Source: a virus. Taken from it: DNA of 37,292 nucleotides. The translations under genes were made by a program, and so were the position numbers. The notes beneath the pieces are model-generated. The model saw only the letters and a list, made by a program, of their open reading frames with translations, had not been told where the DNA came from and made no database searches. Where the stretch lies: positions 1 to 37,292 of IMG/VR virus record IMGVR_UViG_3300010296_000023, one strand, 5' to 3'. Shown here one piece after another: positions 1 to 37,292 of the stretch. The stretch's first letter is position 1. Every line of letters starts with the position of its first letter.

Positions 1-228
1 ATTTATTCCCTTTTCTGCTTCCTTTGGAGATGCACCTTCACCACCACCGCCACCAGAAGTTCCACCCTCACGTTTTTGTTCTGCTAGTTCACGTAAGAGT
101 TTTTCTTGGATACCATATAATTTTTTAAATTCATCTCTCAGCCCATTTACACCACGTGCAATGACCTCATCCACTTTTAATTGTGAACTGAGTTTGGTAC
201 TGACGTCATTTAAGGTTGCTTCTGCCAT
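1..228 (-). CDS. N-terminus of a probable tape measure protein (partial, runs off left edge)
   Basis: The minus strand reads 76 open codons from an ATG at 228 to the window edge, so this is the start of a longer gene. The visible part begins MAEATLNDVSTKLSSQ, is predicted helical and charged, and then enters a glycine-rich linker (TSGGGGGEGAS, about residues 57-67). A ribosome-binding site, CAGGGA, lies about 9 bases before the ATG, and the stop of the upstream 57-codon frame is one base away. There is no direct homology signal in this short piece. The tape measure call rests on position: in tailed phages the gene just after the frameshifted tail-assembly-chaperone pair is normally the tape measure, and a helical N-terminus fits. 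It could instead be another hub or tail protein. Confidence 0.5.
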   Translation of the reverse strand, partial: MAEATLNDVSTKLSSQLKVDEVIARGVNGLRDEFKKLYGIQEKLLRELAEQKREGGTSGGGGGEGASPKEAEKGIN

Positions 229-229
229 T

Positions 230-403
230 TTAATATCCCTGCGCAGTTTGTTCTTGCTGCTGTTTTTCCTTCTGTTCCTTCAGGTGTTGGACAAGCATAG
301 TGAGATATATTTCCCTCTCCCATGGCATCTGATAATCAAGTTCGGATAACGAATAATTGTGATGCTGCATTAATGAAAAATTTGTTCTGTAAAAATTTTC
401 CAT
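230..403 (-). CDS. Small tail-assembly-chaperone-like reading frame, probable -1 frameshift extension of gp26
   Basis: A 57-codon frame with the compact motif MPWEREIYLTMLVQHLK followed by a charged, Gln-rich tail. The pattern Met-Pro-Trp-Glu-x-Glu-Ile-Tyr is typical of the short second domain of tail assembly chaperones, which binds the tape measure. No purine-rich ribosome-binding site precedes its ATG at 403. The same frame stays open upstream across the end of gp26, with no stop between. That overlap contains a slippery run at 427-433, so the likely product is a gp26 fusion of about 302 residues, made by adding eight linker residues (LVCLSHEN) plus this frame. Independent translation from the ATG remains possible. 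It lies between gp26 and the probable tape measure gene, as expected for a G/GT-type chaperone pair. Confidence 0.72.
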   Translation of the reverse strand: MENFYRTNFSLMQHHNYSLSELDYQMPWEREIYLTMLVQHLKEQKEKQQQEQTAQGY

Positions 404-423
404 GTTTTCATGCGAGAGGCATA

Positions 424-1137
424 CTAGAAAAAATTGTCCATACCCTCCAGTAAAATTTTATTATCATGATTACACTGTTCACAAGTAAATTCCATATCAT
501 AACTTAATTTTGGAATATTTCCAATAAACTGTGCAATCTTTTCAAACTGTTCTGCATTTAAAGAATCCATAAAGGTCATTAATTCTTGCCTTGATTCATT
601 CTTTAAATCAATTCGTTCATCTTCTGTATATAATGTTTTCATACAGGACATAATTAAATTCATTGATGCCTCACTTGTTTTGGCATCATCATCAAATACA
701 CTTGTATTAGACATAAGATCACTATAAGTTGGATAGTGAAGTTCCATTGAAATATCTGGGGTAAGTTGTACCTTTTGAGGTTTAATATCACCAACCACTT
801 TGGATTGCATAATATCAACCTTTGTGTCGTTTTCACTATCACACTTTTGACATTTAACAACTAGTTCGGCAGTTTCACCAACCGACTTTGCCCTAATTCT
901 TGTAAAGATATAATCCACATCAAATGATGCCAAGGAACTAATATCAATATCCTCTTGTACACATGATCTAATTGTATCAGTAATTGCTCTAATAACCTGT
1001 CTTGGTTGATTTGATTCTCCTGCAAGAAGCAAGATTTTTTGTTCTTTGACCAGAAACGGTCTGTAATGAATAATTTCTCCAGATGATGGTAATTTAAGAT
1101 CATACCAAATAGTTTCATTCAAACGTGGCAGTGCCAT
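424..1137 (-). CDS. gp26: gp26-like baseplate hub assembly protein / tail assembly chaperone
   Basis: A 237-aa protein resembling the T4 baseplate hub assembly family (gp26/gp51-type). It begins MALPRLNETIWYDLKLPSSG, has a long acidic helical middle, and carries two Cys-x2-Cys pairs, KCQKC (near residue 98) and CEQC (near residue 219), which could together bind zinc. The start is supported by an AGGAG site at 1149-1145 overlapping the end of the upstream gene. These proteins assist hub or tail assembly and are not expected in the finished virion. The gene ends on a perfect slippery heptamer and is followed in the -1 frame by a short chaperone-like domain, which implies two products, gp26 and a longer fusion. 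It is similar in length to T4 gp26. Confidence 0.8.
   Translation of the reverse strand: MALPRLNETIWYDLKLPSSGEIIHYRPFLVKEQKILLLAGESNQPRQVIRAITDTIRSCVQEDIDISSLASFDVDYIFTRIRAKSVGETAELVVKCQKCDSENDTKVDIMQSKVVGDIKPQKVQLTPDISMELHYPTYSDLMSNTSVFDDDAKTSEASMNLIMSCMKTLYTEDERIDLKNESRQELMTFMDSLNAEQFEKIAQFIGNIPKLSYDMEFTCEQCNHDNKILLEGMDNFF
427..433 (-). other. Slippery heptamer for -1 programmed frameshift (T TTT TTC)
   Basis: On the minus strand gp26 ends GAC AAT TTT TTC TAG. The heptamer T TTT TTC is phased exactly as X XXY YYZ over its last two sense codons, immediately before the stop. A -1 slip re-pairs as TTT TTT and continues CTA GTA TGC into the frame of the 57-codon chaperone-like ORF. The heptamer and frame relation are directly visible. 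That it is used is inferred from the conserved frameshift of tail assembly chaperones in other tailed phages. Confidence 0.7.
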
Positions 1138-1147
1138 TATTTAACTC

Positions 1148-1813
1148 CTATCCTAAAAAGCCAGAAAGTGATCCTAAACTGGCGTCAAGTGAAAACAGTC
1201 CCTGATTATCCACAATCGGTGACCATTTTGTATATGTCATTTCAACTGTTAACTGCATTAATCCATCCGGATCATTAGTAAATTCAGTTTGCGTTATGTT
1301 CGTTGGGAATGCTTCTTCTAATAAAGCACTATAAACAGTTCCTTCTCCGATATTTACATTGAGATTAATCGGACCTGCACCAAACCGTTTATTGGTTATG
1401 GGTTTCCTTAATTGGTGAATTTTAATTTGTTTTGCATAATTATTAAAATATAATGCCTTACCTGTATTTTGAGCAACAGTTGAAGCATACCAAGTGTCAA
1501 AATATTTTCTTACACCATAATCATTTAACATAAGAAAGGTCATATTAACAGACCCTGCGCCAGAATATCCATATGCAACTTTACGCATCTGAACACCCAT
1601 TTTTTGATCCAATGTTAAAACAGTTTTGGGTGGAATACCTACACTTTGGCAAAGAACATTTAAATCGTTTCCACTCATTAAGTTTCTAACGGCGCTAAGG
1701 ATACCACCACCTCGTGGTCCAAAATCTGTTGGCAGTTCTATCATAAATTGGTTGGGTCTTGCCGTACCAAGTTTAAATGATATAGTGGATTTTAATTGAT
1801 CTATAGTTGCCAT
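1148..1813 (-). CDS. gp54: gp54-like baseplate tail tube initiator (tube-fold protein)
   Basis: A 221-aa protein starting MATIDQLKSTISFKLGTARP. The N-terminal pattern 'GTARPNQFMIELP' followed by beta-rich sequence with 'MTFLMLNDYGVRKYFDTWY' fits the tail-tube fold shared by T4 gp19, gp48 and gp54. In T4, gp54 sits on the hub and nucleates tube polymerisation. The start overlaps the upstream stop (TAATG). It is shorter than T4 gp54 and closer in size to a tube subunit. The assignment to gp54 rather than gp19 comes from its place among baseplate genes near gp48. A gp19-type tube protein is the main alternative. Confidence 0.62.
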   Translation of the reverse strand: MATIDQLKSTISFKLGTARPNQFMIELPTDFGPRGGGILSAVRNLMSGNDLNVLCQSVGIPPKTVLTLDQKMGVQMRKVAYGYSGAGSVNMTFLMLNDYGVRKYFDTWYASTVAQNTGKALYFNNYAKQIKIHQLRKPITNKRFGAGPINLNVNIGEGTVYSALLEEAFPTNITQTEFTNDPDGLMQLTVEMTYTKWSPIVDNQGLFSLDASLGSLSGFLG

Positions 1814-2409
1814 TAAATCATCTCTCTAGATTGTTTGTAAACCTGTCTGCCACTCATTTTGGCCCAATCTGCTGTTGGTAAGAATGTAGCGATTTCCCAC
1901 TCGGTTGGTGATACTCTAGCCAGACGTGATTTTACGTGAGCAAAAAGATAGTGTTTAAAACAAGGTTTATAATATCTTGTTGTGCCCAATTTTTTCATTA
2001 AATTATATTGAGATTTAAATCTTGTTGTATCATCAAATTTGGTATTGTTTGTCATACCCATAAGTGCATCTAAAAATTTGGCTCTCAATATTGGAGAAAG
2101 ATAGTGTAAGTTCATTCCATAGAATCCACCTTCAGCGGGCCCTACAATAATTGCCAATGGAAACCTATCATAAACGGGTAGTGTTTCCTTACCTTTTGGA
2201 TCATAGAAAAACATATTCATTGAGCCTATTAGAGGTTGTGATTTATTCACAAGCTTTACCTCGTCAGCACCCATTAATTCTCTACGGTTTACCCTTCTTA
2301 TTGAGTGAATTCTTCTACGAAACCATGCTCGAGATTCATCAGTGCGTGGATTAATACCTGCACGAAAGGCTTCTAATTCTAAATTTTTAAAAAGGTTAGC
2401 ATCATTCAT
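1813..2409 (-). CDS. Unrecognised basic virion-assembly protein in the T4 gp2 position
   Basis: A 198-aa protein of unknown function. The N-terminal third is very Arg-rich (AWFRRRIHSIRRVNRREL, about residues 28-45), which suggests nucleic-acid contact. Then come 'FFYDPKGKETLPVYDRFPL' (about residues 67-85) and 'GFYGMNLHYLSP' (about 95-106), which look like a conserved core of a small phage family. In T4 the head-finishing genes run 2-4-53, with gp2 protecting DNA ends beside gp4. The adjacency to a clear gp4 makes a gp2-like role possible, but I cannot show similarity to gp2. A T4 late-promoter box lies immediately upstream at 2422-2415, so close that its transcript would begin at or next to the ATG. 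Confidence 0.5.
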   Translation of the reverse strand: MNDANLFKNLELEAFRAGINPRTDESRAWFRRRIHSIRRVNRRELMGADEVKLVNKSQPLIGSMNMFFYDPKGKETLPVYDRFPLAIIVGPAEGGFYGMNLHYLSPILRAKFLDALMGMTNNTKFDDTTRFKSQYNLMKKLGTTRYYKPCFKHYLFAHVKSRLARVSPTEWEIATFLPTADWAKMSGRQVYKQSREMI

Positions 2410-2414
2410 ACCAT

Positions 2415-2422
2415 TATTTATA
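2415..2422 (-). promoter_or_regulatory. T4-type late promoter box (TATAAATA), minus strand
   Basis: An exact TATAAATA on the minus strand between the gp4 stop (2425-2423) and the ATG at 2409. T4 late promoters start about six bases after this box, which here falls on the A of the ATG, implying a leaderless message. The octamer is expected several times by chance in 37 kb of AT-rich DNA, so its intergenic position is the main support. Confidence 0.5.
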
Positions 2423-2908
2423 TCACTTTTTCTTCTTTTTGCGATATGGTTTCAAGGGTTTCAATGGTTTAAGTTTCTTTAAAATGTTCATACTGTATAG
2501 TGTTTCCTCTGTCCATATCTGAAATTCCCAACCTCTATCCTTTGCATAACTATTTGCTGCTTCCCACTTATTCATATTTTTGACATATGTCATTGCCTCT
2601 CCGATATACCGTTTTGATTTATCAGGACGTTTGGGTGGTGCAGTCTCTTTATCTGGTTTTATTTCCACAAGGATTGTTTTATTATCGTTAAATGTAATTT
2701 TTAAATCCACAAAATATCGATGCATTCTTTTATCAATATCCCAACGATATGGTATAACAACTTCCTCTGAGGACCACTTTACCACACTAGGATTGGAATC
2801 ACACCACATAAAACAGGCTTTTTCCCATGATGATCTATAGGTAATCTTATCTGGATCACCTTGATATTTCTTAATGTTCTTTACTCTATATTTGCCAGAA
2901 TATGCCAT
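2423..2908 (-). CDS. gp4: gp4-like head completion protein (PD-(D/E)XK nuclease fold)
   Basis: A 161-aa protein that closely follows T4 gp4 (gp50/65): start MAYSGKYRVKN, then 'YQGDPDKITYRSSWE', 'WSSEEVVIPYR', 'MHRYFVDL', 'ILVEIKPDKETAPP' and 'YIGEAMTYVKNMNKWEAA'. The order FVDL..VEIKP is the D...ExK core of a restriction-endonuclease-like fold, as in TnsA-type nucleases. T4 gp4 acts in head completion before tail joining. The C-terminus is a strongly basic tail with 'LKPLKPLKP' and six lysines after Arg. It is the first minus-strand gene after the divergent gap 2909-2956, where a one-mismatch late box (AATAAATA, 2945-2938) points towards it. Length is close to T4 gp4. Confidence 0.9.
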   Translation of the reverse strand: MAYSGKYRVKNIKKYQGDPDKITYRSSWEKACFMWCDSNPSVVKWSSEEVVIPYRWDIDKRMHRYFVDLKITFNDNKTILVEIKPDKETAPPKRPDKSKRYIGEAMTYVKNMNKWEAANSYAKDRGWEFQIWTEETLYSMNILKKLKPLKPLKPYRKKKKK

Positions 2909-2915
2909 AAAACAA

Positions 2916-2923
2916 TATAAATA
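2916..2923 (+). promoter_or_regulatory. T4-type late promoter box (TATAAATA) before gp48
   Basis: An exact TATAAATA in the divergent gap between gp4 and gp48. A start six bases downstream gives a leader of about 28 bases containing AAGGA (2946-2950) before the ATG at 2957. It probably drives the gp48-gp53-gp27-gp5 run of overlapping genes. Confidence 0.65.
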
Positions 2924-2956
2924 GGTTTATAAATTTCTATTTATTAAGGAAATAAA

Positions 2957-4153
2957 ATGTCTTATGATCCAATAGGCGCCAGTCAAACATCAAGGCCACC
3001 GGCAAATTCAGATGCTGATCAGTTTAATCGACCTAGAAATAATAATGTTACCCTCACTTCTAATCCAGAATATGGTGGATTAGAAACAATTTCATCAGAA
3101 CCGAAAAAAAGTAGAGGGGCAACTCAAATACTTAAATTTCCGGTCAATCGTGAGGATATGTACCCTGCACATATAGTATTTCACCCTTATAAAATTGATA
3201 CTGGTCTAGTAGATCAGGCACTTTCTTCCGTATTCAATAATCCTCTTGTTTCACAATATACGGCAAAGAATACATCTGAATCTGTAAACGATGAAGCACA
3301 AGCGGCCTCATTGGATCCATTTGGTGGTGCAGGTGAACCCACCAAAGTTGAAGTTGCAAAGGCGCAAGCACAGGCTGACAGAGATTTAATTTCTAAGGAA
3401 ATTACAGAAACCCAAAAAGAGATGGGAAGTAAAAAAACGGATCTACGTGCCTATCGTGATTTATCAAGACCGGCAATACAATTATTTTTCCCTCCACAAT
3501 TACAATATAATGATGCAGTAAACTATAACAGCGCAAACTTAGGTGCTGGTGGTATGACTGCACTGGCAGGATTAAATAGTGGGCAAAGTATTGGATCAGC
3601 ACTTGCATCAGGTTTGAGTGAAGGTATGGAAAGCATATTCAATCTTTCAAAAGGTACTTTATCACAGGAAGCGGCAAAGGTTGCGGCATCACGGATATCA
3701 TCAAAACTTCCAGCAGGTTATGCCGCGGCAGGTTCTACTGCCTTACAGACTGGTTTAAATCCTGGGACACGTTTATTATTTGATCAACCTCAAATGAGAT
3801 CATTTGCATTTTCCTTTAAACTAATTCCTACTTCACCACAAGAAGCAGATGTTATAAGAAAGATTGTTGAAAACTTTAGATTCCAAATGTATCCTCGTGA
3901 AATTGATTTAACACCTGGTATTCCTATTGGTTACGAATTTCCAAATATTTATAGAATAGAATTTGCATTTACGGGTGGTTCATTACGAATACCCAAAATA
4001 CAATACTGTTATCTTAAGGATGTCCAAGCGGCATATAATTCTACAAGTGGTGGTGTATTTTTTGAAGATGGTCACCCAACAGAAATAGATTTGAATCTTA
4101 CATTCCTAGAGTACAGAGCATTAAGTAAGAGAGATATCGAGGCAGGATTCTAA
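2957..4153 (+). CDS. gp48: gp48-like baseplate tail tube cap
   Basis: A 398-aa protein. The N-terminus is disordered and Asn/Ser/Pro-rich. From about residue 55 comes 'ILKFPVNREDMYPAHIVFHP'. A long Gln/Lys-rich helical stretch (about 120-165) precedes 'AIQLFFPPQLQYNDAVNY', and the C-terminal half has 'FAFSFKLIPTSPQEADVI' and 'FEDGHPTEIDLNLTFLEY', the beta-rich tube-fold ending seen in T4-like gp48. In T4, gp48 caps the baseplate hub and, with gp54, seats the first tube ring. Length is near T4 gp48. The start has an AAGGA site eight bases upstream, and its stop overlaps the gp53 start. Confidence 0.82.
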   Translation: MSYDPIGASQTSRPPANSDADQFNRPRNNNVTLTSNPEYGGLETISSEPKKSRGATQILKFPVNREDMYPAHIVFHPYKIDTGLVDQALSSVFNNPLVSQYTAKNTSESVNDEAQAASLDPFGGAGEPTKVEVAKAQAQADRDLISKEITETQKEMGSKKTDLRAYRDLSRPAIQLFFPPQLQYNDAVNYNSANLGAGGMTALAGLNSGQSIGSALASGLSEGMESIFNLSKGTLSQEAAKVAASRISSKLPAGYAAAGSTALQTGLNPGTRLLFDQPQMRSFAFSFKLIPTSPQEADVIRKIVENFRFQMYPREIDLTPGIPIGYEFPNIYRIEFAFTGGSLRIPKIQYCYLKDVQAAYNSTSGGVFFEDGHPTEIDLNLTFLEYRALSKRDIEAGF

Positions 4154-4926
4154 TGGACTTTTTCAAAAATTATAGAAAAACAGGATATACCTTTGGTGAT
4201 GATTTCGAAAAACTTGGTGGCGCTGGCCGCCAAATAGAATACGTAAGAGACCTTACCCAATATGTTGATATAGTGGATCAGGTAAGGGAAGGTATTCACT
4301 TTTATGAACCATACAACATTATTGAAGGTGAAAGGCCTGATCAGGTATCTCAATTCCTATACGAAACACCCACGTACCATTGGACATTTTATATGATGAA
4401 TGATTCTCTTCGTTCACATGGATGGCCATTAACATATCCTCAAATGGAAAAGAAAATACAAACAGATTTTCCTCATCAGTATATTTACGTTCGTGCCGAT
4501 ATTTCAAATATATTTTTACAGAACGAATTTGTAACTGGGGTATTATCTGGAACCCGTGGTAAAATTGTTAAAAGAGATATTGATCATGGTATTATAGTGG
4601 TTGATACATTTGCATATAAAAATGCCGGACGGGCAAATACTTTTAGGCAAGGTGAAGCGATAACTTGTACAGGTGGTCCGGCAAATACAGCAACACTGAC
4701 AATTGTTGGAACTGGTAATGAATTTAATGCCACACATCACTATGAAGATGCTGAAGGTAATTATGTGGACGTGGATCCTACATCACCTGCGCCTGCGCTT
4801 TATAATGAAATAACTATTGCCGATAGATATCATGAAATAAATAACTCATTAAAACAAATCAAGGTGATAAAACCTAATCAAATAATCCAAATTGCCAGCG
4901 CATTTAAAAGAGCATTAACGTCATAA
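4153..4926 (+). CDS. gp53: gp53-like baseplate wedge protein
   Basis: A 257-aa protein with typical gp53 landmarks: 'IEYVRDLTQYVDIVDQ' near residue 28, then 'YEPYNIIEGERPDQVSQFLY' (about 52-71) and 'YHWTFYMMNDSL', followed by 'GWPLTYPQMEKKI'. The central part (about 115-200) is beta-rich with repeated 'GTRGKIV' and 'FRQGEAITCTGG' turns, a common small-barrel insertion in marine baseplate proteins. T4 gp53 is a wedge subunit linking wedges to one another around the hub. It is somewhat longer than T4 gp53, and the insertion accounts for the difference. The start overlaps the gp48 stop and the stop overlaps the next ATG, so translation is coupled. Confidence 0.88.
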   Translation: MDFFKNYRKTGYTFGDDFEKLGGAGRQIEYVRDLTQYVDIVDQVREGIHFYEPYNIIEGERPDQVSQFLYETPTYHWTFYMMNDSLRSHGWPLTYPQMEKKIQTDFPHQYIYVRADISNIFLQNEFVTGVLSGTRGKIVKRDIDHGIIVVDTFAYKNAGRANTFRQGEAITCTGGPANTATLTIVGTGNEFNATHHYEDAEGNYVDVDPTSPAPALYNEITIADRYHEINNSLKQIKVIKPNQIIQIASAFKRALTS

Positions 4927-6251
4927 TGGCCGAACCAAGTAAAAAATATGTCCTTGATAGTGTGCTGATATATTCATCACGCTCAACTATTCCAGTAGAA
5001 GTGGCAAATCTTGTTAGTGATTTGGATATCTTTGAGCATCTGGATTCTCCATTTTTAACTGCCCAATTGGCATTTATGGATGAATCAAGACTTATGGATA
5101 GACTTGATTTACAAGGTGCTGAATTTGTTGAAATAAAAATTAAACCAGCCCTACAAGCAGAACCAGTTATCACAAAACGATTTGTAATTGAAACAATAAT
5201 TGATTCACAAAAGGTCAACCAAACTGGCGAATTTATTATTCTGAGTCTATATGAGGATATTCTTTTTAAATCAAATTATAAGAATGTTAATAAATCTTAT
5301 TCCGGTAACCCTTTTGAAATTATACAGAAAATTTCATCTGAATTTTTAGATAAAAAAGTAGTTCAGGCCGGGGAGGCAACATTTCAAAATAATATGAAAC
5401 TAATTGTTCCTAATCTTGATCCATTAAAAGCAATGGCATGGATAAAAAATAGAATGACCACTGCTGATGGTGTGCCTGATTTTATCTTTTCAACTCTTGG
5501 TCTTGATTCTCTTGTAGTAAATGATCTTATGTCAATGGCTGATCAGGAACCTATTAATTCAGCAAAACCTTTTATGTATGCAGCAACTCCTAATTTAGCA
5601 GAAGAAAAAAGAATCGGAAATAATTATCTGCCTATTTTAAGTTATAATGAAGGCGATAAGGAAAATATGTTTGAAATGATCAAAAATGGTGTTATAGGTG
5701 CTGAATACCAATTCTATGATGCATTTACATCAAAGATTCACAGTCATAAATTAAATTATAAAAAAGATGTTACTGACGTTCTTCCTAAAACACGTGATAA
5801 GGATTTTAATTTTGCTGAATATGAAATTGATGGTGAAGTTTTAAATGAAATACAATCACAAAGAATTACCCAAATAGGAAGTGCTGGTGTATATAATAAT
5901 GGCCTAAATTCTTTTAAATCATATAATGAAGAAAAGAATTCAACTGATTATGCAAAAAAGGTTATTGGTAATGTGATGAAGGAACACTTATTAAAGGCAC
6001 CAATCACAATTAGGGTATCTGGTGTTGGTTTCCTTAATCCACAAAACAATATGACAATTGGTAATACACTTCGTATTTACTTTTTGCAAAATAAACCGGC
6101 CGAATCAAAAAATACCAATAATTGGGATATGAAAAGATCCGGTGATTATTTAATGTATGCAACAAAACACTCATTTACTACTGAAAGATATGATATTAGT
6201 ATTACGTGTGCAAAGATGAAAAACTTTACAAGTGAGGCAGCAATCGTATGA
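4926..6251 (+). CDS. gp27: gp27-like baseplate central hub protein
   Basis: A 441-aa protein identified from its opening and its place. 'DIFEHLDSPFLTAQLAFMDE' (about residues 36-55) followed by 'RFVIETIIDSQK' and 'LSLYEDILF' resembles the first tube-like domain of gp27/VgrG hub proteins. The region 'FEIIQKISSEFLDKKV' and 'KAMAWIKNRM' fits the second part, and the C-terminus 'GDYLMYATKHSFTTERYDIS' is typical of hub proteins. In T4, a gp27 trimer joins the tail tube to the gp5 spike. The gene is immediately followed (ATGA overlap) by the OB-fold/lysozyme gp5, the expected partner. It is slightly longer than T4 gp27. Confidence 0.8.
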   Translation: MAEPSKKYVLDSVLIYSSRSTIPVEVANLVSDLDIFEHLDSPFLTAQLAFMDESRLMDRLDLQGAEFVEIKIKPALQAEPVITKRFVIETIIDSQKVNQTGEFIILSLYEDILFKSNYKNVNKSYSGNPFEIIQKISSEFLDKKVVQAGEATFQNNMKLIVPNLDPLKAMAWIKNRMTTADGVPDFIFSTLGLDSLVVNDLMSMADQEPINSAKPFMYAATPNLAEEKRIGNNYLPILSYNEGDKENMFEMIKNGVIGAEYQFYDAFTSKIHSHKLNYKKDVTDVLPKTRDKDFNFAEYEIDGEVLNEIQSQRITQIGSAGVYNNGLNSFKSYNEEKNSTDYAKKVIGNVMKEHLLKAPITIRVSGVGFLNPQNNMTIGNTLRIYFLQNKPAESKNTNNWDMKRSGDYLMYATKHSFTTERYDISITCAKMKNFTSEAAIV

Positions 6252-7195
6252 TACCTTCAAACACTCCATTTTATGGTGATCAAACCCGTTGGTTTGTTGG
6301 TAGGGTTATTAGTATCAATGACCCACTTGAAATGGGTAGAGTAAAAGTTCGTATTGTAGGTATTCATGATAATCGCGAGATTCGTGATGGTGACTTGCCA
6401 TGGGCACAAGTTGTTGTGCCTGTTACAGAAGGTGGTAGTTCAGGACTTGGTGCAAGTACAGGTATCAAAGAACAAGCACAAGTTTTTGGTGTATTCCTTG
6501 ATGGTGTTCATTCACAGTTACCACTTGTTGTAGGATCAATGCCAAAGTTTGAAGCCGATATTGATCCATTATCAAATATACACCAACCTGATATTCCAAG
6601 TCATTTGGATCCAGCAATTAATAAAAATCTTTTGCCCCCTGAAGAAGTGGATGCTGAAAATTTATATGGTGATACAAATATTGAAAAGGCATTTAACTTT
6701 TTAATTACAAAGGAAGGTTGTAATTTATCTCCTATGGCAGCTGCAGGAGTAATTGGAAATTTTTGTGAAGAGTCTGGAGCAAATGCCAATCGCGGGGATA
6801 TAAACCCTGTTGCAATTTCCGGTATTCCTGGGGAAAATTCATTTGGTATTGCGCAATGGAATCCAGCACCTGCTGCAGGTAACAGACTTGGTGCACTACA
6901 GGAATTTGCGGCATCTTGCAATTTAACATATACAAGTTTATATGCACAACTATTATGGACTCGTAAAGAACTTACAACACTTCCATACCTTGGATACGCG
7001 CAATTAAAAAGAGCAGAAACTCCAAAGGAAGCAGCACTTATTTTTATGAGAAAATTTGAAAGACCTGGTTATCAAACCAAAAAGGTTTCTGATGTTGAAG
7101 AAAAGAAAATCGTTGGTGATGATGGTCAATATAAAAGACTTGGCGAAGAAGAACGTATCGAGTTTGCCGAAGAAATATTTAGGAAGTTTGAATAA
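6248..7195 (+). CDS. gp5: gp5-like hub protein: OB fold plus phage tail lysozyme domain, no needle
   Basis: A 315-aa protein in two parts. Residues about 10-100 form the gp5/VgrG OB fold: 'RWFVGRVISINDPLEMGRVK' then 'DLPWAQVVVP' and 'FGVFLDGVHSQLPLVVGSMP'. Residues about 150-300 match the phage tail lysozyme type: 'AAAGVIGNFCEESGANAN', 'SFGIAQWNP', 'RLGALQEFA' and 'RKFERPGY'. E175 in the E-S-G motif is the likely catalytic acid. It would cut peptidoglycan as the spike passes the periplasm. T4 gp5 carries OB fold, lysozyme and beta-helix needle in one precursor that is cleaved. Here the ORF ends after the lysozyme, and a needle protein is encoded separately at 9420. The lysozyme type also differs from the T4 lysozyme fold. 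Confidence 0.85.
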   Translation: MIPSNTPFYGDQTRWFVGRVISINDPLEMGRVKVRIVGIHDNREIRDGDLPWAQVVVPVTEGGSSGLGASTGIKEQAQVFGVFLDGVHSQLPLVVGSMPKFEADIDPLSNIHQPDIPSHLDPAINKNLLPPEEVDAENLYGDTNIEKAFNFLITKEGCNLSPMAAAGVIGNFCEESGANANRGDINPVAISGIPGENSFGIAQWNPAPAAGNRLGALQEFAASCNLTYTSLYAQLLWTRKELTTLPYLGYAQLKRAETPKEAALIFMRKFERPGYQTKKVSDVEEKKIVGDDGQYKRLGEEERIEFAEEIFRKFE

Positions 7196-9420
7196 TGTCT
7201 ACTGATCTAAATTCAGAAAATTTTGATCCACTTGCAGCAGCAAATAAAACTCTTAGTGCTGCAAGATATTTAATTGATCCATTTCCTAGACTTGATCCAA
7301 ATCAAAAATTAATTAAAAGTGATTTTCAGGCTCTGAGGAATAAAATCAGAGAAATTGCAAACCTAAAATATGATGCAGTGTCTGGAACAAATACTGGCGC
7401 AAGTTTATACTATTTGGATAATATAAACAAATTACAAATTCACCTTAAAGCCATTAAGGAAATTGATAGAGATATACGTAATGCTGCAAGTCGTGCTAAA
7501 GTAAAAGCAAGAGTGGCAAAAAGAAAAGCAGAAAGGGCTCAGGTAGAAGCCCAGGCAAAAGTTGCTTCGGATCAACCTGAACAGAAAAGAATAAAGGCCG
7601 CCACAAATAAAATAAAGGCAGATAAGGTTATTGCAGAAACCGCGCCTAATTCAAATAAATTGGGCCAAGAAAGTTCTGGATTTAAATCATTAACAGAGGC
7701 AACTAAACCAAGGACTGCAATACCAAAACCAAATAAAGTAAATAAACCTGAACCGGTTCCTTCAGAAATGACAGCCAATGTTCCTGGTATTACTGTTACA
7801 AAATCCCCATCAAATAAAGGCAACATTGATACACTAGTTGCCTCTACCACTTCAAGTACAAAAAATCTGAATAAGGTATTTAGTTCAGGAAGTGCAAAGG
7901 GTATTCAAAAAAGTTTGGAAAATCCTACGTTACAAAAAGAATATAGTATTAACGCACCAAAGGTAAAAAGTGCAGTTAAATCTGGCGCTGCATTACAAGA
8001 TCTTAAAAATGATCCTTTTATACAAAATTCATTAAAGAAATTTGGATTAAATAATGAAGAAATAACAGAGGTTAATAAAGAAATAGATGAGGCAATTGCA
8101 GTTGTTGCTGCACAGGAACAAAAATTATTGGCTGTTAAACCACAGAAGGATTTTTCTGTAAAACAATTTAGAGCATTAGGTAATCCAATTGGTGCACCTG
8201 GAACAATAGCACCACCTGCAGTAAATATACCAGACCCAATATCTTCTTTATCATTACCGGTTACAAAAAATCCATTAAAAGGTATTACAGAAGGTATCGG
8301 TAATGTTATAGGTAGTGCCGTAGATTTAATTGCAAATGGGGCAAATACTGTAGCGCCTGGAAATCCATTTGGTTCCTTAGGTATGGAATTTGGTAATATT
8401 ATGGCGTCAGTTGTTGGTAACTCTCAAGGTCTTGGCGCATTTAAAGAAATAGGTAAAATTGTACCAGGCGCGCCAGGAGGTATTGATCAATTAACAAAAG
8501 TGCCTGTACCTGATGTGGTCGGAAAAACCGGTACCACTCAAATTGCAAAAACTGTAAATAAAGGAACTAAAACTGCAGTTGATGAGCCAACAACTCCTGT
8601 AAAAACAGTTACTAAAACTAGATCAACCGGTATTGATCAACTCGGATATAATCAAATAGATAATGAATTTTGGGGTGGGTATGAGCCAATTAATAGCAAA
8701 AAAGAGTTTGAATTAGAATTAAAAAGTTCTCCTAGAGAAATAAAACATTTAATTGTAAATTGGACTGCCAGTGCTGAAAACGAATTTTACACTGCAAAAA
8801 TATTTAATCGAAGAAGATATAAGGCATACACAAGGAGACCAGAAGAAAAACGTGCTGCAGCTGGTGAACCAATAGGTCGGCATGGTTATCAGAGGTGCAA
8901 CTATTTAATAAGGAAAGATGGAGTGGTTGAAAGGTTAATACCTATTGGTACAGCACCAACTACTTTCCTAAGTAGTAAGTTAGAAGAAAAATCCAAAAGT
9001 AAATACCAAAAAATACATGATAAAGGAATTATGGTTACGTTTGATGCTGGTATACTAGGTGAGGCTCCAGATGCTGGGATTAATTACAATAATTTATCTG
9101 AAAAATCAATAACAGCAGAACAATGGAAATCATTTGACATGATAATTGATGTTATGTATAGACATTCGCCTGGTGGAGTATTTAAAGGAAATGATCAACT
9201 ATTAAATGAATCTGAAACTCTTATTGAAAATAAAGGTGGTGATTATGTCATTAGTAGATTACAAAAGCTTAATACCTCGGTAAAACTTATCGGACCTGCA
9301 TTTGATGTTGGTGAATATTTGGCAAAGAAAAGAGAAATACCAGATGGTGATGATGGATCGGATGATGATGATCCATATGCTGACCTTACTGATGATTATC
9401 TGAACGATGGAGATGAATAA
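7195..9420 (+). CDS. Large hub-region protein with degenerate amidase-like domain
   Basis: A 741-aa protein set between the two gp5 parts. Residues about 95-150 are an Ala/Lys/Arg-rich coiled coil, and residues 150-500 are low-complexity with Pro, Lys and Gly. Residues about 510-710 resemble an N-acetylmuramoyl-L-alanine amidase (amidase_2/T7 lysozyme) fold: 'IKHLIVNWTAS', then 'GYQRCNYLIRKDGVVERL' and 'KGIMVTFDAGI'. The expected zinc His of the IHHTA motif is N522, the Tyr-His pair before the IxRDG turn is C568-N569, and the later GH motif reads G665-N666. The domain is therefore probably inactive and may only bind cell wall or hub. The C-terminus is an acidic Asp-rich tail. It overlaps both neighbours by TAATG. 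The fold call is inference from motifs. Confidence 0.6.
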   Translation: MSTDLNSENFDPLAAANKTLSAARYLIDPFPRLDPNQKLIKSDFQALRNKIREIANLKYDAVSGTNTGASLYYLDNINKLQIHLKAIKEIDRDIRNAASRAKVKARVAKRKAERAQVEAQAKVASDQPEQKRIKAATNKIKADKVIAETAPNSNKLGQESSGFKSLTEATKPRTAIPKPNKVNKPEPVPSEMTANVPGITVTKSPSNKGNIDTLVASTTSSTKNLNKVFSSGSAKGIQKSLENPTLQKEYSINAPKVKSAVKSGAALQDLKNDPFIQNSLKKFGLNNEEITEVNKEIDEAIAVVAAQEQKLLAVKPQKDFSVKQFRALGNPIGAPGTIAPPAVNIPDPISSLSLPVTKNPLKGITEGIGNVIGSAVDLIANGANTVAPGNPFGSLGMEFGNIMASVVGNSQGLGAFKEIGKIVPGAPGGIDQLTKVPVPDVVGKTGTTQIAKTVNKGTKTAVDEPTTPVKTVTKTRSTGIDQLGYNQIDNEFWGGYEPINSKKEFELELKSSPREIKHLIVNWTASAENEFYTAKIFNRRRYKAYTRRPEEKRAAAGEPIGRHGYQRCNYLIRKDGVVERLIPIGTAPTTFLSSKLEEKSKSKYQKIHDKGIMVTFDAGILGEAPDAGINYNNLSEKSITAEQWKSFDMIIDVMYRHSPGGVFKGNDQLLNESETLIENKGGDYVISRLQKLNTSVKLIGPAFDVGEYLAKKREIPDGDDGSDDDDPYADLTDDYLNDGDE

Positions 9421-11432
9421 TGTCTGATGATGGTTTAACCGAAGAGTTACAAATAGGCGCAGAAATTGACCAGAAGGGTGATCCTTATGCTGATCCTAAA
9501 GGTGTATTTCCAAAACGTGAATATGCTAATGCACCATCAATAAACCTTGAAGCCAGAGGTATAGAGGAAAATGAACTACTTATTGGTGGTGGTGATGTTG
9601 GTCTAGACCTTGAATTAACCCCATACCCTTCATCAAAAGCACCATTGAATCAAGTTAAAAGAACTGTTTCTGGCCATGTGCAAGAAGTCGATGATACACC
9701 TGGTCGTGAACGCATGTTGTTTAGACATAAAACTGGTGCTGGTGTGGAAATGCGCGCTGATGGTACTGTAATACTTAATGCAACAAATAATATTATTCGT
9801 GTTGCAGCCGGTAGTGAAAAGGTTATCATTGAAGGTAATGGTGATATTGTATACCATGGAAATTTAAAATTACGAGTTGATGGTGATTTTGATTTGGATG
9901 TGGGTGGTCATATTAATGTTACAGCCGGTGGCGATAAGATAGAAGAAATTAAGGGTGGGTATCGACAAGATGTTAATAATAACCATCAAACCTTTGTCAA
10001 CCGTAATATATCAAAGACAATAACCGGAACAGAAACAAATTTTATCCTTGGTGATCAAAATAATATTATAAAACAAAACCAAAGTACAACAGTAGGAATT
10101 AATAAAGAGGATATTGTTGGTTCTGAATATCAAATATCTGCTGAAAACAAATATATCGCAACTTCACCTGATATCAATATGGGTGCATCAAGTTTAACCT
10201 TTATTGGTGATAGTGGTACAATGGGTGGTGAAAACATGGTTTATTATGGTCACACTGCTCATATCCCTCGTGTTAATTCAACCTCTGTTCATGCCACGGC
10301 GATGTATGCTAATACTTTTCATGGGGATTTAACAGGTATTGCAGATAATTCAATTAATGCTGATAATGCAGTGTTCGCTTCACGTGGAGGTGGTCCAGGC
10401 GGACCGAATGGTTTGACAAATACAGACGATACGACTGTTGCTACTAATAAGACAACAGTCCAACCAACCAACTCTGTTATCAAAAATGATTGGTTTAATT
10501 CTGCCTATGGTATATTCAAAGTTGCCGTTGATGTTGGTAACGTAATTCTTAATTCAATCAACAGAATTACCGACTATGGCGGGGTTGCAAATAGAACACT
10601 TACCACAAGAGAGGTAAGATCAAAACTAAGAAATGCAGCTGCACAAAATAATGAAGACTTTATAGGTACTGCAATTGCTGACGGTATACTTAATTCAACA
10701 TATTCAAATGCTGTACCTTTAAAAATAGGGTCAGTTATAGATGATGAACCAACACCAAGATTTGCAAATCCAAAAGAGGTATTTGGTAAGATTAAAGGTG
10801 CTGAGGCCAAAAGGTTTGCAGGTTCTGTACAAAATGCTGTGGTTAAAATTCAACCAAATCCAATTTATGATCCACGCCGTAAGAAGTTTATCACAGAAAG
10901 AACAAAACTTGCAAGAGGTATTACCGTTGCAAAGTTTTTGGGCGGCCATGGTGATTCGGTAACCATTGATCATATGTTTGCAGAAGATAGATTTGAAACT
11001 GCAAAATATCTTTATCTGCATGGACAGTTAATGAGATCAGTAATTGAAGATGAAGGTGAGTTCGATGAGTTTAGACTTATCGTTTCAGAAGGTGTTTATA
11101 AGCCATCCGAAACTGAAATCATTACTGCTGGTAGTGTTAATGATTATAGAACATATGGTCGTGCCATTGTATATGAACTTAGAAATCGTAAAGGTAAACT
11201 TGCACTAAAACAAACATTTAAACTTGCTGCTTGGTGGAAAGATAGCCAACAATATGAAAAAATGATTTTGGATTATGACACATATAATCCAGATGGATCA
11301 CTTAACGTTCAGATTATTGTCGTTATGCCAGAATTACAAGAAGGATTTAAGGCAAGTTATCAGAACAAACTTGAAACAAGATATAATAATTATGTGCAAG
11401 CAACTGGTGAATTGATCGAAATAATTGAATAG
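9420..11432 (+). CDS. Separate gp5-type beta-helix needle protein with M15-like C-terminal domain
   Basis: A 670-aa protein. Residues about 100-250 are a run of short beta-strand repeats ('GAGVEMRADGTVILNA', 'IIEGNGDIVYHGNLKLRVDG', 'VGGHINVTAGGDKIEEIKGG'), the pattern of the gp5 C-terminal/VgrG triple beta-helix needle. 'YANTFHGDLTGIADNSI' (about 295-311) is a common fibre/needle turn. Residues about 500-660 look like a D-Ala-D-Ala peptidase-type (M15) fold: 'LHGQLMRSVI', 'LIVSEGVYKPSETE', then 'DYRTYGRAIVYEL' at 575-587. In M15 enzymes the last motif is SxHxxGxAxD; here the zinc His is R577 and the Asp is V584, so activity is unlikely. It is the last gene of the overlapping hub operon, and a late promoter follows before gp25. 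Confidence 0.72.
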   Translation: MSDDGLTEELQIGAEIDQKGDPYADPKGVFPKREYANAPSINLEARGIEENELLIGGGDVGLDLELTPYPSSKAPLNQVKRTVSGHVQEVDDTPGRERMLFRHKTGAGVEMRADGTVILNATNNIIRVAAGSEKVIIEGNGDIVYHGNLKLRVDGDFDLDVGGHINVTAGGDKIEEIKGGYRQDVNNNHQTFVNRNISKTITGTETNFILGDQNNIIKQNQSTTVGINKEDIVGSEYQISAENKYIATSPDINMGASSLTFIGDSGTMGGENMVYYGHTAHIPRVNSTSVHATAMYANTFHGDLTGIADNSINADNAVFASRGGGPGGPNGLTNTDDTTVATNKTTVQPTNSVIKNDWFNSAYGIFKVAVDVGNVILNSINRITDYGGVANRTLTTREVRSKLRNAAAQNNEDFIGTAIADGILNSTYSNAVPLKIGSVIDDEPTPRFANPKEVFGKIKGAEAKRFAGSVQNAVVKIQPNPIYDPRRKKFITERTKLARGITVAKFLGGHGDSVTIDHMFAEDRFETAKYLYLHGQLMRSVIEDEGEFDEFRLIVSEGVYKPSETEIITAGSVNDYRTYGRAIVYELRNRKGKLALKQTFKLAAWWKDSQQYEKMILDYDTYNPDGSLNVQIIVVMPELQEGFKASYQNKLETRYNNYVQATGELIEIIE

Positions 11433-11438
11433 TTTCAT

Positions 11439-11446
11439 TATAAATA
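11439..11446 (+). promoter_or_regulatory. T4-type late promoter box (TATAAATA) before gp25
   Basis: An exact TATAAATA in the 33-base gap after the needle gene. A start six bases downstream gives a leader of about 14 bases that still contains the AAAGGA ribosome-binding site before the ATG at 11466. Confidence 0.65.
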
Positions 11447-11465
11447 GGATAAAAGGAAATTAAAC

Positions 11466-11909
11466 ATGCCAGCAAAAGCCTTTGCATTAGAAGATGGAAA
11501 TTTAAATACAAAGTCTATAACAACCACTAAAAGGGTTTTGTATAAAGACCTTGATTTATTTTTTGCTGCAAAACCTTCTGGTGACGTTTATAAAAAGCAA
11601 GATGTTGCGGCTGTAAAACAGTCAGTAAAAAATATATTAATGACCAATTTTTTGGAAAAACCTTTTAATACCACGTACGGTGGTAATTTAAATAGTTTTT
11701 TGTTTGAACTTGATACGACTGTAGAAGCAGATATCCTTAGAGACCAAATATTTGAAACTATTGCATTGCACGAACCACGTGCTCAAATGAGAGAGGTTTC
11801 TATTTCTTTGGATCCAGAGAAAAATATAGTTCATGCAAATATTACTTTTCAAACATTAAATTCGGTTGAACCAGTTTCTTTAGAATTATCACTCACGAGG
11901 TTAAGATAA
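11466..11909 (+). CDS. gp25: gp25-like baseplate wedge protein
   Basis: A 147-aa protein of the GPW/gp25 family: 'YKDLDLFFAAKPSGDVYKKQ', then 'AVKQSVKNILMTNFLEKPFN' and the family-typical 'PFNTTYGGNLNSFLFEL', followed by 'ILRDQIFETIALHEPRAQ'. This small wedge protein is conserved in contractile phage tails, T6SS and related devices, where it contacts the inner baseplate and the first sheath ring. Length is close to T4 gp25 (about 130 aa). It has its own late promoter, an AAGGA site, and abuts gp6 with no gap, as is common for the gp25-gp6 pair. Confidence 0.93.
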   Translation: MPAKAFALEDGNLNTKSITTTKRVLYKDLDLFFAAKPSGDVYKKQDVAAVKQSVKNILMTNFLEKPFNTTYGGNLNSFLFELDTTVEADILRDQIFETIALHEPRAQMREVSISLDPEKNIVHANITFQTLNSVEPVSLELSLTRLR

Positions 11910-13748
11910 ATGGCAACTACAGTACAATCAGCTGATCTTGATTTTAATACAATCAAGAATCGACTTAAGGATTATTTTCAAAGTAAAGATGAATTTAATG
12001 CCTATGACTTCGAGGGTGCTGGACTAAACAATCTTTTAGATGTTTTGGCCTATAATACACATATAAATGCCCTTACTGCAAACTTTGCATTAAATGAGGC
12101 ATTTTTACCAACAGCACAATTAAGAAGTTCCATTGTTTCACATGCTTCAATGTTGGGGTATGAGACCAGATCAAGAACATCTGCAAAAGCTCTTGTTGAA
12201 TTATCTCTTAATTTAACAAATGTTCCTGGTCGGCCTGTAACCATTTCATTACCTCGAGGTACTCAGTTCACTTCATCAATTGATGGCACTACCTATACAT
12301 TTAGAACTTTGGAAACATATTCAGCAAGAGATAATGGTTCAGGCACATATGAATTTACAACCATTGATGGATCAACTAGTATTCCTATTCATGAAGGAAT
12401 AGAGAAAACAAAAACCTTTATTGTAGGGCAAAAAGATGAAAGACAGGTTTATGTCATTCCTGATGAAACCATGGATAAATCTACTGCCCGTGTTTTGGTT
12501 TATGACAGTCTTACTTCAAATACCTATCGTGAATACCTTCCTCTATCCAAAGCTATTAGAATTGATTCAGAAACTGAATATTATAGCATTCATGAATCAC
12601 CCAGTGGTTTTTATGAGGTAAACTTTGGTGATGGCACATCATTTGGTAAATCACCTGATCCAGGGCAAAAGATTATTGTAACGTACCTATCATCAAAAGG
12701 GCCAGATGCAAATAACGGAACTGTATTTAATGCCAGTAACCAAGTAACTATAAACAATATTCAATATATTTTAAGTACAGTAACCGCAACCAAATCTAGT
12801 GGTGGTTCTGAAAAACAGTCAATAGAATCCATTAGACAACTTGCTCCAATTGCATTTGCCTCACAGCAAAGATTAGTAACATCACTTGATTATAAAGGTA
12901 TTATTGAAACCAATTTTCCAGATGTTAAAGAAGCCGCTGTATGGTCTGGTGATGAAAACATACCATTGGATTATGGTGCAGTTTATATTTCACTTAATTT
13001 TAAACCTGGTATTGCAACAAGTGTACAACAGGCTGTAAAGGATCAGATTCGGGCAAATTATGTAAAGAATCTTTCCACAATGTCAATGACACCCAAATTT
13101 ACAGATCCAAAGGAAGTATTCTTAATTTTAACCACATCATTTAATTTTGATCCTGCACTAATTGGTTTATCAAATCAAACTCAAGAGGCAAATATTTCAC
13201 AGTTTATTGTAAATTATTTTTCTCGTAATTTGGAATCATTTAATAAGGTATTCCGTAAGAGTAATTTGCTAACAGAAATTGATGCAATTAATAAGGCAGT
13301 TCTAAATACCAAGATTGGTATACAGGTTCAAATGCGTGAGGAAATTGTAACAGCAACATTGAACACATTTGATGTTCAATTCCCTTGTACAATTAAAGAT
13401 CCAGATGATCAATTCCATAGAATCAGAACAGATGCATTTGAATTTAATGGACTTGTTTGTATAATCAAAAATAGACTCAGTTCAAGTCAACTTGCAATTT
13501 TTGATTTGGATGATAATATTGTACTCGACAATGTCGGAAGTTATAATCCGGATAATGGTATTATTTCAATAGTGGGATTTGAACCTGTCCGTCTTTTAAG
13601 TGGTGATACATTTATTCGAATTCAGGTTACACCAGATAATGAATCGTCCATACAACCTCTTAGAAATATGATACTCAAATTGGAAACTGACCGGTCATCT
13701 GCTACTGCAATAATTGATCGGCAAACAGAGACACTTAAAGTAACATAA
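11910..13748 (+). CDS. gp6: gp6-like baseplate wedge protein (baseplate J family)
   Basis: A 612-aa protein with the gp6/baseplate-J pattern: 'FEGAGLNNLLDVLAYNTHIN' (about residues 35-54), 'ANFALNEAFLPTAQLRSSIV' and 'LGYETRSRTSA', then 'YEVNFGDGTSFGKSPDPGQK' (about 235-255) and 'SLDYKGIIETNFPDVKEAAV'. In T4, gp6 dimers form the inner ring that joins the six wedges and drives the shape change on contraction. T4 gp6 is 660 aa, so this one is about full length. The start follows the gp25 stop directly, and the stop overlaps the next ATG. Confidence 0.92.
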   Translation: MATTVQSADLDFNTIKNRLKDYFQSKDEFNAYDFEGAGLNNLLDVLAYNTHINALTANFALNEAFLPTAQLRSSIVSHASMLGYETRSRTSAKALVELSLNLTNVPGRPVTISLPRGTQFTSSIDGTTYTFRTLETYSARDNGSGTYEFTTIDGSTSIPIHEGIEKTKTFIVGQKDERQVYVIPDETMDKSTARVLVYDSLTSNTYREYLPLSKAIRIDSETEYYSIHESPSGFYEVNFGDGTSFGKSPDPGQKIIVTYLSSKGPDANNGTVFNASNQVTINNIQYILSTVTATKSSGGSEKQSIESIRQLAPIAFASQQRLVTSLDYKGIIETNFPDVKEAAVWSGDENIPLDYGAVYISLNFKPGIATSVQQAVKDQIRANYVKNLSTMSMTPKFTDPKEVFLILTTSFNFDPALIGLSNQTQEANISQFIVNYFSRNLESFNKVFRKSNLLTEIDAINKAVLNTKIGIQVQMREEIVTATLNTFDVQFPCTIKDPDDQFHRIRTDAFEFNGLVCIIKNRLSSSQLAIFDLDDNIVLDNVGSYNPDNGIISIVGFEPVRLLSGDTFIRIQVTPDNESSIQPLRNMILKLETDRSSATAIIDRQTETLKVT

Positions 13749-14794
13749 TGGCAAACTCACCAAATAATTCAGAGACCCTGAAGGACTATAATAGACTTCC
13801 TGTTAATCTCAGGAAAAGTGCAGTTTTAGAAGTCCTTCCGGAATATTTTCAAGAAGATTATCCAAACCTAATAGCCTTTTTGGAAGGATATTATGAATAT
13901 TTGGATTCGGATCAACAATGGGGTGGTATAGTAAATGAAATAGCCACCATAAGAGATTATGAAGATACCGAACTTGCAAGATTGGATTTTCTCTTTGATG
14001 AGGTAGGTCTGGGCGTTGGTGGATCAATATTTAAATTTCCAAGAGAGGTTATCAGAAACTTTGGTAATTTCTTTAGGGTAAAAGGTTCAGAATATTCAGG
14101 TTATGGTTTTTTCAGATCTTTCTTTAATGAAGAAGATGTTGAAATAATTTATCCGAAAAAAGATCTCATTTATGTTGGTGTAGATGAGATTGGTACTGAG
14201 TTTGGTAAGAGAATTCATGATGGTCAAATCTATCAAGTATTTTCTTTGTTGGTTAGTTCTCCTTTTCCTATTCATGTCTGGGAAACATTATGGAGAAAAT
14301 ATGTACACCCATCTGGTTATCATTTAGCAGCAGAAGTTGTAATTTTATCAAATGTACCAATTGGTGTCACAACCGAAGAATCACTTCCAGAACTTGATCC
14401 TCGTGAAAAGATTCATTCAAGTGCATCACTTGTATTTGGTAGAATTGAAGGAGAAGTTACTGGTATCTATGCTGATAATAATGATGGTACAGGTTATGTT
14501 AATGCTGGTTACGTCCATCCTGGATACTATACTCCACAGGAAGACGATGTTGACTTTGCACCAGAAAGACTCAGTGTTTACAAAACTCCAGAAAACTTTG
14601 GTCTATCAGAAACTATTCGTTACATCGACTCCAACTTTGCGGATGTCGATCACTGGGCTGGTTTCCATCTCACATACGACGATACGTTTACGAAGTTCTC
14701 AAGTACTTCACCGTTTACAACATTCGATGGAACATATCATATTAAAGCATCTGACAGTGATGGCCCAGTAAGTCTGTATAACTATTATAAATAG
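13748..14794 (+). CDS. Conserved marine T4-like baseplate protein in the gp7 position
   Basis: A 348-aa protein. The N-terminal 200 residues have 'LEVLPEYFQEDYPNLIAFLE' (about 28-47), 'GYYEYLDSDQQWGGI', then 'FPREVIRNFGNFFRVKGSEY', 'GYGFFRSFFNEEDVEIIYPK' and 'WRKYVHPSGYHLAAEVVI'. This is the compact helical pattern of a protein usually found just after gp6 in marine T4-like phages. The C-terminal third is more variable. In T4 the next gene would be the large wedge gene 7; no sequence match to gp7 can be claimed, so a wedge role is inferred from place. The last codons TAT AAA TAG are part of the late-promoter box for the next gene. Confidence 0.6.
   Translation: MANSPNNSETLKDYNRLPVNLRKSAVLEVLPEYFQEDYPNLIAFLEGYYEYLDSDQQWGGIVNEIATIRDYEDTELARLDFLFDEVGLGVGGSIFKFPREVIRNFGNFFRVKGSEYSGYGFFRSFFNEEDVEIIYPKKDLIYVGVDEIGTEFGKRIHDGQIYQVFSLLVSSPFPIHVWETLWRKYVHPSGYHLAAEVVILSNVPIGVTTEESLPELDPREKIHSSASLVFGRIEGEVTGIYADNNDGTGYVNAGYVHPGYYTPQEDDVDFAPERLSVYKTPENFGLSETIRYIDSNFADVDHWAGFHLTYDDTFTKFSSTSPFTTFDGTYHIKASDSDGPVSLYNYYK
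14786..14793 (+). promoter_or_regulatory. T4-type late promoter box overlapping the end of the preceding gene
   Basis: An exact TATAAATA formed by the final Tyr-Lys-stop codons of the 348-aa gene. Transcription would begin near 14799, giving a leader of about 20 bases with GAGGA (14806-14810) before the ATG at 14819. Confidence 0.62.
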
Positions 14795-14818
14795 TGGTAT
14801 TAAATGAGGAATTAAGAA

Positions 14819-16066
14819 ATGGCAAGACAAATTATAGCAGTCGGTAGCGCAGGGAACGACGGAACAGGTGATACACTGCGGTCTGGTGCTATCAAAATGA
14901 ATTCAAATTTTGCAGAACTTTATCAAGAAGTTGCAGGTTTAGGACTTCTTGTTTCAGATTCAGCAGGTGGATTAAACCTTGAAGGTATTTCGTTTGATCA
15001 AAGAAGTGTTGTATTCATTGGTGTTGACAGTCCTAATTCAACACCAGCAGATAATAACGAAACATATCTAAGAGCAACAGAGCCTACCAAAGACAACGTT
15101 ATTATCTTGCCAGATAGTGGTGGTACGGTTGCACTTTTATCCGACATTGCCATTAATCCAAATATTCTTGATTCTGCTGCTATTATTGCATTTACAAGTA
15201 GTTTAGATTCAGCAAAAACAATCGATCTGATAGAACAAAATTCCATTGATTCGATTGGTGTAGTTAATTTAATTGATACAACATATATTAATAACAGAGT
15301 TGATCCAGGACTGGATTCCACATTAACTCGTCAAGAAATAGATGCATATGTGACAAAGAGTTATCTAACGTCAAATAATCTTACCTTGGATTCAGGCCTT
15401 ACCATTCAACTTATTGATTCAAATTTAAATAATAGAACCATAGGTACATTGGATTCTGCAGCATGGAATCAAATGGCTCAAAATATTCAGGTTCCACTGA
15501 TTCCAGATACAACTAATGCGCGCGATATAGGATCAAACACTAAAAGATATCGAGACGCTTATTTGACCACGTCACTTGAACTTGATAGCGCTAGATTCAC
15601 ATATACTACAGGAAATGATCGCTTAACGATCGAGAATTTATCACAACTTAAGTTTAAAGCAAACAATTCAACTGATAGTGCGGTATTCGTATTAGGTAAT
15701 GTAAGTGGTGATAAATATGTTTCATTAAATACTAATTTTGTTCCAGTATTTGATAGTACATATGACCTAGGTACGGCTACACTTCGTTGGAAAGATCTAT
15801 ACCTTTCAGGCAATACAATTTATATCGGCGATAGTGCTACAATCCAAAAAGGTACCGGTTTTAATGATAATGGTGGACTTAGATTAAATTTGGCAATGTA
15901 TTTAGATGCAGACCTTCCAACCGATGGTAAGGCAGGTGATCTTTTAATTATCATTGACGGTGATTCTTCAACAGGTGGGCCAGTATTAGCTTTTAAGGAT
16001 AGCGATAACGGATTTTATGTTAAATTTAATTCTGCCGCAACGCAAGGTGGAGGTGGTGGATTCTAA
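14819..16066 (+). CDS. Fibre-like virion protein with NDGTGDTLR head and DSA-rich middle
   Basis: A 415-aa protein. The opening 'GSAGNDGTGDTLRSGAIKMN' followed by 'SNFAELYQEV' is a frequent N-terminal anchor of marine phage fibre and baseplate-attached proteins. Residues about 115-220 repeat Asp-Ser-Ala/x units (LDSAAI, LDSAKT, LDSTLT, LDSGLT, LDSAAW). Residues about 230-345 carry 'ARDIGSNTKRYRDAYL' and 'YDLGTATLRWKDLYLSG', two copies of the 'LGS.T.RWKDLYLSG' fibre unit. The end is a small domain with 'KAGDLLIIIDGD' and a glycine tail (GGGGGF). It probably extends from the baseplate as a short fibre or spike; the receptor or partner is unknown. It has its own late promoter. Confidence 0.62.
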   Translation: MARQIIAVGSAGNDGTGDTLRSGAIKMNSNFAELYQEVAGLGLLVSDSAGGLNLEGISFDQRSVVFIGVDSPNSTPADNNETYLRATEPTKDNVIILPDSGGTVALLSDIAINPNILDSAAIIAFTSSLDSAKTIDLIEQNSIDSIGVVNLIDTTYINNRVDPGLDSTLTRQEIDAYVTKSYLTSNNLTLDSGLTIQLIDSNLNNRTIGTLDSAAWNQMAQNIQVPLIPDTTNARDIGSNTKRYRDAYLTTSLELDSARFTYTTGNDRLTIENLSQLKFKANNSTDSAVFVLGNVSGDKYVSLNTNFVPVFDSTYDLGTATLRWKDLYLSGNTIYIGDSATIQKGTGFNDNGGLRLNLAMYLDADLPTDGKAGDLLIIIDGDSSTGGPVLAFKDSDNGFYVKFNSAATQGGGGGF

Positions 16067-16082
16067 TCCATAGGAAATAAAA

Positions 16083-17432
16083 ATGCCAGCAATTATTACA
16101 AGACAACTTAGAAAAATTTTAGCAAGAAACTTCTTTGATGGTTTCAATCTAAATAGTAACAATTACTATGTGGGGATTGGTCGTCCAGAGCAGTGGGATT
16201 CATCGGACAATGTTCCAATACCCGAGGATACAATTACTGATATTCGACAGGTTCGTGATCAGTTAATGTCTGTGAAAAAGGTTCAGGCAGTGTCACAGGT
16301 TGTTCCTAGAAACAATTGGGCAAGTGGTACGATCTATTCACAATATGATGATTTGGTTTCTGGTTATCCAGTAAATCCATATTATGTAAAGACTGATAAT
16401 AACCAAGTGTTTGTTTGTCTTGAAACAGGTAGAAATGCAACTGGTACAATTGTACCATCAACTATTGAACCACAATCATCAAATGATAATTCGTTTAGAC
16501 TTGGTGATGGATATGTTTGGAAATTCCTATATACAATTTCTGCCTCTGCTGCAAATCAATTCATGTCATCAAACTTTATGCCTGTATCAAAGCAAGGCCC
16601 CACTGATTCAAACTCTACTGGCATTGAGTTACGTCACGAATCAGTACAAAATAATACCAAACCCGCGATGGTAACAAGTCTTGTTTTAACTTCTGGCGGT
16701 ACAGGTTACACATCCGTTCCTGCTGTTGGCATTTCCACAGCTACTGGCTTTGGTGCAGCTGCCACTGCGCATATTGACTCAGCTCTTGGTGTTGTAACTC
16801 ATATCACAATGGATCCAGATAGTTCTACTATTGCGCATGGTGCTGCATATTATAATACACCAGTGGTCACAATTACTGGTGGTGGTGGTACAGGTGCTAC
16901 TGCTCGTGCAGTTGTTGCACCTGATTCAGGTGTTGGTAGAGATGCAAGAGAGGATTTAAGATCCACAGCCGTAATGTTCCATTCACAGTTGGAACCAGAT
17001 GATAGTGACTTTATTACTGGTCAGGACTTCCGTCAGGTTTCACTTTGGAGAGATCCAAGAGAACAGTCTGGATCATTATTTACAGATTTAACTGGTAACG
17101 CACTTGATAAATTAACATTAAGTAGTACTGTAACTGCATTTACTCGTGATAAGAAATTGGAAGGTCAAACTTCTGGTGCAATTGCATTTGTTGATCATAT
17201 TGATTCAAATGAAATCTTCTATCATCAAACCGATAGTACAGGCTATGTGGCTTTTCAAGATGGTGAAGCATTACAAGAAACTAATGGCGCAGGTGATGGT
17301 ATAATTGACTCTGCTCTTATTAAGCCTAAATATGATAAGAATACAGGTGATATTTTATACATTGATAATCGCGCTGCAGTGTTAAGAGATACCACACAAA
17401 CTGAAGATGTAAAAATAATTATTTCGTTCTAA
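16083..17432 (+). CDS. gp8: gp8-like baseplate wedge protein with an inserted beta-repeat domain
   Basis: A 449-aa protein. The N-terminal part has gp8 landmarks: 'ARNFFDGFNLNSNNYYVGIG' (about residues 14-33), 'RPEQWDSSDNVPIP', then 'YVWKFLYTISASAANQF' (about 144-160). The C-terminal part has 'DFITGQDFRQVSLWRDP' and 'TREDVKIIISF'-like ends. Between them, about residues 196-280, lies a repeat insertion of two units, 'LTSGGTGYTSVPAVGIS' and 'YNTPVVTITGGGGTGATARA', a small beta-sandwich type seen in other phage proteins. Removing it leaves about 365 residues, near T4 gp8 (334 aa). gp8 is a wedge subunit binding gp7/gp10 in T4. It follows the previous gene by 16 bases and uses a TAGGA site. Confidence 0.85.
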   Translation: MPAIITRQLRKILARNFFDGFNLNSNNYYVGIGRPEQWDSSDNVPIPEDTITDIRQVRDQLMSVKKVQAVSQVVPRNNWASGTIYSQYDDLVSGYPVNPYYVKTDNNQVFVCLETGRNATGTIVPSTIEPQSSNDNSFRLGDGYVWKFLYTISASAANQFMSSNFMPVSKQGPTDSNSTGIELRHESVQNNTKPAMVTSLVLTSGGTGYTSVPAVGISTATGFGAAATAHIDSALGVVTHITMDPDSSTIAHGAAYYNTPVVTITGGGGTGATARAVVAPDSGVGRDAREDLRSTAVMFHSQLEPDDSDFITGQDFRQVSLWRDPREQSGSLFTDLTGNALDKLTLSSTVTAFTRDKKLEGQTSGAIAFVDHIDSNEIFYHQTDSTGYVAFQDGEALQETNGAGDGIIDSALIKPKYDKNTGDILYIDNRAAVLRDTTQTEDVKIIISF

Positions 17433-17442
17433 GGGATAGAAG

Positions 17443-20400
17443 ATGGCAAATACTTTAACACAAACCCTATTTGAAACCAAATACAAAGATGATTTCAAAG
17501 ACAGTGATCACTATCACAGAATTTTGTTTAATAGTGGTAAGGTTCTCCAAGCAAGAGAGTTAACCCAACTACAAACTATTATCCAAAAACAAATCGAACG
17601 TTTTGGTACAAATATTTTTAAGGAAGGTGGCGCCGTTCTAGGTGGTGGTATTACACTTAACACCAGATACGAATTTGTAAAACTAGATACAACAACGAAT
17701 ACCTTACCGACAACACCCAATTCATTATTAGGGGTTACAATTACTGGTGCTACTTCCAGTATTATTGGTAAAATTGTAGAGGTCGTTCCTGCTGCAGGTG
17801 GTGACCCTGCCACAATCTATGTTGAATACACAAATACATCTGCTGGAGTTGCTGGAGCAACCACACCTATTAGATTCACTCCTGGTGAAAATCTTACAAA
17901 TTCAGTTACCCCTTTAACAGTACAATTAACAAATACCACAGCCAATCCTGCTATGGGTACTGGTACAAAGGCCTCAACAAATGAAGGTGTATTTTTTACC
18001 CAAGGCCATTTCGTTCAGGCAGATGCTCAAAGTAAAATTATTGCAAAATATTCATCAACTCCTTCACTTAATATTGGATTTAGAGTAGCCCAAAGAATTT
18101 TTACAGTGGATGATGATCAAGGGTTATATGATAATCAAGGTGCGTTACCAAATCTGACTGCGCCAGGTGCTGACCGTTATCGTATTGACATGACACTTGC
18201 ACTTGAATCAGAAGTTGATTCTGATGAAATATTTGTATTTTATGCAAAAACTCAAAATGGTAAGGTTATTGAAACCGTATCAACTGATGAATCATATAAT
18301 AAAATTGAAGACTTTAGTGCTACTCGTATTAAGGAAATTAATGGTGATTTTATTAAGCGACCATTTAAAATTAATTATGAACAACATCCTACAGATTCAG
18401 CAAATAAATATTCATTAAGAGTTTCACCTGGTCTTATATACCTAAATGGCTATAGAAATGAATATAATGGTTATTCATCTCTTGACGTAAATCGTGCTGA
18501 CGATACAGAAACAATTACCAATGATGTGTTATCAATTGGTATTGGTAACTATCTGCTTTGTGATAGTTCACTTGGTGTTCCAAATATTGATGAGTTTGAA
18601 CAATATAATCTAAAAGATGGTTACCGTAATAGCGGATCCACAATTGGTACTGCCCGAGTTAAATCCGTTGAAGAGGATGGAGCAAATATCCGTTATTATC
18701 TAATGGATATCCAAATGAATTCTGGTCAAGATTTCCGTAAGGTCCGTTCAATCGCTGTCGATGCCACAAACTATGCAAATCCAATTTTGGAAAATTCAAA
18801 TGCTGTATTAAAAGATAAAGCCAATAATACACTTCTTTTCGGATTCACACATCCTCGAGTTCAAGGTATTGTAAATACATCATATAATGTTTTGAGAAGG
18901 GATACAAGAACTACTGACGGTTCTGGTAATGCATCATTGCCTACACTATCAGGTGGTGAATTATATGCCGATACAACAGATTGGATTATTGCAAGAACAG
19001 ATACTGGAGCATTAATTACTCCAGCAATTGCACTATCTGGTGGTGGTACTGGCGCGTCTATTTCCGGTGCCCCTGCATCAACCAACCTTGAAATAATTTA
19101 CAAAAAATCTGTAAATGCAACTGCAAGAACTAAAACGATTACAAATACAACTGTAACTACTACGGTAACCACACCGGCAACTGGTGCACCATATGTTTCC
19201 CTCGGTAAGGCAGATATTACAGGTATTGAACGGGTTCGTTTGGTTGATTCAGACGGTATGGATATCCAGGCAAGATTTGTTCTTGATAATGGTCAAAGAG
19301 ATAATTTTTATGGTGTTGGCCGTTTGGTTCTTAAAGGTAATCAATCAGCGCCACCAGGTAATGTATTTGTTCGGTTTAATTATTACGCACATGGCGCATC
19401 TGGTGATTTCTTTGCTCCATCATCGTATCCATCACCATATAATAAAATTCCAAAATATACTGCAACGTCAGGTAGAACATATGATTTAAAGAATGTATTT
19501 GATTTCCGTTCTAGAAAGAATGATGCAGGTACTAACTTTAGTGCAGCAACTGCAAAATATAATCCACTTCCATCAAATACATCCCTCGTGACAGCAGATG
19601 TGACTTATTATCTACCTCGTTACGATAAACTGATTGCAACAAATCCGTTACAGTATCTTGAAGGGACTTCAAGCTTTAACCCACAATTCCCTGAAACACC
19701 AGAAGGTGCATTGGAATTATACCAAATTAAAATGAATGCAGGTTCCATTTCAGATAGTGATATGGAAATGAGAAAGGTTGAGGCAAAAGGGTTTACGATG
19801 AAAGACCTATCCAGACTTGAAGATAGACTGGATAATCTGGAAGAGGTAACTGCATTAAGTCTCCTTGAAATAGATCTTAAAAATTTCTCTGTATTGGATT
19901 CAAATGGTTTGGATCGTACCAAATCTGGTTTCCTTGTAGATAACTTTGTTGATCACCAATCATCTGATATTGACAATGTTGAATATCGTGCTTCTGTTGA
20001 TCCACAAAATAAAATATTACGGCCGCTATTTTCTGAAGATGAAGTAAGATTGATTTATGATTCAGGTCAATCAACTAATACTATTCTAAAAGGTGATAAT
20101 GTTTATATGAAATATGATCATGTATCATTTATCAAAAACGATATTGCCTCTGGTACTGAAAATATTAATCCATTTGCTGTTATTACCAACGAGGGTTATT
20201 CAGAATTATCTCCTTCCTCAGATCACTGGAAAGAAACCAAGGTTCGTCATACCAAAGTGGTAAGTGGTGGTACTCGTTTGGATAACCGTTCAAACCGTCT
20301 CTTTGGTAACTGGGGATGGAACTGGGGTGGTATTGCAGTAGGAACAAATGTAACTGGTGCAAGAACTGCTCAAGAAGGCAACTTCAATGTGACGCGGGTA

Positions 20401-22533
20401 AATCGTGTTGTATCTGAACAAACCATTCGTGAAGTAATTGACCAAAAAGTTGTTGATGTTGCATTAATCCCGTTCATGCGCTCTATTAAAATGGCATTCC
20501 GTGTGCAAGGTTTGAAACCTAATACACGTCATTATCCTTTCTTTGATGGTACATCGGTAGCGGATTGGGTTGACGGTACTGCATCATTTAGCCGTATTGG
20601 GGCAAGTAATGTTGCAGTAGGACGTCAACACAATCGTGCAACAAACCATCCGGATACTAGTTCGGCAGCTGATCGTGTATTGACATCAGATGCTGCAGGT
20701 AAAATTGAAGGTACCTTCTTTGTTCCAAATACCAATGCCATTCGGTTTAGGACTGGCACACGGGCATTCGAATTAATGGATGTGACCGGTGGTAATTCAG
20801 AATTTGCCACATCATTCTCAAAAGGTTATTTTGATGCAAATGGTGTACTTGAAACAGTAGACCGTACTGTAAAAGCTACTCGTCAGATTGCAATCAGATC
20901 TGTTGTAACTGCTCGGTCACGTATTAGTCCACCATTCCAAAATGATGATGATAAGAATACACCGGAACCAAATCCAAATGATCCGTTGGCACAATCATTC
21001 TTTGTAAGTAAACCAAATGGTGTGTTTATCACTAAGGTTAAAATTTACTTTAAAACAAAAGATGCCAATATTCCAGTTCAACTGCAGATCAGACCTATGA
21101 TTGCAGGTGTTCCAGATAATATCCCAGTTCCTGGTGCAGTAAAATTCTTAAATCCAGTAAATGTAAATGTATCAAATGATTCATTGACTGCCACAGAGTT
21201 TGAATTTGATGAGCCAGTATTCCTTAGTGGATTAACCGAATACGCAATTGTTCTTCTTGCTCAGTCAGTAGATTATAATGTCTATGTAGCTGAAACAGAA
21301 AAGTTTGAGGTTGGTTCAACTGCTCGTAAAGTTGCAAAACAACCTACACTTGGATCCCTATTCCTATCTCAGAACGGTTCAACCTGGACTCCGGCACAAA
21401 ATAAGGATATGAAATTTGATCTTCTAGCAGCTAAATTCAAGAATACATCTGCAGAAGTTATCCTTGAAAATCCTAAAATTCCTCTTGAATTATTACCTCA
21501 AGATCCATTTGAAGTAGACTCAGGTTCAACAACTGTTAAAGTTTCTCAGCCAAATCATGGTTTCATTGCCGGTGATACGGTTGTAATTAGTGGTTTGGAT
21601 AGTTCACAGTCATTTGGTAATGGTATGACTGGTAAGGGTCTAAATGGTTCTAGAACTATTGTGGCAGTAGATGAAAACTTCTATACGATCACTGCCGATA
21701 GTGCTGCAACTGATTCATCTACCTTTGGTGGTCTTGATGGACTTGCCACTCAAAATATCAAATATGAGATTTTATCTCCTAAGATTCAAACATTAATTCC
21801 TAAAAATACTGATATCACAATTGATGCAAAACTTACTGAAGGTAAATCTCTCGCTGGTAATGAAACACAATATACCAAGGCTGGATCATATACAAGTATT
21901 ATTCTGAACGAAGATAATTACTTCCTAACACCAAAGGTTCTTGCAAGTCACGAACGTGAGGCAAATGCCATGAGTGGTGCTAAATCAGCAACATTTAAAC
22001 TGAATCTGACTACGCAAGATAGTGATGTGGCTCCGGTAATCGATTTACAAAGAACTGGTATGTGGATGTTCCATAATGAAATTGATTTCCAGGATTCTGC
22101 TGGTTCAACTGGTGTCCTAATAAATGCCAATAGAAATAATCCAATCGACTATGCAGATGAAACTGATCCAAATGGTGGTTCACACTTATCAAAGCATATC
22201 GTAAAGCCAGTTATTCTTGAATCACCATCAGTAGGTGTTAAGGTATTACTATCTGCAAATAAACCATCAGTTGCTGAATTTGATGTCTACTATAAAGTTG
22301 CAACTGAAGATCAAAACTTTGATGATATGAATTGGACATACATTGCTTCTGAGGAACAAGTACAGAGTGATGAAAATCCATCCGTATTTAGAGATTACAC
22401 TTTCTTGGTTGGTGGTACCGGTGGATTTGTTGATCCGTTTGATAAGTTTATTCTTAAAATTGTAATGAAATCAAGAAGCAGTGCCTTGGTTCCTTCCTTT
22501 AAGGATTTAAGAGTAATTGCATTGGCGGTATAA
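17443..22533 (+). CDS. Giant DUF4815-type virion structural protein
   Basis: A 1696-aa protein, the largest gene here. The first 70 residues have 'SDHYHRILFNSGKVLQAREL', 'TQLQTIIQKQIERFGTNIF' and 'KEGGAVLGGG', the hallmark of the DUF4815 family in marine T4-like phages. The body is beta-rich, with fibre-like segments and a helical patch near 'KDLSRLEDRLDNLEEVTALS' (about residues 787-806). The section 'RVNRVVSEQTIREVIDQKVV' followed by 'DVALIPFMRSIKMAFRVQGL' (about 985-1030) is another recognisable core. The C-terminus resembles a carbohydrate-binding or jelly-roll region ('PLAQSFFVSKPNGVFITKVK' near 1180). It may be the wedge-arm protein replacing T4 gp7 or gp10, but that is inference from size and place. 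An AAGGGA site overlaps the gp8 stop. Confidence 0.72.
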   Translation: MANTLTQTLFETKYKDDFKDSDHYHRILFNSGKVLQARELTQLQTIIQKQIERFGTNIFKEGGAVLGGGITLNTRYEFVKLDTTTNTLPTTPNSLLGVTITGATSSIIGKIVEVVPAAGGDPATIYVEYTNTSAGVAGATTPIRFTPGENLTNSVTPLTVQLTNTTANPAMGTGTKASTNEGVFFTQGHFVQADAQSKIIAKYSSTPSLNIGFRVAQRIFTVDDDQGLYDNQGALPNLTAPGADRYRIDMTLALESEVDSDEIFVFYAKTQNGKVIETVSTDESYNKIEDFSATRIKEINGDFIKRPFKINYEQHPTDSANKYSLRVSPGLIYLNGYRNEYNGYSSLDVNRADDTETITNDVLSIGIGNYLLCDSSLGVPNIDEFEQYNLKDGYRNSGSTIGTARVKSVEEDGANIRYYLMDIQMNSGQDFRKVRSIAVDATNYANPILENSNAVLKDKANNTLLFGFTHPRVQGIVNTSYNVLRRDTRTTDGSGNASLPTLSGGELYADTTDWIIARTDTGALITPAIALSGGGTGASISGAPASTNLEIIYKKSVNATARTKTITNTTVTTTVTTPATGAPYVSLGKADITGIERVRLVDSDGMDIQARFVLDNGQRDNFYGVGRLVLKGNQSAPPGNVFVRFNYYAHGASGDFFAPSSYPSPYNKIPKYTATSGRTYDLKNVFDFRSRKNDAGTNFSAATAKYNPLPSNTSLVTADVTYYLPRYDKLIATNPLQYLEGTSSFNPQFPETPEGALELYQIKMNAGSISDSDMEMRKVEAKGFTMKDLSRLEDRLDNLEEVTALSLLEIDLKNFSVLDSNGLDRTKSGFLVDNFVDHQSSDIDNVEYRASVDPQNKILRPLFSEDEVRLIYDSGQSTNTILKGDNVYMKYDHVSFIKNDIASGTENINPFAVITNEGYSELSPSSDHWKETKVRHTKVVSGGTRLDNRSNRLFGNWGWNWGGIAVGTNVTGARTAQEGNFNVTRVNRVVSEQTIREVIDQKVVDVALIPFMRSIKMAFRVQGLKPNTRHYPFFDGTSVADWVDGTASFSRIGASNVAVGRQHNRATNHPDTSSAADRVLTSDAAGKIEGTFFVPNTNAIRFRTGTRAFELMDVTGGNSEFATSFSKGYFDANGVLETVDRTVKATRQIAIRSVVTARSRISPPFQNDDDKNTPEPNPNDPLAQSFFVSKPNGVFITKVKIYFKTKDANIPVQLQIRPMIAGVPDNIPVPGAVKFLNPVNVNVSNDSLTATEFEFDEPVFLSGLTEYAIVLLAQSVDYNVYVAETEKFEVGSTARKVAKQPTLGSLFLSQNGSTWTPAQNKDMKFDLLAAKFKNTSAEVILENPKIPLELLPQDPFEVDSGSTTVKVSQPNHGFIAGDTVVISGLDSSQSFGNGMTGKGLNGSRTIVAVDENFYTITADSAATDSSTFGGLDGLATQNIKYEILSPKIQTLIPKNTDITIDAKLTEGKSLAGNETQYTKAGSYTSIILNEDNYFLTPKVLASHEREANAMSGAKSATFKLNLTTQDSDVAPVIDLQRTGMWMFHNEIDFQDSAGSTGVLINANRNNPIDYADETDPNGGSHLSKHIVKPVILESPSVGVKVLLSANKPSVAEFDVYYKVATEDQNFDDMNWTYIASEEQVQSDENPSVFRDYTFLVGGTGGFVDPFDKFILKIVMKSRSSALVPSFKDLRVIALAV

Positions 22534-22736
22534 TGAAAGCAAGAGTTGAAAATCATAATACTTTAGTACGTGATTTAAATAATAATGCAATATTGAACGT
22601 TGATACCACATCAATTAAAAAGGCCAAAATTGCCAAAGATTTAAGAAGATCACAAAAACAAGAAATACAAGATCTAAAACACGATGTTAGTGAATTAAAG
22701 GATATGATGAGAGAAATACTGGATAGGTTAAGATAA
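22533..22736 (+). CDS. Small coiled-coil protein between structural genes
   Basis: A 67-aa, highly charged protein. After a short start ('HNTLVRDLNNNAILNVD') the second half is a heptad-like helix: 'QKQEIQDLKHDVSELKDMMR' and 'EILDRLR'. Both ends overlap neighbours by TAATG, and its frame keeps the ribosome running from the giant gene to the next one, which argues it is real. Function is unknown. A trimerisation or assembly-chaperone role for the adjacent fibre proteins would fit a short coiled coil, but nothing proves it. Confidence 0.7.
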   Translation: MKARVENHNTLVRDLNNNAILNVDTTSIKKAKIAKDLRRSQKQEIQDLKHDVSELKDMMREILDRLR

Positions 22737-23647
22737 TGGCAAGGCAGATTCAAATTGATAGTGATAACACTCTCCAAAAATGGATCGATAGTCAGAATAC
22801 CATGTCTGATTATATGGGTAATCTGGATAGTTTTAGACCAGATATTCTTAACAATTACGTAGTCAGACCACATAACTCATCAACTGGGGCAAGTTTTGTT
22901 ACAGCACTAAATTATGTGTATGATCCATTAATGACAAAAATATTGAATCTTTTTAATGGTACTGGTTCCACTAATTTTGATGAACTTGAATTAAGAGTAG
23001 ACTCAGCCACTTTTAATATTCTGAGATTAGAGAATTTTCCTGATTCCCAAAATATTGGGAAAAATGCATTAGGTAGATCTACTCTTTATGCTGCAGATTT
23101 ATATGTGAGAGATTCATATGAAGATGGCGACTCAATAGGATCTACTAATTTAGCTCAAAGTATCCTTAATGGGTATGTGCATCTTATACCTGATTTTAAT
23201 TATGATTTGTATATTGAGAGTAATGCTACTTTCAATAATATTGTTGTTGATGGAAGTAATATAGGTTCATTTGATGCATCATTATTAGATAGTGCAAAGT
23301 TTAATAAAATCGTAATTGTGGATAGTTCCAGAGTGGATAAACTGATCGCTGATAGTAATGGCGTGGTCACAATATCACAAGCACATATATTAAATTTCCA
23401 TCCTACTCAACCTGACCTTGATTCAATTACCGTCAGTCATCTATTAAGATCAGTTCATATTCGAAGTGATAGTGCAGTAATACCAAAAGCTAGTATAAAT
23501 AATTTGATACTGGATAGTGATTTAGAATTTGATGGATTAACATTCAATACAGCAAGTAAATTTTTAATAACAGATTCAGCAAGTCCAGATACAGCTTCTG
23601 ATCCAGGAGTTATATACTTTGGTGGATTCAAATTAGATTCGGTGTAA
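22736..23647 (+). CDS. DSA-repeat virion protein, first of a paralogous pair
   Basis: A 303-aa protein. The head 'LQKWIDSQNTMSDYMGNLDS' and 'SFVTALNYVYDP' match the head of the following gene ('IGQWVSKTNLMSDYIGDLD', 'IVMSINYLWDT'), so the two are paralogues. From about residue 80 it carries Asp-Ser-x units spaced by short hydrophobic stretches (VDSATFNIL, LDSAKFNKI, VDSSRVDKL, ILDSDLEF), which looks like a beta-solenoid or other repetitive beta structure. It ends in 'DPGVIYFGGFKLDSV', while the next protein ends in a similar 'GTIVLAGYML'. It is likely a fibre or baseplate-decorating protein. Partner and receptor are not visible. Confidence 0.6.
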   Translation: MARQIQIDSDNTLQKWIDSQNTMSDYMGNLDSFRPDILNNYVVRPHNSSTGASFVTALNYVYDPLMTKILNLFNGTGSTNFDELELRVDSATFNILRLENFPDSQNIGKNALGRSTLYAADLYVRDSYEDGDSIGSTNLAQSILNGYVHLIPDFNYDLYIESNATFNNIVVDGSNIGSFDASLLDSAKFNKIVIVDSSRVDKLIADSNGVVTISQAHILNFHPTQPDLDSITVSHLLRSVHIRSDSAVIPKASINNLILDSDLEFDGLTFNTASKFLITDSASPDTASDPGVIYFGGFKLDSV

Positions 23648-23650
23648 AAA

Positions 23651-24337
23651 ATGACAAGAAAAGAAGAAATATTAACTAATGCTCCCATAGGTCAATGGGT
23701 TTCCAAAACCAACCTGATGTCGGATTACATTGGGGATCTTGATTTATTGGATTCTGCTTTTTTAGAATATGATTCCACTGCTGGTAAATCAAATGATTCC
23801 AATATTGTTATGTCCATTAATTATCTTTGGGATACTGTTGATAGTATTAACACTTTGTTATCAGCCGGTGTTCTTTCCCTTAAAAATCTTTTAGCAGATT
23901 CAGCAACTTTTCGTATCATTAGAGCAGGTATGTTAGTTGCTGATAGTGCAACAGTGGACAGTGCATATATTAGAAACCTAACGGTTTCAGATGTATTGGA
24001 TGTAGATAGTGCAGAATTTGATATAATCAATGTAAATGAAATCAATGTAGATTCTGGTGGAACACTCTTTATTGACAGTGCGACAGTAAATTATCTGAAT
24101 GCCCATTATATTCTAACTGACAGTGCTAAAATAAATAAACTGACAACAAAAAGTATTATTTCAGATAGCGCCACTATTGATAGTGCCTTTATTAATAATC
24201 TAACAATCGATTCATCATTTACCTTTGATAATAATAAATTTACAGATGCTCATTTACTTACAGTTAAGAATGAAGCAGGTACTATTGTCCTAGCAGGATA
24301 TATGTTATCAACGGATCCTAATATAGGAACTCCATAA
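23651..24337 (+). CDS. DSA-repeat virion protein, second of the pair
   Basis: A 228-aa protein homologous to the previous gene at its head (residues about 10-60) and end. The middle is a dense run of Asp-Ser-Ala units: ADSATFR, ADSATV, DSAYIRNL, VDSAEFDI, IDSATVNYL, TDSAKINKL, SDSATI, DSAFINNL and IDSSFTF. Units are about 10-20 residues apart with alternating hydrophobic positions, as in stacked beta coils. It is shorter than its neighbour because the linker between head and repeats is shorter. It follows after three bases and its stop overlaps the next start. Function is unknown beyond a structural role. Confidence 0.6.
   Translation: MTRKEEILTNAPIGQWVSKTNLMSDYIGDLDLLDSAFLEYDSTAGKSNDSNIVMSINYLWDTVDSINTLLSAGVLSLKNLLADSATFRIIRAGMLVADSATVDSAYIRNLTVSDVLDVDSAEFDIINVNEINVDSGGTLFIDSATVNYLNAHYILTDSAKINKLTTKSIISDSATIDSAFINNLTIDSSFTFDNNKFTDAHLLTVKNEAGTIVLAGYMLSTDPNIGTP
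23894..24230 (+). repeat. Asp-Ser-Ala coding repeats
   Basis: About nine imperfect units encoding [AVTIS]DSA[TEKYF][FVI], written with both GAT-AGT-GC and GAT-TCA/TCT-GC codons. The amino-acid motif is better conserved than the DNA, so selection on the protein rather than recent DNA duplication is suggested. Confidence 0.7.
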
Positions 24338-25344
24338 TGACAAATACCAGACCCTTTATTGAAGATGGTTCGACGGGGATTAGAGAATATGCCCTGGCTG
24401 AATATAATGCAATGCTCGGTAGGATTACTTATCTTTACCAGCAAAATCCATCTGTAACTTTATCAGTTGTTTCTAGTAACGGTAATATCTCTCCAAATAT
24501 GACGGATACCAGATATAAATCCGGTACAGCAGCTAGAAATACATCTGGCCCTTGGCCAGCAGTTACATCATATCCACCAGAAAGTTCAACAGGTGAACCA
24601 CAATTAGTTGTAGGTTCCACATATGATAAGATTAGTCAAACAGTAGGTTCACCAACCCCATTTCAAAATAGTGATTATCAGAGTCTTAATGTAAAACCTG
24701 TATGGCTAGAAACCGATGGTGTATTAAGAGAAATGAGTTTCGATAAAGTAAAATCATATTTTGTAGGACCAATTGCAGCTGCAATGCAATCGACCACACA
24801 AGCAGGAATACAGGCAGCAGGTTCATATTATATTTCTACAACCTCTTCCATAGCCGGATCAACAAATTTAGGAACAGTTTTTGTGGATACCGTTGCAAAC
24901 CTTTCTGGTTATCTTGCTTCAAATATTGGTGGTGCCGGGTCTGTTCAAGATGTATTTTCAACAACCACGTATTATCTTCAAAGAGTGGATTCAAATATAT
25001 CCGTACAGGGTAGTGGTTATAGAACACCACTGTGTATTGATTATTCTGCAAATAGAAAAAATCAACCTGGTGGATTAAGACATATGACATATGCAGAATT
25101 TGATGCTTTATTTGAACCGTTAATACAATGGGCCTTGCATAGTGAAGCAGGATATTCTTTAAGGTATAATGTTAACGGTAGTGGGACAAGACAGGGTACA
25201 CAAATAGCAAATAAACAAATGATTGGGGTGAGTGGAGCATATACAAAATATGCCGCATCTGCAAATGATTATCGTGCACAAGAATTTCCGAACGGTACTA
25301 TTGTCGTTCAGAATGGATTTAACCTTAATTTAGAAAGAACATAA
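24337..25344 (+). CDS. Conserved virion structural protein, function unknown
   Basis: A 335-aa protein. Landmarks are 'FIEDGSTGIREYALAEYNAM' (about residues 6-25), 'LGRITYLYQQNPSVTLSVV', a Ser/Thr/Gly/Pro-rich middle with 'RNTSGPWPAVTSYPPESSTG', and 'PLCIDYSANRKNQPGGLRHM' followed by 'TYAEFDALFEPLIQWAL' near the C-terminus. I recognise it only as the kind of protein that sits in this part of marine T4-like late operons. No domain with known function can be assigned. No signal peptide or membrane segment is evident. It overlaps the previous stop by TAATG and is one base from the next gene, so it is co-translated with the structural block. Confidence 0.55.
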   Translation: MTNTRPFIEDGSTGIREYALAEYNAMLGRITYLYQQNPSVTLSVVSSNGNISPNMTDTRYKSGTAARNTSGPWPAVTSYPPESSTGEPQLVVGSTYDKISQTVGSPTPFQNSDYQSLNVKPVWLETDGVLREMSFDKVKSYFVGPIAAAMQSTTQAGIQAAGSYYISTTSSIAGSTNLGTVFVDTVANLSGYLASNIGGAGSVQDVFSTTTYYLQRVDSNISVQGSGYRTPLCIDYSANRKNQPGGLRHMTYAEFDALFEPLIQWALHSEAGYSLRYNVNGSGTRQGTQIANKQMIGVSGAYTKYAASANDYRAQEFPNGTIVVQNGFNLNLERT

Positions 25345-25345
25345 A

Positions 25346-25852
25346 ATGGAAGGCCATAAATTTATAAAAGCCATGTTTGCAAACAATGAAAAGAATGTTG
25401 TTGAATCACATTGGCAAAATGAAGAAGATGATAATATAGTCAGAGTGGAATATTGTCCGGCAGAAGATGGCGATGAAGTATATGAAATGGTCAAGAAACA
25501 TATGGACATTGAAACTCTTCACGATGAGACATATGAACATATTAAAGCTCAGGATAGAGTATATCGTGAAGCAATTATATCTGTGGCAAAAGAAGAAGGA
25601 CTGGTTTGGGATATTCGCGATTTTGAATCGGATAATAAACTTGCAGATTCAATGAAAATTGCAACTAAAACTATATTTGAAACTGCAGATAATTCTCCAG
25701 AAGGTAAGAAAGAAAAATTGTTTTTATATAAACTTCAACTTTTTGAAGTCGAGGCAATTAAAGATTCAAAAAATACCAATTTAAAAAAGAAATTAAGACA
25801 GGCAAAAAGTATAATTGAAGCTACTAAGATTGCTTGTGAGTTTTATGTTTAA
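25346..25852 (+). CDS. Acidic helical hypothetical protein
   Basis: A 168-aa protein, rich in Glu, Asp and Lys and predicted almost all helical. Segments include 'FIKAMFANNEKNVVESHWQN', 'VRVEYCPAEDGDEVYEMVKK', 'DRVYREAIISVAKEEGLVWD' and 'KKLRQAKSIIEATKIACEFY'. No catalytic motif is visible. It is the last gene of the plus-strand structural run before the accessory cassette, one base after the previous stop. It could be an assembly chaperone for the preceding structural protein, but this is a guess from size, charge and place. Confidence 0.5.
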   Translation: MEGHKFIKAMFANNEKNVVESHWQNEEDDNIVRVEYCPAEDGDEVYEMVKKHMDIETLHDETYEHIKAQDRVYREAIISVAKEEGLVWDIRDFESDNKLADSMKIATKTIFETADNSPEGKKEKLFLYKLQLFEVEAIKDSKNTNLKKKLRQAKSIIEATKIACEFYV

Positions 25853-25871
25853 TAAGTAATTATTTAAAGTG

Positions 25872-27065
25872 ATGAAATGTTTAGTTCCCGACACGGGTAT
25901 CACCATCAATCCGATTGGTGAAATTGTATTATGTTGTGCTGGCGATAATGTGGCGATTGAGCACATTAGTAATATTGAAAATGTAAGTGATTTTTTCAAT
26001 TCAAAAATATATAATGAAATCAGAGATAAATTTAGAAAAAAAGAATTTCCAAAGCAATGCAATGTCTGCAAGGTTCATTGGAAAGCAGGCAGAATTGCAA
26101 GATTCGATTCTTATAATAGATTCGATTTTCCTACCTACAAAGAAGACCTCTCTAACTCAATTATTCCTATAAGATTTTTAGAAATTACTACTAGCAATAT
26201 TTGTAATCAAATGTGCGTTACATGTTCTGGTAAATACTCTTCTAAATGGGCGCCGGCTGAAGCATATGCAGTTCAAGTTGGACTCGATTGGAGAAACGAG
26301 AATCATAAGTTTCATACAAAACAGTACAAAATGACTGATGAAGATGTAGAAAAGATTTTACAGATAGTTCCTAGCTTACAACACCTAACTATTAAAGGTG
26401 GTGAACCATTCGCAGATCCAAACAATATAAAGATACTACAGAAGCTTGCGGATACAAATCCTAAGTGTCGGGTAGAGATTTGTACAAACTTTCAACTAGT
26501 AACTCAATCAGTAATTGAGTTATTACATAAGATTGATGAAGTGCACATCCAAGCAAGTATAGACGGTGTCGGTTCTCTTTACAATTGGATTAGAGGTGGT
26601 AACTTTGAAAAGACTGTCAATAATATAAACCGTTACTATAAATATGCTAAACGTAAGATAGTGATTGTCTCTACGGTATCGATTTACAACTGGATGCATC
26701 TACCAGAACTTATAGATTACTGGAAAAATATAGAAGGTGTTGAAAGAATTAGTATGGCAAATATCGTGACCTTTCCAAAATATTGTTCTCCATTATATCT
26801 ACCAGTCGACCAGATAGAAAAAGGAAAGAAAAACTTCTTTGACTATCTTGAGAGTTATGACTATGTAGAAAAACATGATATCTACAAGACAAACAATCTT
26901 ATGGTAAGTGGAATTGGTAATATGAGAAGTATAGAGCTGACAACAGATCCTAACGTAAAAGAGATAAGAAGAAGAATGTTAAAGTGGATAGACTTTTGCT
27001 TGATTGCTAGAATGAATGATGAAGATATATTTGAACTTGCACCGCACTTGAAAGAAATATTTTAA
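25872..27065 (+). CDS. Radical SAM enzyme with N-terminal SPASM/twitch-like cysteine module
   Basis: A 397-aa protein counted from the ATG at 25872; a GTG one codon earlier is less likely. The radical SAM cluster motif is C111-x3-C115-x2-C118 (ICNQMCVTC), with the SAM-contact motif GGEPF at 176-180. The first 70 residues look like a SPASM/twitch half: 'CLVPDTGITINPIGEIVLCC', 'HISNIENVSDFFNS' and 'EFPKQCNVC', giving C3, C21, C22, C63 and C66 for an auxiliary iron-sulfur cluster. SPASM modules normally follow the radical SAM core, so the order here is unusual. Such enzymes often modify peptides or sugars; the substrate is unknown. It faces the minus-strand glycosyltransferase cluster, 15 bases away. 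No ribosome-binding site stands out, and no late promoter lies directly upstream. Confidence 0.85.
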   Translation: MKCLVPDTGITINPIGEIVLCCAGDNVAIEHISNIENVSDFFNSKIYNEIRDKFRKKEFPKQCNVCKVHWKAGRIARFDSYNRFDFPTYKEDLSNSIIPIRFLEITTSNICNQMCVTCSGKYSSKWAPAEAYAVQVGLDWRNENHKFHTKQYKMTDEDVEKILQIVPSLQHLTIKGGEPFADPNNIKILQKLADTNPKCRVEICTNFQLVTQSVIELLHKIDEVHIQASIDGVGSLYNWIRGGNFEKTVNNINRYYKYAKRKIVIVSTVSIYNWMHLPELIDYWKNIEGVERISMANIVTFPKYCSPLYLPVDQIEKGKKNFFDYLESYDYVEKHDIYKTNNLMVSGIGNMRSIELTTDPNVKEIRRRMLKWIDFCLIARMNDEDIFELAPHLKEIF

Positions 27066-27080
27066 TTTGGCCACAGCATA

Positions 27081-27842
27081 TTATATTTTAAAATCCTTAT
27101 TTACTTGATGTTGAAAATAACATGCATCAGTAGAATATTTTATAAAATCATCTAGTATATAATTCCAAGGTTGTCCGATATTATTATTTGGTATTTTATA
27201 TTTTTCCAACATGTAAGTTAAAAAGACTTCGTTATTTCTTTTCCAACATGAACTCATTTCCTCAGGGTATAGATTATCTTCAATCGCATCAATAAATCTT
27301 TTTTCAGCTTCAGGTAATCTTTCAGAAAATTTTAGACTTTCGGCTGCTGTTTTATTCATACAGAACACACCAGTATTTGCTATATTATCGTTTCCTGTTA
27401 TATCATCCAAAAGTAACATTGCCTTTTTGCAAGATAGTTTAGCATATCTACCCATACCCGAAAAATTATTAAATCTGAGATTAGGTTTTACCCAACGTGA
27501 TACACCAATTAATAATTGATATACCGAAACATTATCTAAATTAAATGAATCAAATATAATCTTTTGTGTTTTTGGTATTACATCTAGATCCAAATAAAGA
27601 ACCTCATCATAGTGTTCCAATAATTTTTCTGTTTGTAGTATTTTATAAAATTGAACATCCACATAATTATTTTTGTCAGGTGTAAATAATTCATAATCTG
27701 AATTGCATATATGTGCATATTCTTTTTGTTTTTCAATAAGTCGGTCTTTGTAAAGATTAAATAATTTTGTTTTTTTATCTGATGCAGAGGGATGATCATC
27801 TACCAAGTCTGACCAAACACTAAAGATTATTCTTTTTGACAT
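27081..27842 (-). CDS. Glycosyltransferase-like protein (GT-A fold), last gene of the cluster
   Basis: A 253-aa protein when started at the ATG at 27842, which has a GGAAAG site five bases upstream; an earlier ATG at 27854 adds four residues. Motifs: 'KIIFSVW'-like opening strand (RIIFSVWSDLV), 'FYKILQTEKLLEHYDEVLYL', the metal/nucleotide-sugar DxD in 'LYLDLDVIP' (D85, D87) and 'NTGVFCMN'. 'GQPWNYILDDF' and a C-terminal 'CYFQHQVNK' are further family-like features; the His near the end may be a metal ligand. It resembles GT8-like or capsule-type transferases and is a paralogue of the upstream gene. It overlaps that gene's end by 23 bases. Donor and acceptor sugars are unknown. Confidence 0.72.
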   Translation of the reverse strand: MSKRIIFSVWSDLVDDHPSASDKKTKLFNLYKDRLIEKQKEYAHICNSDYELFTPDKNNYVDVQFYKILQTEKLLEHYDEVLYLDLDVIPKTQKIIFDSFNLDNVSVYQLLIGVSRWVKPNLRFNNFSGMGRYAKLSCKKAMLLLDDITGNDNIANTGVFCMNKTAAESLKFSERLPEAEKRFIDAIEDNLYPEEMSSCWKRNNEVFLTYMLEKYKIPNNNIGQPWNYILDDFIKYSTDACYFQHQVNKDFKI

Positions 27843-28623
27843 ATCTTTCCACATATTTAAAATTTTTGTTTATAACGTGTATAAGTTTGGGGTTACCTTT
27901 TATAGACTTATTATTTATTGTAAGAGCATAATGCCAATCCTCATCTAAATTTAAAAGGTTGACTTTATTTTTGATCATTTTATAACTGAATAAGGTTTCA
28001 TTATCATACCCAAACATGTTTGAAATAATATCAGGAAACATATCATCTTCAGTTACCAATTCATGCATATAATCTAAGTCATTTTCAAAGTTGTCAAAGT
28101 AGGCTAATTTTTTCAATTGTTCATTATTTGCTATAACGATTCCTGTATTATAAACATCATTTTCACCATCCATACCATTATAAATTAACATTGCCTTTGT
28201 ATTCCAATATTTTGCGGTTGGTGATCTTATTGTGGATAAGGCCTTACCTTCCCATTTGGTCATACGCCATTCAAATTCTTTCATATAGGATTCATGATTT
28301 ACCCGAACTGCTATTCCGTTTGATATATCAATATCAAATACACTTTCAGTAGTTACAGGAACAACATCAAAGTCAAAGTAGGCAACATTATCATATTTCT
28401 TGCTGTTTTCATATAGCAAATGTATTTTGTAAAAGTTTATTATATTATACTCATTGATATATGGTCTGTCCTTAAATGTTTCTTTATATTCTTTGTACTG
28501 ATCATCATCACCATATAGCTTATAATCTACTCCAATTGTTTGAGCATATTTCTCTTGTCTTTGTTTTAAAAAATCATAATGATCTTTTAGGTTTTCTGTT
28601 TCTTTATAAATTGAAAATATCAT
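27820..28623 (-). CDS. Glycosyltransferase-like protein (GT-A fold), paralogue of the next gene
   Basis: A 267-aa protein: 'IFSIYKETENLKDHYDF' opening, 'QEKYAQTIGVDYKLYGDDDQ', 'FYKIHLLYENSKKYDNVAYF', DxD in 'AYFDFDVVP' (D84, D86), 'VYNTGIVIANNEQLKKL', and 'PKLIHVINKNFKYV' at the end with a conserved His. The same order of motifs is found in the 27081-27842 gene, so the two probably arose by duplication and diverged strongly. The start overlaps the methyltransferase-like stop (ATGA), so translation is coupled. It is predicted cytoplasmic with no membrane segment. It would transfer a sugar to an unknown acceptor, such as a phage protein or a glycan. Confidence 0.72.
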   Translation of the reverse strand: MIFSIYKETENLKDHYDFLKQRQEKYAQTIGVDYKLYGDDDQYKEYKETFKDRPYINEYNIINFYKIHLLYENSKKYDNVAYFDFDVVPVTTESVFDIDISNGIAVRVNHESYMKEFEWRMTKWEGKALSTIRSPTAKYWNTKAMLIYNGMDGENDVYNTGIVIANNEQLKKLAYFDNFENDLDYMHELVTEDDMFPDIISNMFGYDNETLFSYKMIKNKVNLLNLDEDWHYALTINNKSIKGNPKLIHVINKNFKYVERYVKKNNL

Positions 28624-29249
28624 TTACCAATAACCATAAACCTATCATATTCTTTATTCCAGTTTTTTGTGCCAGAGTAATATATTTCCCTTAATGGTAA
28701 TTCTGATATAAAATGGTCAAGCGAGTCATGACAGTTTATGTGGCTATCTATATCATAATAATTATTTGACTGTAAACAAACAATTGCATCTTTATCTTTT
28801 TTTATTAACATTTCATTAATATCATCTTGTTCAATATGTTCACATGCCGTGCATATAATAATTTTATTTTTATTATTCCATGCCTCATCATTTACAAATG
28901 TGAGGCCATTATCTGTAATAAAATGCACCTTATCATGTATTACTAATTTTTCACCATATTCCCTACAGACTGGATCCAAATCATAATTCCATACGTCTCC
29001 ATCAAACTGCAATTCTTTTAATATATATGAAAGCAATCCATACCACCCACCAATTATTATACATGCGTCTTTATTTTTTAAATATGGTTGAAGCTCCTTT
29101 ACTGCCCACTCTTTATTTTCAAACTGTCCTTTACTTAAGGAATCAAGTATATCCTTCAGGCGAAAGATATCTATATCCTTTACATATTTTGATTTAATAT
29201 AAATTTCAGATAAAAGACTGACCACTCGATCAAAGAATAATTGTTGCAT
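28620..29249 (-). CDS. Class I SAM-dependent methyltransferase-like protein
   Basis: A 209-aa protein. After a helical N-terminus comes a Rossmann-type core: 'DACIIIGGWYGLLSYILKEL' (about residues 61-80, SAM-binding loop with GGWYG), 'VWNYDLDPVCREYG' (86-99, acidic residue D90 at the end of the second strand), 'VHFITDNG' and 'KIIICTACEHI' (fourth strand). This is the class I methyltransferase order, similar to small proteins often seen with phage glycosyltransferases. The catalytic target cannot be told. A non-methylating nucleotide-binding role is possible because the glycine loop is not standard GxGxG. It overlaps the preceding gene by 20 bases and the next by four. Confidence 0.62.
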   Translation of the reverse strand: MQQLFFDRVVSLLSEIYIKSKYVKDIDIFRLKDILDSLSKGQFENKEWAVKELQPYLKNKDACIIIGGWYGLLSYILKELQFDGDVWNYDLDPVCREYGEKLVIHDKVHFITDNGLTFVNDEAWNNKNKIIICTACEHIEQDDINEMLIKKDKDAIVCLQSNNYYDIDSHINCHDSLDHFISELPLREIYYSGTKNWNKEYDRFMVIGK

Positions 29250-29769
29250 TTATACCACTATCAAATGTTTTATAGTTAAATTTCTGATCCCAAATATATC
29301 TGTCAATGCCGGCATATTTTCTCGTATTATAATCTATATTCCTACTAAACACATCCCAATATTCTGTGTTTCTGCCAGAAGTCCAGGCCATAATTGAACT
29401 GTTTAATTTTGTTTCGTATGCATGAGATTCCCAATATAAATCATTCTTCCATTTATCCTTAATAAATGTTGGATATCTCCAATCTATAGATTCAATATAA
29501 GGAAAAGGGTTATTAATGATGTCGATATCGAGATCAAACAGGACGCAACGATTATCCAATATAAAGTCGTGTCTATATACATGAAGTTTATTCCACCATT
29601 TTGTAAGTTTAGGTTTCTTTGGTATGTCTATACAATCTATTATAACATCTTTTGCGTCTTCTGTAAAACAAAAAATAGGATAATCTGCATAGTGCATTAA
29701 TTTTTCCGCTTGTCGATTCACGTCATTTGCAGAATATTTTTTGCCATGTTTTAATAGTATTACGTTCAT
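29230..29769 (-). CDS. Glycosyltransferase-like protein, apparently short at the C-terminus
   Basis: A 179-aa protein and the first gene of the minus-strand cluster. Motifs: 'YSANDVNRQAEKLMHY' (about residues 12-27), 'IFCFTED', 'TKWWNKLHVYR' and a DxD-type 'VLFDLDIDIINNPFP' (D79-D83), then 'NSSIMAWTSG' and 'YAGIDRYIWDQK'. This is the pattern of a GT-A family seen in marine phages, where the protein normally continues well past the IDRYI segment. Here it stops about 20 residues later at 29230, so it may be truncated or a short variant. No clear ribosome-binding site is seen. It starts 38 bases from the divergently oriented gene at 29807. Confidence 0.62.
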   Translation of the reverse strand: MNVILLKHGKKYSANDVNRQAEKLMHYADYPIFCFTEDAKDVIIDCIDIPKKPKLTKWWNKLHVYRHDFILDNRCVLFDLDIDIINNPFPYIESIDWRYPTFIKDKWKNDLYWESHAYETKLNSSIMAWTSGRNTEYWDVFSRNIDYNTRKYAGIDRYIWDQKFNYKTFDSGINATIIL

Positions 29770-29784
29770 AAAATTATATATTAT

Positions 29785-29792
29785 TATAAATA
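29785..29792 (+). promoter_or_regulatory. T4-type late promoter box (TATAAATA) after the enzyme cassette
   Basis: An exact TATAAATA in the 37-base gap between the divergent glycosyltransferase and the BppU_N-like gene. Transcription would start near 29798, leaving only about nine leader bases before the ATG at 29807 and no good ribosome-binding site. It would restart virion-gene transcription after the inverted cassette. Confidence 0.55.
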
Positions 29793-29806
29793 GATTAAAG
29801 CTTATT

Positions 29807-30190
29807 ATGTCGAGTTACTTAGCATCGGATTGGTCCAAAATGGCAGAATACGAAAAATTTACAATAGATAAAGGCTCTGATATTGCGATTCAGTTAGATC
29901 TTACTGACGCATCTGGTAATCCCAAAAACCTTACCAATTACAGTGCAGCTGCTAAAATGAAGCGCAATTATAATAGCACTGATTCAGATACATTGTCATT
30001 TGCTGCGGCAATTAATACTCCCGAAACTGATGGTATCCTAACTCTTTCCTTGACAAATGCTCAAACAGATACTCTTAAAGTAGGCAACTACGTTTATGAT
30101 GCAGAAATCTCCTTTGTTGATTCAAACGGATCAACTGTTGTGGAGAGAATACTTGAAGGAAAAATTAGAGTTAGCCCATCGGTGACATAA
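29807..30190 (+). CDS. BppU_N-like baseplate/fibre domain protein
   Basis: A 127-aa protein starting MSSYLASDWSKMAEYEKF. A longer reading begins at 29741, but that extra stretch crosses the late promoter, so 29807 is preferred. The pattern 'GSDIAIQLDLTDASGNPKNL' followed by 'TNYSAAAKMKRNY', 'TDGILTLSLTNAQTDTLKVG', 'NYVYDAEISFVDSNG' and 'ILEGKIRVSPSVT' is the immunoglobulin-like beta-sandwich of BppU N-terminal-type domains, which attach receptor-binding proteins to baseplates in other phages. Alone in a gene, it could be an adaptor between baseplate and the fibres encoded next. The next start follows its stop directly. Confidence 0.65.
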   Translation: MSSYLASDWSKMAEYEKFTIDKGSDIAIQLDLTDASGNPKNLTNYSAAAKMKRNYNSTDSDTLSFAAAINTPETDGILTLSLTNAQTDTLKVGNYVYDAEISFVDSNGSTVVERILEGKIRVSPSVT

Positions 30191-30433
30191 ATGGCAACAA
30201 ATATTACACATATTAAAAAAATTACTATTGGCACACCTGTTAAAAAGGTTACAGGTGCTTCAGCACAAACTCTCGGCGATTTGACGGATGTTGAAATAAG
30301 CGGTGAAAGTAATGGTAACATGTTGGTATATAATGCTTCAACAGGTAAATTTCAATCTACCAATATTTTGACTGATATAATTCTTGCTGCTGGTGGGTTT
30401 GCCTCACTCGATTCTGCTGGAGGTGATTTCTAA
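30191..30433 (+). CDS. Small fibre-associated protein
   Basis: An 80-aa protein with the short unit '[20 protein letters not shown]' followed by '[10 protein letters not shown]', a recurrent motif of marine phage fibre proteins ('L.DV....G..L.Y...TGKF'). The end '[11 protein letters not shown]' echoes the DSA/GGGF ends of other fibre proteins in this window. It abuts the previous stop and overlaps the next start by TAATG. It is probably a structural accessory; no other function can be seen. Confidence 0.6.
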
Positions 30434-31983
30434 TGCCATCAAGAATTTTAATAAAAACCTCCAATAAAACACCTGTAATTACCACAGCATTAAATAATTC
30501 CAGAAGAATACTTTTAACTGGTGAATTTGGTTATACCTATACCACTGGTGATTCAGCAGGTGGTGATCGACTATTCATTGGTGCTGGTGGTAATACATCT
30601 GGTAGATCAAATGAAGTTCATGTAGTCGGTGGTAAATATTTTGTTGATATGCTAGACCACCCTCGTGGTCAACTTCACGAAAATGCCGCAATTATTACTG
30701 ACGCTAATAAAAAGATAAATCAACTTAAGGTTGATAATATCACCGTTGATGGCAATGAAATTAATACATCGTCTGGTAATCTTACCCTTAATCCAAATAG
30801 TGGTACCATTGATGCCAGTACATCGGCCATTACCAATGTAGTTGATCCATCAAATGCACAAGATGCTGCTACTAAAAATTATGTTGATACAAAAGATATT
30901 GTATTTGTTAGTGGTGATACCAATGCCGATGGAGCCGGTAATGTTCAAACTGGATCAAGTATTATTATCCGTGGTTCTTGGAATACAAATACCAAAAGAA
31001 CGGACATTTCTGGCAACTCCGTAAAGGTTGAGGTAAATGTAGATTCTGATTTACTTGGCCTTTCCAGATTAACAGTTGATAATATTGATGTTAATGGTAA
31101 TACCATTACAACCACTTCAGGTGATTTAACTCTTAATTCAACCGATGGTACAGTTATTATTGGTGGTAACCTACAAGTTGATGGTACAACTACTACAGTT
31201 AATTCTAATACACTTACCATTGATGATAAAAATATTACATTGGCAGATGGTGCCGCAAATGCTGCAGCTGCAGATTCCGCTGGTATTCATGTAACTGGCG
31301 CAAACGCGGATATTTTCTATAAATCAACACCAGATACTTGGAACTTTAACAAGAAGGTAGTGGCGCCTAATCTTGATATTAGTGGTAATCTAGTTGTTAC
31401 TGGTAACGTAACTGGTAATTATACTGGATTTGATTCAGATTTTACTCAAAAATCTACAAGTGATTTAAGTGAAGGTTCAAATTTATATTATACAACTGCC
31501 CGAGCAGATTCAGATTTTGATGTAAGACTTACCACAAAGACCACAGATAATCTTTCTGAAGGATCAAGTAACCTTTACTTTACAGATACAAGAGCAAGAT
31601 CAGCAGTAAGTATTACAGATGCTGGTGGTGACGGATCACTTGCCTATAATTCCGGAACAGGTGTATTTACCTATACTGGGCCAAGTGCAGCAGAAGTAAG
31701 AGCACATCTTAGTGCAACTGGAGATTTAACATATAATCAGTCAACAGGTGTATTTAGTATTGATGTTGAACAAGTTTACTCTAAGGCAAACTTTGATTCA
31801 GATTTACAAGATACCCTTGCTGCAGGTGAAGGTCTTGACCTATCATTTTCATCTGGAACATTAACCTTATCAGGTGAAAATGCAGACTCATCAAATAAAG
31901 GTATTGCATCTTTTGATGCTACCGATTTTACAGTAACAAGTGGAAACGTAGAATTAGCAACTATTGATTGCGGAACATATTAA
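30433..31983 (+). CDS. Tail fibre-like protein with [10 protein letters not shown] repeats
   Basis: A 516-aa protein. After a head with '[20 protein letters not shown]' come beta repeats: '[20 protein letters not shown]' and '[20 protein letters not shown]' (two copies of one unit), '[12 protein letters not shown]' (a fibre motif), '[20 protein letters not shown]', and '[19 protein letters not shown]' with a second '[20 protein letters not shown]'. The latter unit also occurs in the next protein. Two copies of 'YNSGTGVF' / '[10 protein letters not shown]' follow. The architecture is that of a long trimeric tail fibre or fibre segment. There is no chaperone or intramolecular peptidase motif visible. 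Receptor specificity cannot be read. Confidence 0.68.
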
Positions 31984-32002
31984 GCCTTATTAGGATAAGA
32001 AC

Positions 32003-35000
32003 ATGGCAACACCAAAAGTATTACTCAAAAGATCCTCAGTTATAGGCCGCGTACCTGGCGCTAGTGATTTGGATTATGGTGAATTAGCAATTAACTTTGC
32101 TGATGGTAAAATATATTATAAAGATGATTCAAATAATATAAAGGCGTTTATAGATTCTGCCAGGGTTCAAGAGATTGCAGATGCTGTTGAGGTTGTGGCT
32201 GATGCCCAATTAGATTCCGGTGAAACCACTATTCTTGTCACTTCGTTGATTGATTCAAACTATGTACAATCACGGACAAATGAGGCATATCTTGCCACGA
32301 TTATTGATTCAGATTATGTGCAGGCACGTCAAGCGGATATCTTTCGTGACTCTGCCTTTATCACAAATACAATTGCACAAAATTTAGATCTTGGTGAATT
32401 TATACTTGGACTTGATCCTGGCGTAGACCCTGTACAAAATCCTTCTAACTTTGTCACAATTTTGGCTGCAAAACTTACTGCAGGTAATGGTATTATATTA
32501 AGTGGTGGAACAGAATGGACTGATAATATAACCATTACTGCTGACGTCATAGATTCTTCTACTGTTGAAGCAATTGTTGATTCTGCATATATTCAAGCAA
32601 GGCAAAATTCAGTTGGTGAGGCAGGGGTTGATTCTGCTGGTGTGGTTACTATTATTGGTGCAACTGTTGATAGTACATACGTCCAGACAAGACAGTCTGC
32701 GCAGGACTTTGCATATGGTTCACTAACTGGTGCACCAACAATACCATCCTTTGGTACAGATTATATTGATTCTGCTACAGCAAGTGCAATTATTACTGCT
32801 GATGTGACTAAGTCTTTTGTGGATGCACTTGGAACTAATGCTGATACTCTTGATGGATTTGAAGGTACACATTACCTCCAATATTCCAATTTAACTGGGG
32901 CTCCTATCACACAAGATTCTGCTATGATTTATCGTTATACGATAGATTCAGCAAGAACAACTCAGCTAGTGGATTCTGCCTATGTAAGAGCAAGAGTAAG
33001 AACAAACCAGGATCTGAGAACTAGCGATACTGTTGAATTTTCTGGAATGACCATTTCTGGTGATTTCAATGTTACAGGTACTACAACATCTGTTAATACT
33101 ATTGTTTATACCACTAATGACCCATTGATTCACCTTGCTGATAGTAACGAACAATCAGATTTGGTTGATATTGGTCATATCGGTCACTATTATGGTAATG
33201 GTCAAAGACGGCATACTGGTGTATTCCGTGATGCATCAAATGAAGAATACTATATCTTCAATAATATGGTTGATTCTGCGTTTGATTCGGTGCTTCCACC
33301 AAACGTAATTAATCGAAATGCTACAGACTTCCAACTTTCAACTCTTAATGTCGGAACCCTACGTGGTGTGTATGCTGGGTTTGATTCTGACTTCAATGCA
33401 AAATCAACTACTAACCTGAGTGAAGGTTCAAACCTCTATTATACAAAGGCCCGGGCTGATTCAGATATTGCTGCATCACTAAATGATTCAACAAATACTG
33501 TTTCAATTACAATTAATAATACCATTACAGATCAAGTTGATTCTGCCTATGTTCTTGACCGTGTGGCAGAAGCACCGTTCCTGGATTCAACTACTGTTCT
33601 AGGAGTTATTGATCAAACATATGTACGTAATAATCAAATTAAATATAATACATCAGACTTTACCGATAGTGCATTTGTGACAGGGTTACCTGTTTCCACA
33701 TTTACAAATGATGCAAATTATCTCGATTCAACCACTGTAACTGGTGTTATTAGTCAAACGTATGTTCGTAATAACCAAATCCAATATAATACCTCGGACT
33801 TTGCTGATAGTGCATTTGTAACTGGCCAAGGTTACTTAACTACAGCAACTACTACTGCGCTGGTTGATTCGGCGTATGTGCAACTTCGTCAAGTAGATGG
33901 TAATAAATCCTTAAATGGATTAAAGGCCATTCAGTTTATTCACGACTCTGATGCAGCAACATATACTGTTACAGTTGCCTCTAAGGATGCATCACATCGT
34001 TATGAAGGCACAGGTTCTGCCAGTGGTTACAAGATTGATGGAATATTCTCACCAACAATTGTAATGAATCCAGGTAATACATATCGGTTTGATATGTCGG
34101 ATGCCACAAATAGTTCCCATCCTATAAATTTCTATTATGATGCAGCAAAGACAACTCAGTACACAACCAATGTTTTAAATAATTACGCAAGTAAAGCCGC
34201 TGGTGTTTCTGGTTCATATGTCGAAATTACTGTAACGGATGATACGCCTTCTGTATTACACTATCAGTGTGGTAATCATGGTTATATGGGTGGAATGATA
34301 CAGACACAAACCCGTAACCTAACTGGTTTTACAACAGATGATTTAACCGAAGGATCAACCAATCTATATTATACAAATACTAGAGTTTCAACCTTAGTTG
34401 ATGCAACATACGTACAGGATCGTCAAACAAAATATAATACTTCCGATTTTGCTGATAGTGCATTTGTAACTGCTCAAATAGCTACTATTGATTCGGCCTA
34501 TGTACAAGCAAGGCAGTCCGGTGGTGAGATTACCATTCAAGAGGAAGGCACTCCTTTATCAAATGCTGCAACTACTTTGAACTTTGTTGGTACTGGGGTT
34601 ACTGCCACTGGTACTGGCACTACCAAGACAATTACCATTTCAGGTGGTGGTAGTGGAACAGTAGATAGTGCCGATATTATTGCAATCGTGGATTCAAACT
34701 ACGTACAGGCAAGGCAATTAGTTACCGAAGGTGTTACGGAACTTGATCAGACAACTTTCTATTATACTGCCGCGGCAGGTGATTCAACATTTAGTGGCAA
34801 TGATGATTTTGGTAACACATTAGATTATTCAGCGGGTAAAGTTCAGGTTTTCATTAACGGCATTTTACAGGTTAAAACATCTGACTTTACTGCAAATAAT
34901 GGTACTAGTGTTTCATTGGTTGAGGCCGCTGATAGTGGTGATATTATTGCAATTGAGACAATTACTGGTAATACCGCAAATACTCGGTTACAACTTGATA

Positions 35001-35884
35001 CCTATGTATATACTGCTGATTCTGGTGATAATAACTTTGGTGGAGCCGATGATAATAATAAGACATTAGATTATTCCGCCGGTAAAATACAAGTATTCCT
35101 TAATGGTATTTTACTCCTTGATTCAGATGATTATACAGCAACCAATGGTCTTAATATCTTAACAGATTCACTTGACAGTGGTGACGTTTTAACTATTCAA
35201 CAATTTACTGGCACAAACATCGGTATTGATTCAACACAAACTCGTCAATTAATTGATTCTGCATATATTCAGGCAAGACAATCAGCCTCAGGAATTACTG
35301 TTCAAGAGGAAGGTGTATCACTATCAACTGCTGGTACAACTCTAAACTTTGTGGGTAGTTCTGTAACTGCATCTGGAACAGGTGCAACAAAAACCATAAC
35401 GATTACGGCAGCATCTGGAGGTACGGATTCTGCTGCTACGATTGCTTTGATTGATGATCAATTGGCCATATTCTCCGTTGGTGATTTGGTAGGTGCCGAT
35501 GGTAATCCAGGTGATATGCTTGTAAGTGATGGTGACGGAACTGCAAGTTGGACAGGTAATGGAGCTCTTACAGTTGAATTTAAAGTAAATTATGATTCAC
35601 TTGGTGTAATATCTACTGTAACAGATTTGCCTACAGGATTTACTCATGACAGTACATCAGGAAATACGATTATTGTTAGCCATAATACTGGACGCTCAGT
35701 GAAAGATATTACATATAATTCCTACGTCAGTGGAACACTAAAACTAAGAAGACCTTCTGCAGATAGTGCTGATATAGTAACCTATAGTGTTGCAGATCGT
35801 TTAAATAAATTTACAGCAAATGTCAGTCAAGCAACCACAGGTGCAGATGCAGATCAATATGCTTGGGTAAATATCACATTCTAA
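32003..35884 (+). CDS. Giant repeat fibre protein with a cupredoxin-like copper-site domain
   Basis: A 1293-aa protein. The head 'VLLKRSSVIGRVPGASDLDY' followed by 'GELAINFADGKIYYKDD' is a common fibre start. Thirteen units of the type [IVL][IV]DSxYVQxRQ are spread over residues about 83-1093. '[17 protein letters not shown]' is shared with the previous gene. Residues about 653-768 form a cupredoxin-like domain: 'NPGNTYRFDMSDATNSSHPI' with H706, and 'LHYQCGNHGYMGGMIQ' with C756, H759 and M762, the His-Cys-His-Met set of type 1 copper sites. Two module pairs are repeated near the end. It probably forms a long fibre. Start support is AGGA about eight bases upstream. Confidence 0.75.
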   Translation: MATPKVLLKRSSVIGRVPGASDLDYGELAINFADGKIYYKDDSNNIKAFIDSARVQEIADAVEVVADAQLDSGETTILVTSLIDSNYVQSRTNEAYLATIIDSDYVQARQADIFRDSAFITNTIAQNLDLGEFILGLDPGVDPVQNPSNFVTILAAKLTAGNGIILSGGTEWTDNITITADVIDSSTVEAIVDSAYIQARQNSVGEAGVDSAGVVTIIGATVDSTYVQTRQSAQDFAYGSLTGAPTIPSFGTDYIDSATASAIITADVTKSFVDALGTNADTLDGFEGTHYLQYSNLTGAPITQDSAMIYRYTIDSARTTQLVDSAYVRARVRTNQDLRTSDTVEFSGMTISGDFNVTGTTTSVNTIVYTTNDPLIHLADSNEQSDLVDIGHIGHYYGNGQRRHTGVFRDASNEEYYIFNNMVDSAFDSVLPPNVINRNATDFQLSTLNVGTLRGVYAGFDSDFNAKSTTNLSEGSNLYYTKARADSDIAASLNDSTNTVSITINNTITDQVDSAYVLDRVAEAPFLDSTTVLGVIDQTYVRNNQIKYNTSDFTDSAFVTGLPVSTFTNDANYLDSTTVTGVISQTYVRNNQIQYNTSDFADSAFVTGQGYLTTATTTALVDSAYVQLRQVDGNKSLNGLKAIQFIHDSDAATYTVTVASKDASHRYEGTGSASGYKIDGIFSPTIVMNPGNTYRFDMSDATNSSHPINFYYDAAKTTQYTTNVLNNYASKAAGVSGSYVEITVTDDTPSVLHYQCGNHGYMGGMIQTQTRNLTGFTTDDLTEGSTNLYYTNTRVSTLVDATYVQDRQTKYNTSDFADSAFVTAQIATIDSAYVQARQSGGEITIQEEGTPLSNAATTLNFVGTGVTATGTGTTKTITISGGGSGTVDSADIIAIVDSNYVQARQLVTEGVTELDQTTFYYTAAAGDSTFSGNDDFGNTLDYSAGKVQVFINGILQVKTSDFTANNGTSVSLVEAADSGDIIAIETITGNTANTRLQLDTYVYTADSGDNNFGGADDNNKTLDYSAGKIQVFLNGILLLDSDDYTATNGLNILTDSLDSGDVLTIQQFTGTNIGIDSTQTRQLIDSAYIQARQSASGITVQEEGVSLSTAGTTLNFVGSSVTASGTGATKTITITAASGGTDSAATIALIDDQLAIFSVGDLVGADGNPGDMLVSDGDGTASWTGNGALTVEFKVNYDSLGVISTVTDLPTGFTHDSTSGNTIIVSHNTGRSVKDITYNSYVSGTLKLRRPSADSADIVTYSVADRLNKFTANVSQATTGADADQYAWVNITF
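32246..35282 (+). repeat. DSxYVQxRQ coding repeats (13 copies, interspersed)
   Basis: Copies read IDSNYVQSR, IDSDYVQARQ, VDSAYIQARQ, VDSTYVQTRQ, VDSAYVRARV, VDSAYVLDRV, IDQTYVRNNQ, ISQTYVRNNQ, VDSAYVQLRQ, VDATYVQDRQ, IDSAYVQARQ, VDSNYVQARQ and IDSAYIQARQ. Spacing is irregular because other modules lie between them. Three copies of YNTSDF[TA]DSAFVT are mixed in. Confidence 0.8.
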
Positions 35885-35893
35885 GGGTTTGAA

Positions 35894-37162
35894 ATGGCTA
35901 TTAATCTTACAAAAATCTTTGATGAAATACAAATAAGAAATAATGCTATTGATAGTAATACAAGTTCATCTGAGCAATTAAGGCTTAATTCTATTACTAA
36001 TAGAATGAATTCAATGGGTGGTGTTCTTACGTATCGTTCAACTGGGCATCTTCCAAGTACAGCAGATTCAGGTCACATCGGTTCAATTGCTTATGTTGCA
36101 TCTGATAATGTATTTGGTGATAGTAGTGGTGCATTTTATATGGCCACATTTAGAGATTCCAATTGGGTAAAGATACCTTCATTGCAAGATAGTGATGAGG
36201 CCGCAATCCCAGAACCAGAAGGTGGTGGTGGTGCTGAACCTTCTGTCCGACAGGCTTCCAATTATGGGTTTATTGGTGGTGGAACAATGCCATCCATTGC
36301 TCCTGCTTGGGATTATATTCAAAAGTTTTCCCTAACTGCAGATGCAAATGCCACAGATGTTGGGAATCTGATTGATCGTATAAGTCAATCACATGGTGCA
36401 TCAAGTGCAACCCATGGATATATGATGGGAGGATTTATTGGTCATGGTCCAAATGCCCCTTCTGTAACAAATGCAATTCAAAAGTTTTCTCATACAGTTG
36501 ATGGTGATGCAACGGATGTTGCTGATCTATTATCTACAATACGTTCTGGGGGTGGTGGATATTCACCTACACATGGTTACCAGTTTGGTGGAGACCCAGG
36601 CCCGACTAATCAAATCCAAAAATTTGAATTTGCAACCGATGGTAATTCAACTGATGTTGCAAACCTAACTGCTCCGACTAGATACAATTCAGGAATTGCA
36701 ATAAGCAGTACTCATATTTATAATATGGGTGGTTATCCAGGAACAACACCTACCGGTGATTATGTTGAAACTATTGAAAAGTTTCCATTTTCGGCTGATG
36801 GTGATGCAACTGATGCCGGTGATCTTTCTGCTGGTGTAGCTTATCACTCTGGTAATCAATCAACCACTCATGGATATCGTGCTGGTGGTAATGGTGCCGT
36901 TCCTGCTCCTGGATCAAGAAATGAAATAGAAAAATTTGAATTTGCAACAGATGGTAATGCCGCAGACGTAGGTGATCTAACTCTTGCGCGATATTCATTA
37001 GGAAATGGTGTATCGAGTACTACTCATGGATATACAATGGGTGGTTATGGTGGTGGATATTCGAATATTATTGATAAATATTCATTTGTATCCGGAGGAA
37101 ATGCAGTAGACGTTGGTGATACACTAGCAGGTATGAATGGTTATGGGTCATCTCAGAATTAG
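35894..37162 (+). CDS. Kelch-like six-unit propeller adhesin
   Basis: A 422-aa protein. The head 'INLTKIFDEIQIRNNAID', then 'GGVLTYRSTGHLPSTADSGH' and 'GSIAYVASDNVFGDSSGAFY', is an N-terminal attachment region. A Pro/Glu/Gly linker (about residues 105-115) leads to six units of the pattern HGYxxGG...IxKFxFxxDGNATDVGDL: starting near residues 122, 177, 228, 275, 327 and 379. This is the repeat of kelch-type beta propellers, in which each unit is one blade. It is likely a receptor-binding tip that binds sugar or protein on the host. The last unit ends in a short closing tail. An AAGGG site precedes the ATG. Confidence 0.72.
   Translation: MAINLTKIFDEIQIRNNAIDSNTSSSEQLRLNSITNRMNSMGGVLTYRSTGHLPSTADSGHIGSIAYVASDNVFGDSSGAFYMATFRDSNWVKIPSLQDSDEAAIPEPEGGGGAEPSVRQASNYGFIGGGTMPSIAPAWDYIQKFSLTADANATDVGNLIDRISQSHGASSATHGYMMGGFIGHGPNAPSVTNAIQKFSHTVDGDATDVADLLSTIRSGGGGYSPTHGYQFGGDPGPTNQIQKFEFATDGNSTDVANLTAPTRYNSGIAISSTHIYNMGGYPGTTPTGDYVETIEKFPFSADGDATDAGDLSAGVAYHSGNQSTTHGYRAGGNGAVPAPGSRNEIEKFEFATDGNAADVGDLTLARYSLGNGVSSTTHGYTMGGYGGGYSNIIDKYSFVSGGNAVDVGDTLAGMNGYGSSQN
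36256..37160 (+). repeat. Six kelch-like propeller units
   Basis: Each unit of about 45-55 residues opens with [HN][GI]Yxx[GA]G and contains I[QED]KFxFxxDG[ND][AS]TDV[GA][DN]L. Unit 4 keeps HIYNMGG, and unit 6 has YSFVSGGNAVDVGD. Variation is concentrated in the loops after the GG. Confidence 0.75.
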
Positions 37163-37171
37163 GTATAGGTA

Positions 37172-37292
37172 ATGCCAATTAATATTACAAAAGCTTTAAA
37201 TGAAATTCAAAGTAGATTGGATGATTCCACACAAACTGGTACCGATCTGAATAGACTTATTTCAATTGCTAATCGGGCTAATAATTCTGGTA
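37172..37292 (+). CDS. Start of a second propeller-type fibre protein (partial, runs off right edge)
   Basis: Forty codons from the ATG at 37172 to the edge. The reading MPINITKALNEIQSRLDDST, then TGTDLNRLISIANRANNSG, aligns with the head of the preceding gene (MAINLTKIFDEIQIRNNAID and LRLNSITNRMNSMGG). So the next gene shares the same attachment region and is probably another interchangeable fibre or adhesin. The gap to the preceding stop is nine bases. The rest of the protein, including any propeller, lies outside the window. Confidence 0.7.
   Translation, partial: MPINITKALNEIQSRLDDSTQTGTDLNRLISIANRANNSG

Follow-up and report, generated by a model that had tools for sequence, protein, structure and literature searches.

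Gene content and composition of the locus

The window analysed here is a stretch of 37,292 nucleotides of a T4-like marine phage, positions 1 to 37,292 of the virus record IMGVR_UViG_3300010296_000023. An ORF check of the window confirmed the arrangement described in an earlier note on this DNA, i.e., a plus-strand radical SAM gene converging on a cluster of four minus-strand genes. The plus-strand gene, rSAM (25872–27065), encodes an N-terminal-twitch radical SAM enzyme of 397 amino acids. The minus-strand genes are GTa (27081–27854; 257 aa) and GTb (27820–28623; 267 aa), which encode GT8-like glycosyltransferases, MT (28620–29249; 209 aa), a class-I SAM-dependent methyltransferase by predicted fold, and GTc (29230–29769; 179 aa), a short GT-A glycosyltransferase. 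The five genes had been described as all overlapping; this is true within the minus-strand block, where the overlaps are 35, 4 and 20 bp, but not of rSAM and GTa, which are convergent and separated by 15 bp. Because the relatives of rSAM begin with MKC, its start was placed at the ATG at 25872; an alternative GTG (25869) lies 3 bp upstream.

The cassette is situated amid plus-strand virion genes, as previously noted, and its flanks consist of baseplate, VrlC-like and fibre genes, all on the plus strand. The baseplate series of the left flank is T4-like (tail tube cap, hub and wedge proteins). The VrlC-like baseplate protein (17443–22533, plus strand), the left landmark of a host-recognition island, matched VrlC of phage Mosig at 33.5%, that of HTVC008M at 32.9% and C48C1 at 34.8% in tblastn searches; with this homologue upstream, the cassette follows VrlC and is still inside the structural region. 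Next to the cassette, fib (24337–25344, plus strand; 335 aa) is a probable tail-fibre or adhesin gene, judged from its position and composition; it has no Pfam or PHROG match, and a C-terminal YRxQEFPxG is conserved in its alignment (A5). Its 168-aa companion up1 (25346–25852, plus strand) was aligned with its homologues (alignment A6); the alignment is poor in conserved patterns. A Nif11 match that would make up1 a RiPP precursor was rejected (E 0.079, below the cut-off), and the 'tail assembly chaperone' of C48C1 is a different gene, the true up1 homologue being a hypothetical gene (L053:21150-21611). The right landmark of the insertion is dn1 (29807–30190, plus strand), a homologue of L-shaped tail fibre assembly proteins that matches phrog_3304 (3e-17) and phrog_1084 (8e-24). 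For this ORF the TTG at 29741 is probably not the true start; the relatives use the ATG at 29807, and with this start a 37-bp divergent gap separates dn1 from the cassette. The T4-late-promoter-like TATAAATA (29785–29792, plus strand), 14 bp before dn1, is no more than suggestive of a late promoter, in a window where TATAAATA occurs nine times against 6.3 expected, which is not above chance. No late-type promoter of this kind was found on the minus strand for the cassette, and candidates for a promoter of the minus-strand block were rejected, sigma-70-like and TATAAATA counts being no higher than in shuffles.

The visible AT-richness of the cluster reported earlier is real: local G+C content is 27–31% in the cassette and 33–40% in the flanks. 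At codon positions 1 and 2 together, G+C is 29–33% in the four minus-strand genes, 36% in rSAM and 37–52% in most other genes, whereas the gene-by-gene GC3 of the cassette (17–29%) is not lower than elsewhere. Because the shift is confined to codon positions 1 and 2 and GC3 is ordinary, the AT-richness reflects the amino-acid composition of the encoded proteins. The GT/MT genes are lower in G+C than fib at 117 of 118 related loci, and this recurrence, together with the normal GC3, led us to reject a foreign origin or recent import as its cause.

The identification of rSAM as a radical SAM enzyme is supported. It matches NF033640 (N_Twi_rSAM) with 210.3 bits over residues 3–397, above the curated cut-off of 170, and the Pfam families PF04055 (4e-14) and, at its N-terminus, SPASM (4e-6). 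The cysteines of the radical cluster (CxxxCxxC; C111, C115 and C118) and the four of the N-terminal twitch, or auxiliary, cluster (C3, C21, C63 and C66) are unchanged across 15 relatives. As proposed earlier, GTa and GTb are paralogous (25% identity, E 8e-18); both carry DxD and NTG motifs, the DxD being LDLDV in GTa and DFDV in GTb, and GTb has a homologue of 46% identity in Mosig. The corresponding motif of GTc is DLDID, and the DxD is conserved in alignments A1 and A3 of the glycosyltransferase families. GTa matches PF01501 (GT8) at 18.4 bits (E 0.0017), GTb and GTc gave no match to it in the Pfam search, and eight of 21 members of the GTa/GTb family match it (best 5e-7). The three proteins are classified only as GT8-like, because the gathering cut-off of PF01501 (24.3) was not reached. 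GTc, the third GT-A-like gene of the earlier description, matches the glycosyltransferase family phrog_1962 (6e-7), and its AlphaFold2 model (pLDDT 79) matches GT-A glycosyltransferases of GT8/GT24-type fold in Foldseek (E 5e-5, TM about 0.5), among them the GT8 lipopolysaccharide (LPS) glycosyltransferase LgtC and domain 1 of PBCV-1 A064R. Profile comparison gave no detectable relation of GTc to GTa or GTb.

The MT protein has no usable Pfam match, and its AlphaFold2 model (pLDDT 93) bears out the methyltransferase-like assignment, having a predicted Rossmann fold that matches class-I methyltransferases (E about 2e-7, TM about 0.6). GGWYG and D92 are conserved in the alignment, and a role in SAM binding and methyl transfer is putative. 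Structure matches at E 1e-3 or better number 981, the top ones including the peptide N-methyltransferase BpumL and NTMT1, and therefore the substrate cannot be read from the fold. Sequence searches of the PDB gave weak matches only for all four families.

A fibre-linked unit and a radical SAM exchange slot

Viral contigs were scanned with rSAM, the fib alignment and the GTc alignment, and the resulting loci (about 200) were each annotated with gene profiles; the loci counted below are from phages related to one another, not independent samples. Among the 80 GTc-anchored contigs, MT lies within 300 bp of GTc in all 77 testable loci, far more than expected by chance. The 31 GTc loci flanked on each side by 7.5 kb or more contain fib (31), up1 (30), GTa/GTb (29), an N-twitch rSAM (22), VrlC (15) and dn1 (11). 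Among the best 80 of 534 hits of the fib scan, 50 loci have at least 4.5 kb downstream: all 43 with up1 carry two or more of GTc, MT and GTa/GTb, and fib is thus cassette-linked in all of its up1-carrying relatives, whereas none of the seven without up1, largely of one kind of context, carries the cassette. This makes up1 the best single marker of the cassette, and from these counts we conclude that the true unit is fib–up1–GTc–MT–GTb/GTa. Gene order and strand vary widely among loci and membership is kept. A group with a fused double GTb (e.g. L012 and L027) has the order fib–up1–rSAM(s)–GTc–MT–GT away from VrlC; in L027 the unit stands beside an endonuclease and a sulfotransferase-like gene, and in other loci beside VrlC. 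Homologues of the GT/MT genes are not scattered singly, and the search for the five-gene neighbourhood recommended in the earlier note returned a very strong co-occurrence of these genes. The five-gene cassette needs redefinition as a unit, however: the GT/MT genes are linked as supposed, but fib and up1 also belong, and rSAM is variable.

Of 82 non-redundant loci, 47 have fib and GTc on the same strand, and 42 of these 47 have no gap of more than 60 bp, so that GTc likely shares a transcript with the virion gene in those 42. In the window itself, the GT/MT genes and the fibre genes are on opposite strands.

The variable part of the locus is a slot at 25847–27081 (no strand assigned), where the DNA departs from that of the closest relatives. 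Against one closely related contig (L048/L057), the window shows 77–78% DNA identity from VrlC to 25846 and again from 27082 onward, and the sequence between, 25847–27081, is unalignable; the slot of L048 is occupied by a radical SAM gene that is unrelated and encodes a SPASM domain at the C-terminus. Conversely, comparison with the more distant L003/L043 gave 81% identity only over 25858–27052, exactly rSAM, the match stopping at the edges of the gene with poor or no alignment around it, and in L058 and L059 up1 and GTa abut without a radical SAM gene. rSAM is therefore exchanged as a discrete unit, and the core is conserved. Of 80 non-redundant cassette loci, 61 have a detected radical SAM gene of either type or of both, with up to five copies in all, and other T4-like phages carry rSAM with no cassette.

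The slot may tentatively be viewed as a switch of fibre glycan chemistry: by replacing entire radical SAM genes at a single fixed position, marine T4-like phages would change the sugar decoration of the receptor-binding fibre, and with it binding or recognition, and leave the core that builds the glycan unaltered. We know of no earlier case of radical SAM tailoring of a virion glycan. Replacement of the radical SAM gene at a fixed slot with the rest kept resembles serotype variation, and offers a natural comparison set.

The genomic partners of rSAM and MT outside the unit point to a chemistry that acts on sugars. The same rSAM (58–62% identity) is present in T4-like contigs, with gp23 in L038 and UvsW in L040, and its neighbours in contigs of this type are an A-type iron–sulphur carrier, an NDP-sugar epimerase, a UDP-sugar dehydrogenase and 2OG oxygenases. 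Bacterial N_Twi rSAM proteins exceed the cut-off in two of 398 genomes; in one of these two, a Wzm/Wzt polysaccharide cluster containing WbsX, Wzt, Wzm, RmlD and RmlC also includes four N-twitch genes, of which one is in frame with Wzt. Genome contigs scanned with the rSAM alignment yielded no more than five matches, all weak and partial. Bacterial relatives of MT were found in six of the 398 genomes, and in the one checked by Pfam the gene lies beside three glycosyltransferases. Phage Mosig EXVC030M (MT647606) has homologues of MT, GTb, GTc, up1 and fib together at 56–74 kb, its fib homologue being QOI69061 (72526–73446); neither tblastn nor NF033640 found an N-twitch rSAM in this cluster.

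Comparison with known systems

The earlier note knew of no described phage system with this exact gene set; the setting, at least, is not new. The host-recognition island of pelagimyophages, between VrlC and gp14, is already known for its GT8 glycosyltransferases and radical-SAM cassettes (Zaragoza-Solas et al. 2020, PMC7029224). It resembles the present locus in its position after VrlC, its fibre genes, its GT8-type enzymes and its radical-SAM cassettes that differ between close genomes; the window stops short of gp14. However, the passages of PMC7029224 that describe the cluster do not single out the fib–up1–GTc–MT–GTb/GTa unit or the rSAM slot, and they assign the genes to synthesis of the host O-chain. 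In the open-licence literature we found no radical SAM/glycosyltransferase cassette that modifies virions beyond that paper, and no description of a fib–up1-bound unit or a radical SAM exchange slot. Thus, the unit welded to fib and up1, and the rSAM slot, appear to be undescribed.

In cluster O mycobacteriophages, three tandem glycosyltransferases and an O-methyltransferase are reported to modify the capsid and tail tube (Freeman 2023, via PMC11600133). The likeness lies in the three glycosyltransferases with a methyltransferase, which stand beside structural genes (fib and dn1) in the window; in contrast, the targets there are capsid and tail tube, and the account in PMC11600133 mentions no radical SAM enzyme in its description of the module. 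No mycobacteriophage was among the tblastn matches of GTa, GTb, GTc and MT at E 1e-3. The chlorovirus PBCV-1 likewise encodes a GT-A enzyme and a methyltransferase (A064R/A061L) that build a methylated virion glycan, A064R having GT–GT–MT domains for the capsid glycan (PMC9614988), but according to the parts of that source on these proteins it is a eukaryotic virus with fused domains, the N-glycan is on the major capsid protein, and no radical SAM enzyme is mentioned. The cassette proteins and their neighbours show no GtrA or GtrB Pfam match that would relate them to Gtr serotype conversion (GtrABC). The Mosig cluster shares the five homologues named above, but it is much larger and includes aminotransferases, nitroreductases, a carbamoyltransferase, an epimerase and several MoaA-like enzymes. 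With most of the homologues in a cultured phage, direct testing is feasible.

Proposed function of the unit

We favour the reading, at a probability of roughly 0.5, that the cassette is a phage-encoded module for assembling and tailoring a glycan on the phage's own receptor-binding fibre, or on another virion protein, late in infection. The three cytosolic GT-A enzymes (GTa, GTb and GTc) would add sugars in sequence from host nucleotide sugars, and MT would O-methylate the sugar chain, an order of reactions that we infer. rSAM may alter one sugar by radical chemistry, e.g. epimerisation, oxidation or deoxygenation, and up1 may hold or fold the fibre during modification. By exchanging, multiplying or losing the radical SAM gene, related phages would change the final decoration and keep the core. 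The earlier proposal of a pathway that builds a modification on a virion protein or a host glycan is supported; which molecule is modified is not readable from the sequence. For the fibre or another virion protein we count the linkage of the cassette to fib and up1, the retention of the unit in different genomic settings, the gapless co-direction of fib and GTc, the sugar-enzyme neighbours of rSAM and of the bacterial MT, and the precedents of the cluster O mycobacteriophages and PBCV-1. Against it we count the orientation of the GT/MT genes opposite to the fibre genes, with no late-type promoter seen, and the fact that no residue of fib is conserved only in cassette-bearing phages, so that fib shows no visible acceptor site. 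Should the fibre be glycosylated, host recognition by a very abundant group of marine phages would depend on a phage-made glycan, which host-range prediction from fibre sequences would miss. In addition, the module supplies N-twitch radical SAM enzymes that are uncharacterised and likely act on sugars.

A fibre-linked module could just as well act on the receptor bound by the fibre, and it is possible, if less probable than virion glycosylation, that the target is a host surface glycan (LPS core or O-chain). The tie to the fibre, which this alternative also predicts, would then arise because masking or rebuilding the glycan that the fibre recognises prevents superinfection or re-adsorption to debris. 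Modification of the host O-chain has been proposed for the pelagimyophage island genes, including those of GT8 type, in PMC7029224; GT8 includes LPS glycosyltransferases such as LgtC, and rSAM relatives occur in a bacterial O-polysaccharide export cluster. However, the cassette has no membrane component or match of GtrA/GtrB type, although LPS-core glycosyltransferases need none. It also often runs in the same direction as a virion gene with no gaps between them, which points to late expression, a stage at which exclusion would bring less benefit.

It is improbable that the radical SAM enzyme acts on protein, e.g. by forming cross-links in fib or up1 or epimerising their residues, while sugar is added separately by the glycosyltransferases. 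Twitch/SPASM enzymes are often peptide maturases, rSAM has weak NCBIfam similarity to RiPP maturases, and the top MT folds include the two peptide-directed enzymes named above, though among 981 matches. Yet the partners of rSAM outside the cassette are sugar-nucleotide enzymes, fib shows no residue signature, and no precursor-peptide gene was seen. Finally, a chance gathering of unrelated morons with no joint pathway, at an island that is a known hotspot of variable genes and with an rSAM that also occurs alone, is very improbable and strongly disfavoured by the linkage counts, since MT adjoins GTc in 77 of 77 loci and fib, up1 and GTa/GTb are present in 29–31 of the 31 long-flank loci, over many orientations.

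A second phage setting and bacterial relatives of the radical SAM gene

In the T4-like contigs L032, L038, L039 and L040, the UvsW gene is followed by a gene closely related to that of the window's N-terminal-twitch (N-twitch) radical SAM enzyme, and this location is a second setting for the enzyme, without the fibre-gene and glycosyltransferase cassette. Downstream of this relative (e.g. L040:5777–9678) lie genes for an A-type Fe–S carrier, an NDP-sugar epimerase and a UDP-sugar dehydrogenase. In L041 (5584–6689), a SPASM-type radical SAM gene is seemingly broken into two ORFs, of 235 and 133 amino acids. A bacterial ORF (L232:8579–11143, minus strand) runs in a single frame from a Wzt ABC ATPase through a Wzt C-terminal domain into an N-twitch radical SAM enzyme; the O-polysaccharide cluster around it contains four N-twitch genes in total, this ORF included.

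Clusters in Mosig and C48C1

In the cultured phage Mosig, the interval from VrlC to the fibre-assembly gene holds a very large gene cluster (L002:1–15377; MT647606, 56425–71801) that resembles those for sugars or natural products. In phage C48C1 (L053:11012–23030; OQ984149), the homologue of up1, the companion of the fibre gene, is accompanied by a different gene set: upstream of the fibre-assembly homologue dn1 it occurs with a fibre-like gene of 3347 amino acids, a DxD protein resembling glycosyltransferases and a 235-amino-acid protein.

Other features of the window

Within the GT8-like glycosyltransferase GTa, around 174 bp (27328–27501) are absent from the close relatives L048/L057, whose GTa has 205 amino acids, part of the protein being absent. 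The fibre-like proteins encoded at 23651–24337 and 30191–31983 are rich in DSA/VDSA motif repeats. Four minus-strand genes (424–2908) occupy the left end, ahead of the baseplate series.

Follow-up and report, generated by a model that had tools for sequence, protein, structure and literature searches.

A Predicted Cupredoxin-Fold Domain with a Conserved Candidate Copper Site in the Tail Fibre of a T4-like Phage

Introduction

Cupredoxins have so far been known as electron carriers or as parts of enzymes. Amicyanin, a free electron carrier of the periplasm, presents its ligands in the order His...Cys-x2-His-x2-Met on a beta-sandwich fold, and the cupredoxin domains of copper nitrite reductases, two-domain laccases and rusticyanin serve enzymes or electron transfer. 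The type-1 copper of such proteins is buried and tightly held. Other beta-sandwich domains of phage fibres are purely structural. The distal subunit of the T4 long tail fibre, gp37, is a trimer.

Metal has also been proposed as a component of phage fibres, in the form of iron bound by HxH motifs, including those of T4 gp37 (PMC11705849). No report of a cupredoxin, blue copper or plastocyanin-like domain in phage virions was found in the literature searched, which consisted largely of papers outside subscription, and the same holds for giant viruses. Fold and site are familiar, but in a phage fibre, a setting for which we found no such report. Here we describe this domain, its predicted fold, the strict conservation of its four candidate ligands and its fibre context.

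Results and Discussion

The Fibre and Its Genomic Setting

The fibre is encoded in the window, by which we mean the whole 37,292-nucleotide stretch of DNA analyzed (a 37-kb record of a marine T4-like phage, IMG/VR IMGVR_UViG_3300010296_000023; table 1). T4-like genes for the tail tube cap, hub/lysozyme, gp6, a gp9-like protein and gp8 are found in the window, and residues 1-46 of the fibre are 55.3% identical to T4 gp37 (tblastn, E 2e-5). In phage Mosig, gp8 is followed by VrlC, and the DUF4815/phrog_358 protein of the window occupies the VrlC position. In pelagimyophages, the interval from VrlC to gp14 is a host recognition cluster (PMC7029224); if that description applies here, the gene order suggests that the VrlC-like gene marks the start of such a cluster and that the fibre gene, downstream of it, lies within. 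Among the tail and fibre genes there is also one for a Radical SAM/SPASM protein (25869-27065, plus strand), and four minus-strand ORFs without Pfam match are located between fibre-region genes (27081-29769).

Table 1. Features of the fibre gene and of the upstream baseplate gene in the window
Feature	Position	Strand	Evidence
VrlC-like baseplate protein, 1696 aa (DUF4815, phrog_358)	17443..22533	+	Family matches; gene order as in Mosig; upstream of the fibre
Tail fibre protein carrying the predicted cupredoxin-fold domain, 1293 aa	32003..35884	+	ORF; N-terminus like T4 gp37; phrog_30742 match
N-terminus like T4 gp37 (long tail fibre, distal subunit)	32003..32140	+	tblastn
Predicted cupredoxin-fold domain, residues 631-772	33893..34318	+	AlphaFold2 pLDDT 92.5, pTM 0.84; Foldseek and VIA matches
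H706, first His of the candidate site, in NSSHPINF	34118..34120	+	98.6% conserved in ligand-blind representatives
C756, candidate thiolate ligand, sole Cys of the fibre	34268..34270	+	Sequence; ligand-blind profile
H759, second His of the candidate site	34277..34279	+	Sequence; ligand-blind profile
M762, candidate axial Met	34286..34288	+	97% conserved in ligand-blind representatives
C-terminal segment, residues 1151-1293	35453..35881	+	Also strongly conserved between the window fibre and L001

The 1,293 residues of the fibre include 1 Cys, 12 His and 9 Met. Identity to the nearest relative (L001) is 85% within the domain and 62% over the rest of the fibre; in the C-terminal segment, 117 of 143 aligned residues are identical (counted in 50-residue blocks).

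The probable location of the fibre in the host-recognition region, together with the iron precedent in phage fibres (PMC11705849), would be consistent with a metal Trojan horse, in which bound copper is shown to a metal-uptake receptor of the host as in the iron-based Ferrojan Horse idea. The window fibre resembles the HxH iron sites of T4 gp37 and alterophage R22Y in that a metal would reside in a phage tail fibre, and its N-terminus is like that of gp37, but the metal chemistry and the fold differ. No HxH motif, such as that of the gp37 tip, is present anywhere in the window fibre, and the HxH iron reading was rejected on this basis. Moreover, a buried and tightly held copper does not lend itself well to presentation to a receptor, and copies of the domain are also found in very large baseplate proteins. 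Altogether, we regard the Trojan horse as quite improbable.

Family Matches and Predicted Fold

Residues 631-772 match the tail fiber family phrog_30742 (E 5.5e-41). Among Pfam and NCBIfam, no curated model matched the domain above its cut-off, and there was no match of the window domain to PF00127 (Copper-bind, plastocyanin/azurin); a relative from cyanophage S-CAM4 (L067) reached 19.1 bits against Copper-bind, below the cut-off of 21.2. Weak sequence-profile matches were mostly to copper proteins (copper nitrite reductase, pseudoazurin, multicopper oxidase), with chance matches mixed in, and their alignments place H706 on an HP-type His and C756 and H759 on a YxC..H motif. Matches below the curated cut-off to PF25489 (At5g54830-like domain) were obtained for 9 of 65 relatives (best E 1.6e-4) and for a 274-aa protein of a gammaproteobacterial MAG (L157, 5887-6708), which has the same motif (KHDLYF...YYQCQNHPYMGG). 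Judging from these sequence likenesses, cellular relatives of the domain may exist.

The AlphaFold2 model of the 142-aa segment, built on an alignment with 65 relatives, has nine strands between segment residues 22 and 138. In segment numbering, H706 lies just before strand 78-81 and C756 ends strand 121-126, while H759 and M762 occupy the loop between the C756 strand and strand 134-138, which in the model is the cupredoxin arrangement. When the domain was modeled together with its fibre flanks on a three-row alignment, the pLDDT was 33 and the result uninformative, indicating that the confident model of the domain owes its quality to the 65-row alignment.

The five best PDB matches of the model (Foldseek, E<0.001) were four rusticyanin entries and one copper nitrite reductase. 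Taken more broadly, the strongest PDB matches were to rusticyanin, three-domain copper nitrite reductase and two-domain laccases, with E values from 2e-4 to 1e-2 and a probability of about 1. In the VIA comparison, every match listed was to a protein with a cupredoxin domain, the best of them aligning over 100 residues with a Z of 8.9 and an rmsd of 3.0. The first His and the Cys/His motif of the type-1 domains of copper nitrite reductases (2dv6, 6hbe), of two-domain laccases and of rusticyanin, which gave the best structural and weak profile matches, are in register with those of the phage domain, but identity to it is only about 10-18%, and no catalytic type-2 or type-3 copper ligands were identified in the phage domain. 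Because Foldseek TM-scores against solved cupredoxins are just about 0.4 (0.39-0.46), the kinship to them is remote. The model thus presents residues 631-772 as a discrete domain and a remote member of the cupredoxin fold superfamily (Greek-key beta sandwich).

The preliminary description had claimed a cupredoxin-like site in a beta-rich domain flanked by fibre repeats, with trimer stabilisation, redox sensing or binding to a host copper site as possible functions. The structural picture is largely borne out: nine strands are predicted, repeats of the DSAYVQARQ/NTSDF type are found on either side of the domain, and the confident model has blue-copper proteins as its best structural matches, with the candidate ligands placed along the strands as in cupredoxins.

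The same fold was matched by three giant-virus proteins of the BFVD named "Beta-sandwich" (A0A481YWX9, A0A481Z7Q7 and A0A481Z6J5), which come from Marseillevirus LCMAC201 and Pithovirus LCPAC302/304 and show 20-21% identity.

Conservation of the Four Residues

The ORF translation has H706, C756, H759 and M762 exactly where they had been placed, in His-Cys-His-Met (HCHM) order, with the last three all within HYQCGNHGYMGG. Their loop, CGNHGYM, had been described as shorter than that of plastocyanin, and its C-x2-H-x2-M spacing is indeed that of amicyanin; amicyanins were recovered by a query with a CSIHPYM-type loop. Over the whole domain, no significant sequence match to amicyanin emerged, and the phage domain differs from this free periplasmic protein in being built into a long fibre.

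If only the raw motif of one sequence were considered, the four residues could have come together by chance in a beta-rich fibre domain with no relation to cupredoxins. The pattern H-x(30-70)-C-x2-H-x2-M occurred in none of 20,000 shuffles of the fibre's own composition, and the conservation in distant phages and the matches to cupredoxin folds point the same way. We consider chance to be ruled out for all practical purposes.

Since the contig scans, from which the profiled loci partly come, had used motif patterns, a ligand-blind profile was built by masking the columns of the four ligands, and its 150 complete copies were reduced to representatives below 80% or below 60% identity. HCHM was found in 70 of 72 representatives at the first threshold and in 29 of 30 at the second, a set whose columns have a median conservation of 43%. 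Among annotated phages, which were found by BLAST and not by motif, the copies aligned over the whole site have HCHM, with S-CREM1 as the sole exception. The S-CREM1 locus has no C-x2-H-x2-M (NIVDMDEDGLGGG) but keeps the first His, and the related S-H38 has the full set; judged by their sequences, the two form a natural loss-of-site pair.

A family of second copies was found in a long structural protein (L003-L005, L008, L011, L014, L016, L029, L038, L040, L041, L043, L045, L048, L049, L051, L053-L055 and L057). In 6 of them the His, the Cys and the second His are kept jointly (Met replaced in 5), and in 14 all are gone, which may reflect few evolutionary events. Second copies have an extra segment that separates the half with the first His from the half with the Cys, and some of them combine His-Cys-His with a Glu in place of the Met, while others have lost every ligand jointly. 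Random loss of ligands, the pattern at odds with the site as first described, was thus not seen among homologues. The site Cys is the sole Cys in 48 of 144 domain-bearing proteins.

These data bear on whether the fold might be free of copper in vivo, with the four residues serving core packing, or holding Zn or another metal, or forming a thiol adduct. The purely structural beta-sandwich domains of other fibres offer a precedent, and the second copies that persist without ligands indicate that the fold stands without the site. On the other hand, His-Cys-His(-Met) is kept or lost jointly and is among the most conserved columns, compared with the typical 43%, and packing needs no Cys in a protein that otherwise lacks it. 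A copper-free domain therefore seems unlikely to us, and copper binding probable.

Distribution among Phages

The domain occurs in 110 phage records, almost all of them from marine cyanophages and from Pelagibacter and Methylophilales phages, and no fewer than 585 viral-contig stretches contain it. Its carriers are tail fibres, a tail spike, gp7-type baseplate proteins and other virion proteins, and as many as five copies occur in one genome, distributed over four reading frames in P-SSM2 and three in P-HM1. It is also present in P-GSP1, a T7-like Prochlorococcus phage, and in Baldr, a 39-kb pelagiphage. The proteins of phrog_30742 and the fibres of P-SSM2, Bellamy, P-TIM68, Mosig and Melnitz share with the window fibre a domain with HCHM (43-57% identity), but its position in the fibre varies. 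In the feature tables inspected for those fibres copper is unmentioned, and the annotation is just tail fibre, predicted or hypothetical protein. The conservation of the ligands in very distant marine phages suggests that many ocean phages may carry copper on their host-recognition parts.

In a redox reading, a blue-copper centre cycling between Cu(I) and Cu(II) would sense the redox state of the cell surface, for instance where the host is photosynthetic or respiring, or would pass electrons to or from one of the host's surface proteins, and so trigger a change in conformation or binding. The full type-1 ligand set is kept, including the axial Met, as in electron-transfer cupredoxins, and many carriers of the domain infect photosynthetic hosts. 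However, phages of Pelagibacter and Methylophilales are carriers as well, so that no link with photosynthesis is required, and a function specific to photosynthesis was discarded. We know of no redox partner protein for the phage domain, which also argues against this reading, and its occurrence in structural proteins of many kinds is more in line with a general-purpose module than with a dedicated switch. Ligand conservation itself would fit redox roles and a structural clamp equally well. We think a redox centre unlikely on balance.

A Copper-Clamped Accessory Domain

The explanation that we favour, and hold to be fairly probable as a whole, is that of a copper-holding cupredoxin domain in a distal-type long tail fibre, with the role of a structural clamp. 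Residues 631-772 would bind one copper ion per chain through H706, C756, H759 and M762, giving three coppers per fibre if it is a trimer like T4 gp37. The metal would lock the loops of the site into a rigid shape that is competent for binding or resistant to proteases, and would carry no electrons. The role, which we infer more weakly than the copper itself, is most likely that of an accessory or adhesion domain, clamped by copper, within the host-recognition apparatus, in keeping with the location that gene order suggests for the fibre. We take the domain to be a mobile module that has spread among marine T4-like phages and some other marine phages via their tail-fibre, tail-spike and baseplate proteins. 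Its copper could come from the host during assembly, or from the lysate and seawater. Since folding of phage proteins takes place in the cytoplasm, which has very little free copper, the loading of the site is hard to explain.

A broader proposal is that many marine T4-like phages bear true type-1 copper centres on tail fibres and baseplates, with several in each virion, and that the presence or redox state of copper serves them in host recognition or in triggering infection; we see this as possible but doubtful. If true, the repeated occurrence of a conserved type-1 site in cyanophage and pelagiphage tail fibres and baseplates would represent a new place for cupredoxin chemistry, virions would constitute a small copper pool in seawater, and trace-metal supply and infection would be linked in a directly testable way. 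As to annotation, a domain name is now possible for part of many proteins listed only as "tail fiber" or "hypothetical".
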